A stretch of DNA of 64,000 bases, from contig NZ_JBBOUU010000001.1 in NCBI RefSeq assembly GCF_038006205.1, positions 3,040,001 through 3,104,000 on the forward strand, written 5' to 3'. Shown here one piece after another: positions 1-64,000 of this stretch. Position numbers and translations under genes: made by a program. Within the stretch, counting starts at the first letter, position 1, and each line of letters begins with the position of its first letter. The notes under the pieces are model-generated. The model was not told the DNA's origin and did no database searches. It saw nothing but the letters and a program-made list of their open reading frames with translations. The stretch comes from Solibacillus sp. FSL R7-0668 (GTDB lineage Bacteria > Bacillota > Bacilli > Bacillales_A > Planococcaceae).

Positions 1-85
1 TACCGATATTTGCTAAATGTGCTGCAATACCTGAACCCATAACCCCTGAACCTAAAACCGCTACTTTTTGAATGTTGTAAGACAC
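1..85 (-). CDS. fadN: 3-hydroxyacyl-CoA dehydrogenase, N-terminal part (FadN-like)
   Basis: Only the first 28 codons lie in the window; the rest is off the left edge. The reading frame starts at a GTG (83-85) preceded by an AAGGGGGAAG ribosome site. The protein opens with a short lead-in and then the Rossmann motif GSGVMGSGIAAHLANIG, the NAD-binding loop of the FadN/FadB family. FadN-type enzymes oxidise 3-hydroxyacyl-CoA in beta-oxidation, usually with FadA and FadE encoded next. A perfect FadR-type operator sits just upstream (108-125), which supports both identity and regulation. Confidence is limited only by the short visible length. Confidence 0.8.
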   Translation of the reverse strand, partial: MSYNIQKVAVLGSGVMGSGIAAHLANIG

Positions 86-107
86 GAGCACTTCCCCCTT
101 CTTCCTT

Positions 108-125
108 TGAATGAACAATCATTCA
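108..125 (-). promoter_or_regulatory. FadR-type operator
   Basis: TGAATGAACAATCATTCA is a perfect inverted repeat: 7-bp arms TGAATGA/TCATTCA around ACAA. It matches the Bacillus FadR (YsiA) box as I recall it. It lies 23-40 bp upstream of the fadN-like start, where a TetR-type repressor released by acyl-CoA would block transcription. Confidence 0.75.
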
Positions 126-327
126 TTTTGAGATGAAAAAAAAACTTCAAACAGCTTTTCTGTTCTTAGTGTAGATTATTTTGACAATTTGCGCAATAAT
201 TTTCTCGTAAATTTATATAAAATTATTATTCTTAAATTTTTTTGATTGTTTGTCTATGTTTCAAAGTTCAATTACTTTTCGTAATCGACTGGTTTCGTGT
301 ACAATGGCATAAAGGAGCGTGAATATA

Positions 328-645
328 ATGCAAGAAATTACAACAATTGAACAGTTTACTGAATTAACAACTACAGACAAAGCGGTTATCGTGAAGTTTT
401 TCGCTGGCTGGTGCCCGGACTGCACACGTATGGATATGTTTATCGATCCAATTATTGAAGAATACAACCAATATGACTGGTACTCACTAAACCGTGATAA
501 CTTCCCCGATTTAGCAGAGAAATATCAAGTCATGGGTATTCCATCATTATTAATCTTCAAAAACGGTGAAAAATTAGCTCACTTACATAGTGCTAATGCA
601 AAATCACCTGCACAAGTTGAAGAATTCTTAAACGCACAAGCGTAA
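328..645 (+). CDS. Thioredoxin-family protein (YtpP-like)
   Basis: A 105-residue single-domain thioredoxin fold. It has the redox motif WCPDC (CxxC) near residue 28, and a GIPSLLIF segment containing the cis-proline that normally faces the active site. Length and motif match the Bacillus YtpP group of small cytoplasmic thioredoxin-like proteins; its partner is unknown. The ATG at 328 is chosen because AAAGGAG (311-317) lies 10 bp upstream; an in-frame GTG at 319 is only 1 bp from that site. It is monocistronic, ending at a strong terminator. Oxidoreductase activity is inferred from the CxxC motif. Confidence 0.85.
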   Translation: MQEITTIEQFTELTTTDKAVIVKFFAGWCPDCTRMDMFIDPIIEEYNQYDWYSLNRDNFPDLAEKYQVMGIPSLLIFKNGEKLAHLHSANAKSPAQVEEFLNAQA

Positions 646-650
646 TAAAG

Positions 651-690
651 GACGAACGAGGCATGCAGTAGCTTCGTTCGTTTTTTTTAT
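651..690 (+). terminator. Rho-independent terminator of the thioredoxin-like gene
   Basis: The stem ACGAACGAGGC / GCTTCGTTCGT has one G-U pair and an 8-nt loop, followed by a run of T. Confidence 0.85.
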
Positions 691-703
691 GGGAATAAAA
701 CGA

Positions 704-735
704 AAAGCCTACCCCAAAATTTTAGGTAGGCTTCG
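704..735. terminator. Hairpin between convergent genes
   Basis: Perfect 9-bp stem AAGCCTACC (705-713) / GGTAGGCTT (725-733). T-rich DNA follows on both strands, more so when read leftwards, so it could end transcripts arriving from the anti-sigma gene. Confidence 0.55.
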
Positions 736-809
736 TTTTGAGTTGGTGGTCTGGGACAATTCCCTTCCCGTTTTATCTGTGCGTTGTTGAGATAGTGATG
801 TGCAGGGTT

Positions 810-929
810 ATTTGCGACTTTAGAATTTTATTTGCGATTTCGCGTGGATATTTGCGATTTTCACAGTTTATTTGCGAAATTTTTGAGTTATTTGCGATTT
901 TTAAAATATATTTGCGAACTCCCAAAAAC
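810..929. repeat. 20-bp-periodic ATTTGCGA repeat element, copy 1 (6 units)
   Basis: The core ATTTGCGA occurs at 810, 830, 850, 870, 890 and 910: six copies at exactly 20-bp spacing. The bases after the core run C, T, T, A, T, A (GAC, GAT, GAT, GAA, GAT, GAA). The last unit ends in GAACTCCCAAAAAC. A second element at 52328-52427 repeats the same unit order with one unit fewer. A 20-bp period is not a multiple of 3, so it does not encode a repeated peptide. It lies between the 3' ends of convergent genes. Function unknown; possibly a protein-binding array or a dispersed repeat family. Confidence 0.85.
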
Positions 930-968
930 CCCCACCATTTCCCCAGTAAAATCATATACAACCCCAGC

Positions 969-2396
969 TTACGGTAAATCCTCAAACTTCACAGATGTCG
1001 TATATTCAATCCCCTTTTCATCCTGCAAGATGCGTGGTGCGGTGCGTGTTAATGTCCAGCTAAAGCCGTCATCCCCGGTAATGAAATACTGATCCCCCTC
1101 TGTTTCGATTTGGATATTGGTATAGGTTTTTTCGACTAATTCGAATGTATTTGTTCTCCCCCTATAATAAATCGTATCCCCATCAAAAATATACATTAGT
1201 TGATCATTATAACGGTTCGTTAACGACATATTCTTCAAATGCTCCGGCTTGGCTTCGAGCAGATTGATTGTGCGGTAATCCGTTAGCCTATCAGCCGAGG
1301 TAAATTCATAATACGTAGAAATTTGTCTCAAATCTTCAGTATACTTCACAAGTAAATGCTGACCAATTGCTTCCGTATGATAAAATGCCGAGGAATTAGT
1401 AAGATCTGCATGCTCAAAAACATTGGCATACATCAGCTGCCCTTGCTCAATGGTAATGACTTTTGGCTCGTCACCACCAAATAAAAAGGTTGGCGCCTCA
1501 TGATAATCTGTCGAATACAGCGTCACTCCTGGATATTTAAGCTGCCCTGTTACCAGTTGATACTCTCCTGTTTGATTATGATAAATAAAGGTTGTTTCGA
1601 GCGTTTTACTATCAATCAAATAATATCGGCCATCTCCGCCAAAATTAAATTGTGTTGGTTCATTACTGACAATATTCAAATCAAAGCGCTCGCCACTTGG
1701 TGTTTCAAATACTCGCCAAATGCCAGCGTCTGTCGGAATTTGATAGAGGGTATGGTCATTATTCGTTTGGATTTCCGCTTCACGCAGATCAAGTTCTAAA
1801 TTTAAAATGATGGGTGCATTTGGCGCTACTCGATATTCAAAGACAAACTCTTTCGGAAGCGCTACATCCTCTACATAACGCTCCAGCGGCTGTAACATAT
1901 CAAGCTCGATTTTTTCAGTTTTTTTATGAATAACGAGCGTATCTAAAAATGCTGCTCCATTTAAATCTGGGAGCTTCATAACAATGGTCATTTGCTCCTT
2001 CTCGTCAATTGTTCGCATCACCTGAAGTTGCTTCGTTAAATCATAATTATTATAGCGAGAAAGCACATCTTCACTATCCATGACGGTCATTTTAGTTAAC
2101 TCTTCACTGTCCCTTTGTAATATTGCACTATAAAATTCTGAAACAAGGCGCTGGTATTTTTCAGTTAAATTGGGTGCTTCAACATCCACAGCAGATTGTT
2201 CGTTTTGCTGTGGTGTAAAATACAGCACCGCCCCAATCGCAAGCATCATGACGACTACAAGTGCTGGCTGCAAAAATGGGATCGGCTTTTTACGACGGTT
2301 TTTGCCATGCAACACCTTTTGCACAAAGGCTTCATTCATCATTGGTTCCTTACTAATCGTTTCATCAATAGCTTTTTTCATTTGAGAACTCGTCAT
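969..2396 (-). CDS. Putative membrane-anchored anti-sigma factor
   Basis: A 475-residue protein overlapping the 3' end of the ECF sigma gene by 32 bp, the usual arrangement for a cognate anti-sigma factor. It has a short charged cytoplasmic N-terminus of about 45 residues, one hydrophobic segment (about residues 45-65, LQPALVVVMMLAIGAVLYF), and a large extracytoplasmic part of about 400 residues rich in beta-type sequence, which I do not recognise. The ATG at 2396 has AGGAGG 8 bp upstream; a GTG at 2405 overlaps that site. Expected role: hold the sigma factor at the membrane until a surface signal arrives. This role comes from gene order and topology, not from a named domain. Confidence 0.65.
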   Translation of the reverse strand: MTSSQMKKAIDETISKEPMMNEAFVQKVLHGKNRRKKPIPFLQPALVVVMMLAIGAVLYFTPQQNEQSAVDVEAPNLTEKYQRLVSEFYSAILQRDSEELTKMTVMDSEDVLSRYNNYDLTKQLQVMRTIDEKEQMTIVMKLPDLNGAAFLDTLVIHKKTEKIELDMLQPLERYVEDVALPKEFVFEYRVAPNAPIILNLELDLREAEIQTNNDHTLYQIPTDAGIWRVFETPSGERFDLNIVSNEPTQFNFGGDGRYYLIDSKTLETTFIYHNQTGEYQLVTGQLKYPGVTLYSTDYHEAPTFLFGGDEPKVITIEQGQLMYANVFEHADLTNSSAFYHTEAIGQHLLVKYTEDLRQISTYYEFTSADRLTDYRTINLLEAKPEHLKNMSLTNRYNDQLMYIFDGDTIYYRGRTNTFELVEKTYTNIQIETEGDQYFITGDDGFSWTLTRTAPRILQDEKGIEYTTSVKFEDLP

Positions 2397-2889
2397 CCCA
2401 CGCACCTCCTTCTAGCGTTTGCTTTAGTTTTTCTCGTCCGCGCCTTAGCCTTGTTTTCACCGTATTATCTGAACAAGCGAGCAAGTCCGCAATTTCTTCA
2501 ATTTTTAGCTCTTTATAATAGTATAAAATAATGGCTTCTCGGTACTTCATCGGCAAATTGAGCACAGCCTCACCTAATAAACGATTTTCGGTTAAAACGA
2601 GTACTTCCTGCTCTGCAGATTTCGTTCCTTTAAAAATTTGCTGAATTTTTTCTATAAGAATGGTATTTTTGTAGCTCCAACTGCGTAAGTAATCATAGCT
2701 ACGATTTATGGTCATGCGGAATAAATACGTACGGTAACTGGCTTCTCCACGAAATTTTTCCTGCTGCTCAAAGGCTTTCAGTAGCACATCCTGTACGATA
2801 TCTTCTGCCGCCTGTTGATTTTTCACATATGTATAAGCAAGGCGCAGTAACTCTTCACCATGTGTTCGAATCAATTGCTCTAGCTGCAT
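2365..2889 (-). CDS. ECF-type RNA polymerase sigma factor
   Basis: A 174-residue sigma-70 family protein with only regions 2 and 4. Region 2 spans about residues 5-75 (AYTYVKNQQAAEDIVQDVLLKAF, then the YLFRMTINRSYDYLR helix). Region 4 spans about residues 112-162 (LPMKYREAIILYYYKELKIEEIADLL and a CSDNTVKTRLRRGREKL recognition helix). Both are typical of group 4 (ECF) sigmas such as SigM, SigV and SigW. Start ATG 2889 follows AAAGGTGG. Upstream is a good ECF promoter (TGAAAC-17-CGTCTA), suggesting autoregulation. The next gene, overlapping, is the likely anti-sigma. Exact subgroup not assigned. Confidence 0.92.
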   Translation of the reverse strand: MQLEQLIRTHGEELLRLAYTYVKNQQAAEDIVQDVLLKAFEQQEKFRGEASYRTYLFRMTINRSYDYLRSWSYKNTILIEKIQQIFKGTKSAEQEVLVLTENRLLGEAVLNLPMKYREAIILYYYKELKIEEIADLLACSDNTVKTRLRRGREKLKQTLEGGAWDDEFSNEKSY

Positions 2890-2919
2890 TGTGTCACCAC
2901 CTTTCAATTCGTTAGCCGT

Positions 2920-2948
2920 TAGACGGAGTGCCCTTCGAAATAGTTTCA
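2920..2948 (-). promoter_or_regulatory. ECF-type promoter of the sigma/anti-sigma operon
   Basis: On the minus strand: -35 TGAAAC (2943-2948), a 17-bp spacer, then -10 CGTCTA (2920-2925). This is the pattern of Bacillus SigM/SigW/SigV promoters. It lies about 25 bp upstream of the sigma start codon, implying positive autoregulation. It sits back to back with a sigma-B-type promoter at 2953-2976. Confidence 0.7.
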
Positions 2949-2952
2949 ATTG

Positions 2953-2976
2953 GTTTAAATTTTTTTGTTCGGGTAT
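2953..2976 (+). promoter_or_regulatory. Sigma-B-type promoter of the C39-like gene
   Basis: GTTTAA (2953-2958), a 12-bp spacer, GGGTAT (2971-2976): a full match to the general-stress sigma-B consensus. It lies about 35 bp upstream of the start codon at 3010. A TATAAT at 2987-2992 is too close to the ribosome site to serve as the main -10. Confidence 0.65.
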
Positions 2977-3009
2977 ATGATAACCTTATAATACTAGGGA
3001 GGTGCTTGT

Positions 3010-3540
3010 ATGCGAGTACTACTAAATGTAAACGGACGGTCCCAATATAGTGCAGAGATTCGACCGGAGTTTCAAAACTCTGCATGCGGACCAACGACAG
3101 CGCATGTCATTTTAACTTATTTATGCCAAAAGAACGATGCCGTGCTCACACATGATATTAATGAATTGTATACATTGCTCGGTGGTACAAAAATTGGGCT
3201 TTTTAAATGGCGCATGATTCGTAATTTACGTAAGCTGCTTGGCGAGAATTGGTGTGTGGAGGAATGCACCTTAACACAGGCCATCGAGCAACTACGCGAA
3301 GGCAATCCTGTGGCGATGCGCTTTGATGTTTATTTTTCAGGGCAGTTTTTATCCAAACATAAGCCGCTTTATAACTACCATTGGGTACCCCTCATTGGCT
3401 ACGAAATTAAAGACAGCGAACTATACTTGACAATTCATGATAATGGAGGTCGCAATCGCGATAGCCAAGTGCGCTCCTTTAAATATGATGACAATCGTAA
3501 AGTATTAAACTTCATCAAAGTCGCACCAAAACAGCGTTAG
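3010..3540 (+). CDS. C39-like cysteine peptidase family protein
   Basis: A 176-residue protein with a papain-like C39 layout: Cys26 in SACGPTTAHVIL, His124 in YHWVPLIGYE and Asp144 in TIHDNGG form a plausible catalytic triad. The domain fills the whole protein. There is no signal peptide and no ABC transporter domain, unlike bacteriocin-processing C39 proteins, so it should be cytoplasmic; its substrate is unknown. Start ATG 3010 follows GGGAGGTG. It is monocistronic, with a sigma-B-type promoter upstream and a terminator that overlaps its stop codon. It diverges from the ECF sigma operon. Confidence 0.75.
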   Translation: MRVLLNVNGRSQYSAEIRPEFQNSACGPTTAHVILTYLCQKNDAVLTHDINELYTLLGGTKIGLFKWRMIRNLRKLLGENWCVEECTLTQAIEQLREGNPVAMRFDVYFSGQFLSKHKPLYNYHWVPLIGYEIKDSELYLTIHDNGGRNRDSQVRSFKYDDNRKVLNFIKVAPKQR

Positions 3541-3565
3541 CTCTCTAGCTAGCGCTGTTTTTTTA
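3530..3565 (+). terminator. Terminator overlapping the stop of the C39-like gene
   Basis: A 13-bp stem (3530-3542 with 3547-3559, one G-U pair), loop CTCT, then seven T. The TAG stop (3538-3540) is inside the left arm. Confidence 0.9.
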
Positions 3566-3666
3566 ATATGAATTTTTTATGATGACGTGTTAACTTCTGA
3601 GACATATAATCATTTTCAAAAAACCACCATTCCCTCTGATGTAAATGCCGTGATAATTCATCAAAT

Positions 3667-3696
3667 TGTATAACTACTCAATTTATGGCAATACTT
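3667..3696 (+). promoter_or_regulatory. Possible sigma-G promoter of the germination operon
   Basis: TGTATA (3667-3672), 17 bp, AATACTT (3690-3696) resembles the forespore sigma-G consensus (TGAATA / CATACTA). TGATGA-17-CATATAA at 3580-3609 is an equally imperfect alternative. Germinant-receptor operons are normally sigma-G controlled, so one of the two is likely. Confidence 0.35.
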
Positions 3697-3760
3697 CATG
3701 CTAAGAGGACTAATAACCTTCTATTATCATTTACTAGAGAAAAAGTGCGAGGAAATCCCT

Positions 3761-4858
3761 ATGAAATCAATTGGTAAAATTAGTGTCCTTCATATTGTTT
3801 TTTTATCGATGACAGTGATAGGCTTGAAAAATCATGTGACGATCATTCCTTCATTATTAAACGGCGCTGGACGTGATTCATGGATGTCGGTCATTTTAGC
3901 TGCGCTCATCACAATTCCATGGCTATTCATCATTATTTATATTCAAAAGCAGCTTCAATCTGATTCCGTTCGTATGCGTCTGCTTGAAAATTACCCGAGA
4001 ATTGGCAATGTCATCATCTATATCATTGTTTTTTACTTATTATTAATGGCAGCCTTCACGATGCGCGAAACATTACAATGGGTGTCAACAACTTTCTTGA
4101 TTGAAACACCAGTTCTCCTGCTATTTTTCTTCTTTTCAATTGTTTGTATTTTATTAGCCGTATCTTCTGTATACAGTCTTACAATGGCCAATGTCATTGT
4201 TCTATTTGGTGTCGTTATTTTTGGTTTTTTCGTTGCCTTTGTCAATATGCAAATAAAAGACTATAAATTATTACTGCCATTTTTTGAGCATGGCTTTACG
4301 CCAATAATTAAAACGATACTGTATCCCGTTTCTGGCTATTTTGAACTACTCTTACTTTTATTTATTCAGCAGCATTTCAAGAAAAAATTAAACTTTAAGC
4401 ATTTACTCATTATACTTTTCATTCTTCTTGGCTTAACGATTGGTCCATTGGTAGGGGCCATTACAGAATTTGGTCCAACAGAGGCTGCCAAACAACGCTA
4501 TCCCGCATTTGAAGAATGGCGGATCGCAAAAATTGGTAGCTTTATTTCGCATATGGATTTCTTTTCAATATACCAATGGCTAACAGGTACGTTTATACGC
4601 GTTGGCTTTTTGCTATTTATTTCAATTGAACTACTCGGGATGACAGGTCAAAAAAAGCGGATTTGGGAAACTGTTGCACCCGCGTTTATTTTTTTATCAT
4701 TGCCACTGTTTTTAATAAATGACAGTATATTTATCGAAATTAAAGGGAAGTATTTTTTAGTAAGTACATCTTTGTTCTTTTTCATTTTAGCATTTTTATT
4801 CCTGTTCCTTTTACGAAAGAGATCAAACAATAAGGTGGATCGCCATGCATCAAATTGA
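3761..4858 (+). CDS. Spore germination permease, GerAB family
   Basis: A 365-residue polytopic membrane protein with about ten hydrophobic helices. The N-terminal pattern KISVLHIVFLSMTVIG is typical of the amino-acid-permease-like B subunit of germinant receptors in the spore inner membrane. Start ATG 3761 is preceded by GAGGAAA and gives the usual family length. It is the first gene of a three-gene operon and overlaps the A-subunit gene by 14 bp. The order here is B-A-C instead of the common A-B-C. Germinant specificity cannot be read from sequence. Confidence 0.88.
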   Translation: MKSIGKISVLHIVFLSMTVIGLKNHVTIIPSLLNGAGRDSWMSVILAALITIPWLFIIIYIQKQLQSDSVRMRLLENYPRIGNVIIYIIVFYLLLMAAFTMRETLQWVSTTFLIETPVLLLFFFFSIVCILLAVSSVYSLTMANVIVLFGVVIFGFFVAFVNMQIKDYKLLLPFFEHGFTPIIKTILYPVSGYFELLLLLFIQQHFKKKLNFKHLLIILFILLGLTIGPLVGAITEFGPTEAAKQRYPAFEEWRIAKIGSFISHMDFFSIYQWLTGTFIRVGFLLFISIELLGMTGQKKRIWETVAPAFIFLSLPLFLINDSIFIEIKGKYFLVSTSLFFFILAFLFLFLLRKRSNNKVDRHASN

Positions 4859-6281
4859 TACAAACTCGTTAAAAGAGCAATTTAAACATTGTCAGGATAT
4901 TCACTTTCAAACGTATTTATTTCAAGCAACTAATGTAACCCTTATCACTTGTGAGGCAATGATAGACAAGTATTCACTAAATGAAATTATTGTACCGAGA
5001 CTTCAAACAATTTGTAGTGACCCAGATACGCAGTTAACAGAGGATTTACTATTACAAAATTTATATCTCCCTGATTTACAACAAATTACAGATTTAAATG
5101 ATGCGGTATCAAATGTATTTGGAGGCTTTGTCCTCATCTATGTGGAAAAGCTCCAAACCCTATTTGCAAGTAATATTGAAAAAAAACCAAATCGAAGCCC
5201 AGAAGAAACTAAATTAGAAGTTCAAATAAAAGGGCCTCGAGACAACTTTATTGAAGATTTAGCTACTAATATTGCGCTCATTCGTAAGCGACTCCCTACG
5301 AATTCACTAGCAGTAGAAAAGCTAACGATTGGGGAACGCTCGAAAACGAAATTGGCTATTCTTTATTTTCAAGATATCGCGGATTTAGCAATATTAAAGG
5401 AAATCAAACAGGATTTGCAATCTGTTCACACGGATGTGCTATTAAGCAGCGAGTCGCTAATGGAGCGTTTTCATAAACAATCGTATTTTGTACCCCTTAA
5501 CGATACAACAGGGCGTCCAGATTTTGCAGTTATGTCACTTTCAGCGGGACGTTTCGTCATTCTTGTTGATGGTGTATCTTATGCGGTCATTACACCGATT
5601 AATTTATTAATGCTCTTAAAAGCCGGTGAAGATATCGATTATCCTGCAGTAACAACCTCTATCGAACGAGTGCTGCGAATTTTTAGTATTCTCATTGCTT
5701 TACTTTTACCTGCTTTTTGGCTTGCGTTAACGACCTTTCATCAAGAGCAAATCCCGTTTCCATTGCTTGCTACAATCGTTCAAGCGAATACTGGATTACC
5801 GCTCCCTTCAGCTATTGAAATGCTTGGTATGTTGTTCATGTTTGAGTTGTTTCGAGAAGCTGGGTTGCGCCTCCCTAGTGTACTTGGTGGGTCAATTAGT
5901 GTCGTTGGGGGACTTATTATTGGAGATGCCGCAATACGATCAGGTATAACAAGCCCTGCGATGATTGTTGTCATTGCGATTTCAACCATTGCAACCTTTA
6001 CACTTGTCAATCAATCGCTTGTCACAACGGTCAGTATGATACGAGTTTGCTTTATTATCGCAACTTCTATTTTTGGTTTATTTGGCTTATTTTTATCAAT
6101 TTATTTAGTTATTCTTTATTTAGCGAATTTGCGCGTTTACGGTGTGCCTTATCTCAACTTTACCGCAAATTTATCTTGGGCAAACTTAAAAGTATCTTTA
6201 TTCCGTCCACCGTTAAAATTTTATAAAAAGCGTACAGACATGAACACGCTTCAAGATAAAACGAAGGAGGGGGACTCTTGA
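4845..6281 (+). CDS. Spore germination protein, GerAA family
   Basis: A 478-residue A subunit of a germinant receptor. A soluble N-terminal region (about residues 1-270) includes the family-typical stretches PNRSPEETKLEVQIKGPRD and NIALIRKRLP. It is followed by a membrane region with the FWLALTTFHQEQIPFPLL and REAGLRLPSVLGGSISVVGG signatures. Start ATG 4845 follows AAGGTGG. It overlaps both neighbours (14 bp and 4 bp), so translation is probably coupled. It works with the B and C subunits to sense nutrients and trigger germination. Confidence 0.93.
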   Translation: MHQIDTNSLKEQFKHCQDIHFQTYLFQATNVTLITCEAMIDKYSLNEIIVPRLQTICSDPDTQLTEDLLLQNLYLPDLQQITDLNDAVSNVFGGFVLIYVEKLQTLFASNIEKKPNRSPEETKLEVQIKGPRDNFIEDLATNIALIRKRLPTNSLAVEKLTIGERSKTKLAILYFQDIADLAILKEIKQDLQSVHTDVLLSSESLMERFHKQSYFVPLNDTTGRPDFAVMSLSAGRFVILVDGVSYAVITPINLLMLLKAGEDIDYPAVTTSIERVLRIFSILIALLLPAFWLALTTFHQEQIPFPLLATIVQANTGLPLPSAIEMLGMLFMFELFREAGLRLPSVLGGSISVVGGLIIGDAAIRSGITSPAMIVVIAISTIATFTLVNQSLVTTVSMIRVCFIIATSIFGLFGLFLSIYLVILYLANLRVYGVPYLNFTANLSWANLKVSLFRPPLKFYKKRTDMNTLQDKTKEGDS

Positions 6282-7435
6282 AAAAGTTACTCCTCCTCCC
6301 ATTTATCCTTTTACTTTCTGGGTGCTGGGATACTAATCAGCCTGAGCGAATGTATTATCTGTATAGTATCGGAATTGATTTTCAGGATGATGAATATATT
6401 ATGTATGCACAAATTATCGATTTTACAAATATCGCCAAATCCGAACAACCAAATCCTGAAGCAACTCAAACAGAGGTTGGTATTGCTAGAGGTCGCACAT
6501 TTAATGAGGTTTTTTTTAATTTATATAAGACGATGGATGAACGATTATTTTTAGGTCAGTTGGAATATGTTGTATTTTCTGAAGATGCTATCAAAGCACA
6601 TAAAGGCAGCGCCATTGTCAATTCCTTTATTCGCTATCGAGAATTGCGTTATAAAACCTGGACCTATATTACGGACGAACCATTAGAAGAAATTATGCTT
6701 GCAACTCCCATTCTAAATAAGGCCATCACCTTATCAAAGGTAGCCGACCCTACTAGTTTATTCGGTCAATCTTCTTTAATTCAGCCTATCAGCTTTCGAG
6801 AAATTTTGATTAATGTGGATGAACCAAGTCATTCGGCCATCATTCCATTTCTTGAACTAAGTGATAACTGGTCAACAGAAAAAGGGGCAGATAGTGTATA
6901 TTCGATTAAATCTGTTTCTTTAGTAAACTCAAAGGACGGATATTTGGGACGATTAACAGGTGATGATGTTCGAGGGCTTCAATGGATGACAGATAAGACC
7001 AAAAGGGGAAATATTACAATTGAAATGGAGGGTTTTGCCGAGAAGTATGTAACAAATATCGTCGAAACGGTAAAACCGACAATTCGCCCTATTATTAATG
7101 ATGATTCGGTCCATTTTGAAATCGATGTAAAATGCGTTGTGAAAGGGATTGAATCTTTGAATAACGCACTTATGGCGGAATCCAAGAAAAAAATGGAGGA
7201 AGAAATAAAAAAGGAAATTGAAACGACCTATTTAGCCGCATTAAAGCTGAACGTGGATGTTTTCCGTCTATCCGAGGTTGTTTATCGAAAGCATAATAAA
7301 GCGTGGAAGAAATTCCATATAGACGGCACTGTACCACTAAATGAAAATTCAATTCGCTCCATTAACGTAGAAATTGTCAAAATGAATGGGGAACGTGTTA
7401 TATCAGATAATATTCAACAAGGACATGGGCAGTAA
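6278..7435 (+). CDS. Ger(x)C family spore germination lipoprotein
   Basis: A 385-residue lipoprotein: signal peptide with lipobox LLSGC at about residues 12-16, then the family hallmark WDTNQPER. The TTG start at 6278 overlaps the preceding stop (TTGA) and follows GGAGGGGG. The C-terminal part holds a charged alpha-helical stretch (KKKMEEEIKKEIETTY) as in other GerC proteins. It is the third and last gene of the receptor operon, followed by a hairpin. It should sit on the outer face of the spore inner membrane. Confidence 0.92.
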   Translation: MKKLLLLPFILLLSGCWDTNQPERMYYLYSIGIDFQDDEYIMYAQIIDFTNIAKSEQPNPEATQTEVGIARGRTFNEVFFNLYKTMDERLFLGQLEYVVFSEDAIKAHKGSAIVNSFIRYRELRYKTWTYITDEPLEEIMLATPILNKAITLSKVADPTSLFGQSSLIQPISFREILINVDEPSHSAIIPFLELSDNWSTEKGADSVYSIKSVSLVNSKDGYLGRLTGDDVRGLQWMTDKTKRGNITIEMEGFAEKYVTNIVETVKPTIRPIINDDSVHFEIDVKCVVKGIESLNNALMAESKKKMEEEIKKEIETTYLAALKLNVDVFRLSEVVYRKHNKAWKKFHIDGTVPLNENSIRSINVEIVKMNGERVISDNIQQGHGQ

Positions 7436-7451
7436 CTATAAACAGCAAAAC

Positions 7452-7483
7452 ATACAGCGCTCACTTATATAGTAGCGCTGTAT
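7452..7483. terminator. Bidirectional hairpin between the ger operon and exonuclease gene
   Basis: Perfect 10-bp stem ATACAGCGCT (7452-7461) / AGCGCTGTAT (7474-7483) between convergent genes. The T tract is weak on the plus strand and better on the minus strand. Confidence 0.6.
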
Positions 7484-7500
7484 GCTTGTTCTGTATTACC

Positions 7501-8376
7501 TTACTTTAATGATCTCGCATGCTTGGCAATTAAACGATAGCCTTTTTGTTCCACAGAATTAAATAACTCCGGTGTATATGCTTGTAAACGTAATGCATCC
7601 AGCTCGGCTTCAATTGGCGCTGCGCAATTAATCGTTGCCAGTTGATGTGATAAGTGGAGCATGTCTTTATTTTCACTGATTTTAATTCGTTGACCTGGCT
7701 TTAATGTTGGTAAAGCTTGTAGCACGCCATCAATCGAGCCGTGATTTTGAATTAATTGTAGTGCGGTTTTCGGACCAATCCCCTTAACGCCTGGATAGCC
7801 ATCACTTGTATCACCCATAAATGCCTTCACTTCGGCAAATTGCTTTGGTGCTATGCCGTATTCCTCAACAAAGCGCGTCTCTGTATACACATCGTATTCT
7901 GAGTATCCCTTTTTCGTAAAAGCAATTGTAGTTGTTGGATTTAGTAGCTGCAGCAAATCACGGTCACCACTAATAACGGTAATTTGTGCCTCGTCCTTCC
8001 ATTTTTCAATCATAGATCCGATTAAATCATCGGCTTCTAAACCCTTTGTCCCGAAATTTTGCCAGCCAATCATGTCGGATACTTCCTTAGCCATATCAAA
8101 TTGTGGCAGCATTTCTTCTGGGGGTGCTGGGCGATTTGCCTTGTAACCATCGAATAAATCATTGCGGAATGTATGTGCCCCCATATCCCAGCAAACAGCT
8201 AAATGCGTTGGTTTCATTAAGTTTTGTGCGGTTAATACATGACGCGCAAAGCCCTGTACCCCGTTTGACGGTGTGCCATCATCTAAGCGAATAAATTGCT
8301 TCATCGCAGCCGATGCAAAAAATGAACGGAATAAAAGTGCCATACCATCAACGATTAATAAATGCGGTTTTGTCAT
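7501..8376 (-). CDS. 5'-3' exonuclease (YpcP-like, PolA N-terminal type)
   Basis: A 291-residue stand-alone flap endonuclease/5'-3' exonuclease. Metal-binding acidic residues are visible in LLIVDGMALLFRSFFA, GLEADDLIGSM and VISGDRDLLQLL, followed by MGDTSDGYPGVKGIGPKTA, which holds the last metal ligands and the helix-hairpin-helix DNA-binding motif. It resembles the N-terminal domain of DNA polymerase I without a polymerase, as in Bacillus YpcP (RNA primer removal and repair). The ATG at 8376 is used because GAGAGG lies about 10 bp upstream. Single gene with its own extended -10 promoter. Confidence 0.9.
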   Translation of the reverse strand: MTKPHLLIVDGMALLFRSFFASAAMKQFIRLDDGTPSNGVQGFARHVLTAQNLMKPTHLAVCWDMGAHTFRNDLFDGYKANRPAPPEEMLPQFDMAKEVSDMIGWQNFGTKGLEADDLIGSMIEKWKDEAQITVISGDRDLLQLLNPTTTIAFTKKGYSEYDVYTETRFVEEYGIAPKQFAEVKAFMGDTSDGYPGVKGIGPKTALQLIQNHGSIDGVLQALPTLKPGQRIKISENKDMLHLSHQLATINCAAPIEAELDALRLQAYTPELFNSVEQKGYRLIAKHARSLK

Positions 8377-8408
8377 AACAATACTTCCTCTCAAACTTGT
8401 CGACTCTC

Positions 8409-8417
8409 ATTATAGCA
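8409..8417 (-). promoter_or_regulatory. Extended -10 promoter of the exonuclease gene
   Basis: On the minus strand TGCTATAAT: a consensus TATAAT (8409-8414) with the TGN extension (8415-8417). It lies 33 bp upstream of the start codon. No good -35 box is visible, as is usual for extended -10 promoters. Confidence 0.6.
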
Positions 8418-8452
8418 AAACCGCATGTCGAAAAGCGCTCATGAACACTTAT

Positions 8453-9937
8453 TTAGTCGCATGGTAATAAGTAGTCGATGATTCGATTCACATCCGCGCT
8501 AAAAATACGATCTTCCCTCATGCTTGGTACAATTTTACGGATTTGCTCCCATTTTTCACGTAGCTTTGGTGACATCTGTTCGACCCCACGATATTCTACA
8601 GCTTGTGCAGCACAAAATGCTTCAATCGCCAATACATTGCGGACATTTCCGATAATCATACGCGCATGTCGTGAGCCCGTAGTTCCCATGCTCACATGGT
8701 CCTCCTGATTAGCTGAAGATGGAATCGAATCAACCGATGCGGGATGTGCAAGTGTTTTATTTTCCGATACTAGGCTGGCTGCGCTATATTGTAAAATCAT
8801 CGCGCCAGATTCTAATCCAGGTTTGGCACTTAAAAATGCCGGTAACCCCTCGTTTAACTGTGGATTCACTAAACGCTCAATGCGACGCTCTGAAACATTT
8901 GCCAATTCCGCAACACCAATTTTTAAAAAATCCATCGCGAAGGCAATCGGTTGTCCGTGGAAATTCCCACCTGAAATAACAAGGTTGCCCTCTTCAAAAA
9001 TTAATGGATTATCCGTTGCTGCATTCATTTCAAGCTCTAGCTTTTCTTTGACGTAATTTAGTACTTGCCAGCTCGCTCCATGAATTTGAGGAATACAGCG
9101 CAGCGAATATGGATCTTGTACACGCTTATCCCCTTGATGCGTAATCAGCGCACTACCTTCTAGCCAATGACGCATACGCATAGCAACATCCATTTGCTCT
9201 TGCATCCCACGCGCTTCGTGAACAGCCGGGTGAAAGGCATCAATAATACCGTACAATGCCTCCATCGTCATCGCCGAAATCCATTCGCTCGCGTATGCTA
9301 GCTTTTCGGCCTCAATATAGTTAACAATCCCCTGTGCCGTCATTGCCTGTGTTCCATTAATAAGCGCTAGACCTTCCTTTGCTTGTAGCTCAATTTTCGG
9401 AAGGCCTCGTTGCTCAAATACTTCCTTCGCTGGTCGACGCTCTCCTTGAACAAACACTTCTCCCTCGCCAATTAATGCCAGCACTAAATGCGAAAGCGGC
9501 GCTAAATCACCTGATGCGCCAAGCGAGCCTTGCTGTGGAATAACTGGGATCACATCCTCATTAATCATATAGCAAAGTCGCTCAAGTACTTCTAGACGAA
9601 TGCCTGAAAACCCCTTTAGCAATGCATTCAAGCGTAATACCATCATGGCTTTTGCAACATATAGTGGAAATGGCTCACCAAATCCACAGGCATGAGACCG
9701 GATTAAGTTTAACTGCAATTTACTGACTTCTTTCTCTACAATTTTAACATCGCTAAACTTACCAAAGCCTGTATTAATACCGTACACTGTTTTATCTTGC
9801 TGCACAATTCGTTCGACAGCTTCACGGCTTTTGGCCACTTTCTGTTTGGCATCATCGACAATTGCTACTTTTTGATTCCCATATAAAATACTCGCCATTT
9901 GTTCGATTGTTAAATTTTTACCGTTTAATTGAATCAT
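8453..9937 (-). CDS. hutH: Histidine ammonia-lyase
   Basis: A 494-residue member of the aromatic amino acid lyase family. The Ala-Ser-Gly triad that forms the MIO cofactor is at residues 141-143 within [27 protein letters not shown] near residue 52 carries the catalytic tyrosine. The enzyme deaminates histidine to urocanate, the first step of histidine degradation. Start ATG 9937 follows AAAGGATGG. The rest of the hut pathway (hutU, hutI, hutG) is not adjacent, so it appears as a single gene. I see no convincing CcpA site upstream. Confidence 0.95.
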
Positions 9938-10162
9938 ATGACACCATCCTTTGTGATTTTTCAAAATCATTATCCCTTTGAATTTATTATTCTACAAATA
10001 ACAGTTTATTTCCACCTATTTTTGTGTGAAAACGCATTTTCTCTCTAAAATTCAAGTTTTACATGTTTAACGTCAGCATTTTCACTTCATTCCACTTTTA
10101 TGCTAATAAACCATTTCTCTAGTGATTTAGTATTCTATTATAGTAAAGTATTTTTTACAAGA

Positions 10163-10192
10163 TAAAAAAGAGACCCGAAAAATCGAGTCTCT
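10163..10192 (-). terminator. Terminator of the ABC1 kinase operon
   Basis: Read on the minus strand: AGAGACTCGA, loop TTTT, TCGGGTCTCT (one G-U pair), then TTTTTT. Confidence 0.85.
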
Positions 10193-10201
10193 ACAAAATT
10201 G

Positions 10202-12199
10202 TTATTTTGTTCGCTTCATATCCCGAATCGCCTGGATTGATAAACGCACAAGTAAGATCGCACATAAAAATAAACCGAGATAAGCAGCCGTATTTAAATA
10301 AACCGCATAGGCAGTATGAATAAACTGCGAAATTGCGAGTAATGCAACTGAAATAATACCGAATGTAATGCCCACAAGCAATAGCACAAGACGTGAAAAT
10401 AGCTGCGTCACAAACATCGCATTCGTTTTATCCGAAAAGATATCGTGGTGCAGAATGATTTTGCCGCTTTCTGCTTTTTTAATCATTTGGTCAATTCGAC
10501 GCGGGATCTTACGAATATTCGGTAACAGCAGTGCAAGCTCTTCTTCAATAAATTGCTTTGTTTCTTTTGGTTGCTTAAACGGTTTTGCTAGGCTCGCCTT
10601 TAAATAGTCATTGGAAAAATCTTTAATCTCTCTAAAAATTTCAAAGCGAGGGTCAATGGTTGATAATGTTCCGTCCAGTGTAACAATTGCGCGTAAAGCA
10701 ACACTGACTGCTGGATAGAAATGCAGACCAAAATCACGTGCAACCGAGAAAATAGAATAAATAAGCTCGTCCGTTTCGATATGTGACACATAGCTAATTC
10801 TAAGTAAAATTTGGCTAATGGCCTGCTCCATTTCTTGACGATTTGCTGCTTCCCCATTTTCCACAAGCAGGTTAATGCCATCCACAACGAGCGCGGCATC
10901 CGTCTGGTGAATCCCTACTAAAAAATATTTAAGACCATCCTGCTGCTGTATGGCTAAACGACCGACTGCACCGTAATCTAGCATCGCCACACGACCCGTT
11001 TCCTCTTCCATATAAATATTTCCCGGATGTGGATCGGCATGAAATATACCAGAAACAAGTGCCTGTTCTAAAAAGGCATAAAGCAATGTTTGGGCAAATT
11101 CATGACGATTGGCATCATGTTCCTTAAATAATACATGTGCCGCATTGACGGATTGTCCTTTAATATATTCCATAATGAGCACATTTTTATTACTATAGCG
11201 CGAAAAAACTCGGGGCACTTTTACATTGATCTCACCCTTCTGCACAATGAGCGCCATTTGCTCCATATTGCGTGCTTCAATATTAAAATCGATTTCCTCA
11301 CTAAGCGCTAAGCTAAATCCTTTTGCCAAATCATAAAAGCCTAAGTTTTCAGCCCAACTAGATTTACTCGATATCCAGCTTGCAAACTCCATTAAAATTG
11401 ATAAGTCCTCATGCATAATATGCTTTACTTCTGGACGAAGCATCTTCACAACAACAGGCTCATTCGTTTCTTTCAAAACAGCCTTATGCACCTGACCAAT
11501 AGATGCTGAAGCTAATGGTTTTTTGCTGAAGTAGGAAAAAATTTGATCTACTTCTTGCCCGAAATTATCCTGTAAAATTTGCTCTACTTGTTGTTCTGTT
11601 AATGGCTTTACTTGCTGCTGAAGCTTTTCTAATTCTTCTATAAAAATTGGCGATAAAAGCTCTTTTCTTGTAGAAAGGACTTGCCCAAATTTGATGAATA
11701 CCCCGCCACATTGTTCCAGTGTGTCACGTAAAGCCTTCGCTAACTCACGCTCATCCTCACGAGAACGTGCATACTTTACTGTCCGTGTAACACCGTTTTT
11801 TACAGCGACACTGACTACTTCACGCAAACGCTTTTGACGCTTCCAATACGTAATGATTGTTTTAACATAGGAGCGTCTACCAACCGGTGTTCCATTTTCA
11901 TTTAACTCAATTGAATCAAATAATTCAAAAAACAAGTACAATAGCATTGAAATGAGTAACATACTACCAAGCCACAGCAAAGTCGCACTATTGACTACAT
12001 TCGATACGATATTGAAATCATAGTAATCCGAACCTCGCAAATACGTATACCAAAAAACAAAGGTTGTAAAAACAACGCTTACAATTACAGATAGTACTCG
12101 CTTCACGAGACTAACTTGCGACCCTATTAAGCGTCCACTAATAAAGAAGATTAAAATGCTCGCACCTACTAATTGAATGACGGCTGAAAAAATATTCAA
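10202..12199 (-). CDS. ABC1/UbiB family atypical kinase
   Basis: About 665 residues. Two or three hydrophobic segments near the N-terminus (to about residue 95), then a UbiB/ABC1 kinase domain with the family KxGQ motif in GGVFIKFGQVLSTRKELL, the ATP-site ASIGQVHKA, the catalytic HADPHPGNIYM and the metal-binding LDYGAVGRL, and two C-terminal transmembrane helices. UbiB-type ATPases support isoprenoid quinone biosynthesis or lipid handling; the bacterial role here would involve menaquinone (inferred). It starts at one of two consecutive TTG codons (12202 or 12199), with AAGGGGGG just upstream. It follows the OsmC gene by about 12 bp, so the two are probably cotranscribed. Confidence 0.87.
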   Translation of the reverse strand: MNIFSAVIQLVGASILIFFISGRLIGSQVSLVKRVLSVIVSVVFTTFVFWYTYLRGSDYYDFNIVSNVVNSATLLWLGSMLLISMLLYLFFELFDSIELNENGTPVGRRSYVKTIITYWKRQKRLREVVSVAVKNGVTRTVKYARSREDERELAKALRDTLEQCGGVFIKFGQVLSTRKELLSPIFIEELEKLQQQVKPLTEQQVEQILQDNFGQEVDQIFSYFSKKPLASASIGQVHKAVLKETNEPVVVKMLRPEVKHIMHEDLSILMEFASWISSKSSWAENLGFYDLAKGFSLALSEEIDFNIEARNMEQMALIVQKGEINVKVPRVFSRYSNKNVLIMEYIKGQSVNAAHVLFKEHDANRHEFAQTLLYAFLEQALVSGIFHADPHPGNIYMEEETGRVAMLDYGAVGRLAIQQQDGLKYFLVGIHQTDAALVVDGINLLVENGEAANRQEMEQAISQILLRISYVSHIETDELIYSIFSVARDFGLHFYPAVSVALRAIVTLDGTLSTIDPRFEIFREIKDFSNDYLKASLAKPFKQPKETKQFIEEELALLLPNIRKIPRRIDQMIKKAESGKIILHHDIFSDKTNAMFVTQLFSRLVLLLVGITFGIISVALLAISQFIHTAYAVYLNTAAYLGLFLCAILLVRLSIQAIRDMKRTK

Positions 12200-12213
12200 C
12201 AAGCTCGCCCCCC

Positions 12214-12648
12214 TTAGTTCATCTTAATATGTACCTGAATAACTACATTCCCTTTTAACGCTTTACTAATCATACAGGTTTCTTCTGCTTTATATGCATA
12301 GCGCTCTGCCAGCTTTTGTGTACGCTCCGATCGATCATTTAGCGTGATAGATACATAGTGGTGAATTTCCTGATAGGTAAAGACGCCATTTGTCACATCC
12401 ACGATACCCTCTGATTTTAATGCTAATTCAGCATCGATTTCACTGCGTTCATACATAGCTGCAAGCGTAATAATATAGCATGTTGCTGCTGCACCAAGCA
12501 ACATTTCATCAGGATTTGTCCCGATTCCTGGTCCGTCCATTTCTGGTGGGATAGAAATTTGTGTTTGTAGGCGTTGTGTCGATAAGTTGCCTACTGAATT
12601 ACGCCCCTGTGGCCAATCAATATGTAAAGTAAATGTATGCTTTGTCAT
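12214..12648 (-). CDS. OsmC/Ohr family protein
   Basis: About 144 residues with the OsmC fold: N-terminal strand region, GTNPDEMLLGAAATCYIITL with the first reactive cysteine, and AEETCMISKALKGNV with the second. OsmC-type proteins reduce organic peroxides using the Cys pair. The ATG at 12648 is preferred over one at 12669 because a TATAGT (12678-12683) would place the RNA start near 12671. The initiation region is weak in both cases. It is the first gene of a likely two-gene unit with the ABC1 kinase. Confidence 0.85.
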   Translation of the reverse strand: MTKHTFTLHIDWPQGRNSVGNLSTQRLQTQISIPPEMDGPGIGTNPDEMLLGAAATCYIITLAAMYERSEIDAELALKSEGIVDVTNGVFTYQEIHHYVSITLNDRSERTQKLAERYAYKAEETCMISKALKGNVVIQVHIKMN

Positions 12649-12728
12649 TGGAGAATCACTCTTTTCCATTTTCTTTTACTATAACATTTTTTTAGCAGCA
12701 GGATGCCTATCCTGACTAGAAGCAAATG

Positions 12729-12765
12729 AAAAACGCAATCTCCGTATTACAGGAAATTGCGTTTT
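12729..12765 (-). terminator. Terminator of the ATP-grasp ligase gene
   Basis: Stem AAAACGCAAT (12730-12739) / ATTGCGTTTT (12756-12765), extended by a TCC/GGA pairing. On the minus strand it is followed by T. Confidence 0.8.
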
Positions 12766-12772
12766 ATATTCA

Positions 12773-13987
12773 TTACCAAACGTTCTCTTTATACTTTTTG
12801 TAATAATTCACCTGACGTATGAACATATAGAACTTGCGCTTTAAATGCTTGTCTTGCTTATAGAATAACGGATTGACCATTTTCTTTTCTTTTAATAAGC
12901 GCGCGATATCTGCCTGAACGGCTGGATCGGCTACGAAGTTTTTCAGGACAATTTTCGGAACAACTGAAAATAGCATATCTCCATTTAAATACGTACACGG
13001 CTTTTCTTTATTATAGATTAAATCATCAACAAAATAGCGCGCCATATTATGTCCCATCGCGGTTACATAATAACTTGAACGGCCTTGACGAATATTGACT
13101 TCAAATACTTTGAACTTGCCATCACGCTCATCGAATTTTAAATCAAAGTTGCCGAAGCCACGGTAATTTAACGCCTCTAAAAAGTTGCGCAGCTTGGTCA
13201 TAAGCTCTTCATTATAGCGTGTAATTAGTGCGGTATAGTTCCCAATAGCGGTTTTCGTGTGCTCCTGTAACACCACTTGTGCAAACGATACAAGCTGTGT
13301 TTCTCCTTTTGAGCTTACGTAAACAACGGAATCCCACATTGCCGTATCTTCCCCAGGGATATAGTCTTGAATGATTAATGTATCGGCATAGCCACTGTTT
13401 TTAATCATTGTTACTACATTGTTGAGCTCTGTAAGATTTTCGACTTTAAATACTTTTGCCTGTCCTTCAAATGGATGACGACTGTATTCAATCCCATTAC
13501 TAGGCTTAATGATGACTGGATACATCATCTCCTTTGTAAACTCACCATCTGTTTGACAGTTATAAAAAACAGTCGTTGGAATGTCAATCCCGTGTTGCTC
13601 ACATAGCTTATAAAAGTTTTCCTTAAACTGGATCTCATTCATTAAGTCTTCTTCGATGTAGTTAAATACGAAGTAATCCTTTAATATAGCACGGTTTTCT
13701 ATGATGAGACGCACATATAAATCGTTTGTTCCGATTAGAATTAACTTCTCGGCTGCTTCTTCATATTTTTTGGCAACACTAATTAAAATTTTAGCGAATT
13801 GTGCTGGATCAGCTAGCTTTTTATCGTATTCAATTGCACGAGGAATTGTACTTAAATTGGTGAATGGTAAAACACCCTTCCCTACTAACACAGGCTGGAT
13901 TTTATATTCTTCATGGAATGAAATCGCCATATTGTATGCATTTATATCTGTACCTACGATAATTGGTAAAAATGGTTGTCGGCTCAT
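12773..13987 (-). CDS. ATP-grasp carboxylate-amine ligase, possible D-Asp/D-Glu cross-bridge ligase
   Basis: A 404-residue ATP-grasp protein. It has an N-terminal pre-ATP-grasp domain (FLPIIVGTDINAYNMAISFHEEY), a MMYPVIIKPSNG nucleotide-binding strand, IIQDYIPGED, and C-terminal NFDLKFDERDGKFKVFEVNIRQGRSS with the Mg-binding Glu/Asn. The opening resembles Enterococcus Aslfm, which activates D-aspartate and attaches it to the lysine of peptidoglycan precursors. Planococcaceae often have L-Lys-D-Asp or L-Lys-D-Glu walls, so that role is attractive but inferred. Start ATG 13987 with GAGAGGA upstream; monocistronic. Confidence 0.7.
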   Translation of the reverse strand: MSRQPFLPIIVGTDINAYNMAISFHEEYKIQPVLVGKGVLPFTNLSTIPRAIEYDKKLADPAQFAKILISVAKKYEEAAEKLILIGTNDLYVRLIIENRAILKDYFVFNYIEEDLMNEIQFKENFYKLCEQHGIDIPTTVFYNCQTDGEFTKEMMYPVIIKPSNGIEYSRHPFEGQAKVFKVENLTELNNVVTMIKNSGYADTLIIQDYIPGEDTAMWDSVVYVSSKGETQLVSFAQVVLQEHTKTAIGNYTALITRYNEELMTKLRNFLEALNYRGFGNFDLKFDERDGKFKVFEVNIRQGRSSYYVTAMGHNMARYFVDDLIYNKEKPCTYLNGDMLFSVVPKIVLKNFVADPAVQADIARLLKEKKMVNPLFYKQDKHLKRKFYMFIRQVNYYKKYKENVW

Positions 13988-14111
13988 AACATTTAGTTCC
14001 TCTCAACTTTGTTCATGTAAACTTATCTTTTTTACTTATTTATCATACACCACTCGTCCCATTTATGCTTTAATTTGCAAACTTAATTTTGAGTAATCCT
14101 CTCGTTTTTAG

Positions 14112-14139
14112 TGAAACTTTCGCTCAGTAAATTCGTACA
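14112..14139 (+). promoter_or_regulatory. ECF-type (sigma-W-like) promoter
   Basis: TGAAAC (14112-14117), a 16-bp spacer, CGTACA (14134-14139): a full match to the sigma-W-type TGAAAC-N16-CGTA pattern. It is 22 bp upstream of the next start codon, giving a very short leader. Confidence 0.6.
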
Positions 14140-14160
14140 AATAACTAAGAGGTGATAAGG

Positions 14161-15081
14161 ATGACTGAACAACTCCAATTATTTTTTCAGAATGTCGAAA
14201 AAATCCGCCTTTATTTTGGCTCAGAATCGACGCCATTTGAAAAAGAACTCGCGCTTAAATTAACCGTGCGTAATATTCCTTTTTATTATGAAGACTATGA
14301 GAAGGTTGTTCAACAAGTTAAAGCCCATACAAAATGGTATAGTAGTGCTCGCGTAGGTCAAACAATCTATCATAATTACTATGTACATTTCGCCAAAACC
14401 CCTGATCAAATCCAGCACACATTACATATGTACAAGCAGTTAACGAAGCACTTTAAACGCAATGAACAAACATACTTAGCCGCCATGTACATGAAGCAGG
14501 AAGCCGACATAAAAAGATTGCAAGCGCTCATTCGTGAATTAGCACAGCTACCGAGTTTATCCTATGCTACACTAAAGCTCTCCACAACGGCCTTGCTACT
14601 CGCCCGCGAAAATGACGTTACAACGCTTGCCCAAACGTATGAACGCTATTACGAGAAACTTCTTGCATATGGCTATGAGCAAGTAGATACAACCAAAATG
14701 AGTGCATTGCTATTAACATTCGGTACAGGCATATATTGCGATGAAACAAGTGACCATATACAGCTTATTGCTCACACTATTCGCAAATCCAATGGAAAGC
14801 TCGAACGCTGTCATTACAACACCATTGCGCTATTAGCTTTGGCGAAATTTGACATAGCTCAATTTCCCGCACTCTATGCAATTCACGATGAAATATGCCG
14901 TGAGTTAAACATAAAAAGATACGACTGTAACTCTTTGCTTTTAGCAACGCAAATTTATACTTCGAATGAGCCCATCGGTGACCTACCTGAAGATGAGTTA
15001 AATTTTTGTGACATGCTGCATATTGATTCTGAGACTATAGGCGATGATTGCGCTAATGACGAGGTAGGGGAATGTTTGTGA
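14161..15081 (+). CDS. DUF4003-like protein of unknown function
   Basis: A 306-residue soluble protein, mostly alpha-helical, with no signal peptide or membrane segment. Its pattern (an N-terminal FEKELALKLTVRN segment and paired helices like TYERYYEKLLAYGYEQ) resembles the Bacillales family DUF4003, which I assign from memory. The start at ATG 14161 follows AAGAGGTGA; an in-frame GTG at 14152 overlaps that site. The C-terminus is acidic. An ECF-type promoter precedes it, so it may belong to a cell-envelope stress regulon. No function is proposed. Confidence 0.65.
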   Translation: MTEQLQLFFQNVEKIRLYFGSESTPFEKELALKLTVRNIPFYYEDYEKVVQQVKAHTKWYSSARVGQTIYHNYYVHFAKTPDQIQHTLHMYKQLTKHFKRNEQTYLAAMYMKQEADIKRLQALIRELAQLPSLSYATLKLSTTALLLARENDVTTLAQTYERYYEKLLAYGYEQVDTTKMSALLLTFGTGIYCDETSDHIQLIAHTIRKSNGKLERCHYNTIALLALAKFDIAQFPALYAIHDEICRELNIKRYDCNSLLLATQIYTSNEPIGDLPEDELNFCDMLHIDSETIGDDCANDEVGECL

Positions 15082-15100
15082 TTTTCCCCCAATTATAAAG

Positions 15101-15125
15101 GGCATGCCAGTAAACCCAGCATGCC
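15101..15125. terminator. Hairpin between convergent genes
   Basis: Stem GGCATGC (15101-15107) / GCATGCC (15119-15125). T tracts are poor on both sides, so termination strength is uncertain. Confidence 0.45.
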
Positions 15126-15130
15126 TCATG

Positions 15131-16507
15131 TTATTTCATCATCAAATTTTTCGGCTCACATTGTTCAAATTGGCCAATTGCACTTTCTGTCGTTCCTTTT
15201 GTACTTCCTAAAATGACGACCGCCTGAGTCATGCCAGCTTTGCATTTCGTAAAAGTATTGCCATTTGCTTCAATCGTACAGTTTAACGTATCAATTGCTG
15301 CACCTCCCGCTCGAGATGAGCAGCTATCAAATGTCGAATTATGAATTGAAATTTCTGCATCATACGTATGCAAAGCACCTGACATTTCAGCACGACTTTC
15401 TTTAAAATGACAGCTGTTCATCACTAATTTAACCTTTTGGATTTTACCTGTGATGCGACTAAAGAAGTCTCTTTTCCTCATATGGCTTGCTTCGGTCCCT
15501 GCAATATACATACTACCGCCCTTACCAAGCGTCGAGTTATGCTCGAACACACAATTTCGCAATACGAAATGATCGCTATTCGTAAAGTAAATAGCCCCTC
15601 CACGCTCCTCATCAAAGCATTTTTCAAACGAGCATGTGTCGAGCTCCACTTTGGCATTATTCATTTCAATCGCACGCACATTATTCGCCCCGAAGAAATG
15701 CACGTCCTGTAATATTGTAAGACCCACATTGCGTAAAGATAGCATGGTTTTATTGGCATCCATGGAAGCGATAAACTGTGCCCCATCCGCCTTTAATAAA
15801 CCACCATCTACAATAATGGTTGCCTCATTGCCAAACGTCACCTTCATCCCATTTAAATCAAGTTCAGCACCTTTGCCAACAATAACTTCCCCGTTTAAAT
15901 AGGTCGCATAGCCCAGCTTTTTCTTTTGCCCTGATAGTAGCGTCATCTGCATTAATCGTTCCTGATATTCAAAGCCGGGTATAAAATACGGAAGCTCCTT
16001 TAATGGAATCTCGACATTTTGCTCGAAAGCTGCCTGTACAACCTTTGTTGCCACTTCGACATCCTTCTTCAGCATCGCTAAACGGAAGCCACGAATGAAC
16101 TGTACCTCTTCATAGCTTAGCTGCAAAAGCTCTTCAAATAAGACAAGTAGTTCCTGTTCCTTTTCAGTAATTTTTCGATCCTTTTGCGCGTAGTCATATA
16201 AATCGAGCATGAATAAATATTTATGCTTTGCCTCATTTAAATTTTGTAATACTTTATGTATGGCATCGGTTTCTGCTTCCATCGCCACTGAAATCGAAAG
16301 CTTTTTAAATTCAGCAGGTAAATCGAGTGCGGCAATTTGTTTTTTTAATACATCCTTTGCCATCTCACTTGGATAACCATTTACACAGACAAGCATGGCA
16401 TAGCCAATCGCATAGGTTTTGCGGAATTGAATTGCTTCGTTTGCAAGTGGGTGCTTTTCATCTAATAACTCGCGCTTTACTTGACGTAAATTATCTAAAA
16501 TTGACAT
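15131..16507 (-). CDS. Cytoplasmic protein: helical (TerB-like?) domain plus parallel beta-helix
   Basis: A 458-residue protein without signal peptide. Residues about 1-165 are alpha-helical, with DYAQKDRKITEKEQELL resembling TerB-type domains. From about residue 205 the sequence becomes repetitive short strands with N and C ladders (for example LRNCVFEHNSTLGKGGSMY and IHNSTFDSCSSRAGGAAID), the signature of a right-handed parallel beta-helix (pectate-lyase-like). Such helices are usually secreted; here nothing directs export. Start ATG 16507 follows GGAGGGG. Monocistronic. I do not know a described function for this combination. Confidence 0.7.
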   Translation of the reverse strand: MSILDNLRQVKRELLDEKHPLANEAIQFRKTYAIGYAMLVCVNGYPSEMAKDVLKKQIAALDLPAEFKKLSISVAMEAETDAIHKVLQNLNEAKHKYLFMLDLYDYAQKDRKITEKEQELLVLFEELLQLSYEEVQFIRGFRLAMLKKDVEVATKVVQAAFEQNVEIPLKELPYFIPGFEYQERLMQMTLLSGQKKKLGYATYLNGEVIVGKGAELDLNGMKVTFGNEATIIVDGGLLKADGAQFIASMDANKTMLSLRNVGLTILQDVHFFGANNVRAIEMNNAKVELDTCSFEKCFDEERGGAIYFTNSDHFVLRNCVFEHNSTLGKGGSMYIAGTEASHMRKRDFFSRITGKIQKVKLVMNSCHFKESRAEMSGALHTYDAEISIHNSTFDSCSSRAGGAAIDTLNCTIEANGNTFTKCKAGMTQAVVILGSTKGTTESAIGQFEQCEPKNLMMK

Positions 16508-16661
16508 ATTGTCCCCTCCAAATTTGACTAACAGGAAATCTTCCTCACTCTATATAACGGTTAATTTCCAACAATTTGTACTTTATTTCCCAAGAAATAA
16601 TGACTATCGACAAAAATCTACGGCAATTGCCCCGTTTTCACACTAAACATGTCTGTTTAAC

Positions 16662-16703
16662 AAAAAAATTCACACCGCTCAATTTGACGATGTGAATTTT
16701 TTT
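16662..16703 (-). terminator. Terminator of sstT
   Basis: A 13-bp perfect stem, AAAAAAATTCACA (16662-16674) / TGTGAATTTTTTT (16691-16703), with a T run on the minus strand. Confidence 0.85.
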
Positions 16704-16707
16704 AGTC

Positions 16708-17919
16708 TTATTTAGTTTTGCGTTCGTTTGCGTATTCCGCTGTTGCAGTAAATACGATATCCGAAGAAGAGTTTAATGCCGTTTCACAAGAATCTTGGAT
16801 GACACCGATAATAAAGCCAATCGCAACGACCTGCATCGCCACATCATCCGAAATACCGAATAAGCTACATGCTAACGGGATTAATAGTAACGAGCCACCT
16901 GCAACTCCTGATGCACCCGCTGCTGAAACGGCTGATAATACCATTAAAATAACTGCTGTAAAGAAATCCACTTCAATTCCTAATGTGTGTGCTGCTGCCA
17001 TCGTTAAAATTGAAATCGTAATGGCTGCACCCGCCATATTAATCGTTGCCCCTAAAGGAATCGATACAGCATAGGTATCTTTATTCAACTTCAGCTTTTC
17101 AGCTAATGCCATATTCACTGGAATATTTGCTGCCGAGCTTCGCGTGAAGAATGCCGTAATCCCACTCTCTTTTAATGAGGCTAACACTAATGGATATGGA
17201 TTGCGACGTGCCGCCACAAATACGATCAATGGATTGACTACTAATGCGACAAAAAACATAGTGCCAACTAAAATGACAATTAAACGACCGTATTCTGCTA
17301 ATGCTGAAATCCCTGTTGTCGATATCGCTTCAAATACAATTCCCAAAATACCAATTGGTGCTAAACTAATAACCCATTGTACAATCTTTGTTACAGCTTC
17401 TGATAAGTTGGCAATCACCGTTTTTGTCGAATCATTAGCTGATTTTAAAGCAATCCCTAACACAACAGCCCAAGCTAAAATGCCAAGATAATTGGCATTT
17501 AACAGTGCACTTACGGGGTTCGTTGTAATATTGAATAATAAGGTTTCTAATACTTCTAAAATACCGCTTGGGGGTGCTACATCTTGTGCAGCTGTTTTTA
17601 ACGTTAAAGTAGTTGGGAAAATATAGCTGACAACTACCGCCACAAAGCCTGCTAAAAATGTTCCCACGGCATATAAAAGAATCACCGTTTTCATATTGTT
17701 TGCTTTCCCTTTAGCATGTGAAGCAATTGCGTTAATGACTAACACAAATACTAGGACAGGTGCTACTGCCTTTAAAGCAGAAACAAACAAAGCACCTAAA
17801 ATCGTAATACCACTTACCTTTTCTGGTATCGTAAGTGCCAATGCAACACCGATAACAATACCAATAATAATGCGGTTTACTAAATTAATGCTATTCCATT
17901 TATCGAATAAATTTTTCAT
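16708..17919 (-). CDS. sstT: Serine/threonine:Na+ symporter SstT
   Basis: A 403-residue DAACS (glutamate/dicarboxylate-symporter fold) transporter with eight hydrophobic helices and re-entrant loops. The [19 protein letters not shown] segment (first serine-rich hairpin), the [13 protein letters not shown] motif and the [19 protein letters not shown] ending are characteristic of SstT. It imports serine and threonine with sodium. Start ATG 17919 follows GGAGGCG. A single gene with its own terminator; 331 bp separate it from the upstream symporter gene. Confidence 0.93.
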
Positions 17920-18250
17920 AAGCGCCTCCGCAATTCGAAGTTGTTACATACTGCTAATCGGAAACAGTTGAAAGATACAAATGAATCGGAAAATAAATTC
18001 ATATCTATTTGAAGCTCCTCGTTTATAACACTTCTGTTTTCTTAATTTTGCTATTTAACAATAATAACTTGTATTTTCTATTAATACAACTGTATCTTCC
18101 AAACGGACAACTCTTAATCTACCCCGCACCTCTTAAAATCCCTCTCATACGAAAGGTTTCATTTCCATACGAGCAGAAAAATACGAATAAAATAAATCTC
18201 AAATCACCAAAACATCCACCACATGCGTACATTCTGCAAATATTTTTCTG
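17920..18250. other. Intergenic region upstream of sstT
   Basis: 331 bp without a gene. It contains an inverted repeat TTGTATT (18069-18075) / AATACAA (18083-18089) with a 7-bp spacer that could be an operator. No T-box, riboswitch or clear sigma-A promoter was recognised, and no terminator follows the symporter gene ending at 18251. Confidence 0.5.
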
Positions 18251-19174
18251 TTACGTTCGTGTTACTTTAAAGAAGATAGAGGCTAACACTTGTTGAAAGA
18301 GCATCCCAAAAACAACGGGCATCGCTACCTTTGATGGGAAATAGGTGGTTGCAATGACAACACCAACTGCAATATTCCGCATCCCTCCATTAAAAATAAA
18401 GGTTACTTGATTTGCCTTTGATTGTAAAAACAGCTTCCCTAGTGTGAGTGCAAACAAATAGCCTGACATCGCAACGAATAATACAGTCCCGATAACAAGT
18501 GCTAACTCCGTGTTGATATTTTTCACATAGGGTGCGATGGCGCTACTATTAATCATAATGATGCCAAATAAGCATAGCTTCGAGATGAATGCAAACGACT
18601 GATTAAAGCGGTTGCGCAGCTCCCCTTTCGTCCATTCATTAACCAGCATACCGAGTAGCGACGGCAAAACAATCATAATCATTAAATCGATCATTAGGGC
18701 CGCTGTCTCTACATGAATAGCCTCACCAACAACAATATGTAAAAGTAGTGGCATTAATATTGGCGCAAGCAATGTATCAATCAAAATAATCGCCAAGCAT
18801 AATGGTAAATTTCCTTTACTAATCGTGACCCAAATAACGCTTGTAACCCCTGTTGGAACAGCTACAGATAGTATAAAACCAATCGTTAATAAATAATCTT
18901 CGAATACTAGCTGCGCGACTGCATACGCCCATAACGGCATTAAAATATGTAAAAAGGCAATGACAAATAAAATCGATTTCGGATACATTTTAAATACTTT
19001 AATGTCACGAAATTTCAAGCTCAAACTACTAATAAACGTCATAACGGCAAATAAGATAGGTACTAAAAATAAAAAATGACTCCCTATTTGTTCAAGTAGC
19101 ACACCTAGTACCAAACTAAGTGGCGTTAAAATCGGCATATAGCGTTGAATGAATTGATTTAGTTGTTGAACCAT
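18251..19174 (-). CDS. Bile acid:sodium symporter family (BASS) transporter
   Basis: A 307-residue membrane protein with about nine or ten hydrophobic helices. The segments VAVPTGVTSVIWVTISKGN and VTFIFNGGMRNIAVGVVIATTYF match the two crossover regions of the BASS family (like ASBT/YocS), where sodium and substrate bind. The physiological substrate in Bacillota is generally not bile acid and cannot be predicted. Start ATG 19174 follows GAGGGA. Confidence 0.88.
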   Translation of the reverse strand: MVQQLNQFIQRYMPILTPLSLVLGVLLEQIGSHFLFLVPILFAVMTFISSLSLKFRDIKVFKMYPKSILFVIAFLHILMPLWAYAVAQLVFEDYLLTIGFILSVAVPTGVTSVIWVTISKGNLPLCLAIILIDTLLAPILMPLLLHIVVGEAIHVETAALMIDLMIMIVLPSLLGMLVNEWTKGELRNRFNQSFAFISKLCLFGIIMINSSAIAPYVKNINTELALVIGTVLFVAMSGYLFALTLGKLFLQSKANQVTFIFNGGMRNIAVGVVIATTYFPSKVAMPVVFGMLFQQVLASIFFKVTRT

Positions 19175-19382
19175 AATATGTCCCTCATTTCATACGGAAT
19201 TCATTTCCTTATAACGTCTAGAATATTGACTATAATTTTTCCTTAGCCTCGCTTAAGAATACACCTTTTTCAAAAAAACTGTGATTTTTTAACCTAATTT
19301 TAACCTAACTCTTCTATCCTAATAACTAATAGGAAATTAAATTGGATTATGTTAAAATTCAACAAAATGATAGGTTGCTCAG

Positions 19383-19397
19383 AATTTTCAGAAATTA
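19383..19397 (+). promoter_or_regulatory. Possible CodY box
   Basis: AATTTTCAGAAATTA matches the CodY consensus (AATTTTCWGAAAATT) at 13 of 15 positions. It lies 56 bp upstream of the large histidine kinase gene. In AT-rich DNA such matches can arise by chance. Confidence 0.35.
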
Positions 19398-19452
19398 ATA
19401 AAACTATAAAAACAAGAGCATTATTCTCTACTCGATAAAGGAGCTGTTGCCA

Positions 19453-22400
19453 ATGATTACCGAAACGCATTTATTACATCCGCTATTGCTTCGAAAATAT
19501 GTGGAGCATTTTGAGCGCATGATGCTCGTCCAACCGATCGAGCATCATTTAACCGAACAGCAGGCACTAGAATTACTTGTACAGCTTCAACAAAAGACCA
19601 AAAATAATCCGTGGCTCTTTCAGCCTGTTGATATAATCCATTTTCAGCAGCAGTATGTCGTTGTTTATGAAGACTTTTTGGGTCAATCATTACAGCACTA
19701 TCAGCAAGAGCAACAGCTATCCTTACATGAAATTATTCAAATCGTTTTGGAGCTGACGAATGCTTGTATTAGTTTTCATCAGCAAGGTGATACAATTGAG
19801 TATTTTTCACCTCGTTTGATTGCCATTCAGCCGAAGCGTCATAAAATAAAATTAGTTGCAACACTGACAGCCAAACGCGCGGTTACACCGATCCATGCGC
19901 ATAGCTCACTGCAAAATTTACAGGAAATCGTCTATCTAGCACCAGAGCAAACAGGGCGAGTGGAGACAGAAATTGATGAACGTACTGACCTTTATATTAT
20001 CGGTACTATCCTGTATGAGCTTCTGACAAAAACACCACTATTTAAAGCAGACAATGTTAGCGATGCGCTCTATTTTGTATTAACCAAAACACCAAACGAA
20101 CATTTACTTGAAGAGAATTGTCAACTAAAAGTATTACAAGATATCACATTAAAGCTATTGCGAAAAGATAAAGTCGAGCGTTATCAATCGGCAATGGGGC
20201 TACGTCATGATTTACATAAGGCGATGGATTTACTCATACAGCATCAATTCCATGCACATTTTGCTCTTGGCGAACAAGATACACCGCTACAGCCAATGTT
20301 TTCATCCAAGCTATACGGACGAGAAAGCGAGCAAATTGTTTTACAGCAGGCCTATAACAAAGCAAAAGCGGGGCAAAAAGAAATCGTTTTTATTAAAGGG
20401 ATTTCTGGAATTGGAAAATCCACACTCGCCAAATCATTAATGAAGCAAATTATTCAAGATCAAGGCTATTTTTTAGAAAGTAAATTCGAACAATTACAAG
20501 AGCAACACTCCTTTTCACCTATTGTCGAGCCTCTTCGAAAGCTATTGCAGCAAATTTATTTGGAGGGGGAGCAGTCGATTGGAAGCTTTCAAATAAACAT
20601 GCGGGAAATGGAATTAACACTAACCGACAGTTTAATTCAACTCATCCCTGAGCTCGAATGGTTTATCAACGAAGATTGTCGCATCGTACAAGAAAGCAAG
20701 CAATATACGCTTCAATTAAACGCATTTATTTTTGCTTCCATCGCAAAAATCCTGCAAATATTTGCACGTTTAAAAAAGACACTTGTCATCTTTATTGATG
20801 ATATCCAATGGGCCGAAACTGAAGTCATTCAAATTTTAGAGCAAATCTACAACCAATATGAAGATGGTCATTTACTATTAATCATCGCCAGTCGCGAGGA
20901 AGTCGGGCAGGCCAACAATGAACTGCTACTTTGGCAAAAAGAGTTAGCTGCTTTTAGCGTGATTCACGTTCGATTACTTTCTCAAAATCATATTTTTTCA
21001 ATCGTGAGTGATAGTTTAAAATCCCAATGTGAAACGGCCCACATCGTAGCACAGCGAATTTTTCAAATGACGCAAGGGAATCCTTTTTTTGTCCATGAAG
21101 TTTTAAGAATTTTTATTAAAGACAAGACCGTCTACTATCATTTAAAAAACGGTTGCTGGGAGTATGATGTAGAAAAGCTTCACCAAAATATCGGCAACAC
21201 GGACCTTTTCAGCTTTTTAGAAAGTCGCATGAATATGCTGTCAGAAGCGGCCTTATCTTTGCTACAGATCGCATCTTGCTTCGGCCATCAATTTAGCTTT
21301 GAGCTTTTATTAAAATTCATCCAGGCCCCTTACTATGAAATACTATCTAATTTGGAAGAGTTAATATCAAATGGCTTTATTCAAGCACTGGATACATTCT
21401 TAGATTTTAAACATGAAGCGATTATCGAAAATAGCCAGCAGTTAAACACGATGTACTTTCAATTTGTGCATGACCGTATTCAACAAGCGGCCTATGAAAC
21501 GCTGCCTTATGAAATGCGTTTAAGAACACATTTTGCTATTAGTCAACTTTTACGGCAAGATGTTGAACGCGAAAATCATTTGCAGGCGCTCGTTCGACAA
21601 CTCAATCATTGTATGGAGCTCCTTTCTACTTCTGAGCATCAGCAATTAGCTCTTTGGAATTATGAGCTAGGCATTAAGGCAATAAATGCAGGTCTATATA
21701 GTAATGCGCGCCAATACTTCAAGCAAAGCCTACATTTTTTACCAGAGAAAAAATGGCAGTCTATGCGCGAAGAAACGATCCAAATCTATATGTCTATCGG
21801 CGAATGTGAATATTTAGTTGGCAATTATGAGCTATCCAAGCAATATATTTCTGAGGCGCTAGCACATGCACAAACAAAGCTTGAGAAATTAAAAATTTAT
21901 CGCTTAATGTCTCTTATTTTTATTGAAGAGGAAAATTCAGAGCTCGTATTAAATGCGGGATTACAAGCAATGGAGCTATGTAATCTCAACATTAAGCTCG
22001 AACCGAAAACATGGGAGGTTGCCAAAGAGTTCATTCTTGTTAAAATGGCACTTCGCAATAAAACAAACGAACAGCTCTTGAACTTGAAGCCAATTGAAAA
22101 CGAAGAAATCGATGTGGTCATCCAAATTATGATTAACATCGTAAGTAACTCGTTCCGTATTAGCCAAAACTTAACGGGGATCATTCTACTACGGTTAATG
22201 CGATTGCAATTACAATATGGTGCCCCAACAGAAAGTGCCATTGTCTTTATTAACTATTCGTTATTGCTCATTACAGGCTCAAATGATGTACAAGAAGCAT
22301 TACGTTACGGCAAACTAGCTATTTCGATGGCAGAGGAAACAGAAAATACCTATATTAAATCACGCGTCTATTTTATATATAGTATTTTCTTAAATCATTG

Positions 22401-24549
22401 GGAAAGTGATTTTGAAACGAGTATAGACTATATGAGAAATGTCCAACAAAATATGGAGCAGCTAGGTCTTTACTACACAGTTACTGCTATGTCCTGTTTT
22501 GTAAGCAGTGCAAAGCTATTAGACGGGCGCTCCTTACAAGAAATTTCTGAGGAATTGAGCCTCCAGCAAACTCTGTATGAAAAATACCCAAGTGTTTTGG
22601 CGATTGATTTTTTAGAGGAATTTAAGCACTGGGTTCACGTCTTAAAATCCCCTGGTACGGAGCCAGTTTGGGATTCCCATATTACGTTAAAAAATGATGA
22701 GGCGGTATTAGTCATGCATTATACGCTCCGTCTGCGCATGGCCTATTTATTTAAAAATGAAGCACAAATAAAATTATTGCTAAAAGAGTTAGCAAAACAA
22801 AGTGAAGAAGTTTACTCTTTACCAACAACACCGATTTATCATTTTTTCCGTACGCTTTGCTCTATGGACTTTTTACAAAATCGCCAATCACATCATTTTT
22901 CGCAAAACGTATTACGGAAAGAAATTGCGGCGAGCTTGCGTCATTTTAAACATTGGGCAAAGCATGCGCCACATCAATATGAGCATCTGTATATGGCGTT
23001 AGTAGCGGAGACCTATGCCTATAAAAAGCAGTATAAAAAGGCGACCCAAGCCTACAATGAAGCGCTACAGCTAGCAGAAATCTACCAATTTGGCCATGAT
23101 GCAGCCGTTATTCATGAACGACTCGCATTGCTTTATATAAGCCAGCAAGAAGTAACAAAGGCCACTTATCATATTACGCAAGGGATTGAAAAGCTTCGCG
23201 AATGGGGAGCAGAAACGATAGCTAATAATTGGGAGCAAAGCTATTCCGATTATATTACAACTCGTGTAGTCAAGTCGTTGCCGATTCTTTCCTACGATAT
23301 GATTAACCTGTTCGATGCAACCCATTTGTTAGCAAATGAGGATTTTAATACAGATCAATTATTACAGCAAATGCTACAAACGATGCTAAAACAGGCGAAT
23401 GCCACTTCTGGGTACTTTGTTCGCTATGTGAATCAGCAATATTTTATATTAGCAAACGTAACAAGCAATCAACAGCCTACACCTTTATCATTGCCCGCTC
23501 AGCTTGCCGATCCTTCAATGAAAATTATATTCGATTATGTACTGCAGCTTGGTGAAGCGTTTGTGATTGGAAATTTAGATAAAGACCCAGCGTATGCTCA
23601 TATGAAGCGTTCAACGAAATCTGTGCTCTGTATGCCAATCAAATACAAAGGGAAAATTCAAGCATTTTTATTTTTAGAAAATCAATTATTAGTCAATGCC
23701 TTTAGCCATGTGCAGTTAGAATTATTACGCCTTATCGCGACACAGATGGCCGTGTCCTTGGAAAACCTAGAGATATACAATGAGCTTGAAAATCGTGTAC
23801 AGGAACGAACAACAACACTCGATCAAATGAATGTTTCATTAAAGGAAGTCAATGAACGCCTAGCAATTAATGAGCAGGAGCGCAAAAAATTATTACAAAG
23901 TATTTCGCATGAATTGCGTTCCCCTTTAACATCGACATTGGGGTATATTGAATCCATTTTGGACGGCGTTGTCAATGAAAAGGAACAGCAAATGCATTAT
24001 TTACGACGCAGCCATGAGCGTTTAATCTCTCTTAATCGCTTAATTCAAGATTTATTTGAGCTAGCAAAATTAGAAGCCGGACGCATGGAATTTACATTTA
24101 CGTCGCTTTCAGTTCAGGAATTTTTCGAGCAATTTGCCTATCGCTTTGAATCGAATGTATTAGAAGCGCAATTGGCTTACTCTGCTTCAGCCAATTTAGA
24201 ACCGAATCACTATGTAAATGTCGATTTACTGCGCGTAGAACAAGTGATTTCAAATCTCGTTTCAAATGCTATTAAGTATACAGAAAAAGGCCGTGTCTCG
24301 CTGAAGATGTCGATAGAAGGTGAGGAGCTCGTATGTATTATAGAGGATAGTGGCATCGGCATTCCTGAACATGAACTGCCATTTATTTTCGATAGTTATT
24401 TCCGCGCCTCTAATTCAAGTGTGCTTAATTCGCACGGCATCGGTCTTGCTATTTGCAAGGAAATTATTACACAGCTTCAAGGAAAAATCTTCGCAGATAG
24501 TAATGATACAGGCTCGCGCTTTTATTTTACACTACCTATTCACCATTAA
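19453..24549 (+). CDS. Giant multidomain sensor histidine kinase
   Basis: 1698 residues, no membrane segment. Domains in order: a degraded protein-kinase-like domain (about 1-265; APEQTGR and RTDLYIIGTILYELL retained, no clear HRD catalytic loop); a STAND/AAA-type ATPase (Walker A GISGIGKST near 316, Walker B LVIFIDDIQWAE near 450); a long helical TPR-like region (about 690-1280); a GAF domain (about 1285-1440); a short coiled coil; HisKA (H near 1486 in SISHELRSPL); HATPase_c (SNLVSNAIKY, EDSGIGIPE, SHGIGLAI). The layout resembles cyanobacterial HstK-type kinases. ATG 19453 with AAGGAG upstream. No response regulator gene is adjacent. Confidence 0.9.
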   Translation: MITETHLLHPLLLRKYVEHFERMMLVQPIEHHLTEQQALELLVQLQQKTKNNPWLFQPVDIIHFQQQYVVVYEDFLGQSLQHYQQEQQLSLHEIIQIVLELTNACISFHQQGDTIEYFSPRLIAIQPKRHKIKLVATLTAKRAVTPIHAHSSLQNLQEIVYLAPEQTGRVETEIDERTDLYIIGTILYELLTKTPLFKADNVSDALYFVLTKTPNEHLLEENCQLKVLQDITLKLLRKDKVERYQSAMGLRHDLHKAMDLLIQHQFHAHFALGEQDTPLQPMFSSKLYGRESEQIVLQQAYNKAKAGQKEIVFIKGISGIGKSTLAKSLMKQIIQDQGYFLESKFEQLQEQHSFSPIVEPLRKLLQQIYLEGEQSIGSFQINMREMELTLTDSLIQLIPELEWFINEDCRIVQESKQYTLQLNAFIFASIAKILQIFARLKKTLVIFIDDIQWAETEVIQILEQIYNQYEDGHLLLIIASREEVGQANNELLLWQKELAAFSVIHVRLLSQNHIFSIVSDSLKSQCETAHIVAQRIFQMTQGNPFFVHEVLRIFIKDKTVYYHLKNGCWEYDVEKLHQNIGNTDLFSFLESRMNMLSEAALSLLQIASCFGHQFSFELLLKFIQAPYYEILSNLEELISNGFIQALDTFLDFKHEAIIENSQQLNTMYFQFVHDRIQQAAYETLPYEMRLRTHFAISQLLRQDVERENHLQALVRQLNHCMELLSTSEHQQLALWNYELGIKAINAGLYSNARQYFKQSLHFLPEKKWQSMREETIQIYMSIGECEYLVGNYELSKQYISEALAHAQTKLEKLKIYRLMSLIFIEEENSELVLNAGLQAMELCNLNIKLEPKTWEVAKEFILVKMALRNKTNEQLLNLKPIENEEIDVVIQIMINIVSNSFRISQNLTGIILLRLMRLQLQYGAPTESAIVFINYSLLLITGSNDVQEALRYGKLAISMAEETENTYIKSRVYFIYSIFLNHWESDFETSIDYMRNVQQNMEQLGLYYTVTAMSCFVSSAKLLDGRSLQEISEELSLQQTLYEKYPSVLAIDFLEEFKHWVHVLKSPGTEPVWDSHITLKNDEAVLVMHYTLRLRMAYLFKNEAQIKLLLKELAKQSEEVYSLPTTPIYHFFRTLCSMDFLQNRQSHHFSQNVLRKEIAASLRHFKHWAKHAPHQYEHLYMALVAETYAYKKQYKKATQAYNEALQLAEIYQFGHDAAVIHERLALLYISQQEVTKATYHITQGIEKLREWGAETIANNWEQSYSDYITTRVVKSLPILSYDMINLFDATHLLANEDFNTDQLLQQMLQTMLKQANATSGYFVRYVNQQYFILANVTSNQQPTPLSLPAQLADPSMKIIFDYVLQLGEAFVIGNLDKDPAYAHMKRSTKSVLCMPIKYKGKIQAFLFLENQLLVNAFSHVQLELLRLIATQMAVSLENLEIYNELENRVQERTTTLDQMNVSLKEVNERLAINEQERKKLLQSISHELRSPLTSTLGYIESILDGVVNEKEQQMHYLRRSHERLISLNRLIQDLFELAKLEAGRMEFTFTSLSVQEFFEQFAYRFESNVLEAQLAYSASANLEPNHYVNVDLLRVEQVISNLVSNAIKYTEKGRVSLKMSIEGEELVCIIEDSGIGIPEHELPFIFDSYFRASNSSVLNSHGIGLAICKEIITQLQGKIFADSNDTGSRFYFTLPIHH

Positions 24550-24644
24550 TTTTTGAATTGCTGTCAATCTCCTATGCCTTTGAATAGGAAATCCTACATA
24601 TTCTATGTTATTTTTATGATAGGGCATTTAAGGAGGCGTTTGTT

Positions 24645-24851
24645 GTGTCACTTTCTAAAAGTGGTTACTTAACATTATTTGTCGGCATTATTTTATTAGT
24701 TGCTTCGATTTTTTTCACAAGTGATTGGGGTTTAACGGCCTGGATGATTTTATTCATCATTAGCCTGATCCTTTGCACTGTAGGAATCATTATGCTAATC
24801 GTTCATTTAGTGCGTCAAATAAAAGAAGACAAAGCACGAAAAACACAATAA
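24645..24851 (+). CDS. Small two-helix membrane protein
   Basis: A 68-residue protein with two hydrophobic segments (about residues 8-24 and 32-55) and a basic tail (RQIKEDKARKTQ). The start is GTG 24645 with AAGGAGGCG upstream. It has its own terminator. Not recognised as a named family; orientation by the positive-inside rule would put both ends in the cytoplasm. Confidence 0.75.
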   Translation: MSLSKSGYLTLFVGIILLVASIFFTSDWGLTAWMILFIISLILCTVGIIMLIVHLVRQIKEDKARKTQ

Positions 24852-24852
24852 A

Positions 24853-24895
24853 AATAGGGGTAGCTAAACATTAATTTTAGCTATCCCTTATTTTA
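24853..24895. terminator. Bidirectional terminator
   Basis: GGGGTAGCTAAA paired with TTTAGCTATCCC, flanked by A/T runs on both sides. It serves the membrane protein gene (+) and the 51-residue gene (-), whose stop lies at its edge. Confidence 0.8.
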
Positions 24896-25048
24896 TTGAT
24901 GCTTTACCGAAATAATTTTTACCGCTTCCTCATATTGCAGGCGTACGGTTTTCCGCGCTAGTATAGAGCTCTTTGCTTTCACTGGAACAAGTTTCTTTTC
25001 ACCAGCTAGCTCAATTTCTACTAAAAAACATTTCGCACCACATTGCAT
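24893..25048 (-). CDS. Small conserved-looking 51-residue protein
   Basis: A 51-residue reading frame, too short for most gene finders: it begins MQCGAKCFLVEIELAGEKKL and ends KIISVKHQ. The start ATG (25046-25048) is preceded by a strong GGAGGAGAG ribosome site, and the stop abuts a terminator. It carries two cysteines near the N-terminus (CGAKC) and a central SSILARKTVRLQYEEA helix. Basic, soluble. Family not recognised. The initiation signals and tight terminator make it likely to be real. Confidence 0.65.
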   Translation of the reverse strand: MQCGAKCFLVEIELAGEKKLVPVKAKSSILARKTVRLQYEEAVKIISVKHQ

Positions 25049-25181
25049 CCTTACCACTCTCCTCCTTTCATTATAATTCCTTGAAAAACTTTACGCGAAT
25101 TATAGACAAAAATGATCGAATGTAAAAACAGCTTTTGGTACACTAATAGTAGACATGCCACTGTCCATGGAGGTGAATACA

Positions 25182-26084
25182 ATGAATAAACGAAAACAGG
25201 CACTTTGGGGTTTTATTATTGGCGATGCCTATGGGGTGCCGATGGAATTTATGGAGCGGGATACATTTAACGTACACGATATGATCGGCTACGGTTGCTG
25301 GGATGTCCCTGCAGGCACGTGGTCAGATGATAGTGCCATGACACTAATTACAATCGAACATTTAATAGCAGATACTTCCCTCGCAGACTTAAAGAAGGCC
25401 TTTTGTGATTGGGCTTATCGTGGCTATTGGACTTATAATGATGAGCCTTCATTTGATGTCGGTTTAACCATCTCAGAAGTGCTTAATCGCTGGGAGAAAA
25501 ACGGGCCATTCGAGCAGGCAAAAAACGATGAAAACAGCAATGGAAATGGCGCCTTAATGCGAATTTTACCCATTGCGCTTTATAGCTATAAGCGTAGTAT
25601 CGAGGAACGCTATGTAACTGATTATGCAACACTTACACATGGCCATATCCGTTCGACGCTTTGCTGCATGCATTATACATATGTCGTACATCATTTATTA
25701 GATGGTTTGTCGATGACAGAAAGCCTTAAACAGGCAAATCAACAATTATTTCCTTTCTTTAAGGACTATCCAAATGAAAAACCACATTTTGAGCGAATCT
25801 ATTCCATCCATCAACTCACACGTGATGAGATTAATAGTAATGGCTATGTTATGCACACACTTGAAGCTGTTTATTGGAGTATGCTTAACAGTACTAGCTA
25901 TTATGATACGATTTTCAATGCGGTTCATCTAGGAAGCGATACCGATACGGTTGCTGCGATTGCTGGGGGACTTGCTGGCATTTATTATGACAAGCTCAAT
26001 ATTCCAGAGGATTGGATGGAGCTCATTCCTAAGCGTGAAGAAATCGATACACTATTAGACCGCTTTGTGAAAGTCATATTTTAA
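25182..26084 (+). CDS. ADP-ribosylglycohydrolase family protein
   Basis: A 300-residue DraG-like hydrolase. Metal-binding motifs are visible: GDAYGVPMEF near the N-terminus, WSDDSAMTL (first Mg site), NGNGALMRILP, and HLGSDTDTVAAIAGGLAG near the C-terminus (second Mg site). Such enzymes cleave ADP-ribose from proteins, nucleic acids or small molecules; the target is unknown. Start ATG 25182 follows GGAGGTG; upstream in-frame codons lack a ribosome site. Single gene with a downstream hairpin. Confidence 0.93.
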   Translation: MNKRKQALWGFIIGDAYGVPMEFMERDTFNVHDMIGYGCWDVPAGTWSDDSAMTLITIEHLIADTSLADLKKAFCDWAYRGYWTYNDEPSFDVGLTISEVLNRWEKNGPFEQAKNDENSNGNGALMRILPIALYSYKRSIEERYVTDYATLTHGHIRSTLCCMHYTYVVHHLLDGLSMTESLKQANQQLFPFFKDYPNEKPHFERIYSIHQLTRDEINSNGYVMHTLEAVYWSMLNSTSYYDTIFNAVHLGSDTDTVAAIAGGLAGIYYDKLNIPEDWMELIPKREEIDTLLDRFVKVIF

Positions 26085-26093
26085 CTAAGCACA

Positions 26094-26134
26094 GAGGGTC
26101 TACCTAAGAATTACTTCTCGGGCAGACCCTTTCA
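26094..26134 (+). terminator. Probable terminator of the ADP-ribosylglycohydrolase gene
   Basis: Stem AGGGTCT (26095-26101) / AGACCCT (26124-26130), partly extended inward, followed by TTTC. Moderate quality. Confidence 0.55.
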
Positions 26135-26142
26135 TGCGATTA

Positions 26143-26613
26143 TTAGTCAATATCAGCTGACGATTTAATAATATCTCCATTATACAATTGAGCTTTTTCA
26201 TAATCCTTTTTATCTACTTGTAATACAAATGTATGTGGCATCCCTTCTGAATCACAATTTTCGCCGCTGCTTTCTAAAAGTTGTACAGCTAAATAATTAT
26301 TAACATCATAAGTACCGTCCACTGCAATTCCACAGCTACCTGAATAAGTAACAATAAAAATAGCCATATATTTTTCCATGTCTAGTTCAAAGCCATCTAC
26401 TTTAAATCGTCCCTTTAACGCCTCTAGCTGCGCTTCGTTTTTGGCATAAGCAATATGTGGCACAAGCGATTCATAAATCGGTGAAATTTTTTCTTCATAT
26501 TTAATAATCTCAAATGGGACAGATTGATTTTCAGTAAACATTGGCCCCTTATCCTCTTTAGCACCACAGCCTGCTAATAAAAGCATCGCTACTAATAATA
26601 CATATTTTTTCAT
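26143..26613 (-). CDS. Putative lipoprotein
   Basis: A 156-residue protein with a lipoprotein signal peptide: MKKYVLLVAMLLLAGC, lipobox LAGC with Cys at residue 16. The mature part has two further cysteines (SGSCGIAVDG and GENCDSEGM) that could form a disulfide. It should be anchored on the outer face of the membrane. Start ATG 26613 follows AGAAGGGA. Family not recognised. The 170 bp upstream hold no clear feature. Confidence 0.8.
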   Translation of the reverse strand: MKKYVLLVAMLLLAGCGAKEDKGPMFTENQSVPFEIIKYEEKISPIYESLVPHIAYAKNEAQLEALKGRFKVDGFELDMEKYMAIFIVTYSGSCGIAVDGTYDVNNYLAVQLLESSGENCDSEGMPHTFVLQVDKKDYEKAQLYNGDIIKSSADID

Positions 26614-26783
26614 ATAAGTATTCCCTTCTGTTTGTTAACTCTATCCTTTGTGATTTTAGTCAATTTCTGATGAATTATCAAATTTCTACTGTTTTAAAGT
26701 ATTTTGTTTGATTTGGTTATCCACACCGTCATGTATTTTCTAGCTTGACCATTAATTATTGAAGCGGCAATTTTCAAGCATTG

Positions 26784-28211
26784 TTAAAACTGTTTAAATT
26801 GTGTAATCGTCGGTAACTCACTTTCGATAAATTCTACTCCTAATAAATTACCTAAAGGAAATAGCATATGTTTCATTTCTTTCGTGACATACATTTTTAT
26901 TGGTCTGTTCGGCAGCTCATTTAAAAATTTCCAAAGTAGTTTTTGACACACACTTGCTGTTTTTGGAAAAGGCAACATGTCCTGCGCAATTATTTCACCT
27001 GTTTGCTGATTCATCACTAACAGCTCAATCGGATAAATTTGTCGCTCCCCTACTTTTTGAAAATTATTTTCTGACAACTGGCTATAGCTGACATCAAACT
27101 CCAATATAACTGGGAGCTTTGGTTTACGTTGAAAATACTTCTTTTCAATATCATTGATCGCCACATATAGCTCAATGATTGGACTAGAATCCACTTCTAT
27201 TGACGAAATATCCGCAAACTGACCATCCTGCTGTACAGCAATTAATGGAAATACAAGTGGCTGCTGTTGCTGTGGGAATCGCCATTGTTCATTATAGAAC
27301 TCTGTTATTTGAATCATGGCCCTCACAGTTTTTAGTAGCAATGCAGCATCATCATGTTTTGGCCAAGTGGGTACAGCTCCTGGCATGTATCGTCGAAAGC
27401 GAATCCAATTATTTTTCCCTTGAAATTGAAGCCCATGATTTTCAATGACTTCAACATCCTCCTCATTTAACATGGCTCGGTCGATAAATTGAAGCGCTAT
27501 CGCCTGCATATTCAATGTAAATTCTGCTGATTGAATCGTTCCATTTAGTATTTGTCTTAATGTTTGCAAGCCTTGCCCACCGTTGTAAATCATCAAGCCA
27601 TAGTCCTTTTTAGCTTCCCCCAGTATTTGGATAAATACCATTCCTTCCAAGTCTAAAAAATCGAGTACTATGATTTCCCTCTGATCGAAATGCTGCCACG
27701 GCTTCATTTGGTTGAGCCTACTTGCAACATGAAATAATTCTGTATAGTCAACCGCACCAAAGTATTTAGTGTTCAGGCTAGCATAGTGCGCATTAATATG
27801 TGCTAAATCTAAAGGACCCAAATCATTTGTCACGATATCTCCCTTGCCTTCTAAGCATTCGATTTTTTGCTTGCATTCATTTTTTAATTGTTCCAGCGTA
27901 ATGTGAAATTTAATATGATTGTCCATTAATAATTGAACTTCATCCTCCACTGTCACAAAATACTCCGTGATTGTCGTCGTTTTCATCTTTCTTTGCTGCA
28001 AGTGAACGGGATCAAAGGTAATAATTTCTGTATCCACTGGTACACCATTTTTACGGATTACAACAAAATTACTAAAGCCTATGTCCAATCGATCTAAATC
28101 AAAAGCTTTATGAATTACTTCTTCTAAATCGCTAAAATACAATGTTTTAGGCATTTGAATTTTACGATAAATGGTTGGATTTTTAATGCATTTTATGTGC
28201 AAGATCAACAT
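26784..28211 (-). CDS. Uncharacterised protein, paralogue of the 54954-56417 protein
   Basis: A 475-residue soluble protein. It aligns along its length with the product at 54954-56417: shared blocks include the N-terminal KNPxxYR, LNQMKPWxxF, DYGLMIYN, FIDRAMLNEED, QGKNNWIRFRRYMPG, DIEKKYFQRKPKLPV and the ending ESELPTITQFKQF. The start at ATG 28211 fits both the GGAAGG site and the paralogue's N-terminus. The N-terminal about 110 residues look like a small beta-rich domain; the remainder may be the DUF6930/DUF7309 type (from memory, unverified). Function unknown. Confidence 0.75.
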   Translation of the reverse strand: MLILHIKCIKNPTIYRKIQMPKTLYFSDLEEVIHKAFDLDRLDIGFSNFVVIRKNGVPVDTEIITFDPVHLQQRKMKTTTITEYFVTVEDEVQLLMDNHIKFHITLEQLKNECKQKIECLEGKGDIVTNDLGPLDLAHINAHYASLNTKYFGAVDYTELFHVASRLNQMKPWQHFDQREIIVLDFLDLEGMVFIQILGEAKKDYGLMIYNGGQGLQTLRQILNGTIQSAEFTLNMQAIALQFIDRAMLNEEDVEVIENHGLQFQGKNNWIRFRRYMPGAVPTWPKHDDAALLLKTVRAMIQITEFYNEQWRFPQQQQPLVFPLIAVQQDGQFADISSIEVDSSPIIELYVAINDIEKKYFQRKPKLPVILEFDVSYSQLSENNFQKVGERQIYPIELLVMNQQTGEIIAQDMLPFPKTASVCQKLLWKFLNELPNRPIKMYVTKEMKHMLFPLGNLLGVEFIESELPTITQFKQF

Positions 28212-28305
28212 CGCGCTCAACCTTCCTACTATCGATTATTTCCATTCTATTCCCGATTTTTTATAGAATGAAAAGAAAATAAGAGCCGTTTTGAAATTTA
28301 ATGCA

Positions 28306-28338
28306 CAAAAAAGCGAACACCCCATTTCGAGCGTTCGC
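28306..28338 (-). terminator. Terminator of the carboxylesterase-like gene
   Basis: A 10-bp stem, GCGAACACCC (28313-28322) / GAGCGTTCGC (28329-28338), with two G-U pairs on the minus-strand RNA, then TTTTTT. Confidence 0.75.
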
Positions 28339-28346
28339 ATGATTTA

Positions 28347-28922
28347 TTATTTTAATACTTTTCGTAAGTAATCAATTTCTCCATCTCTCACTTCATGCCC
28401 ACCATCAACAAGTTTCAACATTGTATTTGGGAATTGCTGCTCAAGCTGCTTACTCAATTTCATCGTATCACCAGGAATCGCCAGTGTATCCAGTGAACCA
28501 GCAGTGATATAAATTGATACATCGCTTCCCTCTTCAAACGTATAGCCTAAATTTGACGGATGCATTAGCACAAGACAATCCGCTATTTTTGGTGCCTTTT
28601 CTAAAATCCCTAAAATAAAGTTCGCCCCATTCGAATAGCCTAGAAACGTAATCTTCTCTGCATTTGTAGGTTTCATTTGCTGCCACGTCTTAAGAAATTC
28701 CTCAACGCGCTCATTGAAATCCGTGCGTTCGAGCATGCCTTTTTGTAATGGCGCAAAAAAGCGTCTACTTTCCCCTGAACCGACAGTGCCAATCATTGAT
28801 AAAATATTGGCATTTGGTTCAATATCTCCTGCGATTTGTAATAAGCTAAACTCATTGCCCCCCGTTCCATGAAAAAGTACAATCCATTCATTTAATGGGC
28901 CATCTATGCTAAAATAATCCAC
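28347..28922 (-). CDS. Alpha/beta hydrolase, MhqD/YodD-like carboxylesterase
   Basis: A 191-residue hydrolase with the catalytic serine in FLGYSNGANF, the acid in TAGSLDTLAIP and the histidine in DGGHEVRDGE. HGTGGNE forms the oxyanion region. Length and motifs match the phospholipase/carboxylesterase family that includes Bacillus MhqD. The start is GTG 28922 with GGGAGAG 8 bp upstream; longer frames would run into the divergent gene. It diverges from a ring-cleaving dioxygenase-like gene, a pairing typical of quinone/aromatic detoxification. Confidence 0.83.
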   Translation of the reverse strand: MDYFSIDGPLNEWIVLFHGTGGNEFSLLQIAGDIEPNANILSMIGTVGSGESRRFFAPLQKGMLERTDFNERVEEFLKTWQQMKPTNAEKITFLGYSNGANFILGILEKAPKIADCLVLMHPSNLGYTFEEGSDVSIYITAGSLDTLAIPGDTMKLSKQLEQQFPNTMLKLVDGGHEVRDGEIDYLRKVLK

Positions 28923-28964
28923 AATTACATCTCTCCCTATACTATTTTTAAGGATGTGCGACAA

Positions 28965-29912
28965 TTGACAAGTCCAATTATTCACCATGTTTCTGTCATT
29001 AACCGCGACAGTAAACAATCATTCGAGTTTTATCATAAATTACTTGGCCTAGATTTTCTATTAAAAACTGTCAATCAAGACGATATGGAAATGTATCATT
29101 TATTTTTCGGTGATACAACAGGACGCCCTGGTACCGAATTTAGTGTATTTGAAATGAAGAATGGTGCGCAAAAAACTTACGGCACAAACGCATTAGAGCG
29201 TACAGTTTTCGCGGTACCTAGTGAAGCTTCGTTAACATTTTGGGAAGCACGGCTGAATTTGCATGGCGTGTTCAACTGCGAAATTGAGAATTATAATGGG
29301 AGCAAGATTTTACGCTTTGAAGATCACGACGGGGTGCTGCTCGGATTGACCCCTGTTACGATGCATGAAGATGAGCCATACTCTCCCTATGAAACAGCGG
29401 ATATACCAGTAGAGCATGCCATTTTTGGTATTCATTCCGTACACTGCCGCGTGCGTTATACGAAGGCAACAGCCACATCATTTGAACAACTATTTGGCTT
29501 AAAGCAACTGACAACATTTGAAGATAACGGCTATCATGTTACTGTTTTAGGCACAGAACATGCATTATTTAATCAACAGCTGCATTTGTATGAGGATCGT
29601 ACACGAAACTTAGAGCAAATGGGTGTCGGTGCGATTCAGCATATTGCACTCAATGCAAAAGATCACAATACTTTACTGGAAATTGAAGAAGCTATTTTAG
29701 AAAAAAATTTCCGCTATTCTGGTATTAAAAACCGTGAATTCTTCCAATCGCTCTATTACCGCGAGCCAAATAATTTATTAATCGAAGTCGCAACAGAGCA
29801 AACAAATTTCAAAAAGGCTGTCATGACAACGGATCATTTAGATGATATCGAGCTATACTTACCACCATTTTTAGAACAGCGCCGTAGCTTTATTGAAAGT
29901 AAATTACGTTAA
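28965..29912 (+). CDS. Ring-cleaving dioxygenase (glyoxalase superfamily, MhqO-like)
   Basis: About 315 residues made of two vicinal-oxygen-chelate modules. Likely metal ligands are His in IIHHVSVINRD, His in AIQHIALNA and Glu in LLIEVATEQ. FHxLxGLDFLLKTVNQDD and TGRPGTEFSVFE are characteristic of the Bacillus MhqA/MhqE/MhqO group, linked to hydroquinone and catechol stress. The start is TTG 28965 (or GTG 28956), with AAGGA at 28950-28954. Only 42 bp separate it from the divergent hydrolase start. It ends at a shared bidirectional terminator. Confidence 0.87.
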   Translation: MTSPIIHHVSVINRDSKQSFEFYHKLLGLDFLLKTVNQDDMEMYHLFFGDTTGRPGTEFSVFEMKNGAQKTYGTNALERTVFAVPSEASLTFWEARLNLHGVFNCEIENYNGSKILRFEDHDGVLLGLTPVTMHEDEPYSPYETADIPVEHAIFGIHSVHCRVRYTKATATSFEQLFGLKQLTTFEDNGYHVTVLGTEHALFNQQLHLYEDRTRNLEQMGVGAIQHIALNAKDHNTLLEIEEAILEKNFRYSGIKNREFFQSLYYREPNNLLIEVATEQTNFKKAVMTTDHLDDIELYLPPFLEQRRSFIESKLR

Positions 29913-29919
29913 CAAACTT

Positions 29920-29959
29920 AAAAAGGAGATTCCCTATTGTTGTGGGCAATCTCCTTTTT
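29920..29959. terminator. Shared bidirectional terminator
   Basis: A 12-bp perfect stem, AAAAAGGAGATT (29920-29931) / AATCTCCTTTTT (29948-29959), between the convergent dioxygenase and Fic genes. The Fic stop codon (29934-29936) lies in the loop. Confidence 0.9.
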
Positions 29960-30524
29960 GTAATGTCTGCATAAAGATGTTTTGTAGCTTATTCGGATCA
30001 AGCACCGCATCAATCATCGCCTGCAAATAACCATCACGCTCTAGCTTTGCGAAATCCCAAAAATAGCCTTTACTTTTCGCATACGCATGAATGAATAAGC
30101 GGATTACACGACCATTTCCTTCACGAAACGGATGGATCATATTCAGCTCTGATTTATAATATGCAAGACGTTGTGCTGCTATTTCAACATTAGGCCAATC
30201 CGCTTCTTGCGCTAGCTCGGTAAAAAGCTTTTCACACATAGGTAGAATATATTGCATCTGGCAAAAGCGCGTTTCCCCTTTGATAAGCTGGACTTCGCGA
30301 ATTTTACCTGCAAATCGATAAATATCCTGAAATAAATAATGGTGCAGCGCCATCAGTGACGCTAGGTTAAAGCTATTCATCGTAAATTTACCGCACTCCA
30401 TTTCTAAGCTACGCACGGTAAATGCAAATTGCTCGGCAAGTTCTAAATCATCAAAATTATCAATGCCTAATAAATTTTGCTCGAATAAATAGGACTCATC
30501 TTCACCAAAATTATACCTTTTCAC
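29934..30524 (-). CDS. Fic family AMP-transferase-type toxin
   Basis: A 196-residue class I-type Fic protein. The core motif HPFREGNGR begins at His131; the flap hairpin FAGKIREVQLIKGETRFC lies upstream near residue 71. Fic enzymes transfer AMP (or similar) to target proteins such as gyrase and topoisomerase IV and can act as growth-inhibiting toxins. There is no N- or C-terminal inhibitory helix of its own; instead a small gene overlaps its 5' end by 14 bp and probably encodes the inhibitor. Start is GTG 30524 with AAGTGGTG upstream. All catalytic residues appear intact. Confidence 0.9.
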   Translation of the reverse strand: MKRYNFGEDESYLFEQNLLGIDNFDDLELAEQFAFTVRSLEMECGKFTMNSFNLASLMALHHYLFQDIYRFAGKIREVQLIKGETRFCQMQYILPMCEKLFTELAQEADWPNVEIAAQRLAYYKSELNMIHPFREGNGRVIRLFIHAYAKSKGYFWDFAKLERDGYLQAMIDAVLDPNKLQNIFMQTLQKGDCPQQ

Positions 30525-30684
30525 TATTCACCACTTCTTTAATCATTTCTGCTGTCAGTGATTTTCCTTCGTTGACAATTTCAATTGCTTGCAATGCGAC
30601 TTCTTTATTAATTTGAAAGTTTTCAAGCGTTAAGTTTTTTTCTACGCGCTTATAGGCGTCGCATTCCAAATGAATTTTAGACAA
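30511..30684 (-). CDS. Small Fic antitoxin (VbhA/FicA-like)
   Basis: A 57-residue protein from TTG 30684 (GGAGGGG six to seven bases upstream) to TAA 30511-30513, overlapping the Fic start by 14 bp. The central NLTLENFQINKEV resembles the VbhA/FicA inhibitory helix consensus (S/T)xxxE(G/N): the inhibitory Glu and following Asn are present, while the first position is Asn in place of Ser/Thr. Then comes a helical NEGKSLTAEMIKEVV tail as in that family. Expected to block the Fic ATP site in cis complex. Identification rests on position plus motif; the motif match is imperfect. Confidence 0.72.
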   Translation of the reverse strand: MSKIHLECDAYKRVEKNLTLENFQINKEVALQAIEIVNEGKSLTAEMIKEVVNSEKV

Positions 30685-30717
30685 AAGAACCCCTCCACAA
30701 ACTTGCTTTATCCTTTA

Positions 30718-30746
30718 ATTATAAAGCTTTTATATTGTGAAGTAAA
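30718..30746 (-). promoter_or_regulatory. Sigma-A promoter of the Fic toxin-antitoxin operon
   Basis: On the minus strand: TTTACT (30741-30746), 17-bp spacer, TATAAT (30718-30723). The spacer contains the palindrome AAAGCTTT, a possible autoregulatory site. Confidence 0.6.
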
Positions 30747-30748
30747 TT

Positions 30749-31018
30749 TTGATAGAGCCCTTACAGGATATGGAATTGTCACAAGGGCTACCACATCCAC
30801 TCAGTGATTTATATGCAGTTGGTCATTTTATGTTGTTTTTATTGTATTCACTCTATGAGCCACTTGCTAAAAAAAGTACCACTTGGCAGCAGGAACTACA
30901 GCTTCCTCCCGCACTTCAGCATTATATTGAGCGCTTGTTGACGATCAATACGCCATTTCAGGATGCTACCGAGGCACTACAGGCACTCCATCAATTAAGG
31001 GTCTATTTGGAACATTGA
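30749..31018 (+). pseudogene. Remnant of a Ser/Thr protein kinase domain (C-lobe only)
   Basis: The frame encodes up to 89 residues. HPLSDLYAVGHFMLFLLYS corresponds to the subdomain IX helix of a protein kinase (D-x-Y-x-x-G-x-x-x-x-x-L-L), and LPPALQHYIERLLTINTPFQDATEALQALHQL matches the C-terminal helices. The N-lobe, catalytic loop and DFG region are missing, and the upstream DNA is the Fic operon promoter. There is no ribosome site before the TTG at 30749. Best read as a 5'-truncated kinase gene; a small expressed fragment cannot be excluded. Confidence 0.6.
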
Positions 31019-31097
31019 TTTCCAGATAGGCTCTTTTATCGTCATGATACGTTCAAGTATTACAGCGAAAAAAATCCAAAAAGTTTTATTGAATATA

Positions 31098-31126
31098 TTG
31101 ACAGCCATTTTTATACATGGTATATT
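31098..31126 (+). promoter_or_regulatory. Sigma-A promoter upstream of yceI-like gene
   Basis: TTGACA (31098-31103), 17-bp spacer, TATATT (31121-31126). Immediately downstream is the inverted repeat GAATTCA/TGAATTC (31133-31139, 31147-31153) with a 7-bp spacer, covering the expected RNA start. Confidence 0.7.
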
Positions 31127-31208
31127 TATTTCGAATTCAAGATAAATGAATTCAACTTAATAATAGCAATTCTTCCCGAAAAACATTGGGAATTTTATTT
31201 TAACATAA

Positions 31209-31226
31209 TATCTCGACTTCGAGATA
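31209..31226 (+). promoter_or_regulatory. MhqR-type operator
   Basis: TATCTCGACTTCGAGATA: perfect 8-bp arms around CT. It is nearly identical to the Bacillus MhqR operator (TATCTCGAATTCGAGATA, from memory). It lies 20 bp upstream of the yceI-like start codon and overlaps the end of a CATAAT that may be a second -10 box (31204-31209). Confidence 0.75.
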
Positions 31227-31246
31227 ACTTTAGGAGGAAAATGAAC

Positions 31247-31774
31247 ATGACAAACTGGACAATCGATCAATCTCATTCAACTGTAGGCTTTGAAGTAAAA
31301 CACATGATGGTATCAAAAGTGAAAGGCCATTTCGATAGCTACACGGCAAATCTTGACGTAGCCAACCCAGCGGACTTATCGGATGCAAAAATCAACTTTA
31401 CCTTTGACGTTGCAAGCATCAACACAAAAAGCACAGACCGCGACAATCACTTAAAATCAGCAGACTTCTTTGATACAGACGTTTTTCCACACATCACATT
31501 CACTTCTACAAATGTAAAAAAAGATGGTGATGACTACAAAGTAACAGGTGATTTAACGATTAAAGACATTACAAAACCTGTAACATTCGACGTTGAATTT
31601 GGTGGTAAAGGAAAAAACCCATGGGGGGTAGAAGTATATGGCTTCGAGGCTTCAGCAAAAATTAACCGTGAAGAGTTCGGTCTTACTTGGAACCAAGCAC
31701 TTGAAACTGGTGGCGTGCTTGTAGGAAAAGATATTAAAATTAATGTGGGATTAGAAGTAAACCCAGCACAGTAA
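31247..31774 (+). CDS. YceI family protein
   Basis: A 175-residue beta-barrel protein of the YceI/lipocalin-like family: it opens with WTIDQSHSTVGFEVKHMMVS and contains STDRDNHLKSADFFD, FPHITFTST and GDLTIKDITKPV, all family hallmarks. Homologues bind polyisoprenoid chains. There is no signal peptide, so it is cytoplasmic. The ATG at 31247 has AGGAGG 9 bp upstream; an ATG at 31241 is too close. The MhqR-type operator suggests induction by quinone-like electrophiles. Single gene with a strong terminator. Confidence 0.92.
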   Translation: MTNWTIDQSHSTVGFEVKHMMVSKVKGHFDSYTANLDVANPADLSDAKINFTFDVASINTKSTDRDNHLKSADFFDTDVFPHITFTSTNVKKDGDDYKVTGDLTIKDITKPVTFDVEFGGKGKNPWGVEVYGFEASAKINREEFGLTWNQALETGGVLVGKDIKINVGLEVNPAQ

Positions 31775-31831
31775 TATTTGCAACTGCTTTTCTAAACAAC
31801 GAGATAGTTAGCAACTTACAAATTGCATACG

Positions 31832-31873
31832 AAAAAGCATCTCCACTATAATAAACATGGAGATGCTTTTTTT
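31832..31873. terminator. Bidirectional terminator
   Basis: A 14-bp perfect stem, AAAAAGCATCTCCA (31832-31845) / TGGAGATGCTTTTT (31858-31871), with runs of T on the plus strand, between convergent genes. Confidence 0.9.
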
Positions 31874-32363
31874 ATACACTTGCAGCGGCTGCATTTTGGT
31901 CGGCTTTTACACAGTCAATCGCTACAACTAATGCAATCACGATCATTTCCCATGCCTCATCTAGCACTTGAATTTGATACGTGTCCCCCCATGTCAACCA
32001 TTCCTTCGTCACGCTGCCAATCACTTGGCCATCCTTCACAACATCAAAATTCATATCCCACAAATTGCCGTTCACTTCAATACCGGCACCGTCAACCGAA
32101 TATTTCGCCTTAAAAAATGTAAATTCCTTTTTAATCGTAAATATTTGCCGACCCGCTACTTCAACATAAAACGTTGGCAACCAGCTAAAGGTCTTTTTCG
32201 TTATTAGTGCCTTTTCATTATGCTGCATATCACTAATCGTAAACGTTTTCGGAATTTGTAGAAAGCTACCTTCGATTTTATACACTTCTTGCTGTAAATC
32301 ATCAAACACATTAAATCGTCCGCGCATGCTCATGACCTTTTGCTTTAAGTAAAATGATTTCAT
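31872..32363 (-). CDS. LURP-one-related / YxjI family protein
   Basis: A 163-residue protein of the tubby-like/LURP-one-related fold: an N-terminal MKSFYLKQKVMSMRGRFNVFD, then repeated beta hairpins (YKIEGSFLQIPKTFTI, GRQIFTIKKEFTFFKAKY) and a C-terminal hydrophobic helix (EMIVIALVVAIDCV). Matches Bacillus YxjI in length and pattern. Function in bacteria is unknown. Start ATG 32363 follows AAAAGGAGCGG. Confidence 0.85.
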   Translation of the reverse strand: MKSFYLKQKVMSMRGRFNVFDDLQQEVYKIEGSFLQIPKTFTISDMQHNEKALITKKTFSWLPTFYVEVAGRQIFTIKKEFTFFKAKYSVDGAGIEVNGNLWDMNFDVVKDGQVIGSVTKEWLTWGDTYQIQVLDEAWEMIVIALVVAIDCVKADQNAAAASV

Positions 32364-32439
32364 CGATATCCGCTCCTTTTTGAAAGGCCTTTTCTGTTAT
32401 ACGAAATTGAACATCAGAAAGATTCAAATCAAATACGTT

Positions 32440-34944
32440 TTACACCGCGGATTCTAGAGCAAAGTGCATCACTTTTGGTGCCGTTGAATCACATAAAATG
32501 TACGGCTTTGTCACTTCAATATTCATTTTTCCTGAATTTTTATGGCTCGTAAATGCTGTAGAGTACAAAATCGTATTGTATTTTGAGCAGGCCTGACGAA
32601 TTTTTTCGAATGGTCCTGTCCCGTCTACAACTTCCACTTCATAGCCATGTTCACCAAAGTACTTTTTGTAGCGCTCCGAAATACGGATATTGCCAATAAT
32701 AAGTAGCTCCTTATCCTTGTCAACTTGCGCTTTTGGTGTTTTACGTGTTACTTTACGCCCGCCATCTAATAATTTTTTCTCAATCGTATCTACGGCCATA
32801 TACTGTTCTTCCATAGCCACTTCCATTAACTTAATGAAGCGATTCGATTCGTCTACCCATACCATATCCCCTAAATCGATCGTTACCTGATGGGGCACAT
32901 CGTGTAGCTGCACATACTCTTGATTTTGCTTCAATACATAAATGTCCTCATCAATTTCTGAAACCGAGGCAAGCTGCTTATATTTATACATCGTCGAACG
33001 CTTGTACATTAACCCACTTTGATCGACAAATTGAACATGTTCTTGCTCATCTAAAATCACAAAGCTATGCGCCAATACATCTTGGTCTAGCTCTATAAAG
33101 CGTTGATTTCCATCTAATCCGCGGACCACATAGCCATTTGCTAGCGCCATTAATACATAGAGTGGTTCATGGCGCTTTACATGAATAGACTGTAGCCAAT
33201 CGTCTAACTGTATGGACCGACTTTGATAATAGCTTACGAGCTCCCCCTGCATATTAATACTAATGACTTGATCATGCTTAATAAATGCATTGTCACGATA
33301 TTTGATTTGCGTCGTTTTGCCATCGACCTTCGCAAATGCCTGATTATGACGCTCCTCCACTGCTACAAAATGGGTAATGCTGTGATCCATCGGGCCTTCT
33401 GAATAATGATAATGAAACGGACGGACAAATTCGAAATCCTTCGTCACTTCTACAAACTGAGCATCACTTAAATAAATATGTTGTGGGATGTCTAAAATTT
33501 CGTGCCACTGACCATCACCAAAGTTAATGAAATGCCCCTCCTCCTTTACCTTACAATACCCGATACGATTCGTAGCTAAATCGGTTTTAGGTAGTGCTAG
33601 ACTACGTTCACACATCATATTTTCGGCAATTGCAATAAAGCCTTTCAGCTTCTGCTCTTGCTCAAGCGTCATATTATGCAAGAAATCTGGTCCTTTTTGT
33701 AGCCATTTTTCAAAGGTTAGCTCCTCATTTTGTAGCTTTACACGTTTTTCAGCCGTTAGCTGCTGCTGAAGGACACTCACATTCCCAACAAGACGCTCGT
33801 TTTCTGCCGCTACCTCCTTTAGCTTTTTGTTCGTTGTAGCCAATTCCTTTTGATGTTCTTTTTTGCCCTCTCTCAAATCATCCTTTGCTGTTTTTACTTG
33901 TTGCTTCAAATCGATTACTTGCTCTGTTAGCTGCTTATCGGCTTCTAAATGTTGTACTTTTACGTTATCCTTTGCATTTAGTTCATGCTTCAATGCGCGT
34001 ACTTTTTCAAGTTGCTCATCGTATTTTTCTTTTTGCTTCTCCCATTTTTGTTGGAGCTCTACTTGTTTTTTTAGGTGTAATTTCTCTTTTTGCTCCAGTT
34101 TCTCAATTTTCTTTGCTAAAAAATTTTCATTGCAAATGCTCAGCGTTTCTTCTCTTTTGGATATAATTTCGATCAAATTATCGTGCAATTCTTCTCTAAA
34201 CGCTTGTGCCTCTTCAAACGCTGGCAGCCAATACACATCTGATACAAACCGAATCGTTTTTCCGAATGTCACCGCTGCAATTAATATGGACGTAGCAAAA
34301 TTTGCCTGTTTTAAAATGAAGAGGTCTTTTAATTTATCTGCTAACACAATATCAGCATAGCTTTTTGCAAAAATAGCCTCTGGATATTCGCATTTGCTGC
34401 TAACAATCCGCTCTTCATCAAAGCGGTGTTGCATTTCATTGACAAAAATAAAGTAAATTAACGCCTGTACCGTTACGACAACAGATTGCTCTTGAACAAT
34501 CAAATGCAGCTTGCCATCATAAAAGTCCGTAGCATCAAATGCGATAAATTCATCGCCTTCCTTTTTACCAATGACGAATTGAGCAACATTTTTGTCAACT
34601 TCATAAGGAGCTGCTAGTGGGATCGCGCTTAAATCAGTAAATAATCGGTCCATTGACACTTGTTCAAAAAATTGCTCTACGGTCTCGCTCTGCTCATTTT
34701 TACTTGCCTTATGCTTTACCGTTTTACTCAATTTTTGAAAGATGGTCATTTGCTTTTTTCGATTTACTAATAGCTCTAAAAATTCCTGTGGCTTGTTATG
34801 GTACAAATCAATATATTCTTCAAAAAAGGCCATTTCCAAATTGGAAAGCTCTAAAAACCAATCTTTATGTGTAAACTTCGTATAACGGCTTAAATTTTGT
34901 TGTAAAGTTTCCTTTTTTAGTACATCCTGCATCATTATCATCAT
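32440..34944 (-). CDS. Large coiled-coil protein with C-terminal DUF2325-like domain
   Basis: An 834-residue soluble protein. An N-terminal helical region (about 1-260) is followed by a long coiled coil (about 270-415, rich in K/E/Q heptads), a beta-rich middle region (about 450-730), and a C-terminal domain starting near 740 (KELLIIGNIRISERYKKYFGEHGYEVEVVDG) that resembles DUF2325, a Rossmann-like domain. No signal peptide or membrane segment. Start ATG 34944 follows AGGGAG. Single gene, low expression signals. Overall function unknown; similarity to SMC-type proteins is limited to the coiled coil. Confidence 0.72.
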   Translation of the reverse strand: MMIMMQDVLKKETLQQNLSRYTKFTHKDWFLELSNLEMAFFEEYIDLYHNKPQEFLELLVNRKKQMTIFQKLSKTVKHKASKNEQSETVEQFFEQVSMDRLFTDLSAIPLAAPYEVDKNVAQFVIGKKEGDEFIAFDATDFYDGKLHLIVQEQSVVVTVQALIYFIFVNEMQHRFDEERIVSSKCEYPEAIFAKSYADIVLADKLKDLFILKQANFATSILIAAVTFGKTIRFVSDVYWLPAFEEAQAFREELHDNLIEIISKREETLSICNENFLAKKIEKLEQKEKLHLKKQVELQQKWEKQKEKYDEQLEKVRALKHELNAKDNVKVQHLEADKQLTEQVIDLKQQVKTAKDDLREGKKEHQKELATTNKKLKEVAAENERLVGNVSVLQQQLTAEKRVKLQNEELTFEKWLQKGPDFLHNMTLEQEQKLKGFIAIAENMMCERSLALPKTDLATNRIGYCKVKEEGHFINFGDGQWHEILDIPQHIYLSDAQFVEVTKDFEFVRPFHYHYSEGPMDHSITHFVAVEERHNQAFAKVDGKTTQIKYRDNAFIKHDQVISINMQGELVSYYQSRSIQLDDWLQSIHVKRHEPLYVLMALANGYVVRGLDGNQRFIELDQDVLAHSFVILDEQEHVQFVDQSGLMYKRSTMYKYKQLASVSEIDEDIYVLKQNQEYVQLHDVPHQVTIDLGDMVWVDESNRFIKLMEVAMEEQYMAVDTIEKKLLDGGRKVTRKTPKAQVDKDKELLIIGNIRISERYKKYFGEHGYEVEVVDGTGPFEKIRQACSKYNTILYSTAFTSHKNSGKMNIEVTKPYILCDSTAPKVMHFALESAV

Positions 34945-35175
34945 CGTTTAAACTCCCTTAAGTTGATTTTGTAATAATTCCACTCTATTTTTCTATGAAA
35001 TTCTTTCCATATCTTTATTGTATAAAATAACCGTGACATTTACTGTCCATTTAAAGACAAATTACGGACTTTTATACTACTTAAAAGTTTTTTATTAGAT
35101 AAATAGGCATCCTACCTCTAATTCGTTTTATTTTTAGATCATTTAAGCCCATACCTTATTACGAAATTATTACAA

Positions 35176-35232
35176 AATAACATTTATTTTTAATGTTATT
35201 GCAAAGTAAGTGAAATATTACTTTGCTATGAT
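35176..35232 (+). promoter_or_regulatory. Tandem inverted repeats and extended -10 promoter of the NlpC/P60 gene
   Basis: Two perfect 9-bp inverted repeats in tandem: AATAACATT (35176-35184)/AATGTTATT (35192-35200) with a 7-bp spacer, and GCAAAGTAA (35201-35209)/TTACTTTGC (35218-35226) with an 8-bp spacer. The second abuts an extended -10, TGCTATGAT (35224-35232), and would cover its -35 region. They look like operators. The rest of the 349-bp gap (34945-35293) is AT-rich with nothing else recognised. Confidence 0.55.
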
Positions 35233-35293
35233 TAACCTCGTTAGTTCAATTCAGGCACAAAAATAAAACATACATCGAGGTTTAACATACATC

Positions 35294-35899
35294 ATGAACA
35301 AAATTCTTAAAACAATGGCCGCATTTACTTTAGGTACATCCTTATTATTTACATCCGTATCTGGTGCTTCGGCAGCTACATATACCGTAAAAAGTGGCGA
35401 CACATTATCAAAAATCGCCAAGCAATACGGGACATCTTACCAATCCATCATGAACGCAAACAGTTTAGTCTCAACTAACATCAACGTTGGACAAACACTA
35501 CAAATTGGTTCGAATGCTAAGCAGACTACTTCAGCTTCAACAAACAGCTCTAAAATGATTTCTGTGGCCAAACAACAATTAGGGACACCTTATGTATTTG
35601 GTGGTTCATCACCATCTGGCTTTGACTGCTCAGGCTTCATTTCTTATGTATTTTCAAAATCAGGTAAATCTGTTGAACGCCAAACTGCTGCTGGTTTCTT
35701 TAATAAAGCACAAAAAGTATCTTCACCAAAAGCTGGGGACTTAGTATTCTTTAGCAATACCTATAAAAAGGGCATTTCCCATGTAGGGATTTACCTTGGT
35801 AATGGCAAAATGATTAACGCAAGTGGCTCTAAAGTTAATATTACCTCTATCCACAATGGTTATTGGGGATCGAAGTTTACAGGCTATGGCCGCATTTAA
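35294..35899 (+). CDS. Secreted LysM - NlpC/P60 cell-wall endopeptidase
   Basis: 201 residues: signal peptide (about 1-27, ending SGASAA), one LysM domain (about 29-73, YTVKSGDTLSKIAKQYGTS), a Ser/Thr/Asn linker, and an NlpC/P60 domain (about 85-201). Catalytic Cys is in GFDCSGFISYVF, His in ISHVGIYLGNG, third polar residue His in ITSIHNGYW. It would cut peptidoglycan stem peptides (gamma-D-Glu-diaminoacid type). Start ATG 35294; the ribosome site (GAGGT) is unusually far, about 13 bp. Short for the family (one LysM). Confidence 0.93.
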   Translation: MNKILKTMAAFTLGTSLLFTSVSGASAATYTVKSGDTLSKIAKQYGTSYQSIMNANSLVSTNINVGQTLQIGSNAKQTTSASTNSSKMISVAKQQLGTPYVFGGSSPSGFDCSGFISYVFSKSGKSVERQTAAGFFNKAQKVSSPKAGDLVFFSNTYKKGISHVGIYLGNGKMINASGSKVNITSIHNGYWGSKFTGYGRI

Positions 35900-35911
35900 T
35901 ATCACCTATAC

Positions 35912-35957
35912 AAAAACGCCCTATCTGTGTTCAAGCTACACAAATAAGGCGTTTTTC
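35912..35957. terminator. Bidirectional terminator
   Basis: AAAAACGCC (35912-35920) / GGCGTTTTT (35948-35956) with inner TGTGT/ACACA pairing, between the NlpC/P60 gene and rocD. Confidence 0.85.
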
Positions 35958-35977
35958 ATTTTGACTTCTCTATATTT

Positions 35978-37165
35978 CTATGCAAATACCGCTTTGATTT
36001 CACCAATTGCCCACGCTAAATCCTCTTTTGAAATAATTAAAGGGGGTGCAAAGCGGATGACTGTCTCATGCGTTTCTTTACACAGCAATTTTCGCTTAGC
36101 TAATTGTTCACAATAGGGACGTGCCGCTTCGTTTAGCTCTACCCCAATAAATAGCCCACGCCCACGCACTTCTTTAATAACAGGATTGTCTATTTTACGA
36201 AGTTCCTGTTGGAAATACTCACCTAGCTCTAATGAACGAGCAACTAAATTTTCTTCCTCGATCACATCTAATGCAGCACTCGATACCGCACAGGCCAGTG
36301 GATTTCCACCAAATGTTGAACCATGTGAACCCGGGTTAAAAACCCCTAAAATATCACGATTTGCAACGACTGCAGAAATTGGGAATACACCGCCGCCCAA
36401 TGCTTTTCCTAATATTAAAACATCCGGCGTAATATTTTCCCATTCATAGGCAAACATTTTCCCTGTACGTGCTAAACCTGTTTGAATTTCATCGGCAATA
36501 AATAGCACATTATGCGCCTTACAAAGCTCTGCCGCCGCTTGAATAAAGCCCGCTGGAGGTACATGAATACCCGCTTCTCCTTGAATGGGCTCAATAATAA
36601 AAGCCGCTGTTGAAGGTGTAATAGCCTGCTTTAATGCGTCTAAATTACCATATTCAATTAATTCAAATCCAGGCAATAAAGGACCGAAGCCGCGTTGGTA
36701 TTCGGCTTCAGATGATAAGGAAATTGCCGCCATTGTACGACCATGGAAGTTGCCCTTACAGCCGATAATTTTCGCTTCATTTGCCGGAATACCCTTTACC
36801 TCATAGCCCCAGCGTCGCGCAGCCTTAATTGCTGTTTCAACTGCCTCAGCACCGGTATTCATTGGTAATACCATATCCTTGCCTGTTATTTTTGCTACTT
36901 TTTCATACCATACCCCTAATGTAGTACTATGGAATGCACGACTCGTTAGCGTTACTAAATCGGCTTGGTCTTTTAATGCTTGAATAATTTTTGGGTGACG
37001 ATGCCCTTGATTTAATGCAGAATACGCTGAAAGCATATCCAAATATTGATTGCCCTCTGGATCCGTTACCCATGCTCCTTGCGCTTTTTCAATGACAATT
37101 GGCAGTGGATGATAGTTATTTGCACCGAATTGCTCTGTCTTTTCAATAAGTTGCTTTGAATTCAT
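35978..37165 (-). CDS. rocD: Ornithine aminotransferase
   Basis: A 395-residue class III PLP aminotransferase. The PLP lysine is in [34 protein letters not shown] holds the Asp contacting the cofactor; [23 protein letters not shown] and [12 protein letters not shown] are diagnostic for ornithine-oxo-acid aminotransferase. It converts ornithine to glutamate semialdehyde in arginine catabolism and links to proline. The ATG at 37165 follows AAAAGGGAG. Present as a single gene. No sigma-54 (-12/-24) element was seen upstream, unlike the Bacillus roc system. Confidence 0.93.
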
Positions 37166-37430
37166 GTCAATCGCTCCCTTTTCAGTCAATCCCTTTGAGT
37201 GGTTTCTGAGAGACCCATCCTTTTCTACCCCTTTTTGATGGCCTTACATAAATAATAAGTTGCCCCCTCATCACACTATCATTAGTGTAGCATTTTTCTG
37301 ACAAATCGTGTGCAAGCCGTTTTATTTTTTATCATCATCCGACCAATCGCTTCAACTCTATTGACGTGAAGTGTCACATCTCTACAAAGCTATCGAAAAA
37401 AACATTTCGTAATATTTTCTTTGCTCCATG
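37166..37430. other. Intergenic region upstream of rocD
   Basis: No gene seen. It contains the inverted repeat ACACTA (37273-37278) / TAGTGT (37283-37288) with a 4-bp centre, about 110 bp upstream of rocD, a possible operator. No convincing promoter could be defined. Confidence 0.4.
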
Positions 37431-37466
37431 AAAAAAAGTAGCCCCCAAATTAATCGGTGGACTACC
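37431..37466 (-). terminator. Terminator of the acidic 117-residue gene
   Basis: An imperfect hairpin GTAGTCCACC / TGGGGGCTAC on the minus strand followed by TTTTTTT. Confidence 0.6.
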
Positions 37467-37476
37467 TTCATTTCAA

Positions 37477-37830
37477 CTATTCCTTTGCCTCTTCAATTGC
37501 CTGGATTAACGTTGTAAAAATGATTGCCTCTTCTACATCCTCATCGGTAACTTCATTTAAAATTTCAAAATCATCTGCGTCAACAAGTAAAATACTCGCG
37601 CCATCTGTTATGAACTCATCTGCTTCTACTTCACCTTCATAATACTGGTACGTTACAAGCACAACATTGGCACCGGCTTCCTCATCAAAAAACGTATACA
37701 ACGCATCCGCATCGCCATATACTTCTTCGATTGCAGCAGTTAACGCTTCTGTGCCTGCGCTCCACTTTACTTCATTATTTAGCGTTGCCGCAACTAACGA
37801 TTCTACAAAATCATCAACTGTATTAGTCAT
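37477..37830 (-). CDS. Small acidic protein of unknown function
   Basis: A 117-residue very acidic protein (many D/E, almost no basic residues after the first third). No signal peptide, no membrane segment and no cysteine. Alternating patterns (ANVVLVTYQYYEGEVEADEF) suggest a small alpha/beta fold. ATG 37830 has GGAGG 7 bp upstream. Single gene with terminator. Family not recognised. Confidence 0.75.
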   Translation of the reverse strand: MTNTVDDFVESLVAATLNNEVKWSAGTEALTAAIEEVYGDADALYTFFDEEAGANVVLVTYQYYEGEVEADEFITDGASILLVDADDFEILNEVTDEDVEEAIIFTTLIQAIEEAKE

Positions 37831-38120
37831 CACATTGCCTCCATATTTGCCAATTGCTTGGCGATTGTGTAGTTACTGTATCATAGTTCGTACACTTTGC
37901 ATAACTTTGGAATGCGACAATCGTAAAATTAGATTCTTATCCTACTTGCATTCCTAATTAATTCTGTCAATCACTTACTATTTCGTAAAAGTAAAACGCA
38001 TTCCTAACAATTATTTCTTGCTTTTGCGCTATAATATTCGCAACATTTCAAAAATACCTCCTATCCTCTCACTACTATGTTATAGTGTTGTTCATATTTA
38101 TTAATTTTGAGGTGGGTTTT

Positions 38121-38759
38121 ATGATAGACAATCTTTGGCTCTTTATTACAATTGCCACATTAATCGTCGTTGTACCCGGCGTCGATTTTTTATTGGTTAC
38201 CAAAAATACACTCAACTTCGGAAAAAGTGCGGGGCATTTTACAACTTTAGGTATCATTTTAGCGCTTTGCATATGGACCATACTTGCTGTTTTTGGCCTA
38301 GCTACAATCGTTGCCAGCTCTACATTTTTATTTATGCTGATTAAATATGCTGGAGCCGTTTATTTAATTTGGCTAGGTATACAGGCATTGCTAGCGAAAA
38401 AATCGTCTATGGGCGCACTGCTGACAAAGGATCACACCCTTCAAATCCCAGACAATACGCATCGTCACTGCTTTACACAGGGAATTGTTACGGATTTGAT
38501 GAACCCTAAAACATTGCTTCTTTATGTCACGCTCATGCCTCAGTTTATCAATACAAAGGCAGCCGTTACACCACAGCTATTAATCTTGGCGGGGACACTT
38601 ATCGCCATTTCGATCATTTGGCTCGTTTTGGTCGTGTACATACTTAATATGATTCGAACTTGGTTTTTACGCCCAACTGTTCAAGCAGTATTCAATAAAA
38701 TGACCGGCATTATTTTAATTTCCTTAGGCGTAAAGCTCGCATTTGAAAGAAATATATAA
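38121..38759 (+). CDS. LysE family translocator
   Basis: A 212-residue inner-membrane exporter with six hydrophobic helices. The N-terminal PGVDFLLVTKNTLNFGKSAG motif, KYAGAVYLIWLGIQAL, and GIVTDLMNPKTLLLYVTLMPQF are the signature segments of the LysE/RhtB superfamily (amino-acid or small-molecule efflux). The substrate cannot be predicted. The ATG at 38121 follows GAGGTGGG; earlier in-frame ATGs lack ribosome sites. Confidence 0.9.
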   Translation: MIDNLWLFITIATLIVVVPGVDFLLVTKNTLNFGKSAGHFTTLGIILALCIWTILAVFGLATIVASSTFLFMLIKYAGAVYLIWLGIQALLAKKSSMGALLTKDHTLQIPDNTHRHCFTQGIVTDLMNPKTLLLYVTLMPQFINTKAAVTPQLLILAGTLIAISIIWLVLVVYILNMIRTWFLRPTVQAVFNKMTGIILISLGVKLAFERNI

Positions 38760-38785
38760 TGTAAAAGGTTTAGTAACGAATTAAA

Positions 38786-38834
38786 AACACCCGCTCGATT
38801 GCTGTAAAAGAATCAAGCGGGTGTTGCTATTTTT
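38786..38834. terminator. Bidirectional terminator
   Basis: A 15-bp stem, AACACCCGCTCGATT (38786-38800) / AATCAAGCGGGTGTT (38811-38825), one mismatch, between the convergent LysE and acetyltransferase genes. Confidence 0.85.
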
Positions 38835-38837
38835 AAT

Positions 38838-39320
38838 CTATAATTCTTTCACTAAATTAAACCATTGCACGCCACCATGCACCGAATCGGAGACGCCGTG
38901 ATTTTCATAGCCACATGCTTCATAAAAAGCGATTAAGTCTTCCTTACACGTCAATGAAATGGCTCTTCTTTGTTGCTTACGCGCAACGTCTTCTAATGCC
39001 ACTAATAATTGTTTGGCAAGCCCCTGTCCTCGAAATGCTGGATCTACTGCTAAGCCTAAAATACTTTGCACACCACCAGTCAACGGATTTTCTTTTACAT
39101 CGGTAAATAAATCATCCGTTATATATAAAGGCTCCATAACAGGGCCATTAACATAGCCGACAACTTTCCCGTTGATTTCAACGACTAAAAAGCTATCCGC
39201 TATCATTTGAATACGTTCAATAAATGCCGCTCGTGTCGCTGCTTCTTCAATACTGAATCCCAAATTTTCAATCGTAACTAATCGCTCTAAATCATTTTCT
39301 ACTACTTGACGAAGCTTCAT
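38838..39320 (-). CDS. GNAT family N-acetyltransferase
   Basis: A 160-residue acetyltransferase. The acetyl-CoA-binding motif A is LGLAVDPAFRGQGLAKQLLVAL; motif B is LTCKEDLIAFYEACGYENHG. The conserved N-terminal half positions the acceptor. The substrate is unknown; similar proteins act on aralkylamines or small amines. The ATG at 39320 follows GGAGGG; an upstream in-frame start has no ribosome site. Confidence 0.9.
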   Translation of the reverse strand: MKLRQVVENDLERLVTIENLGFSIEEAATRAAFIERIQMIADSFLVVEINGKVVGYVNGPVMEPLYITDDLFTDVKENPLTGGVQSILGLAVDPAFRGQGLAKQLLVALEDVARKQQRRAISLTCKEDLIAFYEACGYENHGVSDSVHGGVQWFNLVKEL

Positions 39321-39405
39321 ATTGTGCCCTCCAAGATTTACTTTCAATACGCGTACTACCTAAATGATCGTTCTCAAGTTTTTTACGAAATACTATTTTA
39401 CAATA

Positions 39406-41367
39406 TTAGGAACGATGAACTTTATACTGCTTCACAATTCGATTTAATTGCTCGGCTAATTGTGTTAACTGCTCGGTCGAAATCGCGATATTTTGCATTG
39501 AAGCACTTGATTCTGCTAATGTGCTCGTCGTTTCCTCTACAGCAGCTGTTGTTTCTTCGCTAATTGCTGCAATTTCTTGAACTGTTGCATTAATTTCCTG
39601 ACTTTCACTATTCATTGCATCCAAACTAGTCCTCATGTCAGCAATTCCCTCGGAAATTGTCACTACTGCCTGTTCGATTTCATTAAAGGTATGCGAAGTT
39701 GTCGCTAGCTGGCTCGCCCCGAATTCTACTTGCAAATAGCCGTTTTGCAACGAACCACTTACATTTGTAGAATCACGCTGAATTGTTGAAACAAGTGTTG
39801 TAATTTCTGATACAGACTGCTCTACTTGTAAGGCTAGCTTGCGTACTTCTTCTGCCACTACCGCAAAGCCTTTACCATGCTCCCCTGCACGCGCGGCCTC
39901 AATCGAAGCGTTTAATGCGAGTAAGTTCGTTTGATTAGCCACATCTTCAATAATGGAGACAAAGGTTGTAATTTTACTCGCTTGAGCATCTAATGCCGCC
40001 ATTTTCGTGACTGCATCATTCATAACGGTTTGCAATTCATTCATTTGTGCTGAGGAGGCATGCATTAGCTGTGCCCCCTTTTCTGATAGCGCACGTACCG
40101 ACTGTGACGAGGCCTGTAAAATCGTACTTTGTTGCGCAGTTTCTTGTAAGCGGTTGGAAAAATCATTGACCGTTTCTGAAACTTCTGTGATGGCAAAAGT
40201 TTGTCGCTCCGTTCCCGAAGAGATATCCTCCATCACTTGTGCGATTGCTTGTGAGCTAGATGATGTAATTGATACATCCTCTTTTAATTCCATGCTTTGA
40301 GCAGAAACCGTTTCTGAGGCAAGCGACACTTCTTGTATCGTGCTATGAAGCTGCTGCTGCATATCCTTCATGTCCTGCATCATCATACCCATCTCATCTT
40401 GGCGCTTTATTTTTTCAATTGTTTGGGTTAAATCACCATCTCGTAAACATTGCAGTGCATGCGCCGTTTTCGCAATGGGTGCTGTTAACGATTTACTATA
40501 AATCATTGCAATAACAACGGCTATAATGCATGCAAGTACTAAAACAATGATTCCCGTTATAAACATATCTGATTGGATAGCTTGTATGGCTGAAACATCT
40601 TGCTTTAGCAGCATGACTCCAATCACTTTTTTTCCTGTTGGATCTAAAAATGGCAAGTAGCTTTCGATTACTTGTACCTTTTCATCAAATACACGTGCAG
40701 CGTCACCATTTAATAATTCCTTTAAAGAAATGTCCGTGCTTTTGGCAAGTAATGTTTCTAGCTCTTGCGGATTTAAAAATTGTAGCTGCACTAATGGTAA
40801 TAATTCCTGAATGAGTTGAATAAATTGATCATTTATCCCAACTTGTACCGTACCAATAATTATTCCATTCACTTCAATTGGAGCAAAAGCACGAATCGCT
40901 AGTCCACTTTTCCCATACTCTAGCCCGCTCATCACCTTACCGTTTAATGCCTCTTGAATTGCGGATGTTTCGGACTTGTCGTCACCAAACTGCTCTATAT
41001 TATGACCGCGCACATGAACGATTCCTTGAGCATCGCCTATTTCAAGTACAGCTAGTTGCTGCTCATGCTGTAGTTTGGCAAACAACGCCTGTATGCTTTC
41101 ATTAATAGTTGCACGATTTGTTGATTGCAAAATAGCGACCACTTCTGGATTTTTCGCCAATGATGTAGCAATCGCCTGCAGCTGTGCTTTTTCTGTTTCG
41201 ACTTGGGTATTCACAATATGTTCCATTTGCTTTTGGTCATCATTTTGAATTGAATTAAAACTTGACGTTGTTGCAAAATAATTGACTGTTACAGTTACGA
41301 GAACTGGTAAAATACAGACAGCTAATAATAGAAAAATTAGCCTTGCTCTCATTGATTTCTTGCGCAC
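39406..41367 (-). CDS. Methyl-accepting chemotaxis protein
   Basis: A 653-residue chemoreceptor: TM1 (about 8-30), extracytoplasmic Cache-type ligand domain (about 31-275), TM2 (about 278-300), HAMP (about 300-352), and a cytoplasmic signalling domain with the hairpin tip [23 protein letters not shown]. Methylation-site-like Q/E pairs flank it. It reports ligand binding to CheA/CheW. The start is GTG 41367 with AGAGGTG upstream. The ligand is unknown. Single gene; no che genes nearby. Confidence 0.95.
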
Positions 41368-41550
41368 ACTTTCACCTCTATGTCATTTATCGCATTATTA
41401 TTTGACAATATTATCACAATTTTGTCACAACAAACATCATAACAGGAATTATAGGAAATTTGAATTAGATTGTGCAAATTATGGGAGCCGAATAGAGTTC
41501 ATATTTAGGCGAACTTTATTTAGTTTGAATTTTACAAACGCTTGGACAAG

Positions 41551-41599
41551 AAAAAGGGTGCCCGAAAAATCAGAGATATTTCTGATTTTCGAACACCCT
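41551..41599 (-). terminator. Terminator of the TetR/SDR unit
   Basis: A long hairpin: AGGGTG..CGAAAAATCAGA paired with TCTGATTTTCG..CACCCT, followed by TTTTT on the minus strand. Confidence 0.85.
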
Positions 41600-41645
41600 A
41601 TATCCACTTCAATTGTCCTTATAGAACTTGCTAAATCAAGTGAAA

Positions 41646-42233
41646 TTAGCGAAAGCGTTTCACATACGGACCGTTTACCGAAAGCTCAATTAATGTAGCA
41701 GCCATTTCAACTACTGAAACCGAATAATTTTCTTTAATCCACCAGCGAATACTCTCTAAGAAACCACCTACAACATAGTTGACGATTAACTCCTCGTGAA
41801 CATTCAATAAATATTGATGCGCCTCAGAGACATAAATCCCGTTTTTAACAAACTCTTTTAAGATTTCATGAATGCCATCTATAAATAACGCATCTGGTTG
41901 ATAGATCAATAAGGTTTCATACGCAATATGATTGCTCTGAATATGATTAAATAATAAAATTAAATGCTTTGGCATTTCATCTTTATCAATTACATCAATT
42001 GGCTTTGGATCTTGGATAACTAGAGCTGCTTTTAAATTTTCTAGCAAGCTTTGCAACAAACCGCCGCGTAATTCGGGAATATCCTTATATGTTTTATAGA
42101 AGGTTGGTCTTGTTACATTTGCTTTATTGCATATCGTTTGAATGGTAAGTTGCTCATGTCCCTCAATTAATAAACTTAAATACGCATTATGAAGCTTTTC
42201 TATTGATTTAACACGTCTTGGATCTATCTTCAT
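41646..42233 (-). CDS. TetR/AcrR family transcriptional regulator
   Basis: A 195-residue regulator with an N-terminal helix-turn-helix: LTIQTICNKANVTRPTFYKTYKDIPEL (about residues 28-55), and a helical ligand/dimer domain with a TetR_C-like YVVGGFLESIRWWIKENYS segment. Start ATG 42233 with TAGGTGAT. It lies 73 bp downstream of an SDR dehydrogenase gene on the same strand; a 10-bp-arm palindrome upstream of that gene is its likely operator. Confidence 0.88.
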   Translation of the reverse strand: MKIDPRRVKSIEKLHNAYLSLLIEGHEQLTIQTICNKANVTRPTFYKTYKDIPELRGGLLQSLLENLKAALVIQDPKPIDVIDKDEMPKHLILLFNHIQSNHIAYETLLIYQPDALFIDGIHEILKEFVKNGIYVSEAHQYLLNVHEELIVNYVVGGFLESIRWWIKENYSVSVVEMAATLIELSVNGPYVKRFR

Positions 42234-42306
42234 TTTCTATCACCTACTATTTCTATAGTAGCATGAATCATTATTGAAAACAGACGATTTAAAATATCGA
42301 AACAAA

Positions 42307-43050
42307 TTATAGCGCTGTCCAACCACCATCAATAACGAGCTCAGCGCCTGTCATAAATCGTGATTCATCACTTGCTAAAAATAGTACACCATGTGCCACA
42401 TCTTCAGGCTCACCAAAGTAAGGTAACTGTGTAAATGTTTGATAATATGGCATGGCCGTTTCCATTGTATCCTCGGTCATTGGTGTCACAATAATTCCTG
42501 GGTGAACTGAATTTACGCGAATTTTATCTTTTCCGTATTCCACAGCAGCAGATTTTGATAATGAACGTAATGCACCTTTTGCTGCAGTATAAGGGCTTGA
42601 TCCAGCCATACCTACAATTCCACCAATTGACGAAATATTAATTACCGAACCACCACCAACTTTTTGCATTTCAGGAATCGCATATTTCATTCCTAACACA
42701 CAGCCATTTAGGTTAATATCCATAACCCAATTCCACTCCGACATTTCCATCGTTGCGAAGCTTTTATTAATTGCGACACCCGCATTATTTACTAAAATAT
42801 CTAATTTTCCATACTTTTCAATCGTTTGTGCGACAACAGATTTCCATTGCTCTTCCGATGCAACGTCTTGTTTGATTGCTAATACTTCGCCACCAGCTGC
42901 TTCAATTTCTTTTGCAAGCTCTTGTAATTTTTCGTCATTGACATCCGTCGCTACAACTTTTGCCCCTTCTTTTGCGAATAATTTTGCCTCGGCAGCGCCC
43001 ATTCCGTTTGCTGCCCCAGTAATAATAGCTACTTTATCTTTTAATCTCAT
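42307..43050 (-). CDS. Short-chain dehydrogenase/reductase (SDR)
   Basis: A 247-residue classical SDR: cofactor motif TGAANGMG (residues about 11-18), NNAG near 87, catalytic Ser in INISSIGGIVG, catalytic YTAAK, and a C-terminal MTGAELVIDGGW. The acidic residue after beta-2 (VATDVND) predicts NAD(H) preference. Resembles glucose-1-, cyclopentanol- or 3-hydroxysteroid-type dehydrogenases; the substrate is unknown. Start ATG 43050 follows GGAGGGA. Probably cotranscribed with, and repressed by, the TetR gene downstream. Confidence 0.9.
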   Translation of the reverse strand: MRLKDKVAIITGAANGMGAAEAKLFAKEGAKVVATDVNDEKLQELAKEIEAAGGEVLAIKQDVASEEQWKSVVAQTIEKYGKLDILVNNAGVAINKSFATMEMSEWNWVMDINLNGCVLGMKYAIPEMQKVGGGSVINISSIGGIVGMAGSSPYTAAKGALRSLSKSAAVEYGKDKIRVNSVHPGIIVTPMTEDTMETAMPYYQTFTQLPYFGEPEDVAHGVLFLASDESRFMTGAELVIDGGWTAL

Positions 43051-43079
43051 CTATAATCCCTCCGTTAGTCGAATTGAAC

Positions 43080-43102
43080 TTAATTTACATTTTGTAAATT
43101 AA
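43080..43102 (-). promoter_or_regulatory. Palindromic operator upstream of the SDR gene
   Basis: Perfect 10-bp arms TTAATTTACA (43080-43089) / TGTAAATTAA (43093-43102) around TTT, 30 bp upstream of the SDR start. The size fits a TetR-family dimer site; the TetR gene downstream is the obvious candidate. Confidence 0.65.
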
Positions 43103-43202
43103 TTCACAAGTAAAATATAACAAATATTTCTAGCATTCACAACCATAACCTTCCATTTCAAAATTGCAGCTCTTATAATCTGACCTTTTCAAAAAAGTGT
43201 TT

Positions 43203-43238
43203 ATTGGTACTTTTAAAGATACCAATTTCAATTATACT
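43203..43238 (+). promoter_or_regulatory. Promoter of pdxST with overlapping near-palindrome
   Basis: A -10 box TATACT is at 43233-43238. The -35 position is covered by a 24-bp near-palindrome (43203-43226, arms ATTGGTA / TACCAAT, 20 of 24 positions symmetric). The promoter has no good -35, suggesting activator or repressor control. Confidence 0.5.
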
Positions 43239-43269
43239 AAACGTATCAATCTTTGGGAGGTATTTACAA

Positions 43270-44154
43270 ATGGTTCAAATTGGTACTGATCGTGTAAAAC
43301 GAGGGATGGCAGAAATGCAAAAGGGCGGCGTGATTATGGATGTTGTCAACGCCGAGCAAGCAAAAATCGCAGAGGCAGCCGGAGCAGTAGCGGTTATGGC
43401 ATTAGAGCGTGTGCCTTCAGATATTCGTAAAGCTGGTGGCGTTGCACGTATGGCAGATTTAAAAATTGTGGAAGAGGTAATGGCAGCTGTTTCCATTCCA
43501 GTGATGGCGAAAGCACGTATCGGACATATTACCGAGGCGCGTGTATTGGAATCGATGGGTGTAGATTATATCGATGAATCGGAAGTATTAACACCAGCAG
43601 ATGAAGAATTCCACTTATTAAAAAGTGATTACACTGTGCCATTTGTCTGTGGCTGCCGTGATTTAGGTGAGGCTGCTCGCCGTATTGGTGAAGGGGCTTC
43701 GATGCTTCGTACAAAAGGAGAGCCTGGCACAGGAAATATTGTCGAGGCAGTTCGTCATATTCGCAAAGTCAATGCGCAAGTACGTCGTGTTGTCGGCATG
43801 AATGTAGATGAGCTCATGACTGAGGCTAAGCTATTAGGCGCACCTTTTGAATTATTATTAGAAATTAAGCGTTTAGGGCGTTTGCCGGTTGTGAACTTTG
43901 CGGCTGGAGGTGTAGCAACGCCTGCGGATGCCGCACTAATGATGGAGCTTGGAGCTGACGGTGTATTCGTAGGCTCAGGTATTTTCAAATCAGAAAATCC
44001 TGAAAAATTTGCACGCGCCATTGTAGAAGCAACAACACATTATCATGATTATGAATTAATCGCACGCGTTTCAAAAGATTTAGGTTCACCAATGACAGGT
44101 ATTGAAATTTCAAAATTAGCAGCTGCAGATCGGATGCAGGAGCGTGGCTGGTAA
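43270..44154 (+). CDS. pdxS: Pyridoxal 5'-phosphate synthase subunit PdxS
   Basis: A 294-residue (beta/alpha)8 barrel synthase. Lys81 in [11 protein letters not shown] forms the first imine with ribose 5-phosphate; GDLG-type phosphate loop residues are visible in [29 protein letters not shown]. With PdxT it makes PLP from ribose 5-phosphate, glyceraldehyde 3-phosphate and glutamine-derived ammonia. ATG 43270 is chosen from GGGAGG and the conserved N-terminus [20 protein letters not shown]. The stop is 1 bp before the pdxT start. Confidence 0.98.
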
Positions 44155-44155
44155 G

Positions 44156-44737
44156 ATGACAAAGATTGGTGTCCTTGCTTTACAGGGTGCAGTCCGTGAG
44201 CATGTAAACGCCATTGAAGCAGTTGGTGCACAGGCCATTATTGTAAAGCATGTAGAGGATTTAGCTGAAATTGACGGCTTAATCCTACCTGGTGGAGAAA
44301 GTACGACGATGCGTAAGCTAATCGATCAATATGGTTTTCTAGCGCCATTGCGGGACTTTGGTCAAAGTGGCAAACCGATTTTTGGTACTTGTGCAGGTTT
44401 AATTTTATTGGCTGCTGAGGTTGTCGGCTATGAAGCGCCCCATTTAGGACTGATGAATTGTACAGTAGCGCGCAACTCTTTTGGACGACAAAAGGATAGC
44501 TTTGAAGTTCAGCTCCACGCAAAAGGGATCGGCGAAGATGTCGCAGCTGTCTTCATTCGCGCCCCACATATCGTGTCAGTTGGAGAAAATGTAGAGATAC
44601 TAGCCGAGCATGATGGCCGAATTGTGCTCGCTCGCGATGGACAGTACTTGGGCTGTTCATTTCACCCAGAGTTGACTGAGGACGTGCGTGTGATGGCGTA
44701 CTTTTTAACGATGGTTGAACAGCGTGGCGAAAGATAG
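44156..44737 (+). CDS. pdxT: Pyridoxal 5'-phosphate synthase glutaminase subunit PdxT
   Basis: A 193-residue class I glutamine amidotransferase: nucleophile Cys79 in [11 protein letters not shown], oxyanion [10 protein letters not shown] near 46-54, catalytic His in SFHPELTED. It feeds ammonia to PdxS in a 12:12 complex. Start ATG 44156, two bases after the pdxS stop, with AGGAG about 13 bp upstream; coupled translation is likely. An earlier GTG at 44144 is too close to that site. Confidence 0.97.
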
Positions 44738-44770
44738 GCTGATTGTTCAATAAGAAAATACACAAAAATA

Positions 44771-44820
44771 TAAGACACTTCCTATTTTATTAAATTTAAA
44801 GTAGGGAGTGTCTTATTTTA
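44771..44820 (+). terminator. Terminator of pdxST
   Basis: A 14-bp stem, TAAGACACTTCCTA (44771-44784) / TAGGGAGTGTCTTA (44802-44815), one G-U pair, then TTTTA. Confidence 0.85.
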
Positions 44821-44966
44821 ATATTGAAATAGTTTTTTCTTTTAAAGTGGCAAATTATATAATGCTTTCCTGACCTAGAAGTAGCTTTTCTTAAAAAAAT
44901 TATTGCAATTTCAGATTTTTATCATTTTTAAAAGTTACAGTATTGTCTATGAAAGGATTGATGACT

Positions 44967-45632
44967 ATGAAGAATATAAAAATCAGTATGCTTGTCGCGA
45001 TGCTATTGGCAGGGACAGTCACAGGAGGAGTAATTGTCCAAGCTGATGACGACAATGAACATTGGTATGAAAAATATGATAACGATGATTATTATGATGA
45101 CCACGATGATGATGACTATGATGACTATGACGACGATGATAACGACTATGACGATTACTACTACGATGATGATGCATTCAATAATATGAATGGCGTCATA
45201 TACGATAAAGGTACTTGGAATATTTGGTCAAGAAATTTAGTAATGGAAAAAGAGGAGTTGCCGTTCAACACCTCTCAATTAGTCAAAATGAAAGTAGCAA
45301 ATACGAATAAAGAATTGAATTTTTATGTGATCCCGAAAAATAGAGAGTTCTTTGTTCCAGGAAAAGAGGTAGCTCAGCTTTTAGGAGCAGAGGCAACCTT
45401 CTATAAAGCAAGCAAAATATTAGATATTCAATATCAAGAAAATGAACTAATTTTCCGCTCCGATTCAAATGTTATTTTTGATAGTAACGTTAAAACACCG
45501 CTACCTGCATTTTCATTCTCTTTAAATGAAGATCTATATGTGCCGATTAGTGTCATTACAAATGGCTTAGGCTATATCGTTGAGTGGCAAGAGAACGACC
45601 AAGTATTTTTATGTCTACCTTTAATCAATTAG
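44967..45632 (+). CDS. Secreted Asp/Tyr-rich protein with copper-amine-oxidase-N-like domain
   Basis: 221 residues: signal peptide (1-26, cleavage after VQA), then an extremely acidic Asp/Tyr tract (27-69, about two thirds D), then a domain from about 105 to 218 resembling the copper amine oxidase N-terminal (stalk) fold: NFYVIPKNREFFVPGKEVAQLLGAE and LNEDLYVPISVITNGLGY. The acidic tract could bind metal ions. ATG 44967 has AAAGGA 9 bp upstream. It is the first gene of a four-gene operon; a TATAAT at 44858-44863 may be its -10. Confidence 0.75.
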   Translation: MKNIKISMLVAMLLAGTVTGGVIVQADDDNEHWYEKYDNDDYYDDHDDDDYDDYDDDDNDYDDYYYDDDAFNNMNGVIYDKGTWNIWSRNLVMEKEELPFNTSQLVKMKVANTNKELNFYVIPKNREFFVPGKEVAQLLGAEATFYKASKILDIQYQENELIFRSDSNVIFDSNVKTPLPAFSFSLNEDLYVPISVITNGLGYIVEWQENDQVFLCLPLIN

Positions 45633-45648
45633 GAAGGAGTTTTAAAAG

Positions 45649-45903
45649 ATGAAAGATTCTAAAAAAGCAAAGTGGATCATCGGAGCATCCGGATTCATAC
45701 TATCAGCCGCACTGTTAACACAAATAAACACCGCTGAGAAAACAAAAGCAACTAGTTTAAATGAGTTTCAGCTGACGAAGCAGCAAGAAAAAGAGCTAAC
45801 CGCGAGAGAACAAGAGCTGATCCAACTCGATTGGACAAATTTTGAATTCGAAGTTGCGAATCAACCTATGACAAAGAGCGATCGAAAAACAAAAAGAACA
45901 TAG
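45649..45903 (+). CDS. Small single-pass membrane protein of the flavin/redox operon
   Basis: 84 residues: a basic N-terminus, one hydrophobic segment (about 9-26, WIIGASGFILSAALL), and a charged helical tail of about 55 residues. No cysteine, and no flavinylation-type SGAT motif. GGAAGGAG precedes the ATG. It lies 16 bp after the acidic protein gene and 14 bp before the ApbE start. Function unknown; it could be an adaptor of the redox module. Confidence 0.7.
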   Translation: MKDSKKAKWIIGASGFILSAALLTQINTAEKTKATSLNEFQLTKQQEKELTAREQELIQLDWTNFEFEVANQPMTKSDRKTKRT

Positions 45904-45917
45904 TGGAGATGATGGCA

Positions 45918-46826
45918 ATGGATACACTTTCCCTTCAATTAATGAATACCGATTTTTATATCGCTCTTCCAAAAGGGATGCATTCTAATTGGAAAGATCA
46001 AGCGGAGAAGTGGTTACAATACGTAGCGAAAGAATGGTCAAGATTCCAACCGAACAATGAATTAGCACGATTAAATGACTTAAAAATAGGCGAAACATTG
46101 CGACTAAAGTCAGTATTATACAATTGTTTACAACTCGCAAATGAATACTATCTTGTTTCCAATGGTTTATTCTCCCCTTATTTGAAGCTACAGCTAGAAC
46201 AACAGGGCTACAATCAGTCATTTCCCTTTGAAGTGGCAGAGAATCAACCTACCATTGAACAGGTTAGCTCAAAAACGCCCATTCAATTTTTGGACAATCA
46301 GCAAGTCATGAAACTAGGATCGCAGGAAATTGATTTAGGCGGGTTTGCTAAAGGCTATGCCATCGAAAAATTAGCTGAATGGCTTGAAAAAGAAGTAGCC
46401 CCCGATTACGGCATTGTCGATGGTGGCGGTGATATGAAAATGTGGTCTACCGGTGAAAAGACTTGGACTATTGGTGTTGCAAACCCATCAGATATTACGA
46501 AAGAAATTAGCCAAATCAAAATGAAAACTGGCGCAATTGCCACTTCCAATCGGTTGTATAGAAGTTGGACACAAGGTAATTTGACAAAGTATCATCTATT
46601 GAATGGACAAACAGGAGAGATTGCTAAAACAGATGTAATCCAAGCAACGGTTGTCACATCCTCACTATGTGATGCAGAGGTCGGAGCCAAGCTTTGTTTT
46701 CTACTAGATGATAGCGAGCAACAATGGTGGTTTAATAAAAATTGCCAACGAAATGCACGTTTCATTGTGAAAGAAGGTCAAGCTGGATATTGGGCGTCAT
46801 CAAGGGGGCGAGTAATTGTTAAATAG
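45918..46826 (+). CDS. FAD:protein FMN transferase (ApbE family)
   Basis: A 302-residue ApbE-like protein. The FAD/Mg site is visible as EIDLGGFAKGYAIEKL (about 138-151), YGIVDGGGDMKMWS, and a C-terminal DVIQATVVTSSLCDAEVGAKL. ApbE enzymes attach FMN to Ser/Thr of extracytoplasmic redox proteins. No signal peptide or lipobox is seen, unlike most family members, so export is unclear. ATG 45918 lies 9 bp after TGGAG; earlier in-frame starts (45903, 45909, 45912) overlap that site. The gene overlaps the next by 11 bp. Confidence 0.87.
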   Translation: MDTLSLQLMNTDFYIALPKGMHSNWKDQAEKWLQYVAKEWSRFQPNNELARLNDLKIGETLRLKSVLYNCLQLANEYYLVSNGLFSPYLKLQLEQQGYNQSFPFEVAENQPTIEQVSSKTPIQFLDNQQVMKLGSQEIDLGGFAKGYAIEKLAEWLEKEVAPDYGIVDGGGDMKMWSTGEKTWTIGVANPSDITKEISQIKMKTGAIATSNRLYRSWTQGNLTKYHLLNGQTGEIAKTDVIQATVVTSSLCDAEVGAKLCFLLDDSEQQWWFNKNCQRNARFIVKEGQAGYWASSRGRVIVK

Positions 46827-47376
46827 CACATGGGAATGGACACGTTTATTTGGATTTTTAGCTTATTTTTATTTTACAATTTCAATTATTTTTGGGCTAC
46901 TGAGAAAAACCTCTTATGTAAAATCACATAAAAACTTAGTTTATCAGCTGCATCAAAGTGCGGGCTGGATGGGCTTATTCACAGTACTTATTCATATCCT
47001 TGTATTAATGTTTGATAGCTATATGCCATATAGCATAGTAGAGGTGTTAATTCCTTTTGCTGCCGCTCATAAGCCCCTTGCTTCTGGTATTGGCACAATT
47101 GCATTTTATTGCTTTTTAATCGTGTTAATGACCTCGGATTTATGGATTAAAACAATGAACCGCTCTATCTGGAAAAATATACATTTCCTCGTTTTACCTG
47201 CATGGCTATTATCTCTTTTTCATGGGATCAATTTAGGGAGTGATACGGAAAACTTCTTGGTCTTACTCTTTTATGTAGTAACAGCAGGTTCAACACTCAT
47301 TCTATCTGTTCTACGCATGATCGACCAAAATAATAAAAAAAAGAGTGTCGCCTCGAAAAGTAATCATTCAATATAA
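46816..47376 (+). CDS. Ferric-reductase-like transmembrane protein
   Basis: A 186-residue membrane protein with about five or six helices. Histidines placed for heme binding occur in YQLHQSAGW, LIHILVLMF, NIHFLVLPAWLL and LFHGINLG, matching the ferric reductase-like (FRD/YedZ-type) domain. There are no flavin or NADPH domains, so electrons must come from or go to partners. The start is TTG 46816 with AAGGGGG 7 bp upstream; it overlaps the ApbE gene. Last gene of the operon. Confidence 0.82.
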   Translation: MLNSTWEWTRLFGFLAYFYFTISIIFGLLRKTSYVKSHKNLVYQLHQSAGWMGLFTVLIHILVLMFDSYMPYSIVEVLIPFAAAHKPLASGIGTIAFYCFLIVLMTSDLWIKTMNRSIWKNIHFLVLPAWLLSLFHGINLGSDTENFLVLLFYVVTAGSTLILSVLRMIDQNNKKKSVASKSNHSI

Positions 47377-47380
47377 AGAG

Positions 47381-47423
47381 AAAAAGCATCAACTTCTTCC
47401 AAAAGGAGCAGTTGATGCTTTTA
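47381..47423. terminator. Bidirectional terminator
   Basis: A 13-bp perfect stem, AAAAGCATCAACT (47382-47394) / AGTTGATGCTTTT (47410-47422), between the redox operon and the convergent sensor kinase gene. Confidence 0.9.
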
Positions 47424-47427
47424 TAGT

Positions 47428-48663
47428 TCAAATTGGAAATAGGATATGGAATGTAGTCCCCTCTCCCACTATACTTGTAGCATAGATTTCACCATCATGC
47501 TGTTGGACAATTGCTTTTGCTAGTGAGAGACCTAAACCATTCCCTTTACTTTGACGAGCCTGATCACTGCGATAGAACCGTTCAAAGATTAACGTTAATT
47601 CCTGTTCGGGAATACCAACCCCATTATCAGATACAGTAATTTTAATGAAACGACTTTCCTTTGAAAGAGTAAGCGTTATACTCCCTTTAGTCGCGTATAA
47701 AATAGCATTATCCAATAAAATATAAAGGAGCTCTTGTATGTTTGTTGCATCTCCTAAAAATTCAATATTCTCTTGAATATCTGTAGTAAAATGAATTTCA
47801 GCTGGCATTACCTTTTGGAATTTATGCCCTATTCGTTCGAGCATGTTAGAGAGCTGAATAACTTCTGTATTTTGATACCCTTGCTGCTGATCATGTCGAG
47901 CTAAAAACAATAGCTTTTCCAAAAGCTCCTTCATTAATTGAGCCTCGTCTTTCATATCATCGACCAATTCTTTTCCAAATGGGCTTAAATTAGACGCTTC
48001 CCCGGTTTCTAATATATCAAGTGAGCTATAAAAAATACTGAGGGGTGTTCGCAATTCATGAGAGGCATCGGAAACGAATTTTCGTTGTTTATCAAAGGAC
48101 CATTGAATAGGGATCATCGCTTTCCTCGCCATATAGTAACTAAGCAGACCAATAAAGACAGTGGAAATACAAGTTAAGAAAATAAATAACTGAATAGATT
48201 TTTGGAAAAAGTGTTGCTGAGATGTAATAGATTTCCCTAAAATAATATAACCAGCCGCCTCCCCTTGTTCGTAAATGGGCTTTTTTAAGAGCAGGAAATA
48301 CTGTTCTTGCCATTCGTAACGAAGCACAGAATCTTCCGTAACTTCACTTTCTACAAAGTATTTTTCTAATTGCCTTTTCAGCCCTTTATGCGATTCATCG
48401 CCGTGAATAAACTCCTGATTTTTTGTATAAATATAATAGAAATAATTTTGATTTGGTTCATAGCTTAATCTACTTTTTTCTTGGCCGCCATATACATAGA
48501 AATCATGCTTTTGTTGTATGTAGAGAGATTCCAGTTCATCTAATTGCTGGCTACTCATCAAATTTACAAGTGAAACATATAGGATGATGAGGAAGAGTGA
48601 GAAAAACAAAAAGAATAATGTTGCATATAATAATGATAATTTTATCCTTGTTTTATGAAACAT
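47428..48663 (-). CDS. Membrane sensor histidine kinase
   Basis: A 411-residue kinase: TM1 (about 11-34), extracytoplasmic sensor (about 35-155), TM2 (about 156-178), HisKA with phospho-acceptor His202 in SDASHELRTPLSIFY, and HATPase_c (YILLDNAILYA, VSDNGVGIPE, GNGLGLSLAK). No HAMP of normal length. It overlaps the response regulator gene upstream by 11 bp, so they form one operon. Its position next to the redox operon suggests that it monitors that system or its metal ion. Confidence 0.93.
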   Translation of the reverse strand: MFHKTRIKLSLLYATLFFLFFSLFLIILYVSLVNLMSSQQLDELESLYIQQKHDFYVYGGQEKSRLSYEPNQNYFYYIYTKNQEFIHGDESHKGLKRQLEKYFVESEVTEDSVLRYEWQEQYFLLLKKPIYEQGEAAGYIILGKSITSQQHFFQKSIQLFIFLTCISTVFIGLLSYYMARKAMIPIQWSFDKQRKFVSDASHELRTPLSIFYSSLDILETGEASNLSPFGKELVDDMKDEAQLMKELLEKLLFLARHDQQQGYQNTEVIQLSNMLERIGHKFQKVMPAEIHFTTDIQENIEFLGDATNIQELLYILLDNAILYATKGSITLTLSKESRFIKITVSDNGVGIPEQELTLIFERFYRSDQARQSKGNGLGLSLAKAIVQQHDGEIYATSIVGEGTTFHILFPI

Positions 48664-49333
48664 AGCATTCTCTTAGTTTATAGCCAATTCCTCTTACATT
48701 TTGAATATACGATTTATCTTGGCTAGCATCTACCTTTTTTCGAACAAGTTTTACAAGTGCATCTAAAGAGTTATTGGAAACATCATACTCATAGCCCCAA
48801 ATATACGTACAAATTTGCTCTCTTGTTAGCACACGCCCTTTATTGAGGAATAAATATTCCAAAAGCAAAAATTCATTTTTCGTTAATTTAATTTCTACAT
48901 TATTGCGCATGACAGAACGGGAATCTATATGGAGCTGTAGCTGTTCTACTTCGATGATTTGCTCGATTGCCTTCTCTTTTCTTCGTAATACAGATCGAAT
49001 TCTGGCCAAAAGCTCTTCCATTTTAAAAGGCTTGACTAAGTAATCATCTGCACCGCTATCTAACCCTTGAATGACATCAGCCGTATCGTCTTTTGCGGTT
49101 AGCATTAATATACCACCACTAAAGCCCGCGTTACGCAATTGCTGACACACTTCAATACCAGATAAACTTGGCATCATCCAGTCCAAAATAAGCAAATCAT
49201 ACCATTCAGCAATCGCGTTATCTAGCGCATCTTGTCCATTATTCACCTCGACTACATGGTGAAAATCCTTATTTAAAATATAGCCGATATTTTTTCTTAA
49301 GCGTGCATCATCTTCTGCTAGTAATATTTTCAA
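48653..49333 (-). CDS. OmpR/PhoB family response regulator
   Basis: 226 residues: receiver domain with phospho-acceptor Asp51 in LLILDWMMPSLSG, conserved Thr and Lys (MLTAKDD, LVKPFKMEE), and a C-terminal winged helix (about 130-223, LTKNEFLLLEYLFLNKGRVLTREQI). The start is TTG 49333 after AGGAGG. Partner of the overlapping kinase; likely targets are its own operon and the convergent redox genes. Confidence 0.95.
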   Translation of the reverse strand: MKILLAEDDARLRKNIGYILNKDFHHVVEVNNGQDALDNAIAEWYDLLILDWMMPSLSGIEVCQQLRNAGFSGGILMLTAKDDTADVIQGLDSGADDYLVKPFKMEELLARIRSVLRRKEKAIEQIIEVEQLQLHIDSRSVMRNNVEIKLTKNEFLLLEYLFLNKGRVLTREQICTYIWGYEYDVSNNSLDALVKLVRKKVDASQDKSYIQNVRGIGYKLRECYVS

Positions 49334-49490
49334 AGTATTTCCTCCTCATCTAGGCTATCTACTGTACGTTGGCAAACGGAAAATAAGCGAATGGAGCGTT
49401 TCTTGCCTATTTCAAATCATAACATGTACTAGGCAGCCAAACCATTTTCGCAAAGCTAAGCAGGTTCAATCAGATGTCATAAATTTGGTT

Positions 49491-49531
49491 GAAAAAGATA
49501 AGGTACTCAACGATGAACTCGCGAATACCTT
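49491..49531 (-). terminator. Probable terminator of the asparagine synthetase gene
   Basis: Stem AAGGTACTC (49500-49508) / GAATACCTT (49523-49531) with one G-U pair on the minus strand, then TATCTTTTT. Confidence 0.65.
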
Positions 49532-49538
49532 TTAATCA

Positions 49539-51389
49539 TCATTCCATCTCAACAAAGAAGCACTTATACCAAACAAGATATACGTACACTGTCCAAATAT
49601 AGCGGCCACGATTTGCTTTGCCTTCAAAATGTTCATCTAAATAACCGACTAATTGATCTGTATCGAAGAATTCCTTTGCAAAATCCTCGTTAAATAGTTC
49701 TTTCACTAACTTATAATACTTCTCCTCACGTAGCCAGTGACGAATAGGGACAGGGAACCCAAGTTTTGGTCGCTTTACCCATTCCTCTGGCAACTCCTGA
49801 TACGATGCTTGTCGAAGGGCGTATTTTGTATTTGTCGTGTTCACTCGATAATTAGACGGTATTTTTTTCGCAAGCTCCATTACTTCTTTATCTAAAAATG
49901 GTACACGTAATTCAATTGAATGTGCCATACTCATTTTATCAGCCTTTAGTAAAATATCACCTGGCATCCACAGGTGAAAATCTAAATATTGCATTTTTGT
50001 GACATCATCACCACTCGGTATTTCATCATAAATACGTTTTGTAATAGAATTAACTGAGGGGCCATTTTGATAGTCCGGCTTTAAAACTTTTAAGGCATCC
50101 TGTTCTTCCCAAACGATAGCATGACCGATGAAACGCTGTTCAACTGTTTGACCACCTTTTATTAGAAATTGTGTATAGCGATTTTTTGGAAACATTTCTG
50201 CTACACTGCCTAATGCTTTACGTACACTAAATGGTACTTTTTCATATTGTCGCATTTTATTTGAGCTTTGGTACCAGGAGTAGCCACCAAAAACTTCATC
50301 TGCTCCCTCGCCTGAAAGAACAACTGTTACATCCTTTGCTGCTAATTGTGACAAAAAATAAAGTGGCAAAGACGATAAATTGGATTGTGGCTCATCCATA
50401 TGCCATTGAATTTTAGGTAATGCCTCAAAGCATTCATCTGCCGTAATATATTTTCGTTCGTTTTGAACATCTAACGTGTTTGATAAATCTTTTGCTAAGC
50501 TTGTCTCGTCGAACATTTCTTCATAGTCCAAAAATCCAACTGAGAATGATTTATCTGGACGTAGTAATGCCGTAATATAACTGGAATCTACTCCACCTGA
50601 TAGAAAAGACCCCACCTTCACATCACTAATTTTATGTGCTTTTACAGAGTTTCTCATTGTTTCACGAATTTCTTCTACATACTTTTCGAGAGGCGCTTCT
50701 TGGGCATCGAATTTTTTATTCCAATATTGTACAATATTCTTCTTTCCATTTTGGATGACCATATAGTGTGCTGGCGGTAATTTATATACCCCTTTAAAAA
50801 AAGTTTCATCCATTGAATTGTACTGAAACGTTAAATAGGGTCGTAATGCCTCTTTATTTAATTCTTTAATGAACGAGGGATGAGGTAAAAATGATTTAAT
50901 CTCTGAGCCGAAAATGAAGGTTTGATCATATGTATAACTCGTATAATACAGTGGCTTAATGCCAAAGCCATCCCGAGCAATAAACTGTAAATCTTTCTTT
51001 TTATCCCAAACACAAAACGCGAACATCCCTCGAAGCTGCTTGACAAATTCGACACCAAATTCGATATATCCATAAATTAAAACTTCACTGTCTGATTGGG
51101 TTGTAAACGAATAGCCCCTCGCTACAAGGTCTGCGCGTAATTCTTGAAAGTTGAAAATTTCTCCGTTAAAGACAAGGACGATATTGCCATCAGCGCTGTA
51201 CATAGGCTGGTTTGCCGCATCAGATAAATCAATAATACTTAATCGACGGAAACCTAATGTTACTTTATCATCTGTATAAATACCTCCACTGTCCGGTCCA
51301 CGGTGGATAATCGTATTCATCATCCGTTCTATTGTTTGATGATGGTCAATCTTATTTGTTCCATTAATATAGCCAATAAATCCGCACAT
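49539..51389 (-). CDS. asnB: Asparagine synthase (glutamine-hydrolysing)
   Basis: A 616-residue enzyme: N-terminal class II glutaminase with nucleophile Cys2 (MCGFIGYING), HRGPDSGG and NGEIFNFQELR, and a synthetase domain with the pyrophosphate loop FLSGGVDSSYI and SGEGADEVFGGY. It makes asparagine from aspartate, ATP and glutamine. ATG 51389 is required for the free Cys2 and follows GAGGTG. Length is close to Bacillus AsnO (sporulation-linked) as well as AsnB, and the paralogue cannot be fixed from sequence alone. Confidence 0.93.
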   Translation of the reverse strand: MCGFIGYINGTNKIDHHQTIERMMNTIIHRGPDSGGIYTDDKVTLGFRRLSIIDLSDAANQPMYSADGNIVLVFNGEIFNFQELRADLVARGYSFTTQSDSEVLIYGYIEFGVEFVKQLRGMFAFCVWDKKKDLQFIARDGFGIKPLYYTSYTYDQTFIFGSEIKSFLPHPSFIKELNKEALRPYLTFQYNSMDETFFKGVYKLPPAHYMVIQNGKKNIVQYWNKKFDAQEAPLEKYVEEIRETMRNSVKAHKISDVKVGSFLSGGVDSSYITALLRPDKSFSVGFLDYEEMFDETSLAKDLSNTLDVQNERKYITADECFEALPKIQWHMDEPQSNLSSLPLYFLSQLAAKDVTVVLSGEGADEVFGGYSWYQSSNKMRQYEKVPFSVRKALGSVAEMFPKNRYTQFLIKGGQTVEQRFIGHAIVWEEQDALKVLKPDYQNGPSVNSITKRIYDEIPSGDDVTKMQYLDFHLWMPGDILLKADKMSMAHSIELRVPFLDKEVMELAKKIPSNYRVNTTNTKYALRQASYQELPEEWVKRPKLGFPVPIRHWLREEKYYKLVKELFNEDFAKEFFDTDQLVGYLDEHFEGKANRGRYIWTVYVYLVWYKCFFVEME

Positions 51390-51745
51390 TCTTTTCACCT
51401 CATAAGTTTCGTGTATAAAATTTCCTTTTATAATCGAGAAATCCATTCATATCAAGCTTTCAGTACAAATAAATTTTATAGTAGGTAATCATAAGTACTA
51501 AGTATGATCAAATTACTACTATAGCGCTTGAAAATGAAATAAGACTGAAATTTAAGGTGTTAGACCCGTTATGAATAGTAACTTTTTAAGAATGATCACT
51601 AAAATAGAACGGCGCGATTTAATAGCTCTTAGTAAAAACCACCTTACTTCTTAATAAATCGCTTTTTCCCCCATTACAACGTATAATGAAAAAATCAGAA
51701 GAAGAATTCTATTTTTCCTCTAGTTGAAAAAAGAGGTGCACACAT
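51390..51745. other. Divergent intergenic region
   Basis: 356 bp between asnB and the HEAT-repeat gene. It contains an inverted repeat, ATCATA (51488-51493) / TATGAT (51503-51508), about 100 bp upstream of asnB (possible operator), and a TATAAT (51682-51687) that may be the -10 of the rightward gene, without a good -35. Nothing else recognised. Confidence 0.45.
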
Positions 51746-52174
51746 TTGAAATCGTTTAAAAAAGAATTACCAGAACAATATGAAGCATTAAAGAAACAGG
51801 CGAATTATACATCAAGCTGGCGCGAGCGTTTAGCCGCAGTTGAGACGCTATCTGCTTATCAACACGAAAAGGTGATTGATTTATTAACTCACCGCATGAA
51901 AAATGATACAGTATACAACGTACAAACAGCCGCTTACAATGCGCTCGTAGCATTTGGCGAAAATGTAGATAAGCCTAAACCCGCACGTTTTGATATCATT
52001 AAAGGCACGGACAAGATTTTCTTACGTGTGAAAAAAAGTTTGCCTAAGGAGCATAGCGTGGCAGATTTTGCTGACAAGCTAAAACGTATGCGCTTAGATG
52101 TATTTGATGCCTATGAAGGCGATAAAGGTGAGCAATTTATGACTTGGCTTGAGGAACGTTGGGCGAAGCTGTAA
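51746..52174 (+). CDS. HEAT-repeat domain protein
   Basis: A 142-residue all-helical protein. Residues about 22-75 contain a HEAT-like pair of helices (WRERLAAVETLSAYQHEKVIDLLTHRM, then NVQTAAYNALVAFGE), a protein-interaction fold; the C-terminal part is a separate helical region (SVADFADKLKRMRLDVFDAYEG). Start TTG 51746 with AGAGGTG 7 bp upstream. No signal peptide. Function unknown. Confidence 0.72.
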   Translation: MKSFKKELPEQYEALKKQANYTSSWRERLAAVETLSAYQHEKVIDLLTHRMKNDTVYNVQTAAYNALVAFGENVDKPKPARFDIIKGTDKIFLRVKKSLPKEHSVADFADKLKRMRLDVFDAYEGDKGEQFMTWLEERWAKL

Positions 52175-52196
52175 TTCGAACTTAATAGGATTTACG

Positions 52197-52237
52197 AAAA
52201 CCATTCTCTCCACTTATAGGGGGGATGGTTTTTTTAG
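52197..52237 (+). terminator. Terminator of the HEAT-repeat gene
   Basis: AACCATTCTCTCC (52199-52211) pairs with GGGGGGATGGTT (52219-52230) with one unpaired base and G-U pairs, then TTTTTTT. Confidence 0.8.
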
Positions 52238-52327
52238 GTTTATCGCTGAACATAGGGTTGATTTTTTCCAACTCATGATTTGATGAGTGGGCTGGAGGCA
52301 AACTCTACTTTGTGCTAATAGAGATAT

Positions 52328-52427
52328 ATTTGCGACTTTTTGATTTTATTTGCGATTTCCAGTTTATATTTGCGAAATATTGAAGATATTTGCGATTTTC
52401 AACATATATTTGCGAACCCCCAAAAAT
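52328..52427. repeat. 20-bp-periodic ATTTGCGA repeat element, copy 2 (5 units)
   Basis: The core ATTTGCGA occurs at 52328, 52348, 52368, 52388 and 52408, again exactly 20 bp apart. Bases after the core run GAC, GAT, GAA, GAT, GAA, the same order as copy 1 (810-929) minus one GAT unit. First units agree at 18 of 20 positions and the final units share GAAC-CCCAAAAA. It lies between a terminator and the PepSY gene. No open frame of interest. The rest of the 346-bp gap holds only the terminator and the PepSY leader. Confidence 0.85.
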
Positions 52428-52520
52428 ATCCTTTTTCTCATCAAATTTTAATAATTTTTACAGTATTCTCTCATTTTCTTCGTTTACACTAGTAGTATCA
52501 ACAAAAGGAGGCTATTCAAA

Positions 52521-53045
52521 ATGAAAAAAGTAATTTTAATTCCGGCATTGGCTGGGGCACTTGCACTTGGTAGTATTGCGCTAACTGACAATCCAGTCGA
52601 AGCAGCTCCTAAAGGATTCATCACAATGGAAAAGGCGAGAACGATTGCAGTCAAGGCAGTTGGCGGAAATGTGACAGATATTGAATTAAAGCGCAAATAT
52701 ACGGGTGGTATTTATGAGGTGGAGGTTCAATCAAAGGGCTTTGAATTTGATCTAATCATTGATGCAACATCAGGAAAAATCCTAAAGAAGGAAAAAGACG
52801 ACCTAGATAATTTAGATGACGATGATGTAATTGCATTTAATAAAAAATTTATCACACCGGCAGCTGCTGAAAAAATTGCTCTGAAAAAAGCAAATGGCAC
52901 AGTCGTAAAAGTAGCCTTAGAAAATGAAAATAATCGCGTAATTTATGAAATCGAGGTCGAAAATGGCGCCTATGAGTATGAATTTGACATCGACGCGCTA
53001 TCTGGGAAAATTCTCAAATTTGAAAAAGATGAAATGGATGATTAA
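52521..53045 (+). CDS. Secreted protein with two PepSY domains
   Basis: 174 residues: signal peptide (about 1-29, MKKVILIPALAGALALGSIA, cleavage near VEAA), then two PepSY modules (about 33-90 and 110-170). Each has the pattern xxMEKARTIAVKAVGG ... YEVEVQSKGFEFDLIIDATSGKIL. An acidic linker (KDDLDNLDDDD) separates them. PepSY domains often regulate or shield peptidases or bind metals at the cell surface. Start ATG 52521 follows AAAAGGAGG. Confidence 0.9.
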   Translation: MKKVILIPALAGALALGSIALTDNPVEAAPKGFITMEKARTIAVKAVGGNVTDIELKRKYTGGIYEVEVQSKGFEFDLIIDATSGKILKKEKDDLDNLDDDDVIAFNKKFITPAAAEKIALKKANGTVVKVALENENNRVIYEIEVENGAYEYEFDIDALSGKILKFEKDEMDD

Positions 53046-53050
53046 GTAAT

Positions 53051-53092
53051 GAAAACACATTTCGCCAAACTAAACGTGAAATGTGTTTTCTT
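53051..53092 (+). terminator. Terminator of the PepSY gene
   Basis: A 13-bp perfect stem, GAAAACACATTTC (53051-53063) / GAAATGTGTTTTC (53078-53090), with a modest T tail. Confidence 0.75.
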
Positions 53093-53123
53093 ATGTGGTG
53101 TTAAAAAAATGAGCAAGATGAAT

Positions 53124-53153
53124 AAAGCCGTACAACCTAGTAGATTGTACGGC
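53124..53153 (-). terminator. Hairpin after the small zinc-ribbon gene
   Basis: A 9-bp perfect stem, GCCGTACAA (53127-53135) / TTGTACGGC (53145-53153), followed on the minus strand by TTTATT. Confidence 0.55.
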
Positions 53154-53159
53154 CTCTCT

Positions 53160-53309
53160 TCATGGCTGATTATTAATAGAATCTAGTAATTCGCTCTCTA
53201 GTCCATCCTCTGTTTCATTGAACACAGCATCGCACATGAAACAATATGCTACACCATCTTCAAATTCGATGTAATTGTAGCAGACAGGGCATTGCTCTTG
53301 TTTTGACAT
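53160..53309 (-). CDS. Small zinc-ribbon-like protein
   Basis: A 49-residue frame starting MSKQEQCPVCYNYIEFEDG. It contains two CxxC pairs, CPVC (residues 7-10) and CFMC (about 24-27), separated by 13 residues, the spacing of a zinc ribbon; the C-terminal half is acidic. ATG 53307-53309 is preceded by AAGGTGG, and a hairpin follows the stop. Probably real despite its size. It may bind zinc and contact protein or nucleic acid. Confidence 0.72.
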   Translation of the reverse strand: MSKQEQCPVCYNYIEFEDGVAYCFMCDAVFNETEDGLESELLDSINNQP

Positions 53310-53324
53310 CTTTCCACCTTCTAA

Positions 53325-53627
53325 TTACCCTTCAATATAATTCGCTTCTAATAAACGCGCAATTTCCATCGTTTTTTCCAAAACAATCGGATGTGAAACT
53401 GCTACGTATAGCTCACCTTCAAAGAAACGAAACGGAATTTTAATATTTTCTAGTTGCCACATGAAAAAGTGACCCTTAATCTTCATATGCACACCGTCTT
53501 GACTTGCACCAAAGGAATCTTGGTACTCGAAATCTGATTTTTTCACAAAGAAGCTTTGGCATTCCTCCAGGCTTAACGTTGGATTCCCTTCTTGATCAAG
53601 ACGTGTAATTTTGTATCGTGTGTTCAT
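53325..53627 (-). CDS. Uncharacterised 100-residue protein
   Basis: A 100-residue soluble protein with alternating strand-like segments (VHMKIKGHFFMWQLENIKIPFRFFEGELYVAVSH) and a C-terminal helix (KTMEIARLLEANYIEG). ATG 53627 follows AAGGAG; 18 bp separate it from the pRiA4b ORF-3-like gene upstream, so they are probably one transcript. Family not recognised. Confidence 0.72.
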   Translation of the reverse strand: MNTRYKITRLDQEGNPTLSLEECQSFFVKKSDFEYQDSFGASQDGVHMKIKGHFFMWQLENIKIPFRFFEGELYVAVSHPIVLEKTMEIARLLEANYIEG

Positions 53628-53645
53628 CAAATTTGCTCCTTCTCA

Positions 53646-54875
53646 CTACCAACCATACTGTTCTGGCGATTCACCCTTTTTTTCACGGATGCCAGATTCA
53701 ACAGCGTCAATACCTTCATTAATTTTTTGAACCGTTACGCTAAATGTCCATTCATCACCAAAATCAAATAAATACATGAACTGCTGGCCTTCGCGTAAGT
53801 AAAGTTCTCCAATTGTTACCTCATTTACAAATGGTCCTTCATCATCATATGGTGAATTAAAGCAATTTGAGCTGAAAGGCTGGTTGTCCATATAGAACGC
53901 ATACAAATGGTCGTCCGAAAAATCAAACGCTTCTTGAATCCATTTATGTAGCTCCAGCAAAGTATGCGAATCCTGAAGTGCAATTGTTCGCCAACAACTT
54001 CCTGAAAGAGCCACCTTAAATAAATATTCACCCTTCAGCATAACCGGTTCTTTTTTCTCAAGCACCTTATCAAGCTGTCCCTCTGCAAACAGTGGCTTTA
54101 GCGCAGCAACAAACTCCGCCTCACTTGTAAAGGATTGATCCCCTTCTGCTAAATGCGATGCAAATAAGCTCAAAAAATCAAAAGAATGCACACTCATCTG
54201 ATTATCAAAGCTGCTTCGTAAAATGGGAATCAGTGGCTTTAAAAATGGCTTTACGACAATCGTAGTCGCTTGCACCTTTGTTTTAGGCTCGAGCTCACTG
54301 TTTAATTTAACGTCCCAAAAACCAAAGTATTGGAAATAGAGCAGGAAATGCCCGTACGATGCAAGTAAATGCGCCATATGCTGGTCCTTATGCAGCAGGA
54401 TTTTTTCATTGACGGGTAAGCGGGTCAAATGGTCAAAAAGAGCTGCTATATTTAAAGGTGGGCTTGCATAAAGCGCCCCTTGCAATGTTTCCCAATCCGC
54501 TTCTAGCCAAAAGCATTTTAATAGCGTGGCATATTGCTCCGTTGCTGTCAGCTTTTCAAAGACTTGTAATTGTTCATCTGCAACGACAAATGCGCATGTA
54601 CTTCCTTTATAGGTTTGATTGATTAATTCTAGCTTAAGTGCTAGCTCCACAAATAAATTAATGACTGGATAATAGCTTTGAGTGCTTTTTTCACCCACCT
54701 CTAGTCCAAGATTCGGTAACAGCTCATATAAGGCTCGTAAATCCTTTCTACCAAGCTGTTGTTTTGTTTTCGTTAGTTTTACCGGCTGCTGCTTTAAATA
54801 ATTTAGAAAAACAGAAAAATCCGCAACGATCGTAGTCGGATCATCTAGTGTTACTTGTAGTGGATTGGTTTGCAT
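53646..54875 (-). CDS. pRiA4b ORF-3-like domain protein
   Basis: A 409-residue soluble protein. The C-terminal about 150 residues carry the plasmid pRiA4b ORF-3-like domain: YLFKVALSGSCWRTIAL, LLELHKWIQEAFDFSDDHLYAFYM, and a YLFDFGDEWTFSVTVQ strand. The N-terminal about 250 residues are helical and unfamiliar. The family is widespread, found on plasmids and chromosomes, and has no established function. Start ATG 54875 with AAGGGAG 10 bp upstream. It is the middle of a three-gene set (54954, 53646, 53325). Confidence 0.82.
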   Translation of the reverse strand: MQTNPLQVTLDDPTTIVADFSVFLNYLKQQPVKLTKTKQQLGRKDLRALYELLPNLGLEVGEKSTQSYYPVINLFVELALKLELINQTYKGSTCAFVVADEQLQVFEKLTATEQYATLLKCFWLEADWETLQGALYASPPLNIAALFDHLTRLPVNEKILLHKDQHMAHLLASYGHFLLYFQYFGFWDVKLNSELEPKTKVQATTIVVKPFLKPLIPILRSSFDNQMSVHSFDFLSLFASHLAEGDQSFTSEAEFVAALKPLFAEGQLDKVLEKKEPVMLKGEYLFKVALSGSCWRTIALQDSHTLLELHKWIQEAFDFSDDHLYAFYMDNQPFSSNCFNSPYDDEGPFVNEVTIGELYLREGQQFMYLFDFGDEWTFSVTVQKINEGIDAVESGIREKKGESPEQYGW

Positions 54876-54953
54876 GGGTCATAGCTCCCTTCGTTTATAG
54901 TGCCATGTTTTTTAATATTGTTAGGACATACATCGATTAACTACCGAATTTCC

Positions 54954-56417
54954 TCAGTCAATCGGCGGGGTATTAGCCATAAACTTCTTGAAATTCTGCA
55001 CATTCGGTAATTCACTCATTACGAGCTCTACACCAATTGATTTGGCCAATTGTGCTAAAACTTCTTTTGTTCCCTTATTCACATAAACCTTATTTGGACG
55101 AACCGGCATTTCCTTTAACAGCCCCCAAAACATTTGCTGCTGAATAAATTCAAATTTGGGAAATGGCAGAATATCATGGGACAAAGCTTCTCCTGTTGTT
55201 CGATCGAATGCGACGCACACAACAGGGTAGATGAGACGATTTTCATCCTCATCAGAAGGCACGACATGAGGTAAGTAAAATAAATCAAATTCAAGCTGGA
55301 GCGCCACTTTTGGCTTTCGCTTAAATTGTGCGCGCTCGATATCCGTAATTTCGATTTCTATCTCACCTTTAGCTGGCGGATTCACTTCCATTATATATTC
55401 TTGACTAATCGTCCCAAATTCAGAAATCTTAAATGCTGGATACGTATGCATCGGAACAACTGGATAATGCCAGCCCTGCATCCGTTTTTGTGTTACTTGA
55501 ATCATTGCTTGTACGATTGTTTTTAACAGCTCTACGTCACTAAAAGCTGGAATCCTTGGAAAGACGCCAGGTTCATAGGAGCGGAACTGAATCCATTTAT
55601 TTTTTCCTCGGAAGGTCATACCGCAATCTTTAATTAGCTGGTAATCCTCCTGCTCTAACTCTGCGCGGTCTACAAAATTTACCGTCAAGCCACTTAAATC
55701 CAAATGGAAGTCCTCAGCAAGCTGCTTTCCATACAAAATATCAGCTAATAATTCATAGCCATTTTCTTCATCATAAATCATTAAGCCAAATTCTTGATGA
55801 GCCGCGCCCATTACCGAAACATAAAATACTTCCTCATACTTCTCCAGTTCGATTGCGATAATATCCTCATTATTGAAAAACGTCCAAGGCTTCATCTTAT
55901 TGAATGCATTTGACAGCTGTAATAATGTCTCATAATCGGGGTCCATATAGTTGTCAATCTCTTCAAAAGCCAAATCCCTCATTACTTGCTTTAAACTCAA
56001 ATTCAAATTCAACTCTTCTAAATCCACATTTTTTTTGCGTGGTGATTGCAGCGAGCCTTGTCCTGCAATGCATACCTCAAACTCCAAACGCTCCTCCAAA
56101 ATTTTCTCTAGTCGAACTTTTGCTTCGAATTTATTTTTAGCACAATACAAGAGCTGATCGCCTGGCTGCACAAGCCACTCCTCTAAAAGCTCCTCTCCGC
56201 TATTCAAATCCTTGTCTTCTTCTGGAAATGTATAAATGATCTTATTTATAGGCTGACCATTTTTCAACTGTACTTCAAATCTCGAATCCAAAGTGTCCAA
56301 TTCATCAAAGCCTGCCGCTATTACAAACTCCAAATCAAATAATGTTTGCTCTGGAAACACCTGAAACACGCGATATACCTGTGGATTTTTGACACTTTCT
56401 ACATAAATTTGATACAT
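54954..56417 (-). CDS. Uncharacterised protein, paralogue of the 26784-28211 protein
   Basis: A 487-residue soluble protein sharing blocks with the 475-residue product at 26784-28211: an N-terminal KNPQVYR, FNKMKPWTFF, EFGLMIYDE, NFVDRAELEQEDYQLI, RGKNKWIQFRSYEPG, DIERAQFKRKPKVAL and the ending MSELPNVQNFKKF. The N-terminal 100 residues look like the pRiA4b ORF-3-type beta domain (YRVFQVFPEQTLFDLEFVIAAGFD). Start ATG 56417 with AAGAGTG. It is next to a clear pRiA4b ORF-3-like gene, which hints at a common pathway. Function unknown. Confidence 0.75.
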   Translation of the reverse strand: MYQIYVESVKNPQVYRVFQVFPEQTLFDLEFVIAAGFDELDTLDSRFEVQLKNGQPINKIIYTFPEEDKDLNSGEELLEEWLVQPGDQLLYCAKNKFEAKVRLEKILEERLEFEVCIAGQGSLQSPRKKNVDLEELNLNLSLKQVMRDLAFEEIDNYMDPDYETLLQLSNAFNKMKPWTFFNNEDIIAIELEKYEEVFYVSVMGAAHQEFGLMIYDEENGYELLADILYGKQLAEDFHLDLSGLTVNFVDRAELEQEDYQLIKDCGMTFRGKNKWIQFRSYEPGVFPRIPAFSDVELLKTIVQAMIQVTQKRMQGWHYPVVPMHTYPAFKISEFGTISQEYIMEVNPPAKGEIEIEITDIERAQFKRKPKVALQLEFDLFYLPHVVPSDEDENRLIYPVVCVAFDRTTGEALSHDILPFPKFEFIQQQMFWGLLKEMPVRPNKVYVNKGTKEVLAQLAKSIGVELVMSELPNVQNFKKFMANTPPID

Positions 56418-56494
56418 ACATTCACTCTTTTCATATTATTTATTCTCTCAACTAGTCCAAATACAACTGCTGCTTGCTCGATAAAAGCTACCAT
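56399..56494 (-). CDS. Possible 31-residue leader peptide
   Basis: A short frame MVAFIEQAAVVFGLVERINN... with AGAAGG 8 bp upstream of its ATG (56492-56494). Its stop overlaps the start of the 54954-56417 gene by 19 bp, so it could couple translation. No homology is known; it may be chance. Confidence 0.3.
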   Translation of the reverse strand: MVAFIEQAAVVFGLVERINNMKRVNVCIKFM

Positions 56495-56524
56495 CGCTGT
56501 GCCTTCTACTTTGAATTTACCTTT

Positions 56525-56552
56525 ATTGTATAATAACTGCCCTTCATTACAA
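56525..56552 (-). promoter_or_regulatory. Promoter of the 54954-56417 gene cluster
   Basis: On the minus strand: TTGTAA (56547-56552), 16-bp spacer, TACAAT (56525-56530), about 110 bp upstream of the first full gene. Confidence 0.5.
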
Positions 56553-56563
56553 AGCTACTTGGC

Positions 56564-56617
56564 ATAAAAAAATCCCCTTTAAGAATAATGTTAGACATTT
56601 TCTCCTTAAAGGGGGAT
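56564..56617 (-). terminator. Terminator of trpB
   Basis: A stem of about 12 bp between AATCCCCTTTAAG and CTTAAAGGGGGAT (56605-56617); on the minus strand the hairpin is followed by TTTTTTT. Confidence 0.85.
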
Positions 56618-56672
56618 CAAACCATCGCTCTTTTGAATAGAGCTTTTGGTTTTCTATATTTTAAACTAGTGC

Positions 56673-57830
56673 TTACTTCAGCATCTCATATACTTGCGCT
56701 ACGTCTTTATCGCCACGACCTGAAATATTGACAATAATCGAATCCTCTTTTGATAAAGTGGGTGCAAATTTCAGTGCATGCGCGACTGCATGAGAAGATT
56801 CAAGTGCAGGAATAATCCCCTCTACACGCGATAATGTTTTGAAGCCTTCTAGCACTTCCTCATTCGAAACCGTCACATATTCCGCGCGACCTGTTGTTTT
56901 CAAATGACTATGCTCTGGGCCAACACCCGGATAATCTAAACCTGCAGCGATTGAGTACGTAGGAAGTGGGTTACCTGCCTCATCTTGTAGGACAAGACAG
57001 CGGAAACCATGTAAATCTCCTGGCGTACCATGCGCCATTGTTGCTGCTTTATCGGGTTCGACACCAATTAAGCGAACTTCTTTTTCATCAATATATTCTG
57101 CAAATGAGCCAATCGCATTACTACCTCCACCGCAGCATGCTAATACCGCTGTTGGTAGCTTACCTTCTTTTTGTAAATGCTGCTCTTTCGATTCACGGCT
57201 AATAACCGATTGGAAATGCTTCACCATCGTTGGGAATGGATGTGGTCCTACCGCTGAGCCAAGTAAATAAAATGTATGGTCATAGTTTTCTACAAGATCC
57301 GCAAATGCTTCATCGACCGCATCCTTTAAACGTGCCTGTCCTTTATCAACTGCGACAACTTTCGCACCTAATAACTCCATACGGAACACATTTAATTCTT
57401 GGCGCTTCGTATCCTCAGCACCCATATAAATTGTGCAATCCATACCAAACATCGCACAAACCGTAGCCGTCGCAACGCCATGCTGCCCTGCTCCTGTTTC
57501 GGCAATGACACGCTTGGCACCCATGCGCTTCGCTAGCAAAATTTGACCAAGTACATTATTAATTTTATGAGAGCCTGTGTGATTCAAATCTTCACGCTTC
57601 AAATAAATTTTCGCACCACCTAATTGCTTCGTTAAATTTTCGGCAAAATAGAGTGGTGATTTACGTCCAACATATTCTTCAAAATAATAATTTAGCTCCG
57701 CATTAAATTCAGGATCGTCCTTATATTTCTCGAAATTATCCTCTAATATATCAAGTACCTTTTGTAATTCAGGTGGTACAAAGCTTCCACCAAATTCACC
57801 AAAATAACCTTTTTTAACTTTTGTCTCCAT
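56673..57830 (-). CDS. trpB: Tryptophan synthase beta chain
   Basis: A 385-residue TrpB1-type PLP enzyme. The PLP lysine is Lys89 in HTGSHKINN; other signatures are [23 protein letters not shown] (phosphate loop) and [11 protein letters not shown]. It condenses indole with serine. Start ATG 57830 follows AGGAGGAG. Neighbouring genes are not tryptophan genes: trpA and the rest of the pathway are absent here, so trpB is alone, with its own promoter, leader and terminator. It may act in indole salvage or partner with a TrpA encoded elsewhere. Confidence 0.96.
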
Positions 57831-57984
57831 CTAAACTCCTCCTAAACTTAGCTGAGTAATTACAGCTACTCCACTTTTCATAACGATTCATACGAGAAGC
57901 CGGTCTACACTCCTGTAAACCTTCAAGCTTTTTCGAATCTAATTCGTTACATCCTAGTGTAAAGAAGCGAGGAATTTTCGTCAA
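57831..57984 (-). promoter_or_regulatory. trpB promoter and about 120-nt leader
   Basis: On the minus strand: -35 TTGACG (57979-57984), 17-bp spacer, -10 TACACT (57956-57961). The leader can form GTTTACA-GGAG-TGTAGAC and two mutually exclusive small hairpins near its end (GAGTA/TACTC or AGCTG/CAGCT). A 25-codon frame with one Trp codon overlaps the trpB start but has no ribosome site. No T-box or array of TRAP (GAG/TAG) triplets was found. Confidence 0.6.
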
Positions 57985-58008
57985 TACGAAGTTTCGGTTT
58001 TACATTAC

Positions 58009-58281
58009 TCACTGAGCTCTCAAACTAAAAAGAATAAGGCCAATCCCCGAAAATAGACAAACCATTCTTAGAAGTGAAATTTTTTCCGCTAAACCAAATA
58101 ACGCGATGCCCGTCGTAACAATTAATACAACGGGGCCCACCAAAGCAAGTAACGTATTGATATAAAAGGCCTTTTCTAAATCATTGAACTTAAACATTAA
58201 TGCAGCCGCCGCTAAATCTATACTTCCTGAAAAAAGTCTGAGTAAAATGATTAACAGAAGTGCCGTTTCAATAACTTCCAC
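58009..58281 (-). CDS. YqhV-like (DUF2619) membrane protein
   Basis: A protein of about 90 residues with three hydrophobic segments. LLRLFSGSIDLAAAALMFKFNDLEKAFYINTLLALVGPVV follows the pattern of Bacillus YqhV, a small membrane protein of unknown function often near spoIIIA. No spoIIIA genes are present here. The start is uncertain: GTG 58281 is only 2 bp from GGGGG. Confidence 0.7.
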   Translation of the reverse strand: MEVIETALLLIILLRLFSGSIDLAAAALMFKFNDLEKAFYINTLLALVGPVVLIVTTGIALFGLAEKISLLRMVCLFSGIGLILFSLRAQ

Positions 58282-58349
58282 ATCCCCCGATAGTAGTTAT
58301 ACCTTTCATACTAAAACGTCAAGAATTTTCAAGTAAGGTCATCCCCCAC

Positions 58350-60938
58350 CTAAACCTTCGTAAGTAACTTCTCCAGCTGGATCATAATAAGCGGAACCAA
58401 TGATAAACCATAAATCGTTAAATATTGGAAGTCGTTCAAATCTGCAACTTCAAAAAACCCGGTAATTAGCACGAAGTTAAGCAATGAAAATCCGATTAAA
58501 AAGGCGATCCAAACGGACAAATTAGAGAAAATACCAAGCTTCAAAAGAGATTCCTCCGAGCGACAATTAAATCCATGTATAAGCCTAGATAAACATAATG
58601 TGGCAAATGCCATCGTTGTCGCTACTCCTGTGTCTCCTGACGATAGCCCAATATGAAATGCGATAATCGTCACTGCCCCAATAACCGCACCTTCAAATCC
58701 TATTTGGGAAACAAAGGATTTATTTAAAAGTGGCTCATTAATGTTTCGCGGCTTGTCCTTCATGAGCTTTTTATTATGTGGCTCCAAACCAATGGCAATC
58801 GCAGGTAAACTATCGGTTAATAAATTGATAAATAATAGATGAATCGGTAAAAACGGCGCGGGTAACGCAAATAGTGTTGCATATAGCACGACAATAATCG
58901 CGCCGGCGTTTCCAGATAATAAAAACTTAATCGCGTTTTTAATATTTGCATAAATACTTCGGCCATTTGAGATGGATTTAACTATGGTAGAAAAATTATC
59001 ATCAGTTAATATCATCGCTGAAGCATCCTTTGCCACTTCTGTTCCTGATTTGCCCATTGCGACACCAATCTCAGCTTGTTTTAATGCCGGGGCATCATTT
59101 ACACCATCTCCCGTCATTGCCACAACATGTCCTTTTTCTTGCCAAGCTTTGACAATACGAATTTTATGCTCCGGTGTGACACGCGCATAAACAGAATATT
59201 TTTCTACGAGCACCTTCAATTCTCTATCCGAAAGCTTTTCAATTTCCGTCCCTTCAATCGCTTCAGTAGGGTCCTTTAAAATACCAATTTGCTTCGCGAT
59301 CGCTACTGCTGTAATTTTATGATCCCCTGTAATCATGACAGGCTTGATACCTGCCTTGATACAATCCGCAACTGCCTGAGCAGATTCTTCACGAGGTGGA
59401 TCCATCATCGCAATTAAACCGATAAATATTAAATCCTGCTCATCCTTTTCACTTATCGTAGAAGAAAAGACATCTTTGTACGTAATAGCAATTACCCGTA
59501 ACCCCGCATTCGAAAAGTCTTGATTGACCTGTTTAATTCTTTCCAGTTGCTGCTTCGTAATCGCTGAACGATCACTTGAATCGATTCGGCTAATACGTGG
59601 GAGAAGTACGTCCACTGCCCCTTTTGTAATCATCACGGAATGATTTCCTATCTGGTTCAGTGTACTCATTAATTTTCGAGTAGAATCAAAAGGAATTTCG
59701 CCAACGCGATGATGCAAACCACGTAGCACCTGCTCATTTAAATGAAATGTGCGCCCTAATTTTACCAATGCTAATTCTGTAGGATCACCCATTTGCTTGT
59801 CCTCGACAATAACGGAATCATTGCAGAGCATTGCGAAATTGAGTAATTTTTTGTGTTGTGGATTTTCCAATTGTAGCTGATTAGAAGGTAAAACCTGTTC
59901 TTCTATATACAGCTCTTGAACCGTCATTTTATTTTGAGTCAATGTGCCCGTCTTATCTGAACAGATAATTGACACACTCCCCAAACTTTCTACGGCATAC
60001 AGTTTGCGAATAATGGCATTTTCCTTTGCCATATTTTGAGTTCCCACAGCAAGAACAATGGTCACAATCGAGCTGAGTGCTTCTGGAATCGCTGCAACAG
60101 CTAGTGAAACAGCGAACATAAAGGAATCCACTAACTCGCGACCGCGAATAAGATCCAACCCAAATATAATAAGGCAAATGATAATAATGCCAAGTGCCAG
60201 ACGTTTTCCAAAACGGTCCAGACTGACTTGTAAGGGCGTTTTTTTCTCTTGCGCATTCTCCAGTAAGTTCGCAATTTTCCCAATCTCAGTGCTCATTCCG
60301 ATAGAGGTAACGATCGCTTGTCCACGACCACTCGTTACAAAGCTACCTGAGAAAACCATATTCCTCTTATCCCCAAGTGCAATATCCGTTTCCTGAATGG
60401 AATTGGCGTTTTTATCGATTGCTAAGGATTCGCCTGTTAATGAGCTTTCGTTTAATTGCAGACTATGGCTTTCAATTATCCGACCATCTGCACTAATAAA
60501 ATCCCCCGTTTCTAAAATGAGCAGGTCCCCAACAACCACTTCTCTTGATGGTATTTCAACAATTTCTCCGCCACGCTTTACTTTGGAGACGGGTGCCGAC
60601 ATTGCTTTTAAACTGTTTAACGATTTTTCTGCTCGTACATGCTGAACCGTTCCCAAAATGGCATTTAAAGCAATTACGACTAAAATGACGAAGGAGCTTC
60701 CTACATCTCCAAGAAAGATAGAAATTAGTGCAGCAGCAATTAAAATGAGGACTAAAAAATCCTGAAATTGCTCCAATAAAACATGAATAATATTTTTCTG
60801 TTTACCTTCTTTCAGCTCGTTATAGCCATACTTTTTATGTCGAGAACGAACTTCGTAATCTGTTAATCCTTGTTGCGTTACATCTAACTGTCTCATTACC
60901 TCTTGTATGGATGCTCGGTAAGATTCTGTTAAATTCAC
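58350..60938 (-). CDS. P-type cation ATPase, probable Ca2+ exporter
   Basis: An 862-residue P2-type ATPase: cytoplasmic N-terminus, ten expected membrane helices, actuator TGES (NESSLTGESLAID), phosphorylation site Asp near 328 in CSDKTGTLTQNKMT, hinge MTGDGVNDAPALK, and ion-site motif IPEAL in helix 4 (IPEALSSIVTIV), with C-terminal GAIIVVLYATLFALPAPF and LLTDSLPAIAIG. Closest to SERCA/PMCA-like bacterial Ca-ATPases (Bacillus YloB type). It should pump Ca (possibly Mn) out of the cell. Start GTG 60938 with AAGGAGG. Confidence 0.9.
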   Translation of the reverse strand: MNLTESYRASIQEVMRQLDVTQQGLTDYEVRSRHKKYGYNELKEGKQKNIIHVLLEQFQDFLVLILIAAALISIFLGDVGSSFVILVVIALNAILGTVQHVRAEKSLNSLKAMSAPVSKVKRGGEIVEIPSREVVVGDLLILETGDFISADGRIIESHSLQLNESSLTGESLAIDKNANSIQETDIALGDKRNMVFSGSFVTSGRGQAIVTSIGMSTEIGKIANLLENAQEKKTPLQVSLDRFGKRLALGIIIICLIIFGLDLIRGRELVDSFMFAVSLAVAAIPEALSSIVTIVLAVGTQNMAKENAIIRKLYAVESLGSVSIICSDKTGTLTQNKMTVQELYIEEQVLPSNQLQLENPQHKKLLNFAMLCNDSVIVEDKQMGDPTELALVKLGRTFHLNEQVLRGLHHRVGEIPFDSTRKLMSTLNQIGNHSVMITKGAVDVLLPRISRIDSSDRSAITKQQLERIKQVNQDFSNAGLRVIAITYKDVFSSTISEKDEQDLIFIGLIAMMDPPREESAQAVADCIKAGIKPVMITGDHKITAVAIAKQIGILKDPTEAIEGTEIEKLSDRELKVLVEKYSVYARVTPEHKIRIVKAWQEKGHVVAMTGDGVNDAPALKQAEIGVAMGKSGTEVAKDASAMILTDDNFSTIVKSISNGRSIYANIKNAIKFLLSGNAGAIIVVLYATLFALPAPFLPIHLLFINLLTDSLPAIAIGLEPHNKKLMKDKPRNINEPLLNKSFVSQIGFEGAVIGAVTIIAFHIGLSSGDTGVATTMAFATLCLSRLIHGFNCRSEESLLKLGIFSNLSVWIAFLIGFSLLNFVLITGFFEVADLNDFQYLTIYGLSLVPLIMIQLEKLLTKV

Positions 60939-61362
60939 GAGAAGCCTCCTTCGAGTTTATTGACTATTGTAAAATAGCGCAGGTCCTTACAAATGCGAAC
61001 TCTCACAACACCACTGTATGAGAGTATAGTTGTTAAAATGAATAGATTGAAAAAGAAAATATTTAAGAAAGTGCGGACTACTATATGCTGTTCATTAAAA
61101 AACGTTAATCGACATTTATAAATAGTTTTATTTCCTTTTGCGTTAATAGTATAGGGAAAGCCGAATTTATTAAGGGTTGGAAAAATTGTGAATGAATTAA
61201 AGCTTCCGATATTTGATGGAACTAATAATGATGGGCGAGTTGAAAAGTTAATCGTTAAAATGAGGGGAATTAGGGTATATAGTCTATATAGAAATAATAT
61301 AATGCACACAATGCAAAATTTCACCTTTATGTGCAAAATCTCTTGAAAAGGATTCGATTCTA
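60939..61362. other. Intergenic region with a doubtful small frame
   Basis: 424 bp. A 52-codon frame at 61188-61346 (+, GTG start after AAGGGTTGG, beginning VNELKLPIFDGTNNDGRVEK) could be a small gene or a remnant, with weak support. TATAAT at 61298-61303 may be a -10 for the next gene. No manganese (yybP-ykoY) or magnesium riboswitch was recognised before the P-type ATPase. Confidence 0.3.
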
Positions 61363-61890
61363 TTGAAGGAAATTTTACTTATTCTACTGCTACAACTTGT
61401 ATATGTCCCGCTATTTACACTGCGCACGATATTCCTAGTTAAAAATATTACGATGCTCGCAGCTCTTATTGGAATTGTGGAAATGCTCATTTATGTATTT
61501 GGTCTTTCACTCGTATTCAATGGGGATCAAGGACTTCTTGCGATGGTCGTTTACGCGGTCGGGTTTGGTATCGGAATTATTATTGGGACGCGCATCGAGC
61601 AAAAGCTGGCGATTGGCTATATTTACGTAACGATTAATACGCAAAGTCGTAATGAGCAATTGATTAAAATTATTCGTGAAGAAGGCTTTGCAGTCACTAC
61701 TTATATTGGCGAAGGACGCGACAGTCAGCGTTATAAATACGAAATCTTAACGAAACGGAATCGCGAAAAGGAATTATTTATGCTCATCGAACACCATGAA
61801 CCGAATGCCTTTATTATTTCCTATGAGCCAAAGTCGTTCAAGGGTGGTTTTTTGGTCAAACGGATGAAGCAGCATAAAAAACATAAATGA
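61363..61890 (+). CDS. UPF0316 (YebE-like, DUF2179) membrane protein
   Basis: 175 residues: three hydrophobic helices (to about residue 78; QLVYVPLFTLRTIFLVKN, IVEMLIYVFGLSLVF and VVYAVGFGIGIIIG), then a soluble DUF2179-type domain (about 85-170, IIREEGFAVTTYIGEGRDSQRYKYEILTKR). The arrangement is that of Bacillus YebE and other UPF0316 members; function is not known. Start TTG 61363 with AAAAGG about 11 bp upstream. Confidence 0.88.
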   Translation: MKEILLILLLQLVYVPLFTLRTIFLVKNITMLAALIGIVEMLIYVFGLSLVFNGDQGLLAMVVYAVGFGIGIIIGTRIEQKLAIGYIYVTINTQSRNEQLIKIIREEGFAVTTYIGEGRDSQRYKYEILTKRNREKELFMLIEHHEPNAFIISYEPKSFKGGFLVKRMKQHKKHK

Positions 61891-61902
61891 TCAGTTTTTC
61901 AG

Positions 61903-61936
61903 AAACCTAGAGCCCATCGTTGCACTAGGTTTTTTT
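61903..61936 (+). terminator. Terminator of the UPF0316 gene
   Basis: Stem AAACCTAG (61903-61910) / CTAGGTTT (61925-61932) followed by TTTTT. Confidence 0.8.
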
Positions 61937-62099
61937 CTCCCTTAAACATTATAAAAAAAGCGAGTTCACATAAAAGAATTTTTCATTTTTCTTTTTGTCA
62001 ATCCGCTTTTAATATGTTTGACCGCTTTCTTTAAATAAGAAATAGATTAGTTACAATGTATGTTCGAAATGAAAAAACCTATTCATGCAGTCATTTTAG

Positions 62100-63275
62100 T
62101 TAAGGCTGAACAATTTCTCCGTCAAAGGCTGCACGATAAATTTTTGCGATGTCCTCTTTTAATAATGGTAATGGACTGCGGGCTAAAATACGCTTTTGCT
62201 CTATCGCATCGTTAGTTAAGCTCTCTAACGCATCCTCTGTAATATTAAACCCTTTTAATGTAGATGGAATATTGACGTCCTCCACTAAACGTTTAAGTTC
62301 AGCCACACATTTATACGAAGCTTCCTCCTGCGATAAATTCGCTGAGCTGAAGCCCATTGCATCATATATATCCTTCATACGCTTTTCACAGCTATTTCGA
62401 ATATAGCCCATCACATATGGAAGCAATACTGCATTCGAATCCCCATGCGCGATATGGAACTGTCCTCCAAGTGGATATGCCAATGCATGTACACCTGCTA
62501 CCCCTGCATTGAAAAAGGCAAGACCCGCTAAATAACTTCCATAGCTCATATCTGTACGAGCTTGTTTGTTTGTGCCTTCAAATACTGCAGTGCGTAACGA
62601 GCCACTAATTAAACGAATTGCCTGTAAAGCTAATGCATCCGAAACAGGGCTAGCATTTTTTGAAATATATGCCTCCACTGCGTGTGTCAATGCATCTACT
62701 CCTGTTGCAGCCGTTACTTTTGGTGGTACAGAAATCGTTAACTCCGGATCAACAATCGCTACATCTGCTAGTAAATAGTCATGTGCAACGACATCTTTTG
62801 TTGTTTCCAGTGACAGTACAGAAATATTCGTAATCTCTGAGCCTGTGCCTGATGTTGTTGTAATCAAGATCGTTGGTAAGCCTTTTTTAGAAACTTTTTT
62901 TGAGCCTGTTAAGTTTAAATAATCCGCTACATTTCCTTCATGTGTTGCAAGTGTACCTGCAAGCTTAGCTAAATCTAGCGCACTCCCCCCCCCTAAGCCG
63001 ATTACTAAATCAAATGCATTTTCACGTGTATAAGAAACAAGCTTTTCTCCAACAGCTAATGGCGGCTCAGGTACTACCTCTGTATATACTTCAACTTCAA
63101 TTCCAGCTTCATTTAAAGGTGTTACAACTTTATTAGTCATACCAATATCTTTTAAAAAAGGATCAGTTACAACTAATACTTTTTTTGCTTCAAAGCGTTG
63201 TACTTCATCTAATAAATGCGCGAGTGAACCCCAGCCAGTGTAGCTAATGGGCGCGAATGTAATTTTTTCAGCCAT
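62100..63275 (-). CDS. Iron-containing alcohol dehydrogenase
   Basis: A 391-residue group III ADH. NAD-binding GGGSALDLAKLAG and TTSGTGSEIT; metal ligands in IVDPELTIS..GVDALTHAVEAYIS (Asp and His), GVHALAYPLGGQFHIAHG (two His). It reduces aldehydes or oxidises alcohols with NAD(P). Start ATG 63275 follows AAGGAGG. The stop of an aldehyde dehydrogenase gene lies 12 bp upstream on the same strand, so the two enzymes form an operon for an alcohol/aldehyde interconversion; the substrate is not determined. Confidence 0.93.
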   Translation of the reverse strand: MAEKITFAPISYTGWGSLAHLLDEVQRFEAKKVLVVTDPFLKDIGMTNKVVTPLNEAGIEVEVYTEVVPEPPLAVGEKLVSYTRENAFDLVIGLGGGSALDLAKLAGTLATHEGNVADYLNLTGSKKVSKKGLPTILITTTSGTGSEITNISVLSLETTKDVVAHDYLLADVAIVDPELTISVPPKVTAATGVDALTHAVEAYISKNASPVSDALALQAIRLISGSLRTAVFEGTNKQARTDMSYGSYLAGLAFFNAGVAGVHALAYPLGGQFHIAHGDSNAVLLPYVMGYIRNSCEKRMKDIYDAMGFSSANLSQEEASYKCVAELKRLVEDVNIPSTLKGFNITEDALESLTNDAIEQKRILARSPLPLLKEDIAKIYRAAFDGEIVQP

Positions 63276-63287
63276 ATGAATTCCTCC

Positions 63288-64000
63288 TTACGCTTGATTC
63301 CAAACGATTAATTTTGATTCTGTCATTTCATGGATTGCATATTTAAGCCCTTCTTTACCCGTGCCACTTTCTTTAACGCCACCATAGGGCATTTGATCGA
63401 CACGATAAGTTGGTATATCGTTAATTATAACGCCTCCAACCTCAAGCTCTTTCGCAGCCTTGAATGCGGTTTGAATGTCTTTTGTAAAAATTCCCGCCTG
63501 TAGACCGTAGTTTGAATCGTTAATTGCCGCAATACCTTCCTCAATTGAAGAAATGATATTTACACTAACGATTGGTGCAAATACTTCTTGACAGTTAACT
63601 TTTTCAATCGCTGCCACTTTTTTTAAAATTGTAGGAGCGAAAATACCTTCGACAATTTTGCCACCTGTTAACAATTCGGCGCCATTTGCAACTGCCTCGT
63701 CTACCCAGCTTTGCGCGCGTAATTGCTCATCAGCATGAATCATTGCCGCAATATCAGTATCTGCCTTAAGTGGATTCCCCACTTTGAGCTGTTTGGTTGC
63801 CGCAATAAATTTTGTTATAAATTGTTCAGCTACTTCGTCTAAAACATAAATACGTTGAATCGAAATACATACTTGCCCTTGGTTCGAAAATGCGCCAACT
63901 ACACATTTCGCTACAATTTCATCAATATTTGTATCACGATCAATAATTAATCCAGCATTTGAACCAAGCTCTAATGCAACACGCTTTAAACCTGCTTTAT
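63288..64000 (-). CDS. Aldehyde dehydrogenase family protein (partial, C-terminal part)
   Basis: About 237 residues of the C-terminal half; the N-terminal part lies beyond the right edge. The catalytic Glu (LELGSNAGLIIDRDTN) and nucleophilic Cys (FSNQGQVCISIQR) are present, followed by the C-terminal QEVFAPIVSVN and YGGVKESGTGKEGLKYAI. It oxidises aldehydes with NAD(P). First gene of a likely operon with the iron-dependent ADH 12 bp downstream. A GTG at 63782 is internal, not the start. Confidence 0.93.
   Translation of the reverse strand, partial: KAGLKRVALELGSNAGLIIDRDTNIDEIVAKCVVGAFSNQGQVCISIQRIYVLDEVAEQFITKFIAATKQLKVGNPLKADTDIAAMIHADEQLRAQSWVDEAVANGAELLTGGKIVEGIFAPTILKKVAAIEKVNCQEVFAPIVSVNIISSIEEGIAAINDSNYGLQAGIFTKDIQTAFKAAKELEVGGVIINDIPTYRVDQMPYGGVKESGTGKEGLKYAIHEMTESKLIVWNQA

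Follow-up and report, generated by a model that had tools for sequence, protein, structure and literature searches.

Intergenic arrays of short DNA cores at a pitch of about two helical turns in Solibacillus and other Bacilli: candidate docking strips for putative oligomerizing proteins

What could a row of six identical 8-bp words, set at exactly 20-bp steps between two genes, be doing in a bacterial chromosome? The question is raised by a 64-kb stretch of the genome of Solibacillus sp. FSL R7-0668 (hereafter, the window and the host genome, respectively), near the beginning of which the core ATTTGCGA starts on the + strand at positions 810, 830, 850, 870, 890, and 910, exactly as a sequence-only reading of this DNA had stated. 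Intergenic repeats of bacteria are mostly unexplained, and no description of the ATTTGCGA array element was found in the literature searched, which lay mostly outside subscription journals; the papers that hold the letters of ATTTGCGA looked, among the matches listed, unrelated by title.

Two arrays in the window

In array 1 (810..917, + strand), the six cores are separated by five unlike 12-bp fillers, and the observation that the fillers vary without any reading-frame logic proved correct as well, a 20-bp step fitting no frame. The probability of five further in-phase copies of the core arising at this site by chance is ∼2e-22. The array is preceded by a loosely conserved left end, ATGTGCAGGGTT (798..809, + strand; judged by eye from a list of 27 left flanks), and is followed by the right tail ACTCCCAAAAACCCCCACCATTTC (918..941, + strand), which corresponds to AATMCCCAAAAATCCCCAT in the column profile of the 27 genomic clusters described below. 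Array 2 (52328..52415, + strand) consists of five ATTTGCGA cores at exact 20-bp steps and carries a tail of the same type, ACCCCCAAAAATATCCTT (52416..52433, + strand). Both arrays were called independently by Tandem Repeats Finder with a period of 20. The entire window contains 15 copies of ATTTGCGA (6 and 5 in the arrays and 4 single ones) versus 6.07 expected (standard deviation, 2.44), a number that was reached in none of 100 shuffles of the window.

Array 1 lies, outside of any coding region, between a thioredoxin-like gene (319..645, + strand; identified with Pfam) and a convergent 478-aa open reading frame (ORF) without a Pfam match (969..2405, − strand). The initial description of the site as convergent and intergenic is therefore accurate for array 1 but fails as a general rule, since array 2 is found in a co-directional pair, between a HEAT-repeat ORF (51746..52174, + strand) and a PepSY-domain ORF (52521..53045, + strand), both recognized by Pfam. 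The segment from 645 to 969 that holds array 1 coincides with a synteny break: in the host, the thioredoxin-like gene is followed by the 478-aa ORF and an ORF for an ECF sigma factor, and the gene order downstream of this gene is unlike that of the host in those congeners whose downstream side was compared. Elsewhere in the window, a degenerate coding repeat with periods of 9, 15, and 30 was noticed at 45076-45174, within the ORF at 44943-45632.

Copies and anatomy of the element in the host genome

Exact pairs of cores, ATTTGCGA-N12-ATTTGCGA, occur 84 times in the 4.23-Mb host genome (48 on the forward and 36 on the reverse strand), where the reversed control pattern has no match, and the exact cores form 27 intergenic clusters. 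A relaxed search that allowed up to 2 mismatches returned 119 pairs, of which the same 84 are exact, versus 6 pairs in the reversed control, and therefore the core signal is no artifact of the exact search alone; this search added at least 6 degenerate loci, bringing the number of element copies to at least 33. The sequence-only reading had made its case dependent on the existence of further copies and on the array not being part of a translated gene, and both points came out in its favor: with genes and coding status assigned by simple ORF rules rather than by a gene finder, none of the 27 clusters is located inside a large ORF. Five of them are overlapped only by ORFs of 81 to 102 aa, and the end of a 195-aa ORF extends 6 bp into one more. 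A coding repeat, gene-borne and with a period divisible by 3, is ruled out by the period of 20 and the intergenic position of the clusters. The 33 copies on G000:C1 of the host genome (27 exact and 6 degenerate ones) are slightly clustered, the most crowded stretches of 100 and 160 kb containing 6 and 7 copies, respectively (p of about 0.03 to 0.04 versus random placement).

A full copy of the element runs from a loose left end through up to seven cores, separated by fillers of two alternating kinds, to the right tail. In many copies, though not in all, the first core has a TGTGC-like word ahead of it, at a variable distance (27 left flanks, inspected by eye), and column conservation at the left end is weak across the 27 clusters. 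The right tail is better defined: its positions 1 to 10 after the core are conserved at 67 to 89%, except for one at 44%, and the positions beyond are at 52 to 70%, except for two at 70 to 85%. Among the 106 unit steps, 98 are of 20 bp, 7 of 21 bp, and 1 of 19 bp. Divergence of the core from its consensus is 2.16% per base in the 133 in-phase units of the host genome, a lower bound, as the in-phase chains included only cores with no more than 2 mismatches; the relaxed genome search, with its 84 exact pairs out of 119, agrees with low core divergence. Fillers of equal rank, counted from the right end, differ pairwise by 36 to 51% on average. T occupies positions 11 and 20 in almost all of the 98 fillers (92% and 98%, respectively), which extends the constrained stretch beyond the 8-bp core; positions 9 and 13 to 17 are the most variable. 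Autocorrelation of T within the arrays is 1.13 to 1.26 at lags of 9 to 11 and 1.57 at a lag of 20, as phased T-tracts would give. In a test of position-to-position association around the core, the strong signals came from the alternating filler types, AA...GAT and YT...TTT, with no clear stem among them.

The 27 clusters are found in every type of gene context, with 8 between divergent genes, 5 between convergent ones, and 14 in co-directional pairs (8 running with the array and 6 against it); array position is independent of the orientation of the neighboring genes. The flanking ORFs (34 of the 53 were scanned with Pfam, along with two other ORFs of the window) have unrelated functions with no common theme, ranging from arginyl-tRNA synthetase and thiamin pyrophosphokinase to an S-layer amidase and Amj. 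No partner DNA-binding protein was found, and the par domain is absent among these 34 scanned ORFs.

These data bear directly on the level at which the element acts. If it acted as RNA, the transcribed array would repeat a protein- or sRNA-binding word every ∼20 nt, and self-pairing of UUUGCGA is possible by way of two G-U pairs. The core strand does fold slightly better than its shuffles (mean z of −1.21, with a standard error of 0.19, versus −0.59, with a standard error of 0.19, for the complement), but the clusters occupy all gene-orientation contexts, the window has no Rfam covariance-model match above the gathering score, and the promoter-like and terminator-like sites around array 1 are near the chance level (2 versus 1.2 and 1 versus 0.5, respectively). 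Neither is there an obvious RNA-related reason for a pitch of 20 to 21 bp across the different families described below. An RNA-level element is accordingly regarded as unlikely; RNA structure as such was rejected, the folding being weak, with at most a small excess over the shuffles.

Relatives and other core families

The exact pair was detected in 4 of the 61 genomes searched, including the host, and a triple TTTGCGA pattern was detected in 4 of the 261 family genomes. For the latter pattern, the reversed control had 34 matches in genome G236 and one match each in two other genomes; the matches in G236 arise because this genome has arrays of the same pitch with a different core, TTTATGAGCG. 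A generic 20-bp pattern that is not tied to a particular core was found in 19 of the 261 genomes, representing 6 of 19 genera, and its four-unit version was found in 12 of the 261. Together with the named Bacillaceae listed below, these arrays of the same pitch confirm the expectation that relatives should carry them too. The reversed control of the generic pattern matched in a single genome, G027 (26 matches versus 4 for the pattern itself). A slightly stricter version with a 19-bp pitch, used as a control, was absent from all 261 genomes, and its own control had 2 matches in one genome.

In a wider collection, in which each of 84,980 prokaryote species is represented by one genome, a triple ATTTGCGA pattern was detected in 52 stretches. 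The carriers include Metasolibacillus, Bacillus infantis, Gottfriedia luciferensis, Halobacillus locisalis, Robertmurraya korlensis, Cytobacillus eiseniae, and heterocystous cyanobacteria. In the last group (Tolypothrix, Mojavia, and Nostoc), the 20-bp arrays are of the TTTGCGAGTCAGAAACTTAA type (L113 1286-1412, L110 5197-5343, and L103 5643-5689) and perhaps represent convergence in pitch. In Bacillus infantis (L102 2092-2358), a ATTTGCGA array is closely followed by an array of a similar unit, TTATTAGCAACTTT, a layout that looks like a transition between families.

A single genome can contain several core families, often built of TTTAY and 5 to 6 family-specific bases. The host genus has a second family, sharing a genome with the ATTTGCGA arrays, in which TTTATGCTCG alternates with TTTGTGATCG-like units at 20 to 21 bp (L198-L204 within G000:C1:2172000-2295000; L035 7602-7682; L036 3254-3324; L044 2665-2742; L081 12319-12427). 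The host genome also has a third one with the core ACGTGCG and a period of 21 (L045 10171-10284), the core of which is also present in the congener G015.

No match to the element of array 1 was found in 72,556 plasmids or 50,697 phages, and the generic pattern had a single match in viral contigs (L154 944-1017), where the repeat finder reported 3.4 copies of the 20-bp unit GCGTTATATCCCGGTTATGA with a 97% match. An origin in phages or plasmids was rejected on these grounds.

A survey of repeat periods

The periods of tandem arrays were surveyed with Tandem Repeats Finder in 14 blocks (1.86 Mb) from 13 genomes. Of the 50 noncoding arrays, 48 have a period of 20, 21, or double that value (20 in 18 arrays, 21 in 19, 40 in 7, 41 in 2, and 42 in 2), the remaining 2 having a period of 11, and this preference is shared by many unrelated cores; the 48 are not all independent, as genomes G032 and G115 share several orthologous arrays. 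With the arrays of searched-for cores set aside, 32 arrays (two of them orthologous) are left with periods of 20 to 21 or double, along with the 2 of period 11. The 24 arrays scored as coding, some of which (e.g., 20/21-bp arrays in G242, G032, and G115) may be noncoding, show a different spread of periods: 9 (2 arrays), 11 (1), 12 (6), 15 (3), 21 (5), 30 (1), 40 to 42 (4), 45 (1), and 48 (1), so that 15 of the 24 have periods other than 21 or 40 to 42 and 9 have one of these. A 600-kb control generated with an order-3 Markov model yielded one array, of period 12.

The array-rich blocks come from five genomes, G115, G032, G242, G000, and G251; the blocks of the first four, as well as the window, had been picked for holding a known array. 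No noncoding 20/21-bp arrays were found in the blocks of G012, G253, G199, G002, G010, G015, and G114, and only one was found in that of G254. The densest block, G242:C1:500001-700000 (L175-L184), contains 17 noncoding arrays in 200 kb, with periods of 20, 21, or double, from about seven families.

The peak at two helical turns is the strongest new fact of this analysis, and the ATTTGCGA arrays are one family of a wider class with a two-turn pitch. The match to the helix is not perfect: 20 bp correspond to 1.9, not 2.0, turns of relaxed B-DNA, and hence sites 20 bp apart drift by ∼34 degrees per unit, only the 21-bp families being exactly in phase.

Turnover and strand bias

Genomes G032 and G115 are collinear, their long aligned blocks being 94 to 99% (mostly 97 to 99%) identical, and their orthologous arrays differ in length: two arrays of 40-bp units have 13.7 versus 12.4 and 26.5 versus 15.4 copies, and an array of 20-bp units has about 42 versus 19, whereas a 21-bp array is nearly unchanged (4.7 versus 4.6 copies). 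One intergenic site is occupied by a 21-bp TTTATTCCACG array in G115 and by a 20-bp ATTTGCG array in G032, each with its own terminator-like hairpin; at another, five 21-bp units in G115 correspond to two units kept in G032 beside other sequence. The Metasolibacillus arrays thus lengthen and shorten like ordinary minisatellites.

The cores also tend to lie on one strand. With the lagging strand taken as the one with negative GC skew, the cores lie on it in 15 of 15 Metasolibacillus loci (some of these are orthologous, and one has a skew near zero) and in 32 of 38 arrays of other Bacilli (p = 2.4e-5; six of the 38 share one contig and are not all independent), of which Bacillus infantis contributes 3 of 6. 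These 38 were scored out of the 52 stretches found in the species collection; the others were 4 cyanobacterial stretches, 1 from Prevotellaceae, 1 goat-gut record, and 8 stretches of Metasolibacillus or the metagenome-assembled genome SS36439 that were located at contig ends or near others. Similarly, the T-rich strand is the lagging one for 31 of 42 arrays in the survey blocks (p = 0.003). In the host genome, where the replichore boundary was placed by local GC skew, the figures are 20 of 27 exact clusters and 23 of 33 with the degenerate copies included (p = 0.02 to 0.035), and within its 200-kb block only 4 of 8 arrays follow the trend, as do 2 of 4 in G251; polarity is reversed at the locus of G015 and at two of the four loci in G236. 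Strict replication polarity was therefore discarded as a rule, given the 20 of 27 in the host and the exceptions in G015, G236, and G251: the preference of the cores for the lagging strand is a lineage-dependent bias, weak in the host.

A fast-evolving minisatellite process is the main rival to a protein-docking function. The arrays could be neutral or selfish minisatellites that arise and grow by slippage linked to replication or repair, with a preferred step of two turns, in which the cores would be alike since the arrays are young or regularly homogenized. Copy numbers that differ between genomes of mostly 97 to 99% identity, different families at one site, patchy presence, and a lagging-strand preference of the kind that a replication-linked process could give are all consistent with such an origin. 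However, slippage would homogenize fillers along with cores, and adjoining units within one array of the host genome have the same core but unlike fillers; besides, in the absence of selection, many periods would be expected instead of nearly only 20 and 21. An origin as neutral or selfish minisatellites is a serious possibility, though less likely than not.

An insertion and the question of mobility

Between thiN and rpmB, in the thiN-spoVM-rpmB region, the host has ∼200 extra bases (a size judged by eye), including an array that is flanked by two terminator-like hairpins. No array was seen there in any of 15 congeners when the stretch was compared by eye; the spacer is whole in 13 of the 15, and other sequence follows in G015 and G002. 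At this locus at least, the element is an insertion in the host genome. The same spacer contains other, unrelated extra sequences in several congeners (L093-L096 and L101), some of them resembling dispersed repeats. G015, the best-matching congener at the two tested loci, has the exact pair only twice, in one array with a similar tail. At an intergenic site beside the syntenic S-layer amidase gene, arrays are apparently present both in the host (L034 5904-5952) and in the Metasolibacillus genome G115 (L076 5389-5837), in the orientation opposite to that of the gene.

Dispersed intergenic copies with a conserved right end, a strand bias, and an insertion not seen in congeners would suit a REP/RAYT- or MITE-like nonautonomous mobile element that depends for its movement on a Y1 single-strand transposase, with the arrays as putative binding sites of this enzyme. 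Y1 proteins that are presumably RAYT-like, judging from their motifs (RGNNR or similar), are indeed encoded in Metasolibacillus and in genomes of the genus g3. Yet the host, despite its 27 clusters, has only two Y1 matches, both IS200-like and neither RAYT-like; G012 has a RAYT-like gene without 20/21-bp arrays in 200 kb; and 20/40-bp arrays lie within ∼5 kb at just 1 of 18 RAYT-like loci (L206). The flanks offer only GGGGAT/ATCCCC as short terminal inverted repeats, with nothing clear beyond them, and no target duplication was seen in the flanks; at thiN-rpmB, the boundaries are too diverged for one to be read. Mobility of this kind is considered very unlikely, and a link to RAYT was dropped for want of any association between the arrays and RAYT-like genes. 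These genes (L205-L222), mostly one or two per genome, were noted in Metasolibacillus, the genus g3, and two congeners, in most cases with no repeats nearby; a second RAYT-like locus, L219, has 42-bp repeats that look coding.

Reverse transcriptases that make tandem repeats are known, and the arrays could in principle have been produced by reverse transcription of a repeated RNA template. The distribution of the reverse-transcriptase family PF00078 largely refutes this link: there is no match in G242, the genome densest in arrays among those surveyed (98% complete), or in G236 (92% complete), and there are 12 to 17 matches in congeners free of the pattern, such as G004, G006, and G008. Such an origin is most improbable.

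Comparison with known systems

CRISPR arrays have identical repeats of ∼23 bp or more and unrelated spacers of ∼26 bp or more, and are ruled out by the 8-bp cores and the patterned 12-bp fillers. REP/BIME elements with RAYT, short tandem repeats of cyanobacteria, and DNA uptake sequences are all dispersed short intergenic words, from which the present arrays differ in counts and in the fixed tandem pitch; the palindromic anatomy of REP was not seen in them, nor was an association with RAYT.

The nearest described kind is the STAR elements of Staphylococcus, which the cited text characterizes as direct repeats interspersed between genes, with a short constant core, locus-specific spacers, and variable copy number, abundant in some species, scarce in close relatives, and of unknown function (PMC3532100). 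The STAR consensus given there is a GC-rich 14-bp word, T(G/A/T)TGTTG(G/T)GGCCC(C/A), in repeats that are at least 40 bp apart (PMC3532100). As far as that description goes, the present arrays share the intergenic location, the constant core, and the locus-specific spacers, variation in copy number having been compared in Metasolibacillus only; they differ in the 20/21-bp pitch, in the many unrelated and mostly T-rich cores, and in the genera that carry them. Their units consist of ATTTGCGA and a T-rich filler, in which no GC-rich word like that of the cited consensus is seen by eye.

The nearest mechanism is that of the ParR-bound centromeres. In parC of plasmid pSK41, the repeat length is 20 bp and the DNA is wrapped. 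The parC centromere of type II partition systems is described as an uninterrupted series of tandem repeats to which a ribbon-helix-helix protein binds (PMC5016525). It is a single site beside a plasmid par operon, whereas the present arrays occupy tens of chromosomal sites. Tandem repeats of the archaeal Borgs, according to the cited sections, are intergenic (one example being of 20 nt), fast evolving, and strand biased in composition, but also perfect, often located in ORFs (43 to 65%), and with almost no sequence shared by two repeats of the same genome (PMC9879509). The likeness, on that account, is in the intergenic tandem repeats, the fast evolution, and the strand-biased composition; the difference is that the present arrays have imperfect units, a core common to many loci, and an almost constant pitch.

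A possible role as docking arrays

The sequence-only reading had proposed a DNA- or RNA-level function, for example through a protein binding one face of the helix about every two turns. Its DNA side fits best, as indicated by the freedom of orientation, the 48 of 50 noncoding arrays at 20, 21, or double, the constrained core and pitch, and the weak folding. The protein is putative, as is its binding. Since a genome can contain several core families at once, a single protein is unlikely to serve all arrays; several proteins, or a lax one, would be needed.

The interpretation preferred here, to which about an even chance is given, is that the arrays are helically phased DNA docking arrays for putative oligomerizing proteins. 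The element would be a short dispersed intergenic unit that works through a series of DNA sites spaced by approximately two helical turns, and each family could serve as the docking strip of its own putative sequence-specific DNA-binding protein, molecules of which would bind side by side, the two-turn pitch being needed for their cooperative contact. The T-rich tracts, ∼10 bp apart, could aid bending or wrapping. Side-by-side binding of such a putative protein would account for the constant core and pitch, the drifting fillers, the indifference to gene direction, and the single pitch of unrelated cores, and rapid turnover of the putative protein and its sites would account for the pattern of close relatives that are either rich in arrays or nearly devoid of them. 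The host might benefit through nucleoid organization, a replication or transcription boundary, or a decoy against an invading replicon; alternatively, the arrays might be parasitic on the putative protein.

A broader and more tentative generalization is that there exists a general, previously undescribed chromosomal class of intergenic arrays in which putative protein sites keep strictly to a two-turn spacing (20 or 21 bp), with cores that turn over between species and with a rapidly diverging array-forming protein for each family, in an arms-race-like or selfish relationship. If true, it would explain how one species can have at least a hundred arrays (by extrapolation) and a close relative almost none.

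As a physical signature, the fixed two-turn pitch of unrelated families directs attention to the face of the helix as the level of function, with no need to name the factor, and an array can be used as bait in a direct experiment. Should the cause prove to be mutational, the two-turn step would tell something new about the origin of bacterial minisatellites. The distribution of the arrays, scattered in some members of the Bacillus group and absent in close relatives of these, suggests docking strips for a putative DNA-binding protein. If a protein does polymerize on them, they would represent a new way of marking bacterial chromosomes, for which the presence and absence of arrays among relatives would provide a natural experiment.
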